Below are positions 1 to 64,000 of a DNA stretch of 64,000 nt, one piece after another; within the stretch, counting starts at the first letter, position 1; the number at the start of each line of letters is the position of its first letter. The position numbers and the translations under genes were made by a program. The notes below the pieces were generated by a model that made no database searches, was not told where the DNA came from, and saw only the letters and a program-made list of their open reading frames with translations. The stretch spans positions 26,326,894 to 26,390,893 of the forward strand of contig CM020618.1 of NCBI GenBank assembly GCA_009829735.1, read 5' to 3'. This DNA is from Pyropia yezoensis. Its lineage: Eukaryota; Rhodophyta; Bangiophyceae; Bangiales; Bangiaceae.

Positions 1-13
1 CCCCCCCCCCCGC

Positions 14-3000
14 ATGGCCTCGCGCCCCACGGTCGTCGCGGACGGCGACGCCGCCGCAACGCCCTCCCCCCCCGGGGTATCCACCGGGCGGCGCGGCGCC
101 CCCCGGCGGGCGCCCTCCTTTCTCGCGTCGGCCACCACTGCCGCCGCGCGGGCGGCGGTGCGGCTGCCACGGGCGGCGACCTTTTCGTTGGGCAAGGGCA
201 AGCGCGCCAAGCGCCCGTCGACGGCAGGAGGGGGGGGCGCCGCCGACCAGACGCCGTCGTCGGCTGGCAGCGTCGACGGGGGGCGCCGCCGTCGGTCACG
301 GCGGGGTGCTTCCACTGGGGGCAGCGGCGGCGGCGGTGGTGGCGTCGGGGACGTGGCGGTGCTGCTTCGCGACGACGACGACCTTCTCGAGGACGACGTG
401 TGGCTGTCTGGTTTGGGGGGTGTCGGCAGCGGGCGGTCGGGGGGGGGTCGCGGGGGGACGGGCGACGACGACGGCGACGACGACGACGCGGCGGGGGTGG
501 ACGCGCTGGTGCGGGGACACCTGGCCGCCGCGCGTGTGGCGGCCGCAGAGGAACACGCGGCAGCGATGGACACACTGGACGGGTTTGGGGGGGGGGACGT
601 GGACGTCGTCGTGGGGGGGGGGGACCCCCTTATTGGGGACGATGACCTTGGGGGGGGGGGGGGGGGGGGGGGTGCTCGCGCCCTCGCCCCCGCAATTGCC
701 CCGTCTGTGTTGACCCCTCCCGCGCGGGAGGGCAGCAGCAGCAGCAGCGGCGGCGACTTTTGCTCTCTTGACAGCGACGGCCCGCCACGACGGCCCGCGC
801 CGCCGCTGCCGCCGCCGCTCTCCGCTGCGGCGCTGACACCGGCGTCGGCCACGTCGTCGACGACGCTGCTGTCCCCACCGTCGGACGGTGGGGTGGGGCC
901 CCACCTCCTGCACCTGCTGTCCAGCAGCGACGGGCCAGACGGGGTGCTGCTGTCACGATCCGCCGGGGTTGGGGGGCGGACGCCCGCTGGCGGCGGCGGG
1001 GGGACGCCCGCCGCGCCCGCGTCATCGGCGCTGCTGCCGCTCCCACCGGAGCTGCAGGCAAAGGCGGAGGCAGAAGCCGCCGCGAGCGCTGCGGCCGCCG
1101 CCACCGCCGCCGCCGCTGCGGCGGCGGCTGAGGTCCGCTCGTCGCCAGCCGCCCCACCGCTGCCGCCATCGCCGTCGCCACCATCATCTCCCGTGGCGGG
1201 AGGCCGGCTGTTGCCGCTCCCGCTGGCAGCGTCACTGGTGGCGCCGCTGCCGCCCGCGCCAGCGCCGCCGCCTTCACCACCAACATCTCCTGCAGCGTCG
1301 CCGTCGTCCCGATCGGGGTCTCGCTCGTTGCAGACGCGTTGGAGCGGGTCGAGCCCAGTCCGCTCCTCTTCTTCCGCTGCTGCTGCGGACGATACCACGA
1401 CCGCCGACGGTGCCAACGACGACAATCGCTCCGTATCATCTACCTACAGCGTTCCGCGCGAGACGGCCTACTCGGCTTACATCCGGGAGGGACCACCCCC
1501 TCCTCTTGACGACGAGGCCGCGGCGGCCATGGTTGCTCTTGATGCCCTGCTTGATGAGGAGGACGCCGCGACCGCCGCCGAGGAAGCAGCAGCCGCCGAT
1601 GCAGCGAGTGAGGATGAGGACGTGACTTCGGAGAGTGAGGTAGAACCCGACGACAACGATGACGATGATGGCGGTGGCGCCGACGCGGCATCTCCATCGT
1701 CATCAAAAGCGTCGACGGTGATTGTTAGGCCCGTGGGGCGGGCCCGGCCGTCGGTGGCAGGGGCAGCAAAGAGTGGTGGGCGCCTTCGGCGCGGCGGCCG
1801 CTCGTCTGACTCGGACGAGCTGGAAGACGATGAGGTGGTGGTCGCCGATGAGGAGGACCTCATTGTGGAAGACGAAGAGCTGCTTGATGAGGACGACGGG
1901 TTGGAGCGTGTGGGGGGAGGGGGCTGGCGCGACGAAGTGCGCGAGCCGCTCGTGGCGGTTGACGGTGTGGGCGATATGCGAGCCCAACGGCGTGGCTCTC
2001 GTAGCGGCAGCGAGGATGGCAGCGATAGCCGCATTGGTGGCCACAGTACCAGCTCCCGTCGCAGCAGCGGCGGACGTGGCCGTAGTGGCAGCGGCAGTCG
2101 CCACAGACTGGGCGTTAGCCGCAGCCGCAGTGGCAGTGGTTGCAGCGCTGCCGGCAACGGTCACGGCCGTCCCAGCGGGCGCGGGCGCGGGCGGGCGTCC
2201 CTCTCCCCCCCTGCCGCCGCCGCCGTTGCCGCCGACATGCCCACTCTGGGCTCTGACGTGGACGATGACTTGGATGCAGCGGTGACAACGGGCGACGAGG
2301 CGACTGCTCCCGCCACGACGGCTGTGGACTCGGACTTGGACGGCGCCCTTGATGACAGCGACGTAGTGGTGGCCGACACGGTGTTTGACGACAGCCCCGG
2401 CCGGCGACGGCGGCCGCCACCGCGGCGGCGGCCGCGGCGGTCACCCACGTCGTCCTCATCACAGTCATCGTCGCCGGCAGCGTCGCCCCGGGCGCACCCG
2501 CCCGGGGGCGGGCGAGGCTCCCCCGACGACTTTGGCGGCCGCGTCGTCGACACGGATAGTGACAGCGACAGCGGCGGCGACGTTGGGGGCCGCGGCGGCG
2601 GCGGCGGTGGCGGTGGAGACCGGCAGCGGTGCGGAACGACGGCGCCGCCGCCGCCGCCGTCGCCGCCGCCGTCTCCGCCCGTCGAGCGCGTGCGGGATGT
2701 GTACGGCGGCAGCCGCAGCCCACCGACGCCCGTGCGGCATCGGCGGCGCAGCCGCCATGGCACCCACGGCGGCGTCAGCGGCAGCGGCGGCGGCGGCAAC
2801 GACGGCGGCGGCGCGCCCAACGTCCGTGGGTCCGTCGCCCATGCCCTTTCCCCCGGCGACTCCGCCGGGTGCGAGCACACCGCCACGTCGGCGGCGTCGC
2901 CAAGACTCCCGACGCCCGCCCGGGGCGGCTCTACCCCCGCCCACGCCCCCCCCCCCCAAGCGCCCCACCCCCCCCCCCCCCCCCCCCCCCCCGCGTGCGA

Positions 3001-3382
3001 GCGGTGCACCAGCCTCCGCAAGCAGCTGGACTACATGGCCCTCGAGTACGACGAGCTGTGCGAGCGGCTGCTACGGCAGGCCCCCGCCGGCGGCGTGCCC
3101 GTTGCGGTGGCCGCCGCGCAGGCGGCGGCTGCCGCGACGGCGGGCGGTGGGGGCGGCAGCAGCAGCAGCGCCGCCGCCGAGGTCCGGGGGCTGGTTGCCG
3201 AGGCAACCAGCCTCCGCTCGACGCTTGCCGCGCTGCTGCGCTCCCACAGGGGGGAGGGGGGGGGGGGGGGGCGCCGCCGCTGCGCCTGCCACCCCGGCGG
3301 CCGCCGCCGCCGACCGTGCAGCGCAGCCGCTGAGGGGGGCCGGCGTTGGCTGCACGTGGGAGGTCTGCAGGACGAGGGGTGA
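14..3382 (+). CDS. Hypothetical acidic low-complexity protein, 1122 aa
   Basis: One uninterrupted frame opens just inside the window and ends in TGA. I do not recognise the family. The N-terminus (residues about 1-100) is basic with Arg/Lys clusters. The middle is dominated by Asp/Glu tracts, Ser/Pro-rich stretches and Ala/Gly runs, and one segment near residues 475-545 (YSVPRETAYSAYIREGP followed by a Leu/Asp-rich stretch) looks less repetitive and may be a conserved core. Near the C-terminus (about residues 996-1030) CERCTSLRKQLDYMALEYDE has heptad spacing of hydrophobic residues, suggesting a short coiled coil preceded by a C-x2-C pair. The abundance of Asp and Glu codons, which the other frames lack, supports this frame. 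The G-run near 3250-3270 makes the last 40 residues uncertain. The first Met lies 14 bases from the window edge, so an upstream extension cannot be excluded. Confidence 0.55.
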   Translation: MASRPTVVADGDAAATPSPPGVSTGRRGAPRRAPSFLASATTAAARAAVRLPRAATFSLGKGKRAKRPSTAGGGGAADQTPSSAGSVDGGRRRRSRRGASTGGSGGGGGGVGDVAVLLRDDDDLLEDDVWLSGLGGVGSGRSGGGRGGTGDDDGDDDDAAGVDALVRGHLAAARVAAAEEHAAAMDTLDGFGGGDVDVVVGGGDPLIGDDDLGGGGGGGGARALAPAIAPSVLTPPAREGSSSSSGGDFCSLDSDGPPRRPAPPLPPPLSAAALTPASATSSTTLLSPPSDGGVGPHLLHLLSSSDGPDGVLLSRSAGVGGRTPAGGGGGTPAAPASSALLPLPPELQAKAEAEAAASAAAAATAAAAAAAAEVRSSPAAPPLPPSPSPPSSPVAGGRLLPLPLAASLVAPLPPAPAPPPSPPTSPAASPSSRSGSRSLQTRWSGSSPVRSSSSAAAADDTTTADGANDDNRSVSSTYSVPRETAYSAYIREGPPPPLDDEAAAAMVALDALLDEEDAATAAEEAAAADAASEDEDVTSESEVEPDDNDDDDGGGADAASPSSSKASTVIVRPVGRARPSVAGAAKSGGRLRRGGRSSDSDELEDDEVVVADEEDLIVEDEELLDEDDGLERVGGGGWRDEVREPLVAVDGVGDMRAQRRGSRSGSEDGSDSRIGGHSTSSRRSSGGRGRSGSGSRHRLGVSRSRSGSGCSAAGNGHGRPSGRGRGRASLSPPAAAAVAADMPTLGSDVDDDLDAAVTTGDEATAPATTAVDSDLDGALDDSDVVVADTVFDDSPGRRRRPPPRRRPRRSPTSSSSQSSSPAASPRAHPPGGGRGSPDDFGGRVVDTDSDSDSGGDVGGRGGGGGGGGDRQRCGTTAPPPPPSPPPSPPVERVRDVYGGSRSPPTPVRHRRRSRHGTHGGVSGSGGGGNDGGGAPNVRGSVAHALSPGDSAGCEHTATSAASPRLPTPARGGSTPAHAPPPQAPHPPPPPPPPACERCTSLRKQLDYMALEYDELCERLLRQAPAGGVPVAVAAAQAAAAATAGGGGGSSSSAAAEVRGLVAEATSLRSTLAALLRSHRGEGGGGGRRRCACHPGGRRRRPCSAAAEGGRRWLHVGGLQDEG

Positions 3383-4180
3383 GGGGGCTGTGGAGAGGGG
3401 GAGACGCGTCGTGGGGGGGGGGGGGCGTAGGCTCTGCACGGGAGACAGCCGGCAAGGGCGGGGGGGTCCCTTTCGCCCTGCGGAGCCTTTCTCTCTTTCT
3501 TTTTTCTTCTGCGTGTCCAGTCTGGCCGCCGTGTCCCGCCCGTCGTTCTCTTTTGGGGTCTTGGCCCTGGCAGTGGGAGCTGGCAAAAGAGGGAGCGGGA
3601 GGGGGGGGAGCGCCGTTGCCGACGTCGACCCCGCTCCACTTGACATGGCGTCGTCTGGTGCCGCCGTGGGGGGTTGGGCACTGCGGCAGACCACCGCTGC
3701 CGCCGCCGCTGCGGCGGCGGCGGCGGCAGCGCGCCCACGCGGGTGGGCGGTGGCCCGTCGTGGCACCCCGTGTGCTGTTGGCGACAGCGGTCGCAGCTGG
3801 GAGGGAGGTAGGACAGGGGCGGGGGGGGGGGGGGGCGTGAGCGGTGACGCTGCGCGTGCCCGCCGCCCGCCGCCCGCCGCCCGCCGCCTGCCCGCCCGCC
3901 GTCAGCCGCCCACACCGCCCATGACGGCGGGCCACCACAGCGGACAGGCGACGGCGCATGCGGCGACGGCAAAAGCCGTCGCTCGCGGCCGGGAGAGGAG
4001 GAGCGGTGCATCGGGCGGGAAAACGGGCGCCGTGCCGCGGCGGCCGCCCCCCTCCGCGTTTGGATGCCCGCCGCCGCTACGGACGGCAGCGGGACGGGCC
4101 TCCGTCCCCCTCACGACGACCCGCGCTTCCTGCTCTCTCCGCCCCCCCCCCCCCCCCCCCCGCCCCCCCCCTGTCCCCCG
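3383..4180. other. Intergenic, C/G-tract rich
   Basis: No gene recognised. It holds several pure G or C runs, a pyrimidine-rich patch near 3485-3520, a GCC/GCG microsatellite near 3700-3730 and a short-period repeat of the CCGCCCG type near 3858-3900. The C-rich stretch at 4140-4175 lies just beyond the stop codon of the leftward uracil phosphoribosyltransferase gene. Confidence 0.5.
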
Positions 4181-5626
4181 TTAGTCCGTACCAAAGTAGC
4201 GATCGCCAAAGTCCCCCACCCCCGGCACGATAAACTTTTTCTCATTCAGCGCCGCGTCCACCGCCGCCGTCACCACCGCCACCCGCGGGTGGGCGGCGTA
4301 GTAGGAGCGGAGCCCCCCCCGGGAGGCGAGGACGCTCACAAAGATGATCTTCTCCTCGGCCACCCCCGCGTCAACGAGCGCGGCAGTGGCCAGGCGGGCG
4401 CTGCCACCCGTGGCGAGCATCGGGTCGAGCAGCAGCACGTGGCGGGACGCGACGTCGTCGGGGAGTTTGGCAAAGTAGAGGGCGGGCGCGGCGGTCGCCT
4501 CGTCGCGCTGGATGAGGATCTTGCCGACGCGCGCGGCGCGGCAGCACGAGCGCAGGGCGGGCTCCATCGCCTCCCCCGCCCGGACAACCGAGACGCCCAG
4601 GATTTTGCCGGAAAACGCAACGCCCTCGTGCACCGCCCCGTCCACGGGGGTCGTGACCGTCACGGGGGAGACGGGGAGGAAGTTGAGAGCTGCACACAGG
4701 AAAGATGAGGCGGGGCGGGGGGGGGGGGGGGGGGGGGGGGCGGGGGGAGAAGGTCGCGCTCGCGTGTCGCCAGGCACACCAGGGCAGCGGCGGTTGGGGC
4801 GGGGGGAGGGAAGGGGTGGGGGGGGTGAGGGACATGGCGACGGTGGGGAGTTGAACAGGGACGGACCCAGCAGGGAGCAGCAAAGGCAAGACCAACGGTG
4901 GTGGGCGCGGCCCAGGACAGTGAAGACAGGCACGGTCAGACAAACAAGGAGAGCAGCCATAAGAAGACCGCGCCAGGCAGCACGGTCATGGTCACAGCAA
5001 ACCGGAAGAAGAAGCGGGGAAGGTAGCGTGGACGGGGGCCGTCGCAGGCCATCATTGTCTCCACACGCAGTCAGTAGCTGTGGCTGGCCGCCAGCAGTCA
5101 AGCCCACCTCCGCTCCGCCCCCCTCCACCACCCACCCACATCGATGCACATATCAATGCCCATTGCGTCGTCCCCCTCGCAGAGCTACACTCGCGCACGT
5201 GAGAGGGAAAAGAGGGCGAGCGGGTGAGGGGAGGGGGGGCGGCAGAAAAAGAGACGGAGAGGGACGGAGGTCGCCCGCGCCGGCGGTGGGCAGGGGGGGA
5301 CGGACAGACGTACCAAACTCGACGACCAGCCGGATCACCCGGTCTGCCGAAAAGACCCAGTCGGCGCGCGACGTGGCCGCCGACCGGATGATGGTCATGA
5401 GCGCCCGCATCTGCGCCGTCGGCGGGTGCACGTGCACGTTGGGGGGGAGGTCATCGTCGGCGGCGGCGGCGGCGGCGGCGGCAGGGGCGGCGGCGGCGGC
5501 GGCGGCGGCGGCAGGGGGGGTGTACGTAACCGCTCCCGCCACGGGCGGGGCGGCGGCGGCAGCGGCAGCGGCGGCGGCGGCGGCGGGCCGAGGTGGCGCC
5601 GCCGCGGCGGGGGAGGAGGACCCCAT
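4181..5626 (-). CDS. UPRT: Uracil phosphoribosyltransferase, two exons, 273 aa
   Basis: Converts uracil and PRPP to UMP in pyrimidine salvage; cytosolic in most eukaryotes. Exon 1 is 5626-5314 and exon 2 is 4689-4181; the 624-nt intron starts GTACGT and ends GTGTGCAG, and splicing restores VVEF-ALNFLP at the position where homologues read VVEE-(G/A)LN-LP. Exon 1 begins MGSSSP, carries a long poly-Ala leader of unknown role, then NVHVHPPTAQMRALMTIIRS and SADRVIRLVVEF. Exon 2 has GVSVVRAGEAMEPALR, KILIQRDEAT, the PRPP-binding loop LLDPMLATGGSA (about residues 187-198) and the uracil-site end GVGDFGDRYFGTD. The loop is the active-type DPMLATG, unlike the degenerate form in human UPRT. The start was chosen as the last Met before the conserved block that leaves the Ala leader intact; the frame is open further upstream. 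Same strand as the kinase gene behind it. Confidence 0.9.
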
Positions 5627-6559
5627 GGCGTGGGAGGGTGTGCGGTGGCGTGGGGAGCACGGGAGGGGTGGTGGAATGGGCTGATGTGGGGGGGGGTAGA
5701 GGGCGGCGTGACGAGGGCGGCCTCGGCAAGGGGGGGAGGGCGGCGGGACGGGGGGGCAGCTGTTCCTGGGGGCGGGCGGGGGGAGGCAGCAGACCCGTGC
5801 GCTGGCAGTAACCCCCGCTCTCCACGGTCTTCTTTCTTTCGCAGGGATCAACGACGGCCTGGCCCACTGGCCCGGCCCGCGGCGCACAGCCGGGCCTTTG
5901 GCTGCGTTCTTGGTGGCGGCGCTCGCGCCCTGCCGGCGACCTGGGTCGCCCGCGGGTACCCGCGGGCGGCCATCCTTCCGAGGCACGACCCCTGTGCACC
6001 TTTCAGGGGCGCGTAGAAGGAAGCTGCCCGTGCCACATCGGCAACGCTCGCAGTCGGCGATGGATTGGGGGGGAGGGAGAAAGAGACCAGACAAGAGAAC
6101 AGAAGAGGGGTGAGCCGCTCTCTTTCCTCGGTGCTCAGAAAGTGGCCGCCGCCGTGCATGACCCCGTTGTCTTCCCCCACGCCTATCGCCCTCCCCCCAC
6201 ACACACTGGTTCGGTGCCCCCCTAGTGTCATTGCCGTAGAGCGCCCCCAAACGACAAGCACACTCCCCGACAGGCACGCGCAGGCAACCCCTCTGCTCAC
6301 AGGCAGCCCCTCTCCAGAGGTGCCCCGGTGCCATGGCACGTGCAACGAAGAAAAGAACCGGAACCATACATAGAGTGTGACTAGAAAGACTGTACAAAAA
6401 AAAAGGGATTGCCACACGGCACACATACAGAGGGGATGCCACACAGCGGGCCGGAGGGGGTGCGGGTGGGAGCACGTCGAAAAATCCACCTGCCACGTGC
6501 CCCGCTCCATCGCCCCCCCCCCCCCCCCCACACTCCCCTCCAACTGCGCCAAAGGCCCT
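5627..6559. other. Intergenic between PI-kinase and UPRT
   Basis: About 0.9 kb between the stop of the leftward kinase gene and the start of the leftward UPRT gene, so it should hold the UPRT promoter. I see no clear TATA box near 5650-5700. A 9-base A run lies near 6397-6405 and a 14-base C run near 6515. Confidence 0.4.
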
Positions 6560-9283
6560 CTATACACATGCATCCCGCTCGCCATCGACGTGCCGCGGCA
6601 CAACGACCGGCTGCGCCCGCCGCGCCTCGACGAGCCGGCGGGCGAGCAACGCCGGCGGGAAGCCCAGGCGGAGGAGCCCGTAAAACGCCGGGTCCACCGC
6701 CACGTGCGCCACGCCCTTGGCCCGCGCCCGCCACACCCCCGCCGCCGACACGACCGCCGCGGTGACGGCAGCAGCAGCGGCCGCCGCCGACCGCGCCGCC
6801 ACATTGAGGCCCCACGGGCCCAGCACCGCGGAGCGGACGGTGGCGGCGTCAAAGCCGGCCGCCCCAAACACCCGCACCGCCGCGCGGACGGCCAGCGGCG
6901 CGTTGGCGCGGAGGACGGTGAACGCGTCGGCCGCGGCGACGACAAAGCGGTCCCAGCCGCCCACCCGCCGGAGGGCGCCGCGGAGGCCTGGCGAGATGGA
7001 AAAGCGGGGGCCGTCCATGGGCGGCGCCTGGGAGACCACAAACCCGAAGTCAATGTGTGTGAGTGAGCCGTCTGGCAGGAGCCCGATATTGTCAAAGTGC
7101 CGGTCCCGGCAGCCGAGGACGTAGGTGCCCACATAGGCGCCCGCCGCAGAGCGGACCAGCGTGTCCACCAGCCCCGGGTCGGCGGTCACGCGCGCCACCC
7201 ATCCGTCCCAGTCGACGGCGCCGAGGGGCGTAAAGCCAGGCATCATCTCAATCAGGCCCACCCGCGCGCCCGTCGGGAGCACATCGTAGGTGGGCGCGTA
7301 CGGCGCCGCCCCGGGGTCCGCCGCGGCCTCGCGCCACATGTGGTTGAACAGCCGCAACATCACTTCCACCGCCTGGTCTTGCAGCAGGTTGTCCCCCTGC
7401 TTGACCAGCACTGCGGGGCCGACAGTCGCCGTCGCCGTCGCCGTTGCCGCCGCCGCAGGCGCAGACACCCTCGGTTCGGTGCTACAGACAGACGCCGGCC
7501 GGCTGCCCACGTAGGCCAAGCTACTGGTGGGCCCGCCGCCGCCACAGGGGGGCGTGCCGGGCAGACTCCCCGCCCCGCAGTCACCATCGCCGGCCGCGAC
7601 GGTGGTGAAGCACGGGGACTGTCCGAGGGTGCGGCCTACGACGGCGCCCGCGTGCGGGCGCCGCAGCTCCACAATCACCGGCCGAGCCATGGTGGAAAAG
7701 ACGCGTGTCACCACCGCCTGGGAGACCACCTCGTCGTCGTGGCCCGTATCCGCGGCGGCGGCCGCCACCGAACTGGACGGTGGGAGGGACCAGGCAGCGG
7801 CGCTGCTAACCGAGGAGGCTCCGTCAATCTCCTCGTCGACCAACGACGCTCGGTAGCTGGGGAAGGGGTGCACAACCTGGCGGTGGCCAAACGAGTGGCC
7901 CGCCACCACGTCGGACCGAAACACGTCGGTCGCCCAAAAGTCGAGGCCCTGCAGGTCCACGTCGTCCACCCCCAGGGTGAGGTGGAAGGACGCCACGGTG
8001 GCCTCGGCGGCTTCGCCCAGCTCAATCGGCACACCGTCACGAGAGGGGGTGCACGCGGTGGCGAGAGAGGCCGAGCCCATCGCGGCATCACGCGCTGCTC
8101 GTGTGGTGAGGCGCTTGGCCGGCGACCGCGACGCCGCCGCAGGCGAAGATGATGACGACGACGACGACAGCAACAGCGGCAGCAGCGGCAGGCAGCTGTC
8201 ATGCCCGCTCGACCGCAGCGACAGCGACGGCGGGGCCGCCGCCGTCAATGACGGAGACGCCACCGCCGTTGCGGCGCCGGCCGCCACAAAACCCCCCCCC
8301 CCATCACGGAACGGGCGCCCCCCCCCCGACGCGTGGCGAATGAGCCCCGCGCCACGGAGGCGCTCTGCTACGGCCACCGCCTCGGCGCGGCTGGGGAGCA
8401 CCAGGTGCTCGACGAGCCAGCCGACGGCGTCTCGGGCGACAAAAACGTCGGCCGGCGCGACCGCCCGCCGGTGGTGGTGGTGGCGGGGGCGGCTCCCCAC
8501 CCCGTGACGGGGGTGGAGGAGCTCGGTGCGCACAAACGCGGCGAGCGTCGCCGCGTCCGCGGCCGCCACGTCGGCGGCGCTGGTGATGCCGCCGCGGCCA
8601 GCCGTCGCCGACCACAGAGGTGGGCGCGCCAGGGAAGAGAGGGGGGACGAGGAGAAGCCCTCCGCGGCGTCGACCGCCGCATCTGCCCACGGTGGTGCGC
8701 TGCCGCAGCTCACCGCAGAGCAGGCGACGGAGGCCAGGGACGGCGACGGCCGGGCGACCGCAGCAGCGGCCGCGGCAGCTGCCGCCGCCTCGTAGCACCG
8801 CGGCTGGTACACGAGGCGGGCGTGCCAGCGGGCGTAGCCGGGGGTGCGGAGGAGGAGGAGGAAGCGAAGCTTGAGCGCCCGCCCCGCCGACAGGCGGTCG
8901 CGCAAGGCGGCGGCGGCGGCCACCGCCGGCCGCCTGCCGCCGGGGGTGTCGCCCATGCGGGTCAGGACGGCCAGCACCAGCGGCAGCGTTGCGTGGAGGG
9001 TGCCGTCGCGAACGGCCGCCAGGTGGTCGGGCGTCAGCGACGTGACGGGGGTGGGTGAGAGGAGGCGGGAGAGGAAGGCCGCCTCGGCCGCCGCCGCCGT
9101 CGCGGCCGCGCCGTCGGCGGCGGCGTCTTGGCAAGCAACGGCGGGAGTGGCGGTGGCGACGCTGTCGGGCGCGCTCACCAGCGACACCGCATCGTCGTCG
9201 TCGACGATGGCCAACGGGTGGGGCACGACGTCGGCGCTGGGCGGCGGCTGCGGCGGCGGGGGCGGCGCCTCCACCAGGCTCAT
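6560..9283 (-). CDS. DEP-domain phosphatidylinositol 3/4-kinase family protein, 907 aa
   Basis: A single-exon frame. The C-terminal half is a phosphoinositide-kinase-type catalytic domain: VKQGDNLLQDQAVEVMLRLF (about 625-645) matches the K-x-GD-(D/N)-L-x-QD signature, GCRDRHFDNIGL (about 723) is the catalytic loop with D-R-H-x2-N, and HIDFGFVVSQAP (about 742) is the activation segment with DFG. The HIDFGF sequence and GLIEMMPG before it look closer to PI4-kinases than to class I PI3-kinases, but I cannot assign the substrate. Residues about 250-325 match a DEP domain (DAVGWLVEHLVLPSRAEAVA then ERLRGAGLIRHA). Residues about 70-190 are helical and may be the accessory (PIK) region. Ala- and Ser-rich linkers separate the parts. 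The start MSLVEAPPPPP precedes all recognised domains. Likely cytosolic or membrane-recruited through DEP. Confidence 0.8.
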   Translation of the reverse strand: MSLVEAPPPPPQPPPSADVVPHPLAIVDDDDAVSLVSAPDSVATATPAVACQDAAADGAAATAAAAEAAFLSRLLSPTPVTSLTPDHLAAVRDGTLHATLPLVLAVLTRMGDTPGGRRPAVAAAAALRDRLSAGRALKLRFLLLLRTPGYARWHARLVYQPRCYEAAAAAAAAAAVARPSPSLASVACSAVSCGSAPPWADAAVDAAEGFSSSPLSSLARPPLWSATAGRGGITSAADVAAADAATLAAFVRTELLHPRHGVGSRPRHHHHRRAVAPADVFVARDAVGWLVEHLVLPSRAEAVAVAERLRGAGLIRHASGGGRPFRDGGGGFVAAGAATAVASPSLTAAAPPSLSLRSSGHDSCLPLLPLLLSSSSSSSSPAAASRSPAKRLTTRAARDAAMGSASLATACTPSRDGVPIELGEAAEATVASFHLTLGVDDVDLQGLDFWATDVFRSDVVAGHSFGHRQVVHPFPSYRASLVDEEIDGASSVSSAAAWSLPPSSSVAAAAADTGHDDEVVSQAVVTRVFSTMARPVIVELRRPHAGAVVGRTLGQSPCFTTVAAGDGDCGAGSLPGTPPCGGGGPTSSLAYVGSRPASVCSTEPRVSAPAAAATATATATVGPAVLVKQGDNLLQDQAVEVMLRLFNHMWREAAADPGAAPYAPTYDVLPTGARVGLIEMMPGFTPLGAVDWDGWVARVTADPGLVDTLVRSAAGAYVGTYVLGCRDRHFDNIGLLPDGSLTHIDFGFVVSQAPPMDGPRFSISPGLRGALRRVGGWDRFVVAAADAFTVLRANAPLAVRAAVRVFGAAGFDAATVRSAVLGPWGLNVAARSAAAAAAAVTAAVVSAAGVWRARAKGVAHVAVDPAFYGLLRLGFPPALLARRLVEARRAQPVVVPRHVDGERDACV

Positions 9284-9538
9284 GGTGGGTGGTGGAGAGG
9301 AGGGTGGGGCTGGCTGTGTGCCAGATGTGCCACCAGTCGATCAAGGTTACGGGGGGGGAAGGGGGGGGTAGGAACGAGGTGTGTGGGGGGAGTGGTAGGC
9401 GGAAGTGCGGCCGAGACGGGCGGGAAGGTGACGACCGAATGGTAGTGGCACGCGCACGACGGTGGTGGGCGGTGAGGGAGCTGGCCAGAGAGCCAGCCAC
9501 AGCCCCATCCCCTGGGTCAAGTACAGCCGTCGCCACGG
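9284..9538. other. Probable promoter region of the PI-kinase gene
   Basis: Short stretch upstream of the leftward kinase start, running into repeat R2. I see no distinct promoter motif. Confidence 0.25.
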
Positions 9539-10065
9539 CCACGCAGAGAGGGGCGCCCCGGCCCGACGCGAGCGCACCACGGCGAACACCCTGTCCTCAC
9601 TGTCCGGGTCTCCCCCTCCGTGGCGGTGCGCTGCCTCCCCCCCCCCCCCCCCATGCAGTCGACGCGGGTTGGCTCCCCTTACCCGCGCTCTCCCGCCACG
9701 GCCATCAGCCGCGGCGGCTGGGGCTCGGCCATCCGGCGACGCGCGCAGCTTCCATCGCCTCGGGGGGGGGGGGGGGGGGGAGCGCCAGTCGTGACCGCGT
9801 CGGCCCGCAGCGGCAGCGGCCAGCGGGTGCGACGTGGAATGGAGTGGAAAAAACGCCGGCTGGCAGCAGGAGTGGCCCAAGTCGAGAGCCGTCGGTGCCC
9901 GCGGTGGCGGTGATGGTCGTGGCGGGGGGTGGTGAAATGGGGGGGTGGCCATCGCTGTGGCAGCAAGGATGGATGGAGGCACCCACGGGCTGCCATCGCT
10001 GGCCTGTCCGCTACACCAGCGGTGGTCTGCTGTGGGCCGCTCGGATGGACGCACCGGCCAATCAG
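9539..10065. repeat. Repeat R2, copy 1
   Basis: About 527 bp that recurs at 29399-29963 in the same orientation with only scattered substitutions and one internal length difference of about 38 bp near 9858. Both copies carry the same C-run (near 9640), the same G-run (near 9762-9780) and the tract around the ATGCAG/GTCGAC site. No long coding sequence is convincing, and I see no terminal inverted repeats or target duplication. It could be a segmental duplicate or a non-autonomous element. Confidence 0.75.
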
Positions 10066-10963
10066 TGGCGAAACATTGCTCCATCTCCGCTGTCGACCGC
10101 CGCCAGATCTCACCAAGGCGCAGCCGGCTTGTCACACCCAGTTAAGAGCCAACGACGTCGCCGCGCCCGCTGTCGCCGCGCCCGCCGTCGCAGTCGTCGC
10201 CGCCGCCTCTGCTGCGAGAGGTGCCGCAGGGGAAGCGACGGCAGGCCTCCGAAGCATGCGCTTGACATCGTTCGCTTCCACTAGTGCTGCTGCTGCTGCT
10301 GTTATCGCCGCTGCCGCTGCTGCTGCGAAGGCTGCTGATGTGCAAGTGGCGGGGGCGGGGGTGACTCGTCGGCCAGGCCGAAGGTCCGACGCTCACCCGG
10401 GGTGGTGGGGCCGCAACTCAATGGGCGGAGCGAGGTGTGGGGAGGGGGTGACGTGCACTCTTGACTGGTCCATCTCGGCGGGCGTGGGGGGGAGGGGCCA
10501 TTGTAAATACTGGCGAGGTGAAAGTTTTGCATTGGTTTATGCAACTGAAAGCGCGTTCTCGAAAATACCCTGGCCTTACGTCTTCGGGTTGAGTTTATGC
10601 AGGCTAGATATTTATCTAGATACTCTATTCCGGGGATGCGCCAAAAGTAGGAGCAAAATGGTCGCCGTCGGCCCCACCCGGTCCGAATTTTATTATGGCG
10701 CGGACAGCGGAGAGCAATGGGTTGGGGCGGTGCAGAGGCCTTTCACGACGCAGATGTTCTGTTCTCGCTCCCTTGAGGCGCGCGCGCCAAATCGCAAATA
10801 TGGCCCTCGAATCGCATCCCAGACTCCCGCCAACCAGGGCCCTGTCGGGGTTTTGGCGGGCATCTAAGCACTGAGATTGACATCCAGATGATTGCTCGGG
10901 CCACGCCCGGACACCGCCTGTCCCCATCGCCGTCACCCACATCCTCAACCCTCTCACCGCACC
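10066..10963. other. Non-coding stretch with a CTG/CCG microsatellite and an AT-richer block
   Basis: A (CTG)n-like tract lies near 10284-10330. From about 10500 to 10720 the DNA is distinctly less GC-rich (for example TAGATATTTATCTAGATA near 10606). This block precedes the transposase-like fragment and may be the 5' part of the same DNA transposon, but I could not find its inverted terminus. Confidence 0.35.
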
Positions 10964-11183
10964 ATGGCGACCAAAACGCCCACTGAGGTGTGCCTGACGC
11001 TCCTAGAGGACGTCAGGCACACCTTCGACACCCTGGCACAGGCGCTGAGGTACATGGCGGCTGAGACCAAGCGGACCTACTCGTCCATGCGGTCGGCGTA
11101 CCACCGCTCGCGTAGCGGATGCGAGAAGCGGCATGGGCAGCACAAGCTGAGCGCCGAGCAGGAGTCTGTGTTGCTCTCCATGG
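10964..11183 (+). pseudogene. DNA-transposase N-terminal fragment, cut by an LTR
   Basis: A frame of about 73 codons opens with MATKTPTEVCLTLLEDV and ends with KLSAEQESVLLSM. The phrase K-L-S-x-E-Q-E-x-x-L resembles the helix-turn-helix start of pogo/Tc1-type transposases (typically K-L-T-P-E-Q-E). It stops abruptly where the 5' LTR of element A begins (TGTAGCAATAT at 11184), so the remainder was displaced by that insertion; I do not find it in the window. Assignment to a transposase family is tentative. Confidence 0.4.
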
Positions 11184-11534
11184 TGTAGCAATATGGATGA
11201 CCGTATTGTGACCGTAGTATAAGGGGACTACTTCTAATCCTTAACTTTCAATTTGGGAGTTCGTATTGGTCACGGTATCTATAAGTTACGTATGACTAGA
11301 GGGACTTGCATCTTGGGGTGGAGGGTAGTTAGTAGTGTCTCCGAGGGTTTATAACGAGGTGGCCGGCGGCGAATCCACCGCCGGCCATGAACCCCTCCCA
11401 TTTGGGCTCCCATCTTGGTCCCGTGGCTTGCGCTCCAAGGACAGCAACCTTGGCCTCCCGGTGACGTTGGTGCCGATCCCCCTTGGTGAGTGTTCCCTGA
11501 GAGTGGACATGTAGCGGATACCTATTGTGCTACA
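11184..11534 (+). repeat. 5' LTR of element A
   Basis: About 351 bp starting TGTAGCAATAT and ending TGCTACA. Boundaries were inferred by analogy with B (TGTGGCAGTATT start; CCACA end just before the primer site), because no second LTR of A is present to confirm them. Confidence 0.55.
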
Positions 11535-14478
11535 TTGGTGGAACAGCAGGGGACGGGTTTCCGTCACCCTTGTGGTGACGCCGTCTTCGGCTTTGGCACA
11601 CGGATAGGGATCCGGTCCTTTTCTTGTACTCGTGGTGCTGCGATCTGGTTGATTGTTTTGAGTGGTTGCGTTTGACTGCGATCTACGACTACTCTCCCCC
11701 AACTACCCCCTCGCTCTCTTATTCGTGGTGACTGTTACGTCGGTTGACTGATTGTGACTATGTCTACCCAAGAGACGGGGAACGTTCAAGATGACGGATC
11801 GGCGTCGACGTCGACCCCGGAGCTGAACCCGGGAACCGGGATCGGTAATCCGATCGACAACATTGAGAAGCCGATGCTCTCCGGTGCCAGATCGACGTTT
11901 GGTACGGCGCGGACGGCCGGGGGCGGCGGACCGCCTCAACTGTCCTCTGCCGACCTCACTCCGCCGCCACCTTCACCAGGGGATTCACTGATGGCATCAT
12001 TGGCTCGCATCGAGGCCCGGTTCACCGGACTCGACGCCCGTCAAGAGCGTACGGAGGACGCAATGGCTGTGCTGATGTCAACACGCCACACGACGGTACC
12101 CCGTCGTGTTCCTCCCACACCGGTACGGTTCGAACCGGCCGGACTACTTTCGGAGTCCACCAGAGTCAACCCCGGTGTTGCTACTCCTGAACACCCCCCG
12201 GACACGGCGGGTTATGGATCCGACTCGTCAGCCGGGTTGGAACGTTGCCATACGGAGCGCTACGCTCGGAGCACCCAGAGCGGGCTCCGCGGACATGGTC
12301 CGGCGGATACTTACGCCGGAACCGAGTCGGCGATGGGGGGAGACGGTACCGTATCGCAGTACCCCATCGACGACGGAAGCCAAGCAACTCGGGTACCCGA
12401 GGCGCCGACGCCGGAAGTTCCAGCGTCACTGGTGCAAACGATGACTGCGCAGATTACTGCGACCTTACTGAAGCGGATGGAGTCCCATGAGTTTACTCAT
12501 CAACTGGCCAAGCGACTGGATATCCAGGACGCAGACACGGAGATTGTCAACGAAGTCTTCAGGTCGGTACTGACTCCTGAACGTTATCGTGTGGAAGACC
12601 GATCCACTACCGTGTCGGAAGCGATGCGTACTACCTCGCACCGAGCGATCCGCTCTATGCAAACCCTTATGAAGGGAGTCCCTATGTTCGGGGGCCCGAA
12701 CGGACGCCCGTTGTCAGTCCTTGGCTTCCTGACTAGCTTCAAGGCAGTCGCAGACAAGGCACTCGTTAACGAGGGGCTGGCTCTGGAGATCCTCCCGTTC
12801 TTTGTTGACGAACGGGTACAAGGTATCCTCCGCCAGGCATCCCCGACGCCGGGAATGAGGGTCGCAGCCACCCCCATGGATTACCGTGGGATACTGAAGG
12901 AGCTTCTTAGCAGCTACCTTAGTAAGGACAAGTGCGAAGACCACTCTCGGGCCCTCCGCACCGCCACCGCCCAGTCCTGGGAGGATGAGGAGATGTTCGG
13001 ACGCCGGATCCAAGAGCTCTTCCACGAGCTGGGGAAGCTTCTCGGCGAAGGGGAGCTCCGGGCCATCTTGTTCGCAGGAGTACCCAACTATGTGCGGATA
13101 TCCGCACGGGGAGCCAACACGGCTCGAACGAACTTCAGTCGACTGATGCATATGTGCAAGTCCCTGGGGGAAGCCTTCCGGGTGTTACACCCGGAATGTG
13201 CATTGGCCCCGAAGCCCAAGGGTGAGGGAGGCAAACCCAGTCTTACCCCGGTACCGAGGCAAGAGAAGGTGGAACGTAAGGCCGCACCAGTACTGGTGGC
13301 GACCGAGTATGCCCCCACGGGTGAGGATAAACCACTAGTCGACCAACAGGGCCACCTGTTGCTACCGGCGACGCCAGTGATTGATGAGCAAGGTACGGTG
13401 GCGTAGATCGCCCCGGCTGGGACCCAGTTACAGGTCAACAAAGGAGCGGGTCGGCGCGTCCCGTATGTACGGAGTACGGGGTATGCCCCAGTTACGGGTA
13501 ACCCGCACTAACCCCTGCCGACATGGGCAGTGCGTACGGAGGCACATCCGCACATCGCTGGTAGAACCAACCGGCTGGGGGAGTCCATGTTCCGGTTGGC
13601 ACCGGAGCCCAAGGCCTTCCAAGGGGAAGGCACTCGGGCGCCCGAGGCAGGCAACCAGACCTATGGAGCCAACCCGACGCGGACGCCGGGGACGGCCGGC
13701 ACGTCCGGGTGTATGTTGTGCGGAGACTGCCAACACTGGGTGTCCTCATGCCCGCTCATCCCGGAGGAGTCTCGACGGGCAGCGGCGCAACGCAAGGCCT
13801 CCATTGGGGGGTATCCCGCCAGAGCACGAGCACCGGGTAGGCAGCAAGCTCCAGGAGGAGTACTGGCAGTCGAGAAGGCACCTCCCCTCCCAGATATCCC
13901 GGAAGATAGTACCCGCCCGAGCACGGGAAACGAGTAAGAGGAAGGACGACACGGGGTCGCTGGGGTAGCCCTAGCAAGCCACCCCGGACTGCCACGGGGA
14001 AAGCCCCACGGAGAGCGCGGTTGAGCCGACGCCGCATCAACCCCCGGGTACTTCTTCCGGCCCCGACGACATGGCGTCAGGGGATTGATGACCAACCCCC
14101 AAGTTTGGGAGGAATGGACGGGAAGCCCCGTCACGTTGAACCAGACAAGGGCCCTTTTCAGGATGCCCGAGCTACACCGGATATCGGTGTAGGCCACGTA
14201 CTGTTCACCTTGGAGAGCTTCAAGGTATCAGCCACACTGCGGGTTGACCCATAGTCGACCCGATCGTATTACCCTGTACTGGATACAGGGGCTGGACCGA
14301 ACCTGATCCGGAAGGATACCCTCCCGGACAAGTGGCTCCGGCGAGTCAGAGTTGCTCGGGGACCCACGATCAAGGATGCGAATGGTCGTCTCATTCGTAC
14401 GACCGCAGCAATGTCGCTGCAGGTCACCATCGGGGAGCTCACCACGGAAGTCGACTTCCTGGTGTGTGAGACTCTGTC
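11184..14478 (+). mobile_element. Ty3/gypsy LTR retrotransposon A, 5' part only
   Basis: A fossil 5' portion. The LTR (11184-11534) is followed by a probable primer-binding site (TGGTGGAACAGCAGGGG), a gag region (11754-13406), a CX2CX4HX4C zinc-knuckle region (about 13700-13760) and an aspartic-protease region with LDTGAGPNLIRK (about 14275-14310). The element ends where the 5' LTR of element B begins, and no reverse transcriptase or 3' LTR belonging to A is seen. It looks broken, with a few breaks besides the truncation. Its LTR start and primer site resemble those of B, so the two are relatives. Confidence 0.8.
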
Positions 14479-14947
14479 TGTGGCAGTATTGACCCCCAGG
14501 TAGGGGGCAACACGTGCCATGCAAGGGGCGGCAGGCCACTAGCCTGACCCGTTCCTCCCCCTGCATTTGGGTCCATATTCCCGAAGTTTAGGATAGTTAG
14601 CTTAGTAGTAAATCCAACTTGGATTGGAGGGTTTTCTGCATTTATCGTCTTGAATATTCGAGTGGCCCGGTGGGCAGGTGCTGCGGTGCGAGATTCTGAG
14701 TCGCGAAATTCTGAGGGGACCCTGGGGGGATCAGGGGAGGGACAGCGGGGCTTGGCCTTGCTTCCCCGTCCAGATCAAGAAACTGTTGGACTACGCACCA
14801 TCTCCTTGTTTGTCAGTGGGGGGATTGCCCCACAACAGGGATAGAGTGTGTGCGACTTGCACTTCTTCCAGTTACCCCCGACACGTGAGGCAGCCCTTGT
14901 GTACCGCCCCAACTTGGATGTCGCGTGTGCGAGAGGTTTTTGCCACA
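14479..14947 (+). repeat. 5' LTR of element B
   Basis: 469 bp beginning TGTGGCAGTATT and ending TTTGCCACA; matches the copy at 27039-27503. The primer-binding site TGGTGGAGCAGCAGGGG follows two bases later, nearly the same as in element A. Confidence 0.9.
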
Positions 14948-15271
14948 TTTGGTGGAGCAGCAGGGGACAGAGGTAAACTTTACCTCCGGGTGCACCCGTG
15001 TGTAGGGGGCCCTCTGTCTCAGAGGAACGGTGGACTTGTACCGTGTCATACGGATCGTTAGCCAACATGACCGGCTCGGACCCCCCGTCGTCCGGGAAGT
15101 ACACGGGTGACGCACGTACTTCAGTGCCTTCGAATACTGGTGAGATACAGGTAGGTGTACCAGGGGTCGCAGAGGGACTAGGGGTCCCTCAAGCCAGCAG
15201 GACGTGAAGTACGGGCGGGCAACAGGCCACCCCGACTCAGTCGGGGAATTCATTCGGGTGACACTTCTGAT

Positions 15272-17014
15272 GTGGGTGGGCCGAAGTCTGGCCACCGAAA
15301 GGTATACTCAACGGGAACGTCCCAAGGTGAGAGGACTGTCCCCGCGGGTCCCACTCGGGTTGGAACCAACTTTGGCTCGGAGCCGTCGCCAACTAGGCTT
15401 TTGGAGGACGAAGGACCTCCGTCGGTCAGTGATGGGCTCGCGCCCATGCCCCCGGTTGAGACCCCTGAGGATCGTGGTTACCCCTCAGGTGGACTCCCGG
15501 AGGCGGACCGAGACTCAACTGGAGTCGACAATCCACTCCTCGCGGAAACTGTCCGTCGGGAGGCGACCAATGTGTTGCGGCAGACTTTGCCGGACCTGGT
15601 AGTCACGATGACGAATACTATTCTGAATCAGATTGTGGCGAGTTTGCCAGATGGCCTTAATGTCCAGACCGGATTTGGGCTTTCGAGCCCGCAGGCGCAG
15701 GGGGGATCCCTCCCCACGCCTGTCTCCGGTCGCCCCGAACCGGGGGCGACCCCTGTGACTCCCAACGAGGGAGCCGCACTACTCTCGGTCGGGAGTACAC
15801 CCTTCACGGGGGAGTTCCCCTCGGAAACGCCGGCGGCTACACCAAGCTCGCCGCGGCAGACGACAGGCACTGCGGGTCAACTCACCCCATTGCCACAGCG
15901 GCTTTTCCCTCAACGTGAGGTGCCTCCCAAGATCCAGGTAGCCAACCCGGTCTACCAGAGGACCTTTGACTGTGAGACGTACGCCCTCCACAACAAATCG
16001 GTGGCGTACGGTCCTACTCAGCCCCGAGCCATGGGCCGTGCCGAGAAGAATGCACTTCAATCTTTTGGGCACAAAGCGGAGTGGGATGGAACTCCCCCCC
16101 TCCGTATCTTTGAGCTTCTACGTCGTTTCACAAAAGCCTGTGACGACAATGCCATAAGTGAAGGCATGGCTTTCTATATGCTACAGGAGTTTACGAAGGG
16201 CGCCCTCCGGACAGAACTTATGTCCGTCATGCCCAGTTCCTCAAGTGGAGGCGCTGGTGCGGTGACGTTCTATTTGGAGCTCGTCAACTGGTTGTTGAGA
16301 GCCATGGTGGATGAAGCAGCGCCGGTTTCTCAAGTTGAGAAGTTTGCGCAAGCTCACCAGGAGGAGACTGAGGACGAGTTGTCCTTTGTGGAGCGGGTTC
16401 GTAAGCTCAACAATCTTTGTGGGTTTCTCCATCCACAAGCTGTAGTGAAGAGTCGGTTTGTGGAGGGACTCCATTGGTCAGTCCGGAAGGAGGCTCGGGA
16501 GCATAACACCGCCCGGGCGACACTGGCCGATTTGACTAGGTTCGCCTACCGCAGAGGTGAGGCCTACCGCAAGTTGGGGGAGGAACAACGCCGGGAGCGT
16601 CAGGCCGAGTTGGCCAAGGAACGCGAGGAGGCGCGCCAGGCCAGAGAGTTGCGAGAGGCACGCCGAATCCGAAAGGAGAGGGTAGTAGCTGCCATGAGAA
16701 CTTCCCAGGATACCTTGTCGGCTTCCCCAGTCGGGAAGACCCCTCCGGGATCTGACAATCGGTGTTGGAACTGCAACTCCGATGGACACTGGGCATATGA
16801 TTGCCCCATGTTGAGTAAACGCATTCAACAACTTGTTAAGAATGCGAGCAAGAAGTCAGCTACGAACGAAGTACGTTCGCGCCGCGAGGGTGGGCCTAGA
16901 CCGGTAGTGGCGGTCGTGACACCCTCGGCGGAGGGGGCGGACTCGTCGTCCTCGGACTCGTCGTCTTCCCCTTCGCCCTCAGACTCAGACGCCAAGTCGG
17001 CGGGAAACGAATGA
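15272..17014 (+). CDS. Element B gag region
   Basis: Fossil gag, about 580 codons. It has a Pro/Thr-rich N-terminal part, a capsid-like helical part (around ELLRRFTKACDDNAISEGMA), a long charged helix rich in Arg/Glu/Ala, and a CX2CX4HX4C zinc knuckle (CWNCNSDGHWAYDC) near residue 498, followed by a Ser/Asp-rich tail. Its end overlaps the pol start by the four bases ATGA at 17011-17014. Confidence 0.8.
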   Translation: MGGPKSGHRKVYSTGTSQGERTVPAGPTRVGTNFGSEPSPTRLLEDEGPPSVSDGLAPMPPVETPEDRGYPSGGLPEADRDSTGVDNPLLAETVRREATNVLRQTLPDLVVTMTNTILNQIVASLPDGLNVQTGFGLSSPQAQGGSLPTPVSGRPEPGATPVTPNEGAALLSVGSTPFTGEFPSETPAATPSSPRQTTGTAGQLTPLPQRLFPQREVPPKIQVANPVYQRTFDCETYALHNKSVAYGPTQPRAMGRAEKNALQSFGHKAEWDGTPPLRIFELLRRFTKACDDNAISEGMAFYMLQEFTKGALRTELMSVMPSSSSGGAGAVTFYLELVNWLLRAMVDEAAPVSQVEKFAQAHQEETEDELSFVERVRKLNNLCGFLHPQAVVKSRFVEGLHWSVRKEAREHNTARATLADLTRFAYRRGEAYRKLGEEQRRERQAELAKEREEARQARELREARRIRKERVVAAMRTSQDTLSASPVGKTPPGSDNRCWNCNSDGHWAYDCPMLSKRIQQLVKNASKKSATNEVRSRREGGPRPVVAVVTPSAEGADSSSSDSSSSPSPSDSDAKSAGNE

Positions 17015-19128
17015 CCGTTGGAGCTGGCCGTCCTAAGCTCACAACGGCAGCCTCGGCCAAGTGGGTCAAGAGGACGAACCAACCCTGCCGGATACTGCGC
17101 CGACCTAAGGGAGTCCGCCCACCTCGGGTAGGACTCCCCAAGAACGTAAACCCACGTCGGGTCATCGCGGTGCTGACGGGAGAGATCCTCCAGGTGGCTG
17201 GACGGGTGCAACTAGCCCCCGGCCGTGCCTGTTGTGCCCGTATCGTACTTGATACCAGGTCAGGAGCCTCCTTGATACGCAAGTCGCTATTACCAAAGGA
17301 GATGACGCTCCAACTCTGGAGGTCTAAAGCTGACCATATGATTGACATCAGTGGTGGGGTACTTCCCATTGATGGTGCCGTGACCGTACCAACTAGGCTG
17401 GGAACCCATGAGGTCGACGTGACCTATGGAGTAGTCGAGAATATATCGGTACCACTGCTTCTGGGTACCCCTTATGTTGTTACACAAGTGCCTTTGATTT
17501 GTGGCCCTGAGTATTGGGTCAAGTTGATGAATGGGGAGACCATCCCCATCCTTGGTAAGGAAAAGTCTGTGGCTCCCGTGACAGTCTTACAGTCGAAGCC
17601 TGTTTGCTCCATGAGAGAACGGTTTACTGCTACCCTGCGTTTAGCCCGTAAAGTCACGTTGCCCCCCAACTCGGTGGCGCACGTTGACGTTGTAACTGAT
17701 TATACGGGGAACGGGTTGGTGCACCCTTACCCCCGTCTTGCTCGCAAGCACCAACTGCATGTTGCCCTTGGCACGATGGACTCCAAAGCCGGAGTCCCGT
17801 GGAGGATCCAGGTGATGAACCTGAGCTCGTCGCCCCAGTACTTCAAGTCGGGAGCCAAGTTCGGCTATATCGACCAACATGAGGGACCAGTAGTAGCGGT
17901 CACCCTCAACGCGGGCGCAAGTAGCGACCCGAAGTCCGGAAAGGAGAAGCAACAAGCTAAGTCGGCCGCCTCTCCTCGGCCCCATGTGAACATGGAGAAT
18001 GTTCCCCCCATGTTGAGGGTTCAAGATGAGCGCCTATTGGACCAATATCACAAGTTGTGGGATGGTCAATTGGGACTCATGAGAGCCACCCAACACCGGA
18101 TCGAGTTGAAACCCGGTGCACCCCCTATACGCCAACAACTGTACAGGGGAGGGCCACGTTCAAGGGCCCTCGTCAAGGAGCAAGTCCCTCGCATGGAGGC
18201 CCTCGATGTGATCGAGGCCAACAACGCCGAGTGGGCGAGTCAGGTGGTTATTGTCCCCAAAGTTGATGGGACCCCATGGTTCTGTATCGACTACCGTAAG
18301 CTCAACGAGAGCACGGTGAAGGACAGTTATCCCCTACCTAGGATGGACGACTGTCTGGACTCTCTCGGGGAGGCAAACGTGTTCTCTACCCTAGATTGTA
18401 ACGCGGGGTATTGGCAAATTCCCATTGCCCCGGAAGACAGGCATAAAACTACCTTTACCTGTCACTGTGGTACCTACCAAAGCAAACGACTACCGTTTGG
18501 ACTGTGCAACGCGCCGGCAACTTTCCAGCGCGCTATGGACATGATTCTGGCCGGAGTACGGTGGCAGATCTGTCTCGTGTACCTAGGCGATATCATTGTG
18601 CTCTCCCGAAGTCCGGAGGAGCACATTGGCCATCTTGGCCAGGTGTTCAAGCTACTTGCTGACGCCGGTGTGTCACTGAAGGCGAGTAAGTGCCACCTCT
18701 TCGCTCAGGAGGTGGAATACTTGGGACATGTTGTCCGTCCGGGGCGCCTCAGTGTCAACGAGAAGAACTTGAGGGCCATCCGTAGGGCTCAGTACCCCCG
18801 GACCCGGACCCAGATGAGGAGATTCCTCGGGATGTCTAACGTGTATCGATGTTTCACCAAGGGCTTCGCCAAGGTGGCGAAGCTGCTGAATGAGCTAGTG
18901 AGCTCGACGCTACCGAAGAACCTGCCTCCCCCAAGTCGGGTGGAGCAGGAGTCCTTTGAGACTCTTCGGGACCTTCTTCTGAAGCCCCCTATCTTGGCTA
19001 TTCCCAGGATAGGAGGCCACTACATCCTGGACGTGGATGCTAGCTACGACCAACTTGGTTGTGTGTTGCCTCAGCAGCAGCGGGACAAGGAGTACTTGCC
19101 CGTGGGACGCTCCAGTAAGGGGCTGAAC
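17011..19128 (+). CDS. Element B pol, first part (protease, reverse transcriptase)
   Basis: Fossil pol. The aspartic-protease region (around LDTRSGASLIRKSLLP) is followed by a Ty3/gypsy reverse transcriptase with VIVPKVDGTPWFCIDYRKLN, the palm region around 18580-18600, YLGHVV and the thumb/connection region, continuing to the hAT-like insertion at 19129. The start ATG overlaps the gag end, an arrangement known from some fungal gypsy elements that use stop-restart translation. Confidence 0.85.
19121..19128 (+). repeat. Target-site duplication, left (GGCTGAAC)
   Basis: Eight bases identical to 22776-22783, directly flanking the hAT-like element. The duplicated bases are part of the conserved pol sequence of element B on both sides, which confirms the insertion point. 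Confidence 0.75.
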
Positions 19129-19147
19129 CAGGCCCTACCATGAGTAT
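19129..19147 (+). repeat. hAT-like left terminal inverted repeat
   Basis: CAGGCCCTACCATGAGTAT, matching the reverse complement of the right end with one mismatch. Confidence 0.75.
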
Positions 19148-19499
19148 CATTTTTAGAACCGAGTATGGGTATTGCCTCAAGTTAATTGCACGAGTACCAG
19201 TACCTGAATTTTGGTCTGGCGATTACGAGTATGTGCCATTGCGAAATCGGCTCGAGTAGCGATATTTCATCTACTCGAAACTTCGAGTATTTTGAGGTTT
19301 GGAACGGCCTCGAAAGGAACGGTTGTGCTCTTATGTCGGTTGCCACCAGTCAGTAGAGCAGGGCCCACGGCCGTCACTGAGTCTCGTGTGAGCGCCGGCT
19401 GAAAGCCGCACGGCGTGCTGCGGTGGCATCTGAAGGCGTGCTGCGCTGCCGCCCGAGCCACCGAGGACTAACAGAGACGCAAGCACGACGCCGCATGTA

Positions 19500-20500
19500 G
19501 CCATTGACAGTGTGTTTATTCGTTTGGGTTGCAGCCAAGATAAACAAACAATAAAATACAAGGAAAGCACCCCGCGCATGTCGAGCATGGGCGGGGCCGA
19601 GTAGCCCACGAAAGGCGACAAGATGTGCGTCAGCGGTACGGGCGCAGGGAGGATGGTGGGAGGCGCGAAAGACGACGGACGTGCCGGCCCGGCGGGAGGG
19701 AGAACAGAGGAGCGGCGGGGTCGTACATAAAGGGCTCGGCGCGCAGCAGCCTCCGCCCCGCGGCTCGGCTCGCAGCCGCCGCCGCCCGACACAGCCCGCC
19801 TCTCCTCGGCAGCCCTCTCCTGTCGGTTGGGCAGTCGCGTCAGTCGGCGCCTCTCCCGCTCATGAGGAGTACCTCGCTCGCCGCAACGACCCAGTCAATC
19901 GATTGGAGTTACCCAGTGAAGAGACGACAAACAACGAAGCAGACTTCCGCGGGCGGGCTCCTTCGCTGAAAGGCAACCACTCTCGAGGTCGTCCGGCGCG
20001 AAAGTCTAGCACTCCGCGTCCCCTTTACACCTACCTTTCAGCAAGCACCTTCCCCCTCTGCCCCCCCACCCCAAGATGGCATCTACCCCCCCCCACCCCC
20101 ATGTTCTCATTAACCAGGTCCTGCCATCCTGCGCCCGCTTCTGCAGTAGTGTCGCTGCCATCAGCTCTGCCGCCGCAGCTAAAGCCACTGGCTGTGGCAG
20201 CGCCGGTGGGCTTGCGGGGTCGGTGGCGCCGGCGGGATGCATTGCAGGTACAGCGTCTGCGTGCACGCCAGGCGGGTGCCATTGCCGCTCACAAGACGAA
20301 CGAGGCAGGCGTCCTGGTGTGCCCGCTACGTGTGCGGGTGCCCGCAAGGTCTCGTTTGCGCGCCTGTTGGGGCGGCGGGCGCATCCCTTCCGCCCCCTTC
20401 CCCTCCCCCCCACTCCAATCCCCGATTACCTCCCCATCCTCCCCCCCCACCTCCCTGGGGCTGCGTCAGCTGCCGCCGCCGCCGCCGCCGCCACGTCGTC
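19500..20500. other. Interior of hAT-like element, unassigned
   Basis: Lies between the left subterminal motifs and the sulfurase fragment. A short AT-rich patch with AATAAA near 19550 could be a terminator-type signal on the plus strand. Frames exist on both strands, but none matches a family I know; the block may be a second captured fragment. Confidence 0.3.
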
Positions 20501-20849
20501 GGCGGGGGTGGTGGACCACTCGCCATAGGGGAGGCGTCGCCGCCGCTGCCGCCGCCGCCGCTGCCTCGCCGCAGCGGTGCCCGCGAGCGTACCCCCCCCA
20601 CACGTCCGTGGCGGTCAGGCTCAGCACGTCTGCGCACGCCCCCCAATGGCAAGCGCAACCCCCTCACTCGGACTCCTCGACCGGCCTCACGAGCGACCGC
20701 GGCGGCACGCGGGCCGCGGTGAGCATCACATTGGCCCGCCACGCTGCGTCGTCAACGGGTGGCGCCGCGGCCGCCCCCACCGCCCGACGTATCGCCGCCG
20801 ACGACTGTGCAATGGTCATGAGCAGGGGCGCGCGGTTGGCGGACTACAG

Positions 20850-22180
20850 GTTGATCGGCGGGCGGTCCCGGTCGACGGCCACCCGCAGAGCGGGCCAGCG
20901 CGGCTCGAGTGGCGGCCGCCGCGGCGGCGGCGCGGGCGCAAATGGCCGCCATGCCGCCGACGGAGGCGAGGAGGTCCTGGCCAGCCGGCAGCGCGGCGAC
21001 GCCCAGGCATTGGGGGGTGCCCTTCTCGAGGCCCGCGGGGGGGGGGGAGCGCCACGGGGCGGCCGGCGCGCGCAGTCGGGGGCGCCACCGCAACGGTACC
21101 GCCGCCCCAGTGCAGCGCCGACGGTGGGGGGGCGGCGGCAGCGGCGCCGTTTGTGACCCCCTCTGCCGCCGGCGGGCGCGGAAGGTTGAAGAGCGCCCGC
21201 ACCGCGGGGGAGTGGCGCGCAAGCAGCAGCGCGCCGAGGCCGTTGTGGTCGGCAAAGAGCTTAAAAACGAGACGGCCACCGCGTCGGCGGCGGGGGTGCC
21301 CGACAGGTCCACCGGCCGCGTCGCGGCCGCCCTGGCCGCGTCCGACAGCGTCAGCACGAGGCGCGCCGAGGAAGGGGGGGGGGTCCCACGGCCCCCACCG
21401 CCGCCGCGACTGCACCCGCCTGCGCCACTACCCCTGTCCCCACCACGGCCGTTTCGCGGCAGCACCCCGCCGGCGCGCTTGGCACCCGCACACGGCGCCT
21501 GGACGGGAAATACGGTGCTGGCGAGGTTGCACTCCGCAGGCAGGACGACGAGCATAAACGGATGCAACCCCTTTCCTCCCTCCACAGCAGTTCCACCTCC
21601 TCCCCCCACCCCGCTCCCCCCCGCATCCCCCTACCTGACCACCTTACAACGCGCGGTGGCCATCCCCCCCCCTTCCACCGTCACCACACGCCCCCCATCC
21701 CGCACCGCATACCCCGCCACCCCCGCCGCCGAGTAGTGGTACCACCGGTGGACCACCGCCCCGTCATCGGGCGTGCACTGTAGGCGCTCGGCGGCCAGCT
21801 TGAGCGCCGCCGTCGCGCCCGCCGTCCACACCACCAAATGGGTGGCCGGGGTGACGCCAAAAGAGACCAGCACTCGCCGCCGCACCGCCTCGACGGATGA
21901 GAGCGCCGACGGGGGGGCCCGCACCGGGCCGAAGACCCGGCGTGGAAGGTTGCCGCCACCGCCGCAGCCGCCGCCGCTGCCGCCGCTGCCGCCGCTGCCG
22001 CCGTCGCCCCCGACGCCGCTGTCATTATCACCGTCGCTGTCGCTGTCGCCGCCGTCGGCGAGCGGGGGGGCCACCGCCGAGGGGGGGTTGGCGGTGACGC
22101 CCGCCACTAGCGCCGCCGCCACCGCCCGCACGTGGGCGTCTGCGTAGGGCGCCGCTGCGGCGGCGTCGAGGTTGGTCCAC
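20850..22180 (-). pseudogene. Captured molybdenum cofactor sulfurase fragment (MOCOS/ABA3-like)
   Basis: Reading leftward, blocks follow the order of the aminotransferase-V-like domain of MoCo sulfurase: TNLDAAAAAPYADAHVRAV (cofactor-domain start), RVLVSFGVTPATHLVVWTAG then ATAALKLAAE, VVLPAECNLASTVFP, AVAVSF with KLFADHNGLGALLLARHSP (region of the pyridoxal-phosphate lysine), LHWGGGTVAV, and LEKGTPQCLGVAALPAGQDL followed by LASVGGMAAI. The reading frame changes at least once between AVAVSF and KLFADHNGLG, consistent with a lost base, and again after GGGTVAV, so it is decayed. A gap with a possible GT donor (after 21636) and acceptor before the VVLPAECN block suggests a retained intron, which argues for DNA-level capture rather than retroposition. 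The C-terminal MOSC part is not recognised. Confidence 0.7.
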
Positions 22181-22707
22181 CCGCGCAGCCGGGACGCCAC
22201 GTCGGCGCGGAGCGCCGCAAACGCCCACATCCTTGCCCGCAGGGCCAGCGGAGTGAGCCAGAGGGCTTGCGCATTGGTTTTCAAACTTAGGTCGGCTGGC
22301 TCTCCTCCTGCTCCCCGTAAATTGAATGACCTCCTGTATCGGTGGGCTGCGGAGTCTATGTATCCTAACACTCGTGTTTCACAAACCATAGTCTCGCGGC
22401 ACTCCTCGCCACAGATAGCAATGAACTTTCTTGGCGCTCGTGCTTACAAGCTGGGCCGATATTTTGCTCCCTTGGCGGATCAGTCTCCATGAATACGCGC
22501 TCGTCGCACCATTTGTACGCTCTCACGCGAGCCAAAACCGATCCGTATAGTGAAAGGAAGGGCTCTCATTCCAGATGACTGTAGAACTGGGGCAGACAAA
22601 GGCTGTGAGCGGTGATCATAACCAGTACTCACTCGGCCGTATCTGCGAGTATGGTATCTGACTCTTTCAGCGGATCAAGTACCGTACAGAGCTCTCGGAA
22701 AAACGAC

Positions 22708-22729
22708 GAGTACGGGTATACCCGTACTC
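22708..22729. repeat. 22-bp perfect palindrome in hAT-like subterminal region
   Basis: Made of two head-to-head GAGTACGGGTA motifs, the same motif family that recurs across both subterminal regions. It could bind a dimeric transposase. Confidence 0.7.
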
Positions 22730-22756
22730 ACACCCGTGGGAATACTCACTCAAAAT

Positions 22757-22775
22757 ATACTCATGGTTGGGCCTG
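22757..22775 (-). repeat. hAT-like right terminal inverted repeat
   Basis: Reads CAGGCCCAACCATGAGTAT on the minus strand; followed by the GGCTGAAC duplication at 22776-22783. Confidence 0.75.
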
Positions 22776-24648
22776 GGCTGAACTCGGCTGAGAAGAACTA
22801 TGGAGTCACCGAGTTGGAAGGACTCGCAGTGGTGTGGGCGGTGACGTCACTTCGTCACTACCTAGAGGGTGAGAAGTTCCTCATCCGCTGTGACCACCGC
22901 GCGTTCCAGATCATCTCAAGACGGATTGCACGAACACCCGCCTCAACAGGTGGAGGGTGCGACTGGCACCCTTCAACTTTGATATTGAGTACCGACCTGG
23001 CAGGCAACATGCCCTTGCCGACGGCCTTTCTCGGGTACCTACCGAGGGGCTGGACACTAACCCAGTCGATGAGGACATCCCCATCCTGTGGGTAGCCACG
23101 CGCTCGGGTCAGGCGTTGGACCCCGAGGCGCCAAGGAACAAGAAGTACTTGCCCCTGTCCCTGGACGAGGTGGTGAAGGCCCAGGCCGAGAACCCCTTCT
23201 GCAAGTCGGAGAGGGATACGCTGGATACTGTGGCGGAGACGCGGTTCTTTATCGAAGGCGATGGCTTCCTCTTGAGGAGGGGGGTAATCCAGGGGACCGA
23301 ACAACTTGTCGTCACCGCATCCCTCAAGGACAGTATTCTTGAGAGGGAGCATAACGCTCCCACAGGTGGACACCTGGGGTCTAGTAAACTGTACCAGACC
23401 CTGAGGACCAGGTACTACTGGCCGTCCATGGTGGTGAACATCTACAGTTGGGTGGCTGCCTGCACAAGTTGTGCGCAGAACGGTCTGATGGAACGGCGGC
23501 CTACTACGGCTATGTTACTGTTCCCGGCCAAAGAGCCCTTTGCCGCGTTGGCAATGGACATCCTTGGGCCCCTGCCAGTGACCGAGGAGGGCAACCAGTA
23601 CCTCCTGGTCATCTGCGACCGCTTCACAATACGTACGCGAGCGATCCCTCTGGAAGAGATCACCGCCATCTTGGTCGTGTCAGCCTTCCTAGATCACTGG
23701 GTTGCCGCGTATGGCATCCCGGACAGTACACTATCGGACAATGGACCGCATTTTGCGTCCGTACTGTTTCAGGGAGTACTAGATATGTTGGGGGCTCAGG
23801 CAAACTATGCCGCCCCCTAAAACCCACAAACTAATGGGCAGGTGGAGCGCTTCAACAAAACTTTTGTTCGACAGCTGCGCCACTATGTGAGTGAGCACGT
23901 GAAAACGTGGGACCAATACATTTCTACTCTTACGACTGCCCACAATTCGCTGGTTCACTCATCTACCGGGGAAGTACTCCTCGCTTTTGTGACCCCCCGT
24001 CGCGTGCGGTCTATTGCCGTGCGGCGGCCGCTCCCAACTAGGGAGGACGGTTGCAGTACGCCTGCTCCCACTGAGAGTAAGGCGGAGTTTGTTGCTAGGC
24101 TTGAAAAACTCATCCCGAAAGTCAGGGCAGAGATGGACAAAGCGCAAAAGCGCTACAAGCGTACTTTTGACAAAAAGGTGCGTAACGCTAAGCATGTCCC
24201 CGAGCAGTGTGACTGGGTACTGGCTCAATCACACACCCCAACTGGGAGTAAGTTGCTGTTCCAGACGAAGGGGCCATACCAGGTCCCTCGCACAGGCAGA
24301 CGGCGGTTCACCATCGAAAGTGACGATGGGTTCCGCACAGTAAACGGACAGGACGAGGTCAAAGTTGCACCACCTCCTGCAGGCGACCCAGCTTGGGCGC
24401 GTGCGCTGGAAGCGTGGCGCCTGCCCTCTCTACCTGCGGCCAAACAAGGCCCGCAGGAGTACGTGTTCGATGAGTTCATCGACCACGGGTGGGATGAGGA
24501 CACCAACCGCCTCGTGTTGAGGGTGCGTTGGTTCGGCTATAAGGCCAAGGATGATACGTGGGAATACATGGAGGACCTTCTCGCTGAGAAGGTCCGGGCA
24601 TACTGCGCCCGGAATGATATAGACCCTAACTGCCCTCCCTCAACGTGA
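22776..24648 (+). CDS. Element B pol, second part (RNase H, integrase, chromodomain)
   Basis: Fossil pol after the insertion. It opens with the RNase H region (YGVTELEGLAVVWAV, CDHRAFQII), then the integrase HHCC zinc domain (EREHNAPTGGHLG to CTSCAQN), the integrase core (MDILGPLP, SDNGPHFASV, GQVERFNKT) and a C-terminal chromodomain (EYVFDEFIDHGWDE, VRWFGYKAKDDTWEYMEDL). The chromodomain places B among the chromoviruses, whose integrases are targeted to chromatin. Confidence 0.88.
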
Positions 24649-24729
24649 GAGAAGGCCGAGTAACAGTGCCAAGAGAGTGCTTCAAGTCGTAGTGGTACGC
24701 AGAGTGGCTTTTAACTACAGCCCTAACCC

Positions 24730-26874
24730 TCACACTCTCACAACAAAGGCAGCTGCCAACATGGCACGCATGCTAGACTCTCCAACCCCACATCCCTCGC
24801 CCTCACGTGTAGGCGAGCGGCGAGACCCACGCCGATAACGTTCCCCACCAGTCGGCGGGGGCGGCGGCTCCAAGTCGGAACCGTCGCGCCCCTCACGGTC
24901 GCGCAAGTGGCGACGACCGCGGCTACTCTTCTGCTTGGTCCTGCGCGCAAGTTGGCGACGCAGACGCCGGACCGACTCCGACTCCGACGGGGTCGAGGAC
25001 TCCGAGACGGAATAAGACAACTCGTTTTCCGACACGGAAGGAGAGCGCCGCGAGTGACGGCGACGACGGCGAGGAGGCGAGTATGCCCGGCTCGCCCGAC
25101 GCTTGCCACGCCCAAGTGGGGCTGGCTGGGGCACAATGGACCCAATACGAGCCAACTCGGCCGTCATAAACCCCGCCACCGACTCGCAACTTGCGATCGC
25201 CACTGCAGTACGAGCGCGCTCCTCAAGTTGTGGAGTCTCGGAAACTTCTAGGGTTGCGGTCGACGCGGCCAACCAAGAAATTGTGCGCACCAACATGGTG
25301 ATCATCATCTCTGAGGTTGAATTCGTGGCCGGCAACACCAACTTGAGATAAACTGTCAAGAGGGTGGCCCCCAAGTTGGGGGACACCGGGGTGGACGACT
25401 CAACGGCAACGCTTATGGGGATGTCCCTGTGCGGCTGGTAAGGGACAGGAGGAAGCGGAGGGGCACGCCGAGGTGGCAGTGCCCGAGTGTAACTGCGACC
25501 CCTACTCGGGGCCCCCGCAGTGGGTTGAGACCGGTAGTCCTCGTGAGCGGGCACAGCCATCACGATTGCCTTGTCCGGGGGCGGCGCAGTGTGGCGATCC
25601 ACCCCCGGGGCATACGGGTAGTCCCCGATGCCCAACCCCTCTCGAAGTACCACACGGCCATCGTGAAGTTCACGACCGACCCAGACGATCTGGCGAAGTG
25701 CGCCATCGTCCTTGGGCCCGCGGGAAGAGCGGCGCAACTTGTGCTCAATGCTCTCCCACTCGATGAACGTGTGGAAGAGCAGCATCTCCTCAAGTAGAGA
25801 GAGCTGTCCTGATGAGCACCCCTCACCAACTAGCTGAGGGGTGAGCTGTTCCAAACCTTGGATAAGCCGGGGGGCAAGATGCCAGAGCATCCCCCGCTGC
25901 TGAACACAAGACACCCAGGTCGAAATGACCTTGAGGAGTCACTGGGTTGCCATCATGGCGAACACCAGGTGGTCCGGGCTAGCCACCAACATGGTGGAGC
26001 CGAAGTGATCAAGCAACCGGGAGAGCAACGCCGGAAACCCGTAGGGGACCTCAACTTGAGGCCACAACTCGGGCTTCTTGAAGTAGTAATGCTCCTTTCG
26101 AGCAGCGGACTGCTGCGGAAACTCAAGTTGAGCCGAGGTCACCAAGTAGGGACCTCGCCGGAAGTCCTTCTCCGTCCGCACATCAAAGTGATGAGTGTGC
26201 GGATCGACCTCGTGAAGGTACGGGGGACGAGCTGTCACTGCGTCCCCAGTGAAGGTCGGCACGTCGCCGGTGCCCGGGATAGTTCCCCCGCGGTCCACCA
26301 TGGCCTTGGCCCGCTGCACGTCTTCGACTTCGTCCTCGCCCAGGAAGGCAAACTGGTCCTTCCTGAAGCCTGGAGGGAACCCGACCCTACAAGGGAACTT
26401 CTCCCGTAGGCGGTCCCATACCCGACTCATCGCTGTGCCAAGTCGGCCACAGCGGAGAACAGTCAACTCCTCTTCATATAGAGGCCAAGCGGGGTAAAAC
26501 CACCGCCCCAAGGCATCCCGTGGGATGACGCGGCCCGTCTCCGGGGGAGATCCCGCCGTCAACCCAAAGCCGGGTGACGCGGGAGTCCCATCCCCCGGAG
26601 CGATCGTGGAGCCCCCGCCGGAAGTCCCGGTGGGCGCTATACCGTAAGAGGAGTCCTCCATACGCTCGTCCAGGGAGTCAGACTCCAACCCCTGGATCGC
26701 CATGGCTCTCCCCAAGTTAGGGAGAGGCAACGCGGTTGCAGCTGCACGAGACCCGCCTCGAGTTGAGGGGGGCTCGGATTGCGGGTAGATGGGTGGCCTC
26801 CCCAGCGTGGGGCGGCCCAGGGGAAGGTGAAGTGGATGTGTTGGTACTGGTGAGGTGAAACCCGAGGAGAGCAA
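24730..26874 (-). CDS. Antisense open frames of element B
   Basis: The 2.4 kb between pol and the 3' LTR is open on the strand opposite to gag-pol. The upstream part (25939-26874) has non-repetitive, protein-like composition (for example RWFYPAWPLYEEELTVLRCG and KKPELWPQVEVPYGFPALLS). The downstream part (24730-25914) has a helical segment and then a basic Arg/Ser-rich region (RAYSPPRRRRRHSRRSPSVS) like RNA-binding or nuclear proteins. No known domain is recognised. Antisense frames at this position are known in some plant Ty3/gypsy elements. It looks broken like the rest of B. Confidence 0.6.
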
Positions 26875-27038
26875 GCTGCCGAGTGGGCAAGCTTTAGGAG
26901 AGGGGCGGTCAACGTGACCGCCTTCACGTCCACGTTACGTACCAGGGGGACAGCAAGTCGCGCCTCCAACGCCGAGACGTGCGTTTATACGCCCCCTCGC
27001 AGGGCCGTCCGGGTCGGTCGGAACTGAGAAGAGGGGAG

Positions 27039-27503
27039 TGTGGCAGTATTAACCCCCAGGTAGGAGGGCAACACGTGCCATGCAAGAGGCGGCAGGCCAC
27101 TAGCCAGGCCCGTTCCTCCCCCTGCATTTGGGTCCATATTCCCTAAGTTTGGGATAGTTAGCTGAGTAAACCCAACTTGGATTTGAGGGTTTTCTGCTTT
27201 TATCGTCTTGAATTTTCGTGTGGCCCGGTGGGCAGGTGCTGGGGTGGGAGATTCTGAGTCGCGAGATTCTGAGGGGACCCTGGGGGGATAAGGGGAGGGA
27301 CAGCGGGGCTTGGTCTTGCTTCCCCGTCCCGACCAAGAACTGTTGGCCCGCACACCATCTTCTTGTTTGTCAGTGGAAGGATTGCCCCACAATAGGGACA
27401 GAGTGTGTGCGACTTGCACTTCTTCCGGTTCCCCCGACACGGGAGGCAGCCCTTGCGCACCGCCCAAACTTGGGTGTCGCGTGCGCGAGTGGTCTTTGCC
27501 ACA
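27039..27503 (+). repeat. 3' LTR of element B
   Basis: 465 bp, about 90 percent identical to 14479-14947, preceded by a polypurine tract and ending TTTGCCACA directly against repeat R1. Confidence 0.9.
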
Positions 27504-29388
27504 GAAAGGCGCCACCGTCAGCACCCATGACGAGCCACATCTGCCACAGCTTGCGAGTCCGTTAGATTGTCCTCGCTGCAGCATTGCAGCGATGTGACTG
27601 GCTAGCCGGCTGGCAGATTCGATCGACTCGATCGAACCGTGCTTACGCGCCTCTCGGACCTTCGGACCGACTAGCGTCTAATGCTGGCTGGGACGGCGCA
27701 CTAGGCGCTGCACGCCGGACTTCTTCGTTTCAGGCAAACTGGGGCTGCACTCCTTTAGTGCGCACGCCCGCCCATGTTTTGTTCTGAGCGCCATGCTTTG
27801 TTTTTGGGCCGCGTTGTGCCTACCGGCGACGCCACGGGGAAACTCATGCTTTGGGGCACCTCGGGTGCCCCGACGCGAGTATATAGTGCGTGGGAGTCGG
27901 CGCCACCGGGGGAGACCGGACGGGAAACCACAGACACAGACGAAAGACGACCTTAACCCTTTCAACCCCCCTTGATCACCACCGACGTCGCGCCGTCCTC
28001 TTGCCAGACTGACCACCGTCACCAACTCCATCCTCTTCCCCGCACCCTGTCGCCCTATTGGCTGGCACGGGTCGCTGACACCATCACGAGTACGTTGAGG
28101 GCTGCTCAAGTGTGGGTGGTTCCTGACATTGCCACCGCCTCGGAGAACCCTGGTCACTTGCCACCCTCCTAAGGGTCCGCCGCACGCTATGAGCAGCGAA
28201 AGAGAAAAATGAGCTGACTTTGATAGGGATGCCTGGGCATCATGAACCTTATTTACATCCCCTTTGTTGGCCATGTTGGCAAACAGAGGGGATGTCAATG
28301 AGTTCTCCATCAACAACAATAGAAAGAAAATCATCACGAGGATGCGAAGCATGTGAAGAGATGCGACGGGGGTAGAGGGAACAAATGGAGCGCACAGAGC
28401 GGCACAGAGTGAGAGAGAGGGGGTGCACCAACGCGGAAGGGGGGAGACAGCAAAAGGCAGACGATGCCTAACAGGAGTGGGGGACGACGACCACCGGGGG
28501 GGGAGCGATGACGAGGGGGGGGGGCGGCAAGAACGACGGCGGGAGCGACGACGACGACGGGTTCTGCTGGAGGACAAGAGGTAAGCAACGCTGTCCACGG
28601 GGGGAGCGACGGCCGTGACGGCCGGGGCCACGACGGCAGCGGGGGAGGCGACAACGGCGAGGGAGGCGACAACGGCGGGAGTGGCGACGACGACGGGGGG
28701 GGCGAGGACGGCGAAGGAGGTGTAGACGGCGGGGCCGGCGACGATGACGGGGGGGGGCGACGACGACGGGGGGAAGCGACGACGACAAGGGCGGCGACGA
28801 CGACGGGGGCGGCAACGACGACGGGGGAGGCGACGTCGTCGGGGGGGGGCGACAACGATGGGGGGGGCGACGACGGGCGTAGGGGACGACGTTGGCTGGG
28901 TGGGTGGCGGATGACGCAGCTAAATACAGCAGGCGGGGGGTTGCTTTTTATTGGGGGCGATAACCGAATCTTTCCACCAAACTTCGCATCCATGTCCCGC
29001 ATCCTTACACCCTGGAAAAGATGGAAGTGATTTGCTCGATTGGTTGTGCTCGGGTCGTGCTGTAATGGTGCACTAAACATGTTACGATGCACGTTGCGCA
29101 TCTCAACATGCATGAGCTACTTTTTGGGGGATGCACAATAACTCGGTGTACTGTGCCCACAACTCTGAAAGGTGCCCCGCGCACACGCACCAAGCGCGCC
29201 GCGCCAGACGCGCCGTACCAGGGCGGCCGCCCATACATCTATACCAGGGCTGTTTAAGGGTGCCGGATTTCGCCATGTGTATTGTATCGGCGGGTCTCAC
29301 GTCACTGAGTGTATGAAGCTCACAGTGGACCGTGGCAGAGCCAAGGGTATGAAGCGGTGAGAGAAACACGAGCGTATTGCCCAAGGTT
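27504..29388. repeat. Repeat R1, copy 1
   Basis: 1885 bp repeated at 37572-39420 in the same orientation, roughly 95 percent identical by eye. It starts exactly at the LTR end of element B. Contents in order: a small palindrome (TCGCTGCA/TGCAGCGA), a TATA-like TATATAG near 27880, a conserved block ending in pyrimidine-rich sequence, a degenerate copy of the long hairpin (about 28244-28299), a CGACGG minisatellite (about 28500-28890), and CAGGGCTGTTTAAGGGT near 29246. No frame on either strand shows a known domain. It could be a non-autonomous element or a segmental duplicate. Confidence 0.8.
28500..28890. repeat. CGACGG/GGGGGCGACGAC minisatellite in R1
   Basis: Imperfect short-period repeat rich in GACGAC and G-runs; the matching block in R1 copy 2 (about 38555-38925) differs in length, showing slippage since duplication. 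Confidence 0.7.
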
Positions 29389-29398
29389 GGCGCCACTA

Positions 29399-29963
29399 CC
29401 ACGCAGAGAGGGGCGCCCCGGCCCGACACGAGCGCAGCACGGCGAACACCCTGTCCTCATTGTCCGGGCCTCCCCCTCCGTGGCGGCGCGCTGCCTCCCC
29501 CCCCCCCCGCCCATGCAGTCGACGCTGGTTGGCTCCCCTTACCCGTGCTCTCCCGCCACGGCCATCAGCCGCGGCGGCTGGGGCTCGGCCATCCGGCGAC
29601 GCGCGCAGCTTCCATCGCCTCGGGGGGGGGGGGGGGGGGGAGCGCCAGTCGTGACCGCGTCGGCCCGCAGCGGCAGCGGCCAGCGGGTGCGACGTGGAAT
29701 GGAGTGGAAAAAACGTCGCTGCCCAGATGGCAAGCGGCGGGGACGCCTGCTGGCCGGCTGGCAGCAGAAGTGGATTAAGTCGAGAGCCGACGGTGCTCGC
29801 GGTGGCGGTGATGATCGTGGCGGGGGCTGGTGAAATGGGGGGGGGGCCATCGCTGTGGCAGCAAGGATGTATGAAGGCACCGTCGGGCTGCCATCGCTGG
29901 CCTGTCCGCCGCACCAGCGGTGGTCTGCTGTGGGCCGCTCGGACGGACGCACCGGCTAATCAG
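29399..29963. repeat. Repeat R2, copy 2
   Basis: 565 bp matching 9539-10065. It begins about 10 bp after R1 copy 1 ends and finishes just before the protease fragment. Confidence 0.75.
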
Positions 29964-30000
29964 GCCAGACCCCGACCAGCCGCGCGCGGCACACGTCTCG

Positions 30001-30283
30001 AGGCCGCGGCCTCCTCCGGGGCGTGGCTTGGGGGAGGCGGCGGCGGCGGCCGCGCCGCTGCGGGCGCACTTTGCACCCGCCGGCGCCGCGTCGCCCGTCA
30101 TGGTGGGCGGCGGCGACCGCGGTGGGCATTGCGACGGGGGGGGGCGGTGCGGCGGCGCTGCTGGTGGTGGACAATCACATGGTGGGGGGGGGGGCCGCCG
30201 CGGTGCGGTGGGTGCGGCTGGCCGACCTTGACGCCACCGCGTTTTACAACTTTGGTTGGCCTGTCCCCCCTCCAGGAGTGTGA
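30001..30283 (+). pseudogene. C-terminal fragment of a UFM1-specific protease (peptidase C78)
   Basis: UfSP proteases mature the ubiquitin-like modifier UFM1 and remove it from targets. The fragment shows LRAHFAPAGAASPVMVGGG (homologues: L-x-x-HF-x-x-x-G-TPVMIGGG), then after a one-base frame change TAVGIAT, ALLVVDNHMVGGG (catalytic Asp and His of the D-P-H box; here D-N-H), and LDATAFYNFGWPVPP (homologues: DAYYNLCLPQRP) before a stop. The exon with the nucleophilic Cys (WGCAYRS) is not found upstream, where repeat R2 lies. It is either a gene fragment left by rearrangement or a last exon whose other exons I cannot recognise; the frame change favours a pseudogene. Confidence 0.55.
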
Positions 30284-30860
30284 GCGCGTGTACTGCACCC
30301 GCACCCATGCCCTCTGCCGACCCCGGGGGCACGCCCAGTTATGATGAACGTCTTGCGGACTTTTGGTGTACCACGCCGGGAAACAGCGTGAAGCACCGGA
30401 GATGACAGGAGGAAAAAATGCGCTTAGGAAAGAGTAGCTCATTGCGCTTCTCATGGTTGCGGCCGCCCGGCTTAGCCGGCTTCGCCGGCTTGCTGTCGGC
30501 CGGGACGCCCGTCGCCTCAGTTCACGACGGGGTCTTGGTCAACCCAGCCGCCACCACCGTCGCGCCCGTTGCGTCCGTCGTGTCGGCCGCCTCCTCGGGC
30601 GAGTCCTCCTCCGCCCCCTAGGGCAACTCCTCCTCCGCCGCCTCCGGCTCGGTTGTGCCTGACACCACCGCCGCGCCCACCGTACCAAAAACCGCCGCCA
30701 CGGCGCCCACCGCCCCCGCCAGTATCCCCGGCTGCGTGTCCGTAGAGGTCGGGCACCGCGCGGGCAGCCGCAACCGTCGCTCTCGTCCCCCCCCCCTCCC
30801 CCCCCCCCTGCCCACCGCCCCCCCCCGCCCCGCCTCCCCCGTCCACCCCCACCACCTCAG
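30284..30860. other. No gene recognised
   Basis: Contains a GCCGGCTTAGCCGGCTTCGCC direct-repeat cluster near 30465-30490 and long C-runs near 30785-30840. Frames on both strands are low complexity. Confidence 0.35.
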
Positions 30861-31087
30861 GCAGTGCTCGCCCCGGCGGGAGTGCAACCGCCACATGGGC
30901 AGTGCTCGTCCCGCCGGGAGTGCAACCGCCGCATGGGCAGTGCTTGCCCCGCCGGGAGTGCAACCGCCACATGGGCAGTGCTTGCCCCGCCGGGAGTGCA
31001 ACCACCACATGGGCAGTACTCGCCCCTCCGGGAGTGCAACGGCCGCATGGGCAGTGCTCGCCCCGCCGGGAGTGCAACCGCCACACG
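30861..31087. repeat. 38-bp tandem repeat, six units
   Basis: Units begin GCAGTGCTCGCCCCGCCGGG at 30861, 30899, 30937, 30975, 31013 and 31051 with one to four differences each. The period of 38 is not a multiple of three, so any frame through it cycles; the minus strand stays open in more than one frame. No spacers, so not a CRISPR. Confidence 0.9.
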
Positions 31088-31312
31088 CCCCCCCCCCCCC
31101 CCCCCCCCCGCCCCGCGCCCCGCCCCACCCGCCCCGCACGCCACCCCACCCCGCACCCCGTCCACCCACCACCCCTGGCCTCACTTTGTTGGCTGCCCAT
31201 TCCCAGAGCCCCCAGAGCCCGCAGCGCCCGCAGCGCCCGCAGCTGCGGCTGCTGCCCGCCTGCGTTGTTCTGCCCGCCTTATATTGGAGCGCGCAGCAGA
31301 AGCGCGCTTGCG
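31088..31312. other. Low-complexity stretch, no gene
   Basis: Long C-run at 31087-31110 followed by CCCCGC repeats and a short CAGCGCCCG direct repeat near 31225-31242. Confidence 0.4.
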
Positions 31313-31891
31313 CTAGATCCACTTCCACAGCAGCGCTGAGCGCGGGTCGTCAATGGTGGGCGCCACAATCTCCGAGGAAGGGCAACGGCGCCGAACAGTG
31401 CTAGCCTTGCCCCATCTAGAGAAAGCTAAGCTGGCACCCCCGTCGCCGCCCCTGGCACCACCGTCAACGCCCAAGGCGGTGCCTGCCACATGTGGCACCT
31501 CGACCGACACGCCCATCAGACGCCGACGCGTCTCCTCCACTACGTAGACCTCGTACAGCTCGCGTTCTCGCTCAAGAACGGCTTCCATGAGAACACAGAG
31601 CTCGGCAGAGGGGGGACGGGGCGGGTGGGTCCCCACCCCCACCGCCGTTGTCATCACCGCTGCAGCCACCGCGACACGCGCCGGCACAGCCTCCCCTTCC
31701 GCCGCCCCGTCCGTCGCCCCGTCCGCCGCCGCGTTCGCAGCCGCGTCCGCCGCCGCGTCCGCCGTTACCATCGCCCTTACCGACGGGGGCAGGCCGGTGG
31801 GCTTGGTTCCCTGGCACCACCACCACAGCCGACGAGATCCTTGACCGTGGTCTGCGTGGTGGCAAGCCCTCCGCCGGCCGCCGGCCGCCAC
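31313..31891 (-). CDS. Possible hypothetical protein, 192 aa
   Basis: The C-terminal 100 residues look protein-like: SAELCVLMEAVLERERELYE followed by VYVVEETRRRLMGVSVEVP is an amphipathic charged helix, and the end SSEIVAPTIDDPRSALLWKW is non-repetitive. The N-terminal half is Ala-rich and doubtful, so the start is uncertain. No family recognised; it may be an exon or a fragment. Confidence 0.3.
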   Translation of the reverse strand: MAAGGRRRACHHADHGQGSRRLWWWCQGTKPTGLPPSVRAMVTADAAADAAANAAADGATDGAAEGEAVPARVAVAAAVMTTAVGVGTHPPRPPSAELCVLMEAVLERERELYEVYVVEETRRRLMGVSVEVPHVAGTALGVDGGARGGDGGASLAFSRWGKASTVRRRCPSSEIVAPTIDDPRSALLWKWI

Positions 31892-31949
31892 TCGTCACCT
31901 CCGGCGCCACCTGCCACTCGTCACCGCCGACGCCGCACGCCGCCCGCCA

Positions 31950-32480
31950 CCACCAGAGCGGGGCGGAAGGGTGATGGGGGGGAGAGGTGAGCACCGGCCC
32001 CCTGCCGGCCGCCCGCCACCGTGCAGGTTGGGGGGGCAAGGCAAGTGCGGGGTGGGAGAGGCGAGCCGCCTCCCGGCAGCCGCTCACCAACGCCGACGCC
32101 GGCCGCCGCCGGCAGCGGCTCGCCAGCCACCACCTGCAGTCTGCCGCTGCGGGGGGGGGCAGGGCAAGTGCGAGGGAGGGAGAGGCGAGCCGCCTCCCGG
32201 CAGCAGCCCGCCGCCCGCCACCGCCAGAACAGGGCGGAAGGGTGATGGGGGGGAGAGGCACCGCGCAGGCTGGGGGGGCAAGGCAAGTGCGGGGTGGGAG
32301 AGGCGAGCCGCCTCCCGGCAGCCGCTCACCAACGCCGACGCCGGCCGCCGCCGGCAGCGGCTCGCCAGCCACCACCTGCAGTCTGTTGCTGCGGGGGGGG
32401 GCCAGGCAAGTGCGAGGGAGGGGGGAGGGTGGACGGGGGAGAAGCAAGCACCGGTCACCTGCCGGCCGCCCGCCGCCGTG
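31950..32480. repeat. Large direct repeat, about 243-bp period
   Basis: The block running from the GGGGGGGCAAGGCAAGTGCG site at about 32029 through ACCACCTGCAGTCTG recurs about 243 bp later (from about 32271), and its flanking GGCGGAAGGGTGATGGGGGG motif occurs at about 31957 and 32233. A shorter internal GCGAGCCGCCTCCCGGCAGC motif occurs three times. No gene recognised. Confidence 0.7.
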
Positions 32481-32778
32481 CAGGTTGTGGCAGGTGGGGG
32501 AGAGGCGAGCCCCTGCGGCTCGCCACCGGCAGCGCCGCTTGCCATGGGCACCGCCGGTCGCCGACGGCACCCACCACCGAGCAGGCATAGTTTGCGGAGG
32601 GCTTTGCGTGGCGGGGGGGTTGGGCGGAGGGGCGATGAGGTGAGGGCGGCTGCTAGGAATTAAATAGGGCTGGCGAGGCGTCCTTGAGCAACCCACCTCC
32701 GGAGCCTCGACCACTCGTCGCGTATCTCCCTCACCGCCTATTTTCCTCGACCACTCACCGCCCTTCTCCCTCACCTCG

Positions 32779-32787
32779 CATATATCG
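32779..32787 (+). promoter_or_regulatory. Possible TATA box (CATATATCG)
   Basis: Lies about 32 bases upstream of the ATG at 32818, in a locally less GC-rich stretch; suitable for the Pro/Ala-repeat gene. Confidence 0.3.
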
Positions 32788-32817
32788 CCCGCCGGCCCAC
32801 CCCCCACTGACCCCGTC

Positions 32818-35800
32818 ATGGGGGGGAAGACGAGGCGGGGTGCAAGCGGCCGTAAAAAGCCGGGCTCCACGAGTGGCACGTCGTCGTCGACGACGCACTC
32901 TGGCTCTGCTGGCCCGTCGCTTGCTGCACCACCCGCCGCGGGCTGGGCCGTCGCCGCCGGTGCACCTCCTGCTGTTCCTGCCGCCGCTTCCCACGTCATG
33001 TGCTGGACGGCCCCGCCGAGCTTCCCTCCTTCGGCCCCCGCTGGCCCTCCCCCCGCCGCAGGCTGCGCCGCCCCAGCCGATGCCCCCCTTTTTTTTTCGG
33101 TCCTTGTCGGCGCTCCCCCCTCTGCGGGCTGGGCCGCCCCTACCGGTGCCCCACCTGCTGCCCCCGCTGCCGCTCCTCCCGCTGCGGGCTGCGCCGCCCC
33201 TACCGGTGCCCCACCAGCTGCCCCCGCTGCCGCTTCTCCCGCTGCGGGCTGGGCCGATCCTACCGGTGCCCCACCCGCTGCCCCCGCTGCTGCTCTCCCA
33301 GCTGCGGGCTGGATGGCGCCAGCCGGTGCCCCACCGGCTGCGCCGGCTGCCGCTTTCTCAGCTTCGGTCCGGGCGGCGCGCGCAGCCGGTGCCCCACCGG
33401 CTGCCCCCGCTGCCGCTCTCCCCGTTGCGGGCTGAGCTGCGCCAGACGGTACCCCACCGGCTGCCCCCGCTGCCGCTCCTCCCGCTGCGGGCTGCGCCGC
33501 CCCTGCTGGTGCCCCACCTGCTGCCCCCGCTGCCGCTCCTTCCGCTGCGGGCTGCCCCGCCCCTACAGGTGCCCCACAAGCTGCCCCCGCTGCCGCTCCT
33601 CTCACTGCGGGCTGGAAGGCGGCAGCCGGTGCCCCACCGGCTGCCTCCGCTGCCGCTTCCCCCGCTGCGGGCTGGGCGGCGCCAGCAAGTGCCCCACCGG
33701 CTGCCCCCGCTGCCGCTCTCCACGTTGCGGGCTAAGCTGCGCCAGCGGGTACCCCACCGGCTGCCCCCGCTGCCACTCCTCCCACTGCGGGCTACGCCGC
33801 CCCTACCAGTGCCCCACCTGCTGCCCCCGCTGCCGCTTCTCCCGCTGCGGGCTGCGCCGCCCCTACCGGTGCCCCACCTGCTGCCCCCGCTGCCGCTCCT
33901 CCCGCTTCGCGCTGCGAAGCCCCTATCGGTGCCCCACCTGCTGCCCCCGCTGCCGCTCCTCCCACTGCGGGCTGGGAGGCGGCAGCCGGTGCTTCACCGG
34001 CTGCCTTCGCTGCCGCTCCTCCCGCTGCGGGCTGGGCGGCGCCAGCCGGTGCCCCACCGGCTGCCACCGCTGCCGCTCCCCCCGTTGCGGGCTGGGCTGC
34101 GCCAGCCGGTACCCCACCGGCTGCCCCCGCTGCCGCTCCCCCCGCTGCGGGCTGGGCCGCGCCAGCCGGTGCCCCACCGGCTGCCCCCGCTGCAGCTCCC
34201 CCCGCTGTGAGCTGGGCGGCGCCAGCCAGTGCCCCACCGGCTGCCCCCGCCGCCGCTCCCCCCGCTGCGGGCTGGCCGGCCCCTGCCAGTGCCCCTGCTG
34301 GCCCTACTTCCCACGCTGTCGACCCTCCCGCTGCGCTCGGGGCGGCCGCCGCCCCTTCATCGGCCTGGCCGGGCACTCCCTCCTCCGCATCCACCGGGGA
34401 AAGTGCTGCCCCTTCTTTGGCGACTGCCGCCGCTTCCCCCGCCGTGGGCTCGGCTGCCTATCCGGGTGCCCCACCTTCTGGCCCTGCTGCCGCCCCCCGC
34501 GCTGCAGGCTGGGCGGCCCGTGTCGGTGCCGCTCGTTTGCCTCATGCCGCTGCCCCGCCCGTCGCGGGTTGGTCGGCCGTTGCCCCTCTCCCGGCCGGGC
34601 CGGGCACTACCTCGCCTTCATCGACCGGGGGGAGCGCTGCCCCTCCTTCTGCCCCATTCGCCGCCCCCCCCGCCACGGCCGTTGCCGCGGCTGCCGGTGC
34701 TCCTCTCTCTGCTCCCGCTGGCGCCCCCCACGTCGTTGGCTCGTCGGCCGTTGCCCCCCTCCCGGCCTGGCCGGGCACGACCTCATCTTCATCGACCGGG
34801 GGGAGCGCTGCCCCTCCTTCTGCCCGTGCTGCCGCACCCCCCCGCCACGGCCGTTGCCGCGGCTGCCGGTGCCCCTCCTTCTGCTCCCGCTGGCCCTCCC
34901 CCCGCCTCGGGCTGGGCGGCCCCTGCCCCTCTCCCGGCCTGGCCGGGCACCCCCTCGTCCGTGTCGACCGAAGAAAGCGCTGCCCCTCCTTCTGCCCGCG
35001 CTGCCGGCCCCCCCGCCACGGCCGGTGCCGCGGCTCCCGGTGGGCCTGCCGCCGGTGCGTGTGGGAGTCCGTGGGAGGCTTTCGCCTCCGTCGCGGAGGA
35101 CCAGGGCTATATGGACGCCTTGGAGGCGGGCATGGTGCATCTGGACCGGTCTGCCGTGGTTGATCCAGCGGAACTCGCGCACATCACGGACGTGGTGGGC
35201 GTTTTAAGAGGCGCGGTTGAAGAAGCGTGCGCGGCACGTATCGAGCCGTGCCTGGGGCCGGCTGGCTGGGCGGTCGGCCCAAACCGCGCAGCCGACCACA
35301 AGCTGCTGTCAACGCGGGCCGGCGGTATCTACGCACCAGTCGCGTAGGACCCTGACGGCGCCTCCGGGGCCCACATGGCCGTCGGCGCCGGCCGCTGCGA
35401 AAGCCCGGCGGGTTGGATGGCGGGCTTCCGGGCCAAACGTGCCCACTACGAGGCGTGTCTGATCACGCGCTTCCGGGAGTACCTGGGGACTGTGGACCAC
35501 TCCAAGGTGTCCCTGGTGCTGGTGTGGCGGGCTCCGGTGGGCATCGCTTTTCAGTCTGTGGCTGACGCGCTCCTCAGTGATGCGGAGGATGCTGCCATCA
35601 CCCGCTGCCACCAGCTGAAGATGGCCCAGGCCGGGCGCTTTGCGATCATCCTGAACAAGAATCGGGCTTCGCGATGCCGCTTTCCGTGTGGACCGGGACC
35701 ATTTCACTTGGCGAGAGCCGAAACGTTTATGGTGAGCATGCGTCTATACTACGCGAGGGAGGGGCATTGTCATCCTGTGGAGATCGTGGAAGGCTTGCCC

Positions 35801-35881
35801 TACCCGGGTGACTTCGGCTTCGACGCATGGCTCACTCCCCCAGCATCACAATGGTGGGGTGCGTCTGGTAGCAGCGCTTGA
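32818..35881 (+). pseudogene. Broken Pro/Ala-repeat protein gene with a non-repetitive C-terminal region
   Basis: The ATG at 32818 opens a frame with a basic, Ser/Thr-rich start (MGGKTRRGASGRKKPGSTSG), followed by about 19 copies of a 20-residue repeat of the type PAAGWAAPTGAPPAAPAAAP, then further Pro/Ala-rich sequence, then a non-repetitive end: SPWEAFASVAEDQGYMDALE, HITDVVGVLRGAVEEACAA and, past a stop at 35345, FRAKRAHYEACLITRFREYL and VWRAPVGIAFQSVADALL. The frame is interrupted by stops inside the repeats (at 33433 and in the unit near 33734) and the frame of the repeats differs from that of the C-terminal part, changing near a C-run at about 34838. Family unknown. The C-terminal part may be two genes or one gene with a nonsense change; a mobile-element origin is possible. 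Confidence 0.4.
33121..34275. repeat. 60-bp tandem repeat, about 19 units
   Basis: Nearly exact 60-bp periodicity of units resembling CCGCTGCGGGCTGGGCCGCC plus CCTACCGGTGCCCCACC plus GCTGCCCCCGCTGCCGCTCC. The period is a multiple of three, so it encodes a 20-residue repeat in whichever frame is used. Unit 5-6 carries an insertion near 33365-33385. Confidence 0.92.
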
Positions 35882-37571
35882 TGGTGCTCTTCTGAGGGGC
35901 CGCTCCCGTGCGGTGCGCGTCTTGGCCCGCCTAGCCGAGTGTTGCCACGCTGGCGAGCCACTCGTCCATTGCGAGGGTGGGGTGGCGGAAGGGGAGAGAC
36001 ACGCGAGGTGCAGACAAAAGCCAGGTGCCGTCCAGTGGTACAGTCGATAATATCCTTCACCAGGCAGGCAGCCTCATGTACACTGCTGCGCTGGGAAAAA
36101 AAGGGCGGCAAAACATGGCCAGTGCCAAGAAAAAAATATATACATAGGAGGCGATGCAGACCCACATGGTTACCTTGTATGGGCACACCCAGAAAGGTCT
36201 TCCCTATTTGATTGCACCACAGCCCCCAGCGATACATCAGCGCTTCACTCTGCTTCACGGCCACACGTCCAAACTTATCTCGGGATGTGGTCCATCGCAG
36301 GAGCGCTCGTTGCGCGTGCTGCTCAGGCAAAGCCCACCAAGAAGACAGCTCAGAACTCAAGGTGGGTAGTCCCGTGCAGACGCCCGCAGCGCGAGTCGCC
36401 GGCGATGGCTGGAAAAGCTGGAGGGGTGATCGAGCGATACGGCCGGCAACGGGGTGGACGAGAGATGGTGCGTACGACTGTGTTGCTGGCCCACCCACCG
36501 CGTGAAAGTGGCTCTTGAAAGTGTGGATATAATTGCTAGAACTCGCTATTTTTCAGATCCCAGCGACCGCCCTTATTGTGCATCCCCCAAAGAAGAGACG
36601 GCAGTCGTGAATGTGCAATTTGTGTCCATGTCATGCGGGATCGTGAAGCAAATATGCAATTCTGAAGGCAATTCTTGATCAGTCGTGCACACAGGATGAC
36701 TCTCATTGGCTGCCCAATATCCATCGGGGATCTTTACCTGTGGAAGCCCGGCGCACGTACATGAACGGCGGAACATTGCAAATGAGAACCCAGATTTGGG
36801 GCACGAGGGCGGGGTCTCACTTAATGGAGGGGACAACGTGCTGCGATCATGACCTGGTCGAGAGCAAAGAATCATGAAGATGCCCTGCAGAGGCACATCA
36901 GCTGATGGTGAAGCCAACTGGATGTGGCTTTGCGTGGTTGTGAGCCCCCCTTGAGTCAAGCAGGCACAAAAATTGCTCTGCAAGCAGGCTTCGAGCGCAA
37001 TGGCTCCTGTCGCAGTCGTGCACCCGCAAGGGAGCTGATGCCTCGCTCCTCGGGGCACTTCATTGACACACGCCGGGCCAGGAGATGCAGAGGTCTGTGC
37101 TGGCAGACCGGCGGGATCTCGGACGCGCCTGTGATCACTTGCTCCGCTCCTGTTGCACTCCAAGGCGGTCTGGGTCAGCGGGCAACCTTACTCGACACAT
37201 TCACATCTACCCTACGCTCGAGGGCCCCTGGGAAGCTGGTAAAAGAAATATAACGGCGCGGAGGCCCACGCGTCCTCTTACCAACACGCCGCGTCTGCAT
37301 CAATTTTTGTTAGCTCCCTCCGTGAACGTCGCCTCGGAGCACACTTGCCTGTAATGATTTCACCCCTAATCCCATGCCTAATACCTCAGGGATAACACCT
37401 GTGACCTCTCCTTACAGATCCTGCGCAACCAACTCCTCGCAGCATGGATCAATTCCTTGTATCGTGGGGCATGACGCGGTGTACCCTCCAGACTCAAGAT
37501 GAGTCGGCCGCTGTCTGACGGTGTCTGCTGGCCGCACGACAGCAGCCATCGACAACCCATCATGGCCTGTC
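35882..37571. other. Intergenic, less GC-rich
   Basis: No known family. A leftward frame of 232 codons (35800-36498) has protein-like composition in its middle (WALPEQHAQRALLRWTTSRD, GKTFLGVPIQGNHVGLHRLL) but overlaps the preceding gene and has no recognisable domain; I treat it as unproven. A TATTGTGCATCCCCCAAA segment near 36577 is the inverse of TTTGGGGGATGCACAATA in both R1 copies (near 29126 and 39158). An A-run and ATATATACATA lie near 36120. Confidence 0.35.
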
Positions 37572-39420
37572 GAAAGGCGCCACCGTCAGCACCCATGACG
37601 AGCCACATCTGCCACAGCTGGCGAGTCCGTTAGAATGTCCTCGCTGCAGCATTGCAGCGATGTGCCTGGCTAGCCGGCTGGCCTATTCGATCGACTCGAT
37701 CGAACCGTGCTTACGCGCCTCTCGGACCTTCGGACCGACTAGCGTCTAATGCTGGCTGGGACGGCGCACTAGGCGCCGCACGCCGGACTTCTTCGTTTCA
37801 GGCAAACTGGGGCTGCACTCCTTTAGTGCGCACGCCCGCCCATGTTTTGTTCTGAGAGTCATGCTTTGTTTTTGGGCCGTGTTGTGCCTACCGGCGGCGC
37901 CACGGGGAAACTCATGCTTTGGGGCACCTCGGGTGCCCCGACGCGATGGTATAGTGCGTGGGTGTCGGCGCCACCGGGGGAGACCGGACGGGAAACCACA
38001 GACACAGACGAAAGACGACCTTAACCCTTTGAACCCCCCTCGATCACCACCGACATCGCGCCGTCCTCTTGCCAGACCCACCACCGCCACCAACTCCATC
38101 CTCTTCCCCGCACCCTGTCGCCCTATTGGCTGGCACGGGTCGCTGACACCATCACGAGTACGTTGAGGGCTGCTCAAGTGTGGGTGGTTCCTGACATTGC
38201 CACCGCCTCGGAGAACCCTGGTCACTTGCCACCCTCCTAAGGGTCCGCCGCACGCTATGAGCAGCGAAAGAGAAAAATGAGTTGACTTTGATCGGGATGC
38301 CTGGGCATCATGAACCTCATTGACATCCCCTCTGTTGGCCATGATGGCAAACAGAGGGGATGTCAATGAGTTCTCCATCAACAACAATAAAAAGAAAATC
38401 ATCACGAGGATGCGAAGCATGTGAAGAGATGCGACGGAGGTAGAGGGAACAAATCGGGGGCACAGAGCTGCAGAGAGTGAGAGAGAGGGGGTACACCACC
38501 GGGGAAGGGGGGGGACAGCAAAAGGCAGACGATGCCTAACAGGAGGGGGGGACGACGACCACCGGGGGGGGGAGCGAGGACGACCGGAGGGGGGGGCAAA
38601 AACGACGGCGGGAGCGAGGACGACGACGGGTTCTGCTGGAGGACAAGAGGTAAGCGACGCTGTCCACGGGGGGAGCGACGGCGGTGCCGGCAGGGGCCAC
38701 GACGGCAACGGGGGGGGCGACAACGGCGAGGGAGGCGACAACGGCGGGAGTGGCGACGACGACGGGGGGGGCGAGGACGGCGGGGGAGGCGTCGACGGCG
38801 GGAGCGCCGACGACGACGGGGGGGGGCGACGACGACGGAGGGAGGTGACGACGATGGGGGCGGCGACGACGACGGGGGGGGGCGACGACGATGGGGGGGC
38901 GACGACGGGGGTAGGGGACGACGTTGGCTGGGTGGGTGGCGGATGACGTGGCTAAATACAGCAGGCGGGGGGTTGCTTTTTATTGGGGGCGATAACCGAA
39001 TCTTTCCACCAAACTTCGCATCCATGTCCCGCATCCTTACACCCCGGAAAAGATGGAAGTGATTTGCTCGATTGGTTGTGCTCGGGTCGTGCTGTAATGG
39101 TGCACTAAACATGTTACGATGCACGTTGCGCATCTCAACATGCATGAGCTACTTTTTGGGGGATGCACAATAACTCGGTGTACTGTGCCCACAACTCTGA
39201 AAGGTGCCCCGCCCACACGCACCAAGCGCGCCGCGCCAGACGCGCCGTACCAGGGGGGCCGCCCACACATCTATACCAGGGCTGTTTAAGGGTACCGGAT
39301 TTCGCCATGTGCATTGTATCGGAGGGTCTCACGTCACTGAGTGTATGAAGCTCACAGTGGACTGTGGCAGAGCCAAGTGTATGAAGTGGTGAGGGAAACA
39401 CGAGCGTATTGCCCAAGGTT
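37572..39420. repeat. Repeat R1, copy 2
   Basis: 1849 bp matching 27504-29388. This copy keeps a nearly perfect hairpin at 38317-38373 and is followed by unique sequence leading to the copia element. Confidence 0.8.
38317..38373. repeat. Long hairpin: 25-bp arms, about 5-bp loop
   Basis: CTCATTGACATCCCCTCTGT plus TGGCC on the left pairs with the reverse complement on the right with a single mismatch. In R1 copy 1 the left arm has several changes while the right arm is unchanged. Confidence 0.85.
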
Positions 39421-39779
39421 AGCTACCGTTGCACCAGCTTAGGCCTATGTATGACTAAGCACGGACCATCCGGGAGTATTGATACCCTTAAGGACGACTG
39501 ACTTCATTCAAAAAAGGCGGGAGTATCCTGAATGATCCACAGTGGAACGATTCGAACCAGCCGTTTCTGGTGAGCAGTGCGCAATCTGATGCTTACAGCC
39601 AATCAGGAGCCTTGTACGATAAGAAACAACGACGTACAATGTACTCCTGTTGGTCATAACAGTCCAATTTTGGGGATAATCACTCAAGTTAACGTGGTCA
39701 GTCGACACATTGATACATTATTTATGTTCTATCTTCATACCCAACGGAATCTGAGGAATGTGTATCACATATACTCTTA
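39421..39779. other. Unique, AT-richer sequence, no gene
   Basis: No coding signal. It may be the interior of a short DNA transposon whose left end is CAGGGCTGTT at 39277 and whose right end lies beyond the copia element near 47093. Confidence 0.4.
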
Positions 39780-39784
39780 GATAC
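39780..39784 (+). repeat. Target-site duplication of the copia element (GATAC)
   Basis: Matches GATAC at 46973-46977 directly after the other LTR. Confidence 0.9.
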
Positions 39785-40319
39785 TGTGGTTCGAGTGGTA
39801 TAGACTCTAATGTAAGGAAGATGAAGCGGGAGCCACGGCCTTCGAACCGACCGGGCAATCGCACAGAAGGTGGCCGTCGTCCGAGCGCACCTCAGCACGA
39901 GTGTATCCAAAGAGTCCCACTTCTCTTATCTTCCCGACTCCCCCCTCGCTACTCGATGCGAGGGAGCGTATATATAAGCGCGGAGCCGCTCGCCACATGC
40001 ACGCACACGGCACTCAACAGCCCACACGGACAGCAAGACAAACAACACAAAACAAGCACACAACGCAGCGCGAGGATTCAGCGTCACTCACCAGCGCGGC
40101 CGGCATGTGCCAGCGGGGCTGATCAAACTTGATGGAGCCATGCGATTGGCCCATCACGTTCCATCACACCACAACGATGGAGCGCCGTCACGAAATTGCC
40201 AATATGGAGCCCACGTGGCATTGCTGTCAGCAACAATGACAACATCCGGAACCGTCTGGAACCGCGTGGCCGCATCGGATGACAATGGTGACGTTAGTCC
40301 CGTGAGGCACGAATTCACA
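39785..40319 (-). repeat. 3' LTR of the copia element
   Basis: 535 bp, TGTGGTTCGAGTGG to ATTCACA as read on the plus strand; nine bases longer than its partner near the end. Contains a TATATATA core near 39971. Confidence 0.92.
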
Positions 40320-40641
40320 CTCTCACCTTTTCCTTATCCGAGCGCTGCGCTTCCGCTGCTTTCGCCTTCCAGATGATCCACTGCTCCACCGGGCTCCGGT
40401 CCACCGAGGTCCGCAGCATCGCTACCAGACTCTGGCAGACGCCCGGCTTGGTCTGTCCGTCCGCAGGGTTGTTTGCCGACTTGACCAGGCCGACGTTGAA
40501 GATCTCGTTGCAGTTGTACGCCTTCCGGGCAGCAGCGATGTCGATCATCAGCCGCTTTTCAGTCGTGCGCGAAGCCCGCGTGATGTCGTCAAACAGCTGC
40601 TTGGAGTCCGTCAGCATAGTAATAGGCACTTGCTGCTTGTA
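40320..40641 (-). CDS. Copia RNase H, distal part
   Basis: Fossil. Carries MLTDSKQLFDDITRASRTTE and KSANNPADGQTKPG, the end of a copia-type RNase H; it lies on the far side of the DNA-element insertion from the rest of pol. Confidence 0.8.
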
Positions 40642-41584
40642 CAGGGGGGGGACAGAAATATAGAACCGACCCAATTTGAGGCCTCTGAACAACACTTTTC
40701 CGTCACACCCAGGACTTCGTAGGCGTAAGACAGGATCGCTCTTTCTGCACACATACTACGCAGTGGTGCTGCAGGGTCCCCCGGTGTGCATGAAAGGCCT
40801 CTTCTGCCATGTGCACGTGCTGAAAGTGGGCCATGAGGGCCGGAATCCTGTCTATGGAGAAACTACGGCTACCATGGATGCCAGAGAGGCCGGGACGGCG
40901 AAAGAGCCCAACCAAACACAGAATGAGGATACATGCTTGTCATGTGTTCTGCAGGCACAGAGAATGGTGTTCGAAAACAACGTACGGTGCACCGACATTG
41001 ACTTTTGTAGTGTTCATATGACTCTGTTGACCAGCGTGTTCTTTTCTGTGAGGCATCGTGTGAAGAACCAAGAGGCGGAGTGCTTCCGACCTCGCACACG
41101 GGAGCCATAAAATCTTCCTTCATCTTCCCAGTCAGCTGCAAGACTCATCGAGCACGGATATCACGCTTGGTAACGGCATGTTGAAAACGACCCATGGCGG
41201 ACAAGCAACAAAGCACGGTAACGCATGCTGAGGGCACGCCGGAGAATATATTTTGGCCTTTCTCTCTGTGCCTACAGAGCACATGCTGCATATGTATCCT
41301 CATGCTGTGCATGTTTGGGCTCTTTCGCCGTCCCCGCCTCTCTGGCATCCATGGTAGCCGTAGTTTCTCCATAGACAGGATTCCGGACCTCATGGCCCTC
41401 TTTCAGCACGTGCACATGGCAGAAGAGGCCTTTCATGCACACCGGGGGACCCTGCAGCACCACTGCGTAGTATGTGTGCAGAAAGAGCGATCCTGTCTTA
41501 CGCCTACGAAGTCCCGGGGGTGACGGAAAAGTGTTGTTCAGAGGCCTCAAATTGGGTCGGTTCTATATTTCTGTCCCCCCCCTG
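40642..41584. mobile_element. Long-TIR DNA element (TA target), inserted in copia RNase H
   Basis: 943 bp. The two ends are inverted copies of each other for about 310 bp (about 95 percent identical by eye), beginning CAGGGGGGGGACAGAAATAT, and are flanked by TA at 40640-40641 and 41585-41586. The TA duplication and CAG start fit Tc1/mariner-type non-autonomous elements; a 6-bp TGTACA duplication with the ends starting at the G8 tract is an equally valid reading of the junction. No transposase. The arms read as one long open frame but show no known domain. Confidence 0.85.
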
Positions 41585-41588
41585 TACA

Positions 41589-43320
41589 GGCGCTCCAGGT
41601 CGTGCTTGATGATGAAGGCCTCGTCGAACGCGTTGGCGAAGGCGTAGACTTCACCCGCCATGATGGAGTGTACGACACGACGAGGCTTCTTGCTTGAGTA
41701 GGCCAGCACGTCACTGCGATCCGCAGCGTCACACAAGAGGATGACGAAGCCAAGCTGGGAATATTTATTGTCATTCGACGCAAAGGAAGCGTCGGCGTAC
41801 ACGCGAACATGGAGAGTGCTCCGTTCCAGAGAGAAGTAAGACAGCACCAGGTCCGCCGTTGACTTGGCGTACTTGATGGCCTTGTTCAGTTCTTGCACGT
41901 GACGCTTGGCAAAGGTCTTGGCGGACACGTGGGCAGCGCAGTTGATCGCCGCACAGATATCGGGGCGGCCGTGCGCCAGCCAAGCAAAGGCAGCTCGGGT
42001 AGAGATGAACTTGACGTAGGTGACGTCCAACGGCATTGTCTTTACCAACTTGACGTACTCAGGCTGGCTTAAAGAGAATTGTCTGGAACGCTTGGAGAGG
42101 GTGAGCACACAAACGCCCAGGAACTCAGTATCGTCCCACTCACGCGGCTTGGACTCAAAGCGGGTTAGGGTCGACTCCGTCAAGCTTTGGAAGTTCTCGT
42201 TGCCACCGAGCTGCATGTCGTCCACGTGCGATCCAAGGAGTCCATCGGCGTGGCCATCCCCGTCCGTGTAGTACAGAGCTGGGTCTCCCGTCAGAGGCGA
42301 CATGCAGAGATCAGCCTTGACGTGTGCAGTCATAGTCGCGCTCCAGTAGTCACCCGCGTCGCACAGACCATACAGTGGCTTGAGGACTCGCAGTACCTCG
42401 TCATCAGCAGCACCCAAGATGGCATGGTCCTCCTGACGTGGGTTCAGGTAGACCGGTTGAGACAGCTTGTCCATGCTCTGCAGGTAGGACTGGTTGAAAT
42501 CGTGGGAGAGGATCCTGAAGCCGAGAACCGCACTGGTAGACACGATGATCTTGGTCGAGCGCTGCCGCAGAGTCGACAGTTTGCGCACCACAAACGGCTT
42601 GGCCTTGTCCCTGTTGCCTTGCACAACGTAGCGACTCTTGCCTTTCTCTTTCTGTGTGCCAACATGCTTGAGCGCGTGGGCAAAGCGGCCGCCCAGGATG
42701 TTGGCGCCACGCGGGAGGTCCTTGGGATTGACGCGAGCCCAGATTTTCCGCCTCGGGAGCCCGACTGCTTCGTCCCGGCGTGCGTTTTGAACGTGCTTGA
42801 ATGACACGCGTGCGTCTCCAGGCTGGAGTACCTCCGTCAACAGCACCTCCGTTGCTCGCGAAAGGGCATCTATGTCGCCAGGAGACACAGAGCCCGTTTG
42901 AGGCAATGCCACTTGTTCATCGTCAGCCACCTCGACGACGTCGCGGACTCGCTCCGCATCAGGTGCCATGGCTGCACCGCCATCTCCCTCAGTCGGCGTC
43001 TCTTGAGCGTTCTCCGGCACGTACTCCTTCACCTTGTCCACGGAGAAGAGTTTCACGGAGTTGCCGACGTTGAGCCAGACATGCTTGCCATCCGTAGATA
43101 AAGCGTCATACGGCCCCACCCATTGATCCATCGGCTTTTCGAGGTAGACCAATACCAACATACCCGCACAGATAGTAGCGTCAGCATCGGCTGGGAAACG
43201 ACATCGCACCGCGCGTTCAAGCCGCGACTTAGTGACGTGCTTCGCCATCTCGGCCCGTGCGGCGTGCATCGCCATCACACGGTCACGCTGAGCGGGAAGG
43301 TTGACCGGCGCCACCGGCAT
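41589..43320 (-). CDS. Copia reverse transcriptase and RNase H, main part
   Basis: Fossil pol of copia type. It carries WARVNPKDLPRGANILGGRF, KARYVVQG-like KSRYVVQGNRDKAKPF, FNQSYLQSMDKLSQPVYLNP, the catalytic SHVDDMQLGG region and YADASFASNDNKYSQLGFV of RNase H. The frame runs leftward into the inserted DNA element. Confidence 0.88.
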
Positions 43321-43479
43321 GCGCGGCAGAACCCCTTAGACCTGAATGGTTGGCACCAGTCTACTCGGCCCAGGAGTATGGTTTATGCCCCACAGAGACA
43401 GAGCGAGGGCATCCTCCGTAGGCAGGCCCGGATGAGACGCACGCACGCGCCAGTAGATGCGGCGCAGGAAGGAATGGTA

Positions 43480-44290
43480 GCGCTCACCCACATCTCTCTT
43501 GGTCAGTGTGCATAGAGTCCGAGTAGCCGACGTAAGGTATCACCCAGCAGCGCACAGAAGCCCGCCAGACGTCCTCCGTAAATCCTCCGCTAGAGAGGAA
43601 CTCCGCGGCGCAAAAACGAGTGTTTTTGTCCTTCCCGTGTAGCAGCGGCTTCCCGTCCAGGTACATGATGTCCAGTAGCACAGTCCGGTTGAAAACGATG
43701 TCGTCCGAAGGTAGAGCAACGCGGAACCTGCTGGGCTCCTTCGCGAGCCGCTGACACAGTTCACAACTACTCGACATCTCCTGCAGCTGCTTCAGGTTGC
43801 TTGGCTTCGCGTGATCTCCGCCCGCCTTGTTGATAACAGCTTACAGGCCATCAGACTGCGGGTGGAAGAAGTGCCGATGCAGCTTGCGCAGCTCCGGCAT
43901 GGTGTAGAGCACGATCCTCTCCCATACGAACTAGACATGACCAAGGTTACGCACGAGCGGCACAGACACGGAGTACGCTTCGCATACAAGTCGGTTGAGC
44001 ACAGTGTTGGCGTACGTGTGGAACTTGTCGCGGGTGCCCAGCCCAAACAGCAAAGTTACGCTCACGTCCACGACGTCTATCGACAGCTCCATGAGAAAGT
44101 CATCGGCCAGAGGAACGCACATGGTCAGCCGACCCACGCTGGAATGACGACTACCGCCAAACCGGTACACCTCCGGCATCTCATTCGTCTGCAACCGACG
44201 CGGCAACCCTGCCCACGGCAGGTACGCCAGCGCTTACGGCTTGCCGATCACCGTACGCTGCGCTCCTGTGTCCACACAGGCTCCTTGGAA
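43480..44290 (-). CDS. Copia protease-integrase region
   Basis: Fossil. Recognisable pieces are the protease site CVDTGAQRTVIGKP (about 44245-44285), the integrase zinc region LHRHFFHPQSDGL to SCELCQRLA, and an integrase core beginning VLLDIMYLDGKPLL. Order is the copia one, with integrase before reverse transcriptase. Confidence 0.7.
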
Positions 44291-44394
44291 GTCCTCCACT
44301 GTCTCCAGAAGCGTCAGGAGCTCAGGATCCTCCTGGATACGCGGGGTTTGTCCCCGCCGTCTACGTTCAAGGGCAAGTCGACGGTTCATGCCCT

Positions 44395-45979
44395 CTACAC
44401 AAAATCCGGATCGTCGCTGGTCATCCCGTCGCCGTCCTTGGGCACAGGCTCGGAGCCAGCTACCAGAGCCTCAAAGATGCCGACCTCGTTCGCCGCCGCC
44501 TCGCTAGCTTCGTCGCTCTCCTCATTGGCGTCGTCTTCCTCATCGCCCGTGACTCCAGCTGCGTCTAGCTGCGCACAAAGCTGGTACAGGATGGCCCTGG
44601 CTGTAGCACGCGCGTCGCGCTTTTTGACGTAGTACTCCAGCTTGGGCTTCGCGGCCTTGATGGCGTTGACGGGGTGAGGGCGCTCGCCGAGAGAGTGCGA
44701 TCGATCGTCGCAGTTGAAGCACCCCATCAGGGACAAAGGGTCGAAGCCACCGCTGCTCTTGGAAGAGTCGAACCACTTGCCAAAGTCCTTGTTCTTGCGC
44801 ACATAGCGACCCTGGCCAGCATATAGGATGCCCGGTACGTTGTCCTCCGGCGTCCGGGGCCCGTGGGCAGCCTCGTGCCGCATCACGGCCAGGCGGGCCT
44901 GGTTTTGCAAGTGAAGAGCGGCCTCTAGCTCGCCGTACAGCTGCTGGAACGTCGGTCGATGAGTCGTAATACGACTAAGTGGCTCGGTAGCCCAGGTGTT
45001 CCCGAAAACTGCGTTGCGAAGGAACTCGACCTTGTACGACTCGCCATGGTGGAAGCGAGGCACATGCGGCGCTAGCTTGCTGATCGCCTGGTACGTCTTC
45101 TCCAGCGCAGCGGTCACGTCCATCCCGTCCTTGAAGAAGGAGCTCAGCCGCAGGCTGCTCAGATAGTTCTTCACGCGGTCTTGACGGACGATGGAGTTGT
45201 ACTCAGCGCTGACTATGTCCACGGCCTGCGCGAAAGTAGGCGCCGTACCGTGCACTCGGTCTAGGAAGAAACGCTTTGCGTCGCCGCGCAGCAGGTTGTG
45301 CAGGTACTGCAGCTTCTGCGACGGCGTCAGCTCTTAGTCACGCGCCACCTGCTGGTACTCGGCGCCACACTCGCTCCAGCTCTCGCTCAGGTTGCCGCTG
45401 GACTTTGCAGCCGGATCTCGGAAACGCATGGCCACGTTATGAGCAGAGCGATCCAAACGGGCACCTTGCGACATCGTAGTGGTAGCAGCCGACGACGAGC
45501 TCTCCTGCTGAGCTCCAGAGGTTAGGAGGCGACGAACAGACGCCTACACCTCCGACGCCATCTTGGTAGCCACGGTCCCTCCGCCCCTGGATACAGCGCC
45601 GTCGCCACCGTCATCTTGATTCGGTGAGAGCTGCGCTGCTCCAGGTGGCGCCACGCGCGTTCAGCCAGTTGCGCAGGTCCCGGTGCAGATAAGAGAGTGC
45701 CACTAAGCTTGGACCAAACAGCACAGCAGGAGGAAGCAGCTCCGCAACAGCGGCCTTGACCTGCTCCCCCGACACAGGCGTAGCGGCCATCTCGGCCCCC
45801 AGCATGCGAATGAACGTCACGATGCCCTTCTGTTCCTCTTTCAGCATCTTGTCATCAGCAGCAGCCATGAAGGTGGGCAGCGCCCCTTGGGTCGAGTTAG
45901 AAGCGTCCGCCATCGTTGAAGATGTAGAGATCCCGGGCAGCACAGGTGGTGAGACGGAACACTTGGGCAACAGAGGCAC
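44395..45979 (-). CDS. Copia gag region
   Basis: Fossil gag. The distal part (45255-44395) has a capsid-like helical stretch (around ALEKTYQAISKLAPHVPRFH), a zinc-knuckle region (CFNCDDRSHS) and an acidic tail; the proximal part (45979-45611) starts near MADASNSTQGALPTFMAAAD. Confidence 0.7.
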
Positions 45980-46446
45980 ACGGAGTCAAAACCACGTACG
46001 CAGGTACCGTGACGCAGCACACAGGCTGACACACCCCGTTCAGGTTGCGGGCGCCTTTCCCCGAGCCGGTCGGCGCACCGGTGTTACCCGGAGGGGATCG
46101 GACGAAGACCTTATGGAACGTCGACACGAACGCGCGCCAAGGATTCTAGATAGGCTCCGGCCCGAACACCGTCGCCGCAGGCACCAGGCGCACGCACTCT
46201 CAGCCCCCCTGTTGGTTGAAGAGCCCTGGCAGTGTACCACGCCTTGCCTCCCACGCAGCGTGATATCAACAGCCGCGCGCCCACCGCGCACAGATGCCCC
46301 GCCCGAACATAGCCGCGCAGCGCCGACCGTCACCGCGGGCGTCTTGTTCCCGCACGACGTCCCCGTCAGGCGCACGTCTTGTTCCCGCACGCCGTCACCG
46401 TCCGGCGCACGTCTCGTACAGGGTCACCTCGAGCGTGATTCGCGAA

Positions 46447-46972
46447 TGTGGTTCGAGTGGTATAGAGTCTAATGTAAGGAAGATGAAGCGGGAGCCACGG
46501 CCTTCGAACCGACCGGGCAATCGCACAGAAGGTGGCCGTCGTCCGAGCGCACCTCAGCACGAGTGTATCCAAAGAGTCCCACTTCTCTTATCTTCCCGAC
46601 TCCCCCCTCGCTACTCGATGCGAGGGAGCGTATATATAGGCGCGGAGTCGCTCGCCACATGCACGCACACGGCACTCAACAGCCCACACGGACAGCAAGA
46701 CACACAACACAAAACAAGCACACAACGCAGCGCGAGGATTCAGCGTCACTCACCAGCGCGGCCGGCATGTGCCAGCGGGGCTGATCAAACTTGATGGAGC
46801 CATGCGATTGGCCCATCACGTTCCATCACACCACAACGATGGAGCGCCGTCACGAAATTGCCAATATGGAGCCCACGTGGCATTGCTGTCAGCAATAATG
46901 ACAACATCCGGAACCGTCAGGAACCGCGTGGCCGCATCGGATGACAATGGTGACGTTAGGCACGGATTCACA
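46447..46972 (-). repeat. 5' LTR of the copia element
   Basis: 526 bp. Contains the TATATATA promoter core near 46631 and the conserved AGCACACAACGCAGCGCGAG region; ends are TG...CA. Confidence 0.92.
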
Positions 46973-47819
46973 GATACCCACTTCCCACCAAAGTGTATAT
47001 GCCATGTGAACGGAATTACGGCATTTGTATCGTGTATGCCCTTGATTTGATACATGCGTAATACCCTCAGCCAGATACCCTTGAACAGCCCTGAAATGTA
47101 CGAGCATAGGATATCCGGATAGCTACACACGCGTATGAATCGTCGGACGGCTGTCTCCTCCGACCCCACCTGGTCCTCCCGGACGCACGGCTTTTGGGTA
47201 CAGAGCAGTCACCATCCAGCTGGATGGGGACTGCTCTGTACTTACAGACCCGAAGTCTGTCCATCCACGCCCAGTATTTGTACAATACGGCTAGACACAA
47301 GTAGCTCATGCGGCAAGCCACAAGTAGATCTCGTGCGGGAGAGGGCACGCACCCAGGCAGGCAAGATCAAGATCACGCGCGGGGGTGGAAAGCCAAGCAT
47401 GCTGCCATCATGAAGGAAGAACGGCCCTGTCGCTGCTGTCCCTGATGGATTTCAAGGTCCTGACACTCTCTGCCGAGGCAGTGCCGTGCGCCTTGGCGAG
47501 CCCGGCGCGCGCTGCTGCGCCGGCTCGCTCGCCTGTCCGCCGAGCGCGGCATCCGACACTAGCAGCTGGCTGCATCCCCCTGCCCTGCCGGCGTTCTCCC
47601 GGACGCCCTGCGGCCCCTCTCGGTCACCCGCCGGCCCTCCCTCCGCCCCCCCCCCACTTAAAGCTAGCCAGTTCCCTCCGACCGTGCGCGGTGGGTGCAA
47701 GGCCTCCCCCCACCTCTCCCTCCCTCTCCCCCTCCCCACCGTCTCCCCCATTCCCTTGCCCCTATTGTCGTGACCGTCCCATTTCGTCGTTGACCCCCCC
47801 CCCCTCCCCGCAGCTCACC
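46973..47819. other. Upstream region of the alpha-mannosidase gene
   Basis: GATAC duplication at 46973-46977, then AT-richer sequence with ACCCTTGAACAGCCCTG ending at 47093 (possible transposon end), the 44-bp palindrome at 47198-47241, and a pyrimidine-rich stretch (47690-47815) ending CCCGCAGCTCACC before the start codon. The last could be a 3' splice site of a 5'-UTR intron. Confidence 0.4.
47198..47241. repeat. 44-bp near-perfect palindrome
   Basis: GTACAGAGCAGTC begins the left arm and its complement ends the right arm; 22-bp arms with one mismatch and no loop. Confidence 0.9.
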
Positions 47820-50800
47820 ATGCAACACTATCTGCACGATACGGCCACCCGGGAGCGGGTGGCCGCCATGACGGGGTGGACCCACTTTAACGAGCGCGAA
47901 ACGCCGCCGGGGCGGCGGGCGCAGGCCCTCTCTGGCGCCCTGTGGCATTCCATCCCGACCGTCTCCGCCGCGGAGGCGTCGCCCAATGGTGGCGGTGGTG
48001 ACGGTGGCGGCCACGGCGACGGCAGTGGTGGGAACGGTGGGGCCGGCAGCCTGGAGCCGGTGCGGCTGACACTGGCCGCGTATCGCCCGCCTGGCCAAGC
48101 CCGCGTGCCATTTGCAACCGCCGCGGCGGCAGCCTACACCCCCGCGGCGGTGGGGGAGGTGCTTGGCCCTGCGTGGGCCACCGTCTGGTTCCGTGTTGAC
48201 CTGGAGCTCCCCTCGTGGGTGGCGGCGCTGCCTGAGGGGGCGCCCCCGCCAGCTGCTGCGGGGCACACCTGCCCACCGGGCGTCGATGACCGGCTTTGCC
48301 TGGTGTGGGACGCGGGTGGCGAGGCGCTGATGTGGTCAGCCGACGGGCGGCCAAGGTCGGGGCTGGTGGGGGGGACGGGGATGTGCAGCCGCGTCGACTA
48401 CAATCTGCGGGAGGATGTGGAGGCCGCGGCGGCGGCGGCGGCGACGGCAGCGGCACGTGCGGGGTCGGCGGCGCCCGCCGCTCCATTGCATGTGCAGCTG
48501 TACGTGGAGGTGGCGTGCAACGGTCTATTTGGGGTTGGCGCCGGCGGAGACATTGAGCCCCCAGACGAGGCAAAGACGTTTGCGCTCGCTACGGCACGGG
48601 TGGCACTCCGTTGTGAAACGGCATGGACGCTGCTGCATGACCTGACCGCCCTCGGCGGCATTGCAGACGCCCTCCCCGACGGTGTCCCCCAAAAGCGCGC
48701 GGCCCTTTCGGCGGCCAACAACCTCGTGAACGCAGTGCGAGTGCGGGACCTGCGGCGCTCTGCAGACGCCGCGTCGTCAGCGGCGGCCATCTTTTGGGCT
48801 TCCTCCCCGTCCGCGCCGGGCGCGTCCACCCCCACCGTCGCCGCCGTCGGCCACTGTCACATCGACACGGCGTGGTTGTGGGTGATGGCCGAGGCGCGGC
48901 GCAAGGTAGCCCGGTCATGGGCGTCCCAATTACGGCTGCTCAATGAGTACCCGGCGTACGTCTTTGCCGCGTCGCAGGCGCTTCACTACACGTGGGTGGA
49001 GGATGCCTACCCAACGCTGTGGCAAGAGGTGGTTGCCGCCGTCCGCCAAGGCGTCTGGTCCGTTGTGGGCGGCACGTGGGTCGAGATGGACACCAACATT
49101 CCCTCGCCCGAAGCACTTGTTCGACAGTTCACCGTTGGGCAGGCCTATTTTCGTTCGCGCTTGGGCGTTCGTGCCCGCACGTTGTGGCTGCCTGACACCT
49201 TTGGTTTTGCTCCGCAGCTCCCACAGGTACGCCTCCACCCGCCGCTGTCGGCGGGAGAGGCGAGCCCCGCGCTCCCTCAGCAGTTGCCTTGTCGACGCCT
49301 AAATTTAGAGTTTAGAGGGGCGGCCCCCGCCGCCGGTGGGGTAGGGGGCGGGGGTCCGCTAGCTTGGCGGCGGCGGCCACCATGGCTTTTGGGAGGGGGG
49401 GCGGGTGGGAGGGGGGGGCGGTGGGAGGGGGGGCGGGTGGGAGGGGGGGGCGGTGGGAGGGGGGGCGGGTGGGAGGGCCACCACCCACCGCCTACCTCCG
49501 GGACCGACTATCAGTTCTTGAGTGTGGTTCCATTCATGGCATTTCCGGTAGTGCTCCGGTGTCATCTTAAGGACCCTCTTGACTGGTCATGTGGACATAA
49601 GTTGTGTTCTGACTCGTCGGGCTTTGCTTCGCAGTATCTTGAGGTTTGTGGTTGATGGTGGCTGTTTTTTCTTTCCCTTTGGGTTTGCTATACAATGTTA
49701 CAGCTGTCAGTGCAGGCGGGTATGAGCAGCTTCCTCACCCAAAAGCTGTCGTGGAACCGCTGGAGCAAGATGCCGCACAGCACCTTTGGGTGGGTGGGCC
49801 TGGACGGGTCTCAGCTGCTCACCCACTGCCCTCCTGCAGATACGTACGCGTCCACGGCAGAGGCGGAGGACATCCTGCGCAGCTCGATGGGGAACAAGAC
49901 GGCCCCCTGGATAAACGGGTCAATGCTGCTTTTTGGCCACGGTGACGGCGGCGGGGGACCGACAGCGGCAATGCTCGAGTCCCTGTCCCGCTTTAGTGGC
50001 GTCGACGGGATGCCTCGCGTTCGGCTCGCGTCACCGGACGAGTTTTTTGACTCCGCCGCCAAGGCCTCGGCATCTATGGACCGCATCGGCGGACTGCCTG
50101 TGCACCACGGGGAGATGTACCTGCAGCTACACCGGGGGACGCTCACCAGTCAGGCAGCGACAAAGCGGGGCAACGCGGTGGCCGAGGTGGCTCTCCTCAC
50201 GGCTGACCTTGTGACAGCGCTCGCTGCGACGGCGACGGCAGCGTCAGACGGCTGTACCGGCGACTACAATTACCCGGCCGACGAGCTAGGTCACCTCTGG
50301 TGACTGGTGCTCACCCATGCGTTCCACGACACTCTGCCCGGCAGCTCTATAGCAGCCGTGTACAAGGAAGCAGAGGCAGACTACGCGACAGTGGTGGCGT
50401 CGACTGCCGCTCTGGTCACGACGGCACTACGCGGCGGGTTTCCCGCCCCGTCACCAAGCTTGATCTCTTCCCGCCCCGGTATGCTATCGGGCATGTCCGT
50501 ACTGTTCCCGGCCACCGTGCATGAGCCGCCTGTTCTGCGCCTACCTCAAAAATTTGCAGCGGCAGCACAGGCGGTCGGCGCGCTGATTCAACCGGCGGGC
50601 CCACCACTTGGTGCCTCCTTCCCCACCGCTCCTTTTACAGACTCCATGCGAGCGGGTGCAGCGGCGGATGACGTGCTGGTGCTCGCGGCCGTGGCGCCCC
50701 GCGGCGTCGGCCTCTTTCCCCTGCTGGTGACCACCGCCGCTTCTGCCGTCGCCAGCCGCATGCAACCCGTGTCGGCCAAGCCCATATCATCCGCCGGCGG

Positions 50801-52127
50801 CGGCGGATACACCATGACAAACGGGCGGCTGTCTGCCCATGTTGATGCGACTGGCCTGCTACGGCAGCTGACGGTGACCAGTGACGGAGGGCCTGGCGGT
50901 GGGGCGCCTGTAGAGGTGCTGGCGCCGGGTGGCGCGGGCAATCGACTGGTTGTGTGGGACGATGGGCTTATGTTCTGGGACGCATGGGACACATCCGTCG
51001 CTAGACGGGAAAAGGTGTGCGTTACCGACGACAGCACCGCTCGTGTTTCTCTGCTCGCAGATGGGCCGCTACGGGCGACTGTCCACGTGGAATGGCCGCG
51101 GCTGTTGCCGTCATCGCCTGCTGGCGCCCACCCCGCGGCGGCCGCGCAGCAGTGGATTTCACTCGATGCCGGGTCGGTGCGCCTGGATATTGTGGCGGCT
51201 GTGGACTGGGCTGCCCCAGACCGCCAGCTGCTGCGATTCCAGGTCGACACTGCGTTCTCTACCGCGACTTCGTACGTGACGGGCACCCAGTTTGGGTGGG
51301 TTTCCCGCCCGTCGCACGCCAACACCCCCGCCGATGCCGCCGCGTTTGAAGTCGCCGGCCAGCGATTTGCGGATGTCAGCGCGTACGGCGGGGGCGTGGC
51401 GCTTCTGTCGGACTGCCGCTACGGCTACTCGGCATCGGCCGGCGAAGGCACCCTCTGGCTGAGCCTGCTCCGCGCGCCGCGGTGCCCCGACCCGTCCGCC
51501 GACGTTGGGCAGGTCCACGTGATTCGTATGGCACTCGTCCCCCACGCCTCCGCTTGGCCAGTACCTGCCGTGCCTGCCTCTGCCGACGCTCTCGCCGCCC
51601 CACCGACGGTGGTGCCCGTGGCACCCGCCGCGGGCGGCGGCGGCTGCGCTAGTCTCCTGGCGGGGGTGGCCATCGAAGCTGGCGGGCTGCAGTCTGTTCG
51701 AGTGGTGGCCGTCAAGCTGGCCGACGCGCCCGCCGGCACGACCGCCAGCGCCCGCCGGCCCCTGGTGGTCCGCGCGTACGAGGCGCTCGGCGGAACGGGC
51801 GCGGTTCGGTTGCGGGTGACGGCTTCGCTGGGCCGGCTGGTGCGAGCCGTCGCCACCAACATTCTAGAAGACGTGTTGCCGGGGGACGACGCCGGGGAGT
51901 CGGCGGAGGGAGGGGGGCAAGACCCCCCGCCTCCACCACTGGGGAGGCTGTCTGACGGGGTGGTACCGCCGCGGGACCTGCCGGTCAGCCGCGATGATGA
52001 CAGCGGTGATGGGACTGTGACGGTGCGGTTTCGGGCGTTCCAGGTGCGTACGCTCCTGTTGTACTTTGTTCCGCTTCTACCAGACGGCGGGCCCGGCGGG
52101 GCAGCCGCAAGCGTCAGGACACCTTGA
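47820..52127 (+). CDS. GH38 alpha-mannosidase (MAN2C1/AMS1 type), two exons, in-frame TGA
   Basis: Cytosolic/vacuolar class alpha-mannosidase that trims free oligomannosides. Exon 1 is 47820-49226 and exon 2 is 49704-52127; the 477-nt phase-0 intron runs GTACGC to TTACAG. Exon 1 carries AAVGHCHIDTAWLW (zinc ligands, residues about 342-355), VARSWASQLRLLNEYPAYVF and VGGTWVEMDTN with the nucleophilic Asp near 423, ending LWLPDTFGFAPQLPQ. Exon 2 opens LSVQAGMSSFLTQKLSWNRW, then GFGDGGG-type FGHGDGGGGPT, and HAFHDTLPGSS with the last zinc His. A single TGA at 50301-50303 interrupts ELGHLW-LVLTHAFHD where homologues have Lys/Arg/Glu; the frame is intact on both sides for 1276 codons. A CGA-to-TGA change, an assembly error or a pseudogene are all possible. 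The start was chosen where homology begins; the frame is open upstream to 47385. Confidence 0.88.
49227..49703 (+). other. Intron of the alpha-mannosidase gene, with G-rich minisatellite
   Basis: GT-AG intron. A GGGAGGGGGGGCGGGT-type repeat of about 32 bp occupies 49393-49472. Confidence 0.85.
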
Positions 52128-53689
52128 CGCAGGCTTTCATTCCCCTCTCATCTTGTACATTTAGTTATCGTACTGGACATCATTAGTTGCTGCATCTCTC
52201 CACCACCGGGGCAACCAGCAGCGACGCTGTGATTGCCGGGCGGGGGGGCCCCGCAGCACGGCCGGGACGCCTCCCCTGCTGGGCATTCGCTGCCACAGCC
52301 TCCCCAGGCGGGCAGTCGCTGCTGCCATCCCCCCCCGACCAACGACAGGTAGTCAAGGCGCCCGACGTAGCGGCGGGGTCTCGCGTGGCCGCGCGATGTG
52401 CCCGTGCCTGCGGCGAACCATTGGGAAGGCCGCCGGCGATGCCACTACCAGCCGGCCATGGTCAAGAAGGGTGGTCGACAAAGAAGGATGGGGACGGGCG
52501 CCACTCACGGGGGCGGGGGGGGGGGGTGGGGCAGACGGCGTCGACGGGGGCGAGAGACGACGACGGCCGCGGGGGGAGGGCGGTCACGGCCGCTGGGGGG
52601 TGGAACCCCCGCGGGCGAGGGGGCGGGCAAATGGCGAGCGGCCGCTAGTCACGGAGAGTAACGGGGGGGGGGCGACGAAGTGGGAGGGGGGGTACGGTGG
52701 CAGGAGGTGGTGCAAGCGGCGACAGTGGGGAGGGGGGGGGAGGAATGACTCACGAGAGGTGCAGAAACCCATGCTTCAACCCTCGCTCGGGTTCCTCTGA
52801 CCCACTCGTTCCCCCCTCTTTCCCCGCACAACACCTCCGTCCCCTTACGGTATCTACCTCTCCATCCACACCCCCTTTCCACTGATGATATCCCCCACCT
52901 CCCACTGCGACACAGCAGAGCCACCAGCCGCCTCGTCCGTCCGTGGTGGTGCGGGCGCCGGCGCCTGGACGACGGCCGGCCGACGCGCGCCGCCTCGACA
53001 CCACTGGAGGTGCAGCCGGTGGGGCATCAAAAGCGCACCTGCATCCCCGCCGGGAGCGCCCCGTCGAGTCAAAACGGCGGGGGGCCCATTGTCAAGAGCC
53101 CCCCCCCCCTCCAAGCACACATACCCGACGGCCCCTCATTGGAAAGGTTCTATCTATCTACACAAGAGTGGTGCGCCAGTGTCAAGCCAGGCACTGCACC
53201 GCCCCCAACGTTCGTGCCTCGTCAGCTAGTGACAGGCTCTCGTATCAACAGCCCGCTGGCAGCACCAAGTGCCCGCGCCACCACCGCCACCAAGGATGAT
53301 GGGAGTAGGAGCCGCCCGTGACTGCCCGACCGAGTAGCGAGCCACTGGTGGGGTGGATGTCCCAGCCCCCCGCCCGAAAAATGAGCCCACGAACCTCGCC
53401 GCGGGTCCGCCGCCCCCCGCATCGACCCTGCACGGCAGATGGACACGAGAATGCTCTCGGTGAGGTGCGCCCCCACCCCACCTCTCAGCCCCCACCACTG
53501 CCCCGTGGCTGCTCCGTACCTCTGCGCCTACGGTTGGTGTTGTGGCGGCCCTGATAGCGCAAGCAGCATGCCGTCGCCGCCGCCGACCCGCGCTCACCGC
53601 CGCCACGGACCCGCCCACACCGCCACCGGGGACGACCACTCTTCAGGGCACCACACCGACGTGCAGACGCCGTCGCGCCACACACGTCG
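52128..53689. other. Intergenic between convergent genes
   Basis: Lies between the mannosidase stop and the stop of the leftward TIP30-like gene. No gene recognised. G-tract-rich from 52515 to 52745, then more mixed sequence with a TCTATCTATCTA tract near 53150. Confidence 0.4.
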
Positions 53690-54613
53690 TCACGCATCCC
53701 CCGCCGACGCTGCCCGGGCGGTCGCCACAATGGCCGGCCCCGTGCGGAGCAGCACGTCACTCCCCTCCTGGGGCGCACCCGCCTCCCCGAGCAGAGCCGC
53801 CTCCGCGTCGGCCACCATCGCGGCGGCCACGTCCTCCACCCGCACCGCCACCATCGGCGGGGCGCGGAAAAAGCGGGCCACCGCCTGCGCCGCCCGCTCC
53901 GCGGGCCGCCCATTGACGCCGCCCAGCCCCGCCGCATCGCGGCCGCCACCCGGCGTCAGCAGCAGCGGCGGGCGGTAAATGGCCATGGCCGCGGCGGCGG
54001 GCGTCGCGGCGGCGGCAGCGGCCGTCAGGGCGGCTTCTGTCTCGCCCTTGACGCGCGAGTAAAAGCCGAGGGCGGTGGGGGACGCGCCGTACGCGCTGAC
54101 CAGGCCGATGTACCGGCGGCCCGCCGCGGCAGAGGGGGGCGGCGTGCCGAGGAAGCGCGACGCAAACGCGACGGCCAGGTCGTGGTCCACCGCCCGGAAG
54201 GCGGCCTGGGAGCCCGCCGCCTTGATGGTGGTGCCGACACAGCAAAACGCCGCGTCCGCCGCCGGAAAGGGCGGCACCGTCGCCGCCGCCGGGGCACCCT
54301 TCTTCTTTGCCGCCCCAGCCGCCGCTTTCGTGCCGTCGCCGCCGCCGCCGCCCGTCTGCAGCAGCGACACGGGGAGCGGGTGAAGGCGGGGCGACGGGCC
54401 CACCCCCTCCAGCGGCCGCCGCGTCAGCGCATAGACGGCGACACAGCGCGGGGAGGTCAGCAGCCGCCGCACCACCGCCGTGCCGACAGCACCGGTGGCG
54501 CCCACCACCACCGCCCGGTACGTGGACGGCGCGCCACCGCCTGCGGCGGGGGCCGCTGAGGGCGTAGCGGTAGCGCCGGCGGCGGGAGGCGATGGGGCGG
54601 GAGGGTCTGCCAT
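53690..54613 (-). CDS. TIP30/HTATIP2-like NAD(P)-binding Rossmann protein, 307 aa
   Basis: Extended short-chain dehydrogenase fold of the HTATIP2 (TIP30) group. The dinucleotide-binding glycine motif VVVGATGAVGTAVVRRLL lies at residues 35-52 after a 30-residue Ala/Pro/Gly leader. FCCVGTTIKAAGSQAAFRAV (123-142) matches the CCLGTT-x-x-x-AG motif of the family. GLVSAYGASP (170-179) is followed by FYSRVKGETE, giving the active-site pair Tyr185-x3-Lys189. A second half with IYRPPLLLTPGG and a C-terminal helical region complete a normal-length protein. The insert GGGGDGTKAAAGAAKKKG after residue 88 is lineage-type low complexity. Single exon. The substrate is unknown; relatives act as redox-sensing regulators. 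Confidence 0.82.
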   Translation of the reverse strand: MADPPAPSPPAAGATATPSAAPAAGGGAPSTYRAVVVGATGAVGTAVVRRLLTSPRCVAVYALTRRPLEGVGPSPRLHPLPVSLLQTGGGGGDGTKAAAGAAKKKGAPAAATVPPFPAADAAFCCVGTTIKAAGSQAAFRAVDHDLAVAFASRFLGTPPPSAAAGRRYIGLVSAYGASPTALGFYSRVKGETEAALTAAAAAATPAAAAMAIYRPPLLLTPGGGRDAAGLGGVNGRPAERAAQAVARFFRAPPMVAVRVEDVAAAMVADAEAALLGEAGAPQEGSDVLLRTGPAIVATARAASAGDA

Positions 54614-55685
54614 GCCCGCAGGGATCGAGTAGTGCTGGGGCGAGAACCAGTGGGGAGACTTGAATTGGGGGAAAGGGACTGGGAGGATGTCGCGTCGGTG
54701 CGGGTCAGAGGGAGAGAGGGAGCGGGGCGCGTAGGGTGGGCACGGGAGAACGACGCTCGTTCCTGCGGGACCGGGCGCGCCACCAACGTTTTCGGCGGGT
54801 ACGATTCGTACCGTGCGAACGACAGCGAGCGGGCACTGGAATTGCGGCAGGGTTTGTTGGTGAGCGTCACAAAATGCCTAATTAACGCAGCTCTGGTCGG
54901 CCAGCGGTGATGTGGGGGCAAAGCGGGCCGCGGCGACCGAGTCAAGGGTCAGGTGGGGGACGCGTGCAAGAGGGGGCGGCGCGGGACGCCCGGGAGGTTG
55001 ACTGCGGGACGCCCTACCCCAGGAGCCCCCTTCTGACGCCCAACGCCGCTGCCCGTACACGGCGCCGGACGGAACGGCCCCCCCTCCGACGGCAGCGGGG
55101 GGGGAATGGAGGGGGAGGTGTCACGCGCTGCGGGAGGGTGGCGGCCGCGTGCCGCAGCGACGGTGAGGTGCGCCGCAGGGGAGCGGCCGCCCCACGGGGC
55201 AGAGGCGGCAGTGCCGCTGGGGCGGCGGGGCGCGGGAACGACCACATTGATAAAAAGAGACAACACGGGCAAAAGAACACAGGTCCGGTGCCGTTCTCCC
55301 CCTTTCTCTCTCTAGCTCCATCCGGGCACCCACTCCCCCTCCTTTACTCACACACAGCCTCACATACAGCCTATACAGGCGTCGCACACAACCAAACCAC
55401 AACAAAAACAATATGCGAGGCCTTCCAGCCCTTCCCATCGCCCACCCCCCCCCTTCCCTGGCGATGCCCATGCCCACGGCCGCTACGCTCGCCCTCCCCC
55501 GGCAAACGCTTGTCAGGGCAATGTAAGGGACCGCGTGTGCACCGCACCGGATGCCCACGTCATGAGAACGAACGCCCCTCCCCCGAGTGTGGGGACCGTA
55601 GGGGCAGCGAGGGACGGCTGTGGATGCACACCCCCGCAAAAGTGGATATCAGAGGGACGATGGCCACTCGTAGGCTACCCCCTGC
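54614..55685. other. Intergenic between two leftward genes
   Basis: Should contain the promoter of the TIP30-like gene. A CACACA/CATACA-rich, less GC-rich patch lies at 55345-55412. No gene recognised. Confidence 0.4.
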
Positions 55686-56280
55686 CTAGGTCTCCAAGGT
55701 TCCCGAGCTGCTGCCCGCCTTGCCGCCCGCTCCCCCACCCTTTCCGTCCTTGGCCGGCGGGTCGTCGGGCTGCCGCTTGAGGCGGTGCCACCGCTCGTGG
55801 CGCTCCAGCTGGTCCCGGTGCTTGTACGAACACAGGCAAAAGGAGCACCAGTGGGGGTAAATCGAACGGTGGGCGGACCGCATGTGGTTGTCTCTGCGGA
55901 GAAGGGGGGCGGGGGGGGGGGGGGCAGCGGTATGTAGAGGGGGGCATAGAGCGGAGGGTTGAGGGTGCGCGCGGTTGGAAAATCGGTGACACACCATGGA
56001 GACAAGTCACCGACAGCCGAGGGAGCACATAAACAGGCAGACAAAATGGCGGGCGTCAGGCGGAGCGTCCCAGAAACGTTGGCCGGCGCGGCCCACCCGC
56101 GCACAGGGCGGCACGCACCCGACACACCGTCAAGGGCGGGATGGGCGCCCTGCGCTGGCCAGCGAGCGCCGCCTCGCCCCCCACCTATCCCGACTCCACC
56201 CACCGTACCTACCGTGTCGTTGGGTCATCAAAGCGGGCGCCGCACTCGGGGCAGCCCCAGGCGCCTCGCATGCCCTCCAT
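55686..56280 (-). CDS. Small two-finger C2H2 protein, two exons, 91 aa
   Basis: Exon 1 is 56280-56213 and exon 2 is 55893-55686, separated by a 319-nt intron (GTAGGT to CCGCAG). Splicing, with a codon split between exons, creates the first finger CPECGARFDDPTTRDNHMRS ending AH, a perfect CX2CX12HX4H. The second finger in exon 2 is CSFCLCSYKHRDQLERHERW ending H (CX2CX12HX3H). The tail is Lys/Gly/Ser-rich. Because each exon alone holds at most one complete finger, the regular spacing after splicing is strong evidence for the gene. The start MEGMRGAWGCPECG has the good context GCCATGG; an upstream in-frame Met at 56469 would add an Arg-rich leader. Role unknown; probably nucleic-acid binding. 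Confidence 0.68.
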
Positions 56281-59200
56281 GGCGGGAGCTCTCCCCTGCC
56301 GTCGTCGTCGTCGTCCTTGTCGTCGCCGCCGCCGCCGCCGCAACAGAGGGGCGCAGGTGCTGGCCGGATTTCGCCAACGGGCTGGGGGGGGATGGGCAAG
56401 TGGGGGGGTGTGGGGGGCGTGGCAGCGGTAAGCAGAGGAGGTGCGCGCACAGCGACGACGGCCGTTCAACGTCCACGACGCGAAGGCGATTGTCGTGCAC
56501 AGTGCGGTGGGCAGTGGGGCATATCGTTGTGCAGCGGCCGGGATGGAGGGCGCGGCGGCGCCGGCCGCGACGTTTTATAGCGCCCCCGCGCGCGGCCCGC
56601 CCCCGTGCGCCCGACCGCCCCCTCCCCCCCGACCCCTCCAACCCGCGCCCTTCCCGCCCGCGGGGCCGCCTCTCCACCCACCGGCACGCAAACCCTCGCC
56701 CGCCTCTGGCCGTCGAACAACCCCCAGAGCCACAGCGTGCCGCGCGGCGCGCGGCGCGTGGAGGGGCGGGGCACGCCAGCGGCAGGAGCAGGAAGAGAGG
56801 GGGGGGGGGCGGGGGGCGGAGGTCAGAGGTGAGCGCGGGGCAGCATCAAGACCGGGAAAGACGGGCGAGCGGCGAAGGGGTCAGCGCCCCCCCCCCCCCC
56901 CCCCCCCCCCACGCTCCTGTGGAAGGGGGTGGCCTGCGAGTGGGCGGAGCGTGGCACAGGTGGTGCCCAAACGGCCACAGGTCGGGGGGAGAAGCGAAAG
57001 GCAGCACGGCGTGGGGGGGCACGCCGGCACACGCTGGGGAGAGGGGAGGGGGGGGGGGTGTGCGGACGTGGACAGGATAGAGAGGGGGTCACCCTCACGT
57101 CCGTGTCCGTCCCCAGTTCACACTCAGCCCCTCCGGTGGGGGTGGTCAAGCGGGGCCCCTCTGCGCCATGGAAACAGAAACAGAACGGCCACGCGACGCG
57201 CCAAAGAAAAAAAAAGAACGCTTGCGCCTCCGCTACACATTCCGACGGCGCCACCAGGCGGGCCCAGCGGGGGGGGCGGGCAGGGGGCAGGTGGTCGTCG
57301 ACGCCAGCCACATCCCAGCCGTCAACCATTGAGGGGTGTCGGGCAAGGCTGCGGCGTCCGTGCCGGCCACCCAGCCCCCGACACACTCTTGCTTCGCATC
57401 AAAGCCCCGCCCTGAGCTCCCTCACCCCACGACTCCTACCCAGCGGGCGGCGGCGTTCTCGGACGGGGGGCGGGCGCGGGGGCTGGCGAGGGGTCAAAAG
57501 CGCGGGCGGGAAATGGGCCAAGTTGTGGCCTACGGTGAGAGGACGGTGACGTGTGCCGCGCCGACGGGGTCCTCGCCCGAGGACACGATGATGCCCGCCA
57601 ACCAACCGTCTGTCTCGGCGGCGGGCTGCGGCGGGCGGCGGCGGGCGGCGGCGGCGGCGGGTGGTGGCCAGGCAGGCGATGCGGCTGCTGCAGTCAACGT
57701 CAAGTCTACGTGGATGCGACCGCCGGCCACGTCACTGGGGGCCCCCTTCCCGGTCCACCCCTTCGCCCTCGGGCGGGGGACGCGCCACCCCCTGCCACAA
57801 TCGCCTGGTCGAGGCTTCCTCGGCGAGGGGCCCCGGCTCCACGGATGGCGTCGTCAGCTGGGGATGGGTGGCGAGGCTGTGATTGGAAATGTGGAATCGG
57901 GAGTTGCAAAATCCCGCCGTTGTGCCCCCTGTTCGCAACGGCCGCCAAGGCCGTTTCCAACCAATTTTTTGCAGTCGCTCGGGGGGGTGCCTGCGCGGCA
58001 AGCCGGGCTAGCCCATCGCGCGGGATTGTGTGACCCCGTACTGTGCACACGAACATACACGAGGCCCACACCCCGTGGACGCGCCCACCCCTACGCGTAG
58101 GATACGGAACGCGCGTGGGACCCAGTCCTCCCCTCCCGTCCTCCCTTCTGTTCTCCCCGCAAGGGCGCCGGCGCCGGCCCGCGAGCATCTCTCGCTTGTT
58201 CAGACACTTTCATTCCACGAAGCCGTCGTGAGCGAGGGCACCCTTACAATGAGGACTGCGTGGGGGGGGGCGCTGGATGTGTGCGGCAGGGACATCCGCT
58301 CCGCTCTCACGTCGCCTACGGCTCTCACTCTCACGACGGGATCATCTCCAGCGGTGCGGAGTTTTGACCCCGTCACTCGAATGGCCATCGAAAGGCCCCC
58401 TTCATTTCCCGCCTTTCGCCCTGTCAAAAGTGTTGGCCAGCCACACAGCACACCCCAAAAGGGCGGGGTGGGTGCGGTGGCGGCGACGTCCTGGCGGCGA
58501 CAGGGGCGGCACCCCAATGCCCTGGAAGGGTGTGTTGCAGCGCCCTTCCCTGGTTCTCAAACATTGTATTCCGTGTAGACCACAGTCGAGGGGGTGGGCC
58601 GAAACGGGCCGCACGACAGAAAAAAAAAGGGGTGCGAGCCGGGGTATCATCCAGCTGCTGCTGTCAACCACCCGTCTCCTCGGGCTGTGACAGCCGGCGA
58701 CCGCCACACTACGCACCCCCCCCCACGGCCCTCCCTGCCAGTGCGTTGGGAGATAAGACCTTGCGTGGGGAGACAATACCTTGGATCCTCTCGGACGAGG
58801 CGTGCCGCACTCGCAGGCCGCGCTTTCGTGCGTGAGCACACACCAACCAGCCAGGCGCGCGAGTGACGAACGGGGGGCGTACTGTGTAGGGTGGTGGAAA
58901 GGGCGAGGGAGGGAGGCAGTGTCTACGCCGCCCCATTTCCGCAGATGCAGATTTGCACGCTCGCGGCCTTTGTTACCGTCCTCCCCTGCCTGGGGTCAGC
59001 AGGAAGTGGGCCAAACAGGCGGCTGGTCGGTACACTTCGAGCTGAACTGCCAAGCGGGGCGGCTGAAACAAAAACGTGGAGCGTGGCGCTCCATCCATTG
59101 AGGTGGGCCATGAGCGCTCTGTCGCCCTGGAGCGACAGGCGGCGTTGGCGGCGGTGGACCGCCCGGCGCTGACCGAAGCGACCCCAGAGCAAAGGGTATC

Positions 59201-60209
59201 GACGGCGTCGACCACCCCTTCACCGGGCCGCGGACCGGGGAGAAAAGCGACCGGTCGACGCTGGGAGACTGACCGGCTGGGTGTCATCGTGGGGAGCTCG
59301 CCGGCGCTCTGTGGGACCCCTGAGGCGGCTGCGCCTCCAAAGGGGCACACACCCCGCCGATGAGTCGATCACCAATTCAATCAATCAATTATCTATTAAC
59401 TATATCTAATATAATTCTACAGTCATACAGTTTGGGTGAACCGCTTCATTTGTCTACTCAAATGCGCATTGATATATGTATTGTGTAGTTCCAATGATGT
59501 ACCAGCTCTGTTGTATGTACTTTACTGCATCTGCGACGTTCGGTCGAGGATTGGGCGCCGCCCGCGTGCTGGGTCCCCACAGCGCGGCAGCCGGTCCCCG
59601 CCCCTTCACGCCCAGTTAAGGGCGGACATCTGGGTCAGAACGGATGTATCTCATTGGGTGAAAACTCTCCACAACACCGAGAAAAAGCGCAGAGAGACGC
59701 GCCAGACAGGCACCAACGGGTACCTGGAGACAGACTGGCGCAAGAGAAACAGAGGACCCCTATACCATAAAAAGCGCTATGAGTTATCCGGTTTTATGCG
59801 CGTTTTTTGTGTCCTGAGCTGCTGTGCTTCACGCTGCTTCATGGGGTAGCAAGCCAGACGTCCGCAAACAGGTACTCTTAACTGGGCGCGCCTTGGTGGC
59901 GTCCGCCACCGCGCCGCGACGGTGACGTGGCATCGCCGCGGTGGTCGTCGCGCCCGCGCCCCAACCCCGCGGCGGGCCGGCGCTGCCCCCACCCCACCCC
60001 CCCCCCCACCGGCGCGCGGCCGCCTGCGCCCGCGCCACTGCCATCGCCATCGGTTGCACGCGCTGTTCCCGCCGCTGACCCCCGCCCCGCGTTGCCGTTC
60101 TTGTCGTCGCCTTCTTTCTCCCCTTGCCCCAGTCCCCGCTTTGGCGGGGGCGCGGGAGGGGGGTCCCCGCTGTCACCCGCCCCCCCCCCACCCCCACCCC
60201 AATCCCCTG
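56281..60209. other. Long intergenic region
   Basis: No known gene. GC-rich with long C- and G-runs to about 57100 (a 28-base C-run near 56885-56910), a GCGGGCGGCG repeat near 57628-57660, then mixed sequence. From about 59360 to 59530 the DNA is strongly AT-rich by local standards (for example CAATCAATCAATTATC), and 59530-59830 remains moderate. Frames on both strands lack recognisable domains. Confidence 0.4.
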
Positions 60210-62740
60210 ATGGCGCCGCCCGTGACGTCGTGGTACCCCCCCCCCGGCGGGCACCACCCCCCACCGCCCCCCCCCCCCCCCTGGCTCGAGCTCCGCTGCG
60301 TCGCCGTCGGCCGGCCGCCGGCGGCCCCCCCGCCACCCACCCCGCCGCCGCCCATCACGGCGCTCGCGTTTGACCCGGCGACGCCCCTCCTCTGGGCGGG
60401 CACCGCCACCGGGTGGGTGCACGCGCACGGGGCGGGGAGCCTGGGCCGCCACTCCTCCACGCCGCCGCCGCTGCCGCCGTCGTCGTCCCCGCCTGGGGGG
60501 GGAGGCGGCACGGCAGCGGCGGCGGCGGCGGCGGCGGCGGCCGCCGCGGCTGCCGCATCGGCGGCGGCAGCGTCGTCGGCGGGGGGGCCTGGCGGCACGG
60601 GCGGCGGCGTTTCTGCGGCGGTGGCAGCAGCGGCGGCGGCGGCGGCGGTGGCGACGGCGGCCGCGTCGCCGTCGCACGTGGCGGCGCTGCTGCCCACGGC
60701 TGGGGCGGTGGTGGCGGTATCCCCCCGCGGGGTGGCGTGGCTGTCCCGCGGTGGGGTGGTGGCGGCGACGCTCGCGTCGCCGGGCGTGGCGGGCGCCGCC
60801 GCCGCCGCCCTCTCCCCCGTCACCCCGCACGTGGTGGTGGCGGGGTCGGGGCCCGCCGCGGCGCTCGTCGACACCACCACCGCCCGCCTGGTCCGCACCG
60901 CCCCGCGGGGGGGGCGGTCGCCCGCAGCGGTGACGGGGGTCGGCTGGGGCTCCGCGTCGGGTGGCCCCGGCGCGGGGGGCGGGGGGGGGGGCGCCGCCAC
61001 CGGCGGGCCCGTCCTCGCCACCGCCGCGGGGCGGGTGAGCGTGTGTGACGCGGGCACGCTCGCCGAGGTGGGGGCGTGGGCAGCCTATGCGGGGGCCGTC
61101 ACGGGGCTCGCCGTTGGGGGCTGGGCGGTGGCGGTGGGCGGCACCGCCGTGAGGGGGGGGGTGGTGTACGACGCGCCCGGCGTTGCGCTCTACGACCTGC
61201 GGGGGGGGCGGGGGGGCACCACGGGCGTCGGGGGGGGGGGCACCGCCGGCGGGCTCGGCAGCGTCGGCGGCGATGGGGGGGTGGGCGGCGGCGGCGGCGG
61301 TGGCACGGGCCCTGCGGCGGCGCGCGTCGCGACGCTGCCCTTTGCCGACGGCGCGGCGTACCTGACGTTTGGCCCCGACGGCACGCTGTGGGGCCTCTCC
61401 CGGTCGGGGGTGGTGGGCGCGTGGGATGTGGCGCGCGGGGAGGGGCTGACCGGCTTTCGGCTCGACGCCGGGGGGGACCCGGCAACCGCGCTCGCGGCGG
61501 GCGGCGTCGCCGGGGGGGTGCTCGTCGGCGGCGACGCGGGTGGGTTTGTGCACCAGTGGGTGCGGGCGCCCGCGTCTGGCTCGGGGGGTGGGGGGGGCGG
61601 GGAGGAGGAGATTGTGGGGCGCTCCATGCGGCCGCCCCCCGCTGCCGCCGCGTCGGCCACACGCCTGCATGTGCCGGCGCCGGTGCCGCCGGGGGGGGAG
61701 GCCGGGGGGGTGCCCGTCCCGCTCGCGCTCTACCCGTCGACGCTCCTGGGGGGGGCAGCGGGCGGGGGTGCCCGCCGGCGTGGCCTCCTGGGCGTCCACC
61801 CGGCGGCGGCGGCGGCGGCGGGGGGGGCGGCCAAGGCGGGGGGACCCCCCGCGAGGCCGGCCGCCGCGGCAGCTGCCGCGGCAGCGGCCGCCACGGCCGC
61901 CGCCGCCGCGGGCTTTCCCCCGCTCCTGACGGATGAGGTGGGGGCGTGGCCGGGCGTTGGCGGCGCCGCGGCGGCGGCGCCGTACGCGCGCTTCCCCCGC
62001 CGGGTTGCGCCAGAGATTGTGGGGGGGGTGAGCGCCAGCCCCGGGGGGGTGGGGCACATGCGCGCGCCGTCGGGGTGGCGCCGCAACTCGCCGGCGGGCC
62101 ACGCGCCGCCGCCCGTTGGGGGGGGGCGCCCCGGGGGGGGTGGCACAGACGGTGTCGGCGGGGGGAGGGGGCGGCCCGGGGGGCGGGAGGGGGGGGGAAG
62201 GCTCGCCGCGGGCCGCGTCGGCGACCTCGGCGGCCTCGTTAGCGGCGGGGGGGGTGGTGGTGCCGGAGTCGGCGGTGGTGGCGGCGGCGGTGGCGGCGGC
62301 GGCCTCGGCGGCGGCGGCGGCATCGGCTCCCCCGCCCGGCGTGGCCCTGGCGGCGGCGGCGGTGGTGGTGGCGACGGGGGCGGCGCGTCGCCGGCGCGCC
62401 ACGCGCTCGCGTCGGCGGCGGCGCTGCCCACCGGCGCCGCCGCGGCTGGCCGCGTCACGTCTGGCCGCGCGTCGGCCGACCTATCCACCCCCGCCGGCCG
62501 CACCGCCCGGGTGGACGTGGACGTTGTCGCTCAGGCGGGCGCCGAGGGGTTTACGTTTCGCCTCTTCAACGCCTCCCCGGGGGGGCGGTGGGTGGGGCTG
62601 GAGAACGCGCTCCCCCACTCGTACGTCAACGCGGCGGTGCGGGTGCTCCACGGCCTCATTGCGGGGGTGCTCCGCCGCCACGCGTGCGGGCGGGAGGTGT
62701 GCTTGTCGTGTGAGCTGGGCTTCCTGTTTGATATGCTCCA

Positions 62741-62771
<31 letters not shown>

Positions 62772-63210
62772 GGCTGCGGGGACGCGTCACCCCCCTCTCG
62801 CGCCGCGCCCGCGCCCGCGCCGGCGCCGGCCGCTGTCGCCGCTGCCGCCACCGCCCCTGCGTCGGCGGTGGGCGGGGACGCGGGCAGCGGCGGGGCGCCC
62901 CCCCTACCCCCCGCCACGGTGGTGGCCACCCCCACCGCCGCCCGCCCGCGGGTGCCCGGCACGCTCGCCGACGTGGCGGGCGGCGGTGGCGGGGGCGCCG
63001 CTGCTGAGGCGGGCAACTTTATGCAGGCCTTTATCCACACCCCCGCCGCCGCCGCGCTGGGCCTCCTCGACGGACCCGCCGCGCGGCCGACGGGCGCCCG
63101 CATCGAGGCGCTGATGCGGTACCTGCTGGAGCAGCTGGTCCTCGACGGTGGGGCCGACGGGGGGGGTGGCGCCGCTGGCAGGGGGGGGTCGGGGGGTGGC
63201 ACCCCCGCCG

Positions 63211-63242
<32 letters not shown>

Positions 63243-63476
63243 GCCAATGGTGGGGGGGGCTCTGTCAGCGGCGGCGGTGGGGGCAGTGGGGGGGACACCC
63301 GCTCGGCGGCCGGCCGGCGGCGGCATTCGAAAAAGGGGCGCCCCCACGAGCGCGGCCGCGACGCGCCGGCGGCGGGGGCGACGGGCAGCGGCGGCGGCGG
63401 TCGCGGCCGCGGCGGTCGGCCGCGCTCCGAGGGCGCCCCGGGTAGCAGCGGCCGGGGGGGTGGTCGCCGCCGGGGC

Positions 63477-63508
<32 letters not shown>

Positions 63509-64000
63509 AGGCGGCAGCGGCGGCGCGGCCGGCGCGGCGGCCGCATCAGATGAGGCTGGCGGCGGAGGTGGGGAGGGGGCTGCCGGCGGCTGCAGCGGCG
63601 CCGGAGGCGGTGGCAGCAGTGGCAGTGGGAGCGGCGGGAGCGGCAGCGGCAGCCCGTCGCCGCCGCCAGTGGCGGTGCCGCCCGGGCCGCCGCGGCCGCC
63701 ACCACCCGCGGCGGTCATTTCGTCGCTATTTGGGGCGTCGGTGCTTGCGTCGGGGCGGTTCACCCCGTCCAACACCCCGTGGTCCCGGACCAGCTGGACG
63801 TTTCTCCAGTCGCTTGTGTACGAGTCCGGGGGGGGGGGGGGCGGTGGGGGCGGTGGTGGCGGTGGTGGCGGTGGTGGCGGTGGTAGCGGTGGAGGCGGCG
63901 GCGGCGGCAATGGGGCAGACCCGGCGGGTGGCTCTCCCAGGTCTCCAGCCGCCTCCCCCCGTGGCTCTCCCCGCCGCGACCCCGCCGCGGGGGCGTCGGC
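60210..64000 (+). CDS. PAN2: PAN2 deadenylase subunit, 5' part, runs off the window
   Basis: PAN2 is the catalytic subunit of the PAN2-PAN3 poly(A) nuclease that starts mRNA tail shortening in the cytoplasm. The frame opens MAPPVTSWYPPPGG at 60210 and stays open to the window end (at least 1263 codons). N-terminal WD40 propeller: ITALAFDPATPLLWAGTATG (about residues 49-68), then strands around VAWLSRGGVVAATL, VALYDLRGG and LTFGPDGTLWGLS. After a Gly/Ala-rich linker comes the ubiquitin-protease-like domain (from about residue 778): FTFRLFNASPG, GLENALPHSYVNAAVRVL and CGREVCLSCELGFLFDMLQ, then GNFMQAFIHTP and AALGLLDGP. The Cys of true ubiquitin proteases is absent (SYVNA), as in all PAN2. The domain is split by a 29-base G run (62742-62770) and an Ala/Pro insert, with frame kept across it. 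The exonuclease domain must lie beyond 64000. Confidence 0.85.
62742..62770 (+). repeat. 29-base G homopolymer in PAN2 coding sequence
   Basis: Encodes poly-Gly between CELGFLFDMLQ and the following Ala/Pro-rich insert; the frame before and after agrees at this length. Confidence 0.85.

What the first reader, a model, noticed from the sequence alone, without database searches (positions are those of the whole stretch)
19129..22775. Gene-capturing hAT-like element nested in a chromovirus, carrying a MoCo-sulfurase fragment
The insertion has short inverted ends starting CAGGCCC, an 8-bp duplication (GGCTGAAC) inside conserved pol sequence, GAGTA-rich subterminal regions, no transposase, and an interior with six ordered motif blocks of the MoCo sulfurase aminotransferase-like domain, including an apparent intron. 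Gene capture by non-autonomous elements is well known for Mutator and some hAT/CACTA elements in plants; an algal hAT-like case with a recognisable donor gene would be new to me.
Basis: partly seen in the sequence, partly recalled or inferred. Interest (0 to 1): 0.8.

Follow-up and report, generated by a model that had tools for sequence, protein, structure and literature searches.

The report
Gene-carrying hAT jumping element in nori
A cut-and-paste transposon in what appears to be the edible red seaweed nori has lost its own transposase gene, carries a piece of the seaweed's molybdenum-cofactor sulfurase gene instead and sits in several places; such gene theft is known in land plants, and here the seams and the donor gene can both be seen.

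Summary
Confirmed. Window 19129-22775 is a 3,647-bp non-autonomous hAT transposon (inverted ends 18/19; perfect 8-bp duplication) inside pol of a chromovirus-like LTR element. The genome matches Pyropia yezoensis. All five paired copies found have perfect, different 8-bp duplications; a 40-base match elsewhere looks like the unoccupied site. Relatives carry a hAT transposase where the cargo sits. The cargo is about 3 kb of a host MoCo-sulfurase-like gene, apparently full-length at C1:37.9184-37.9226 Mb. Four cargo copies share the right seam (3-bp overlap, about 120 bp before the inferred transposase start); the left seam is scrambled (a 138-bp donor piece out of order at a GCC tract). This favours template switching in break repair over the tandem-insertion model (inference). 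Two copies differ at 5 of 4,935 sites, so movement was recent. The window copy later lost about 1.36 kb of cargo, gained a 472-bp insert and drifts neutrally: not a gene. Gene capture by hAT elements is published (Pack-hAT; maize Ds2), so this is a new member of a known kind. Open: the 'apparent intron', and the donor's MOSC domains, which Pfam did not call.

The parts
14479..14947 (+). probable 5' LTR of the host retroelement (TG...CA ends); its pair is at 27039-27503, 8.0% apart
   Evidence: repeat pair; 37 of 464 sites differ; no matching short duplication outside
17011..19128 (+). left part of pol (RVT_1, RT_RNaseH_2), interrupted by the hAT element
   Evidence: with the flanks joined the frame stays open for 103 codons past the site
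19121..19128 (+). target-site duplication GGCTGAAC, left copy
   Evidence: single copy in the 40-base match at C1:36549358-36549397
19129..22775 (+). non-autonomous gene-carrying hAT element, 3647 bp
19129..19147 (+). left terminal inverted repeat, 18 of 19 to the right one
19129..19468 (+). left end and subterminal region shared with family members (89-93%)
19469..19940 (.). 472-bp insert absent from the sister copies, no target duplication seen; 98.5% to C1:25577982-25578456
19942..20534 (+). native internal element sequence on the left side; ends at a GCC tract where donor sequence starts
20535..20668 (-). filler: out-of-order piece of the donor gene (donor-locus 3454-3591, the GCACN...GHRCGG block)
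20669..20841 (-). donor piece from further downstream in the gene (donor-locus 2206-2378), 89.6%
20842..22225 (-). donor piece: class-V aminotransferase-like domain (donor-locus about 3738-5205); about 1.36 kb of donor that the sister copies keep is missing before it
22223..22225 (.). right capture seam, 3 bp (sense GGC) shared by element and donor
22226..22775 (-). right end with presumed transposase promoter and 5' leader, shared with non-capturing members
22776..22783 (+). target-site duplication GGCTGAAC, right copy
22957..23820 (+). right part of pol (Integrase_H2C2, rve)
23842..24648 (+). chromodomain-like region (24.6 bits, cut-off 25.1)

Best explanation
This is a Pack-hAT / Ds2-like element. 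Shown: copies with hAT-type ends carry, where relatives have the transposase gene, about 3 kb of a host MoCo-sulfurase-like gene in the transposase's direction, joined about 120 bp before the inferred transposase start; four such copies sit at four sites with four different 8-bp duplications, one of them inside a retroelement pol gene. Inferred: one capture gave rise to all four; it happened when the gap left by excision was repaired from the sulfurase locus with template switching (short overlap at the right seam, a 138-bp out-of-order donor filler at the left); a transposase supplied in trans moves the element. The cargo in the window is a decaying passenger with no coding function.
For: Ends and duplications: (5 of 5 paired copies). 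Probable empty site; open frame across the joined flanks. Transposase in relatives: PF05699 25.1 bits (cut-off 21.4) in L028; transposase sequence beside five family ends (C3:15.1, C3:12.0, C2:15.5 by domain; C1:17.4 and C2:16.1 by protein), all five antisense to the element, reading from the right end inward. Donor: 89.4% over 3,006 aligned columns to the C1:30.5 copy; PF00266 over cut-off in two donor blocks; homologues: Porphyra umbilicalis, 55% identity over 58% of the query, and proteins with PF00266, PF03473 and PF03476 at 33% and 29% identity over 80% and 96% of it. One capture: identical right seam in 4 of 4 cargo copies; same filler in the window, C1:30.5 and C2:7.59 copies, the fourth (C2:19.6) being 99.9% identical to C1:30.5. 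Neutral drift: nonsynonymous share in the window copy 0.701, expected 0.703; 2 in-frame stops and 3 frameshifting indels in its two blocks. Recent movement: C1:30.5 and C2:19.6 differ at 5 of 4,935 sites plus 2 gaps, with different duplications.
Against: No intact transposase of this subfamily was found: each of the six other loci at 76-87% identity has at least one stop in a matched piece, and the one frame without stops (C3:15.1) starts with about 60 residues that dozens of other places share, so it looks truncated (which scored only 87 of 1,396 candidates). Two transposase pieces of L051 and one of L030 gave no Pfam match (0 of 3). Donor identity: the MOSC family search of the whole genome gave two matches, neither at the donor locus; Pfam called no MOSC domain there, and its one hit on the third donor block is PF22807 in a low-complexity tail; the first homologue search found nothing. 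In the C2:7.59 copy the nonsynonymous share (0.592) lies below the neutral range (0.631-0.752; rank 0.0015); I read this as the donor's own constrained changes, but some past constraint on that copy is not excluded. Of the window copy's two stops one lies in the candidate intron, and one of its three frameshifts lies in a homopolymer run. The donor's frame changes at two C-runs. The place was not read beyond 40 bases. No transcript or small-RNA data.
Confidence: 0.88

Rival explanations
1. Capture by the tandem-insertion model: two elements landed on both sides of the sulfurase segment and were remobilised as one unit, as proposed for Pack-TYPE elements.
For: This is the model favoured for plant Pack-TYPE elements (PMC8903248, section 9 read).
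Against: No inner-end remnants seen at either seam, no end-like sequence near the donor locus in the scans, a scrambled 138-bp donor filler, and a right seam inside the transposase leader rather than at an end.
Confidence: 0.06
2. A retrogene: the cargo came from sulfurase mRNA.
For: None positive. If the donor is intronless, DNA and RNA origin look alike inside the gene.
Against: The seams look like DNA repair; the possible small intron (donor-sense 2171-2245) is retained in the copies, but that intron is unproven.
Confidence: 0.02
3. The window copy or a sister is a functional chimeric gene (transposase leader driving a sulfurase fragment).
For: Same orientation as the transposase, its leader kept; a 252-aa frame 21631-22389 (-) runs across the seam; the low nonsynonymous share of the C2:7.59 copy.
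Against: Neutral substitution pattern in the window copy and C1:30.5, stops and frameshifts in all three copies examined; the matching stretch in C1:30.5 and C2:19.6 has a TAG inside and an extra base before the seam.
Confidence: 0.04
4. The window fragment is the real sulfurase gene and the ends are chance.
For: None remaining.
Against: Apparently full-length donor elsewhere, recurring ends with duplications, probable empty site.
Confidence: 0.005

Closest known systems
Pack-hAT elements of maize and rice (Pack-TYPE transposons; PMC8903248, passages and section 9 read)
   Same: Non-autonomous hAT ends enclosing a host-gene fragment; several copies of one capture
   Different: Host is a red alga; cargo is about 3 kb; seams scrambled with filler, which does not fit the tandem-insertion model favoured there
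Maize Ds2 elements with captured gene fragments (PMC3260210, passages and section 19 read)
   Same: Interior of the autonomous element replaced by filler, including gene fragments; break-repair origin suggested there
   Different: Four copies with a traceable later deletion; the right seam could be read against non-capturing relatives
Relatives in the same genome: nine hAT-like elements (eight of 7.2-7.3 kb, one of 9.5 kb) with an open 886-aa frame and paired ends CAGGCCCTGTCATAAGTA
   Same: Ends differ at 2 of 18 positions from CAGGCCCTACCATRAGTA; transposase 52% identical
   Different: Open transposase frame; one search lists no match to the window element at these nine places, though it scored only 40 of 779 candidates; their duplications were not read
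Giant EnSpm elements with accessory genes in red algae (cited in PMC12477816, passages read)
   Same: Gene-carrying DNA transposons in red algae
   Different: Other superfamily; accessory genes rather than a captured host-gene fragment

Membership tests
hAT superfamily | 8-bp target-site duplication | tested here: met
   5 of 5 paired copies perfect
hAT superfamily | short terminal inverted repeats beginning CAG or TAG | tested here: met
   CAGGCCCWACCATGAGTAT, 18 of 19; the hAT end preference itself is recalled, from no call
hAT superfamily | hAT transposase in relatives with the same ends | tested here: met
   PF05699 in L028, 25.1 bits, cut-off 21.4; beside two further family ends and transposase homology beside two more; three other transposase pieces gave no Pfam match
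hAT superfamily | demonstrated transposition by that transposase | not testable with these tools
   needs excision or mobility assays
Pack-TYPE (Pack-hAT) | non-autonomous, no transposase inside | tested here: met
   six frames of the element given to Pfam gave only weak PF00266 in two
Pack-TYPE (Pack-hAT) | host-gene sequence between the ends, donor identifiable | tested here: met
Pack-TYPE (Pack-hAT) | cargo multiplied by transposition | tested here: met
   4 cargo copies with 4 different duplications
Pack-TYPE (Pack-hAT) | acquisition by tandem insertion and remobilisation (proposed mechanism, not a defining trait) | tested here: inconclusive
   seams scrambled, no inner-end remnants seen: disfavoured, not excluded
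chromovirus (host retroelement) | Ty3/gypsy-type pol with a chromodomain | tested here: inconclusive
   RVT_1, RT_RNaseH_2, H2C2 and rve over cut-off; chromodomain 24.6 bits, cut-off 25.1
MoCo sulfurase (donor gene) | class-V aminotransferase domain plus MOSC_N and MOSC domains | tested here: inconclusive
   aminotransferase over cut-off in two blocks; no MOSC match at the locus; but homologues bearing all three domains align over 80% and 96% of the query

The most novel reading that the evidence does not exclude
The seams are a readable record of hAT gene capture by template-switching break repair in a red alga, and because the cargo sits behind the old transposase leader in sense orientation, its transcripts (or small RNAs from them) could act on the host MoCo-sulfurase gene in trans.
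Probability: 0.1. Interest if true: 0.65.

Novelty: new member of a known kind. Interest (0 to 1): 0.42.

Why it matters
It extends hAT gene capture from land plants to red algae and offers a nearly complete set: donor locus, non-capturing relatives, four cargo copies and a probable empty target site, so the capture seams can be read base by base. That lets two published capture models be compared on one case. Among the rows listed by searches aimed at algal or hAT gene capture I saw no title or abstract reporting it in a red alga; the lists were partial (for instance 20 of 36, 20 of 40, 15 of 297), a haptophyte transposon paper was not opened, and the library lacks most subscription papers, so priority is not claimed.

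Tried and rejected
Homology search with the donor's C-terminal frame alone found nothing at E <= 1e-5 among 7,988 scored candidates, probably because low-complexity runs swamp the words. Other ends of six single-ended copies were looked for by duplication plus end pattern and not found (0 of 6). Two notebook remarks are superseded: '155 bp' from seam to transposase start is about 120 bp on recounting (131 nt from ATGTGG to ATGTCG; start codon inferred), and the idea that the in-frame ATG at the seam matters was dropped, since C3:12.0 reads GTG there and the transposase frame opens downstream. In the 3-mismatch end scan the reversed control is larger than the scan itself (923 against 61), so single 3-mismatch hits were ignored; only the paired ends around 9 of 9 open 886-aa frames are used. 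NCBIfam added only weak desulfurase matches below cut-off.

Papers: PMC8903248, passages and section 9; PMC3260210, passages and section 19; PMC7423979, PMC12477816, PMC13317346 and PMC8752119, passages; all others as search listings only.

Full report
Setting. The window lies at C1:26326894-26390893 of a 107.48-Mb genome. Its three large contigs (43.59, 34.33, 29.39 Mb) match the three scaffolds reported for Pyropia yezoensis, 43.6, 34.3 and 29.4 Mbp, genome GC 65% (PMC7423979, passages; window GC 66.7%). The best homologue of the donor gene is from Porphyra umbilicalis. I take the organism to be P. yezoensis.

The element. Window 19129-22775, 3,647 bp, flanked by GGCTGAAC on both sides, inverted ends 18 of 19. 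GAGTA/TACTC occurs 13 times in the outer 170+170 bp against 0.39 expected. It interrupts a pol with RT and RNase H on the left, zinc-binding domain and integrase core on the right, and a chromodomain just under its cut-off. With the flanks joined over one duplication the frame stays open for 103 codons past the site. A single 40-base match at C1:36549358-36549397 (3 mismatches, all in the first five bases) has the same place with one GGCTGAAC; that locus was not read further.

The family. A scan for the end (up to 2 mismatches) gave 21 places, reversed control 7; four of the 21 showed no further similarity. Five copies pair: the window, C1:30516173-30521108, C2:19587780-19592715 (both 4,936 bp), C2:7590073-7596246 (6,174 bp) and C2:22322468-22337193 (14.7 kb, right end split by a large insertion, no cargo match). 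Their duplications are GGCTGAAC, GTTTCGAT, GAGAAAGG, GTACCTTA and ATCAAACG, all perfect. Four of the five carry the cargo. Further single ends exist; for six of them no second end was found in the DNA held.

Relatives with transposase. PF05699 gave 73 matches in the genome. Three lie beside family ends (C3:15.107, C3:12.007, C2:15.491 Mb), and a protein search puts transposase sequence beside two more (C1:17.412, C2:16.118 Mb); all five read from the right end inward. In L028 the 489-aa frame scores 25.1 bits (cut-off 21.4); three pieces from L051 and L030 gave no Pfam match. Six other loci at 76-87% identity all have a stop in a matched piece (87 of 1,396 candidates scored). A second subfamily, 52% identical, has nine copies with an open 886-aa frame, and each of the nine is flanked by paired ends CAGGCCCTGTCATAAGTA, two differences from the pattern of the window family (lengths). 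It is a candidate source of transposase in trans; that is inference.

The donor. The cargo aligns to C1:37919103-37922104. On its minus strand that locus reads, in three frame blocks, the class-V aminotransferase-like region with SFYKLFGYPTGLGAL, a GCACN...GHRCGG block, and stretches resembling MOSC_N and MOSC (the names of these blocks are recalled). PF00266 is over its cut-off in two blocks; MOSC domains were not called, and the only hit on the third block is PF22807 in a low-complexity tail. A whole-genome MOSC search gave two matches, neither here. A first homologue search failed; the second, with a query joined from blocks, gave 26 proteins among 7,996 scored: P. umbilicalis at 55% identity over 58%, and proteins bearing PF00266, PF03473 and PF03476 at 33% and 29% over 80% and 96% of the query. 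I therefore call it MoCo-sulfurase-like; the last step rests on those homologues. The frame changes at runs of 14 and 17 C, so base-level intactness is open. PF00266 gave nine matches in the genome, three at this locus and six at five other loci, which I did not examine.

The seams. Right: non-capturing members read (for example) GTGGGC-CAGAGAG, all four cargo copies ATGTGGGC-GTTTGCGGCG; the donor reads GCGGCGTTTGCGG, so GGC is shared. The seam lies about 120 bp before the inferred transposase start. Left: element sequence runs into a GCC tract, then about 138 bp of donor 3454-3591, then donor from 2204 on; the same order is seen in C1:30.5, C2:7.59 (which lacks donor 4650-4927) and, up to its own deletion, the window copy. 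A donor piece out of order looks like a template-switching scar. This fits the break-repair idea stated for maize Ds (PMC3260210, section 19) better than the tandem-insertion model of Pack-TYPE elements (PMC8903248, section 9); it is inference from anatomy.

History. Over the shared cargo, window to donor 8.8%, window to C1:30.5 7.6%, C2:7.59 to donor 6.3%, window to C2:7.59 11.6%: the donor branch is short, the copies evolve faster. C1:30.5 and C2:19.6 differ at 5 of 4,935 sites and two gaps, yet have different duplications and flanks: recent movement. The window copy lost donor 2379 to about 3738 and has a 472-bp insert at 19469-19940. The LTRs of the host retroelement differ by 8.0%.

No coding function. 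In the window copy the nonsynonymous share is 0.701, neutral expectation 0.703 (range 0.624-0.778); in C1:30.5 0.674 (0.643-0.757); in C2:7.59 0.592, below its range of 0.631-0.752. The last runs against strict neutrality; the donor's own constrained changes are part of every comparison and weigh most on the least diverged copy, which is my reading, not a test. Stops and frameshifts occur in all three copies examined; one TAG at donor-sense 2177 is shared by all three and lies in the G-rich candidate intron.

Novelty. Pack-hAT and Ds2 gene capture are published for maize and rice. The searches named under 'why it matters' showed no red-algal case in the rows listed; they were partial. I rate it a new member of a known kind, with the readable seams as its main value.

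Noticed in passing
window 19469-19940: 472-bp insert inside the hAT element without a visible target duplication; 98.5% to C1:25577982. At three other places (L047, L048, L056) the same unit is followed by the first 34-36 bp of itself and a shared continuation.
   Followed up: partly
C1, C2, C3 (nine places): Nine hAT-like elements (eight of 7.2-7.3 kb, one of 9.5 kb) with an open 886-aa transposase frame and paired ends: a possibly active autonomous family. Their duplications were not read.
   Followed up: partly
window 9531-10065 and 29391-29963: A second pair of direct repeats (88.7%) outside the LTR pair; the retroelement may itself be nested in another one.
   Followed up: no
window 14479-14947 and 27039-27503: LTR pair, 8.0% apart, TG...CA ends, but no matching short duplication outside.
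   Followed up: no
L028 4203-5672: The first about 60 residues of this transposase frame match dozens of other places in the genome, so another repeat seems to have joined or inserted there.
   Followed up: no
C2:22322468-22337193: Family member of 14.7 kb whose right end is split by a large (about 10.7 kb) insertion.
   Followed up: no
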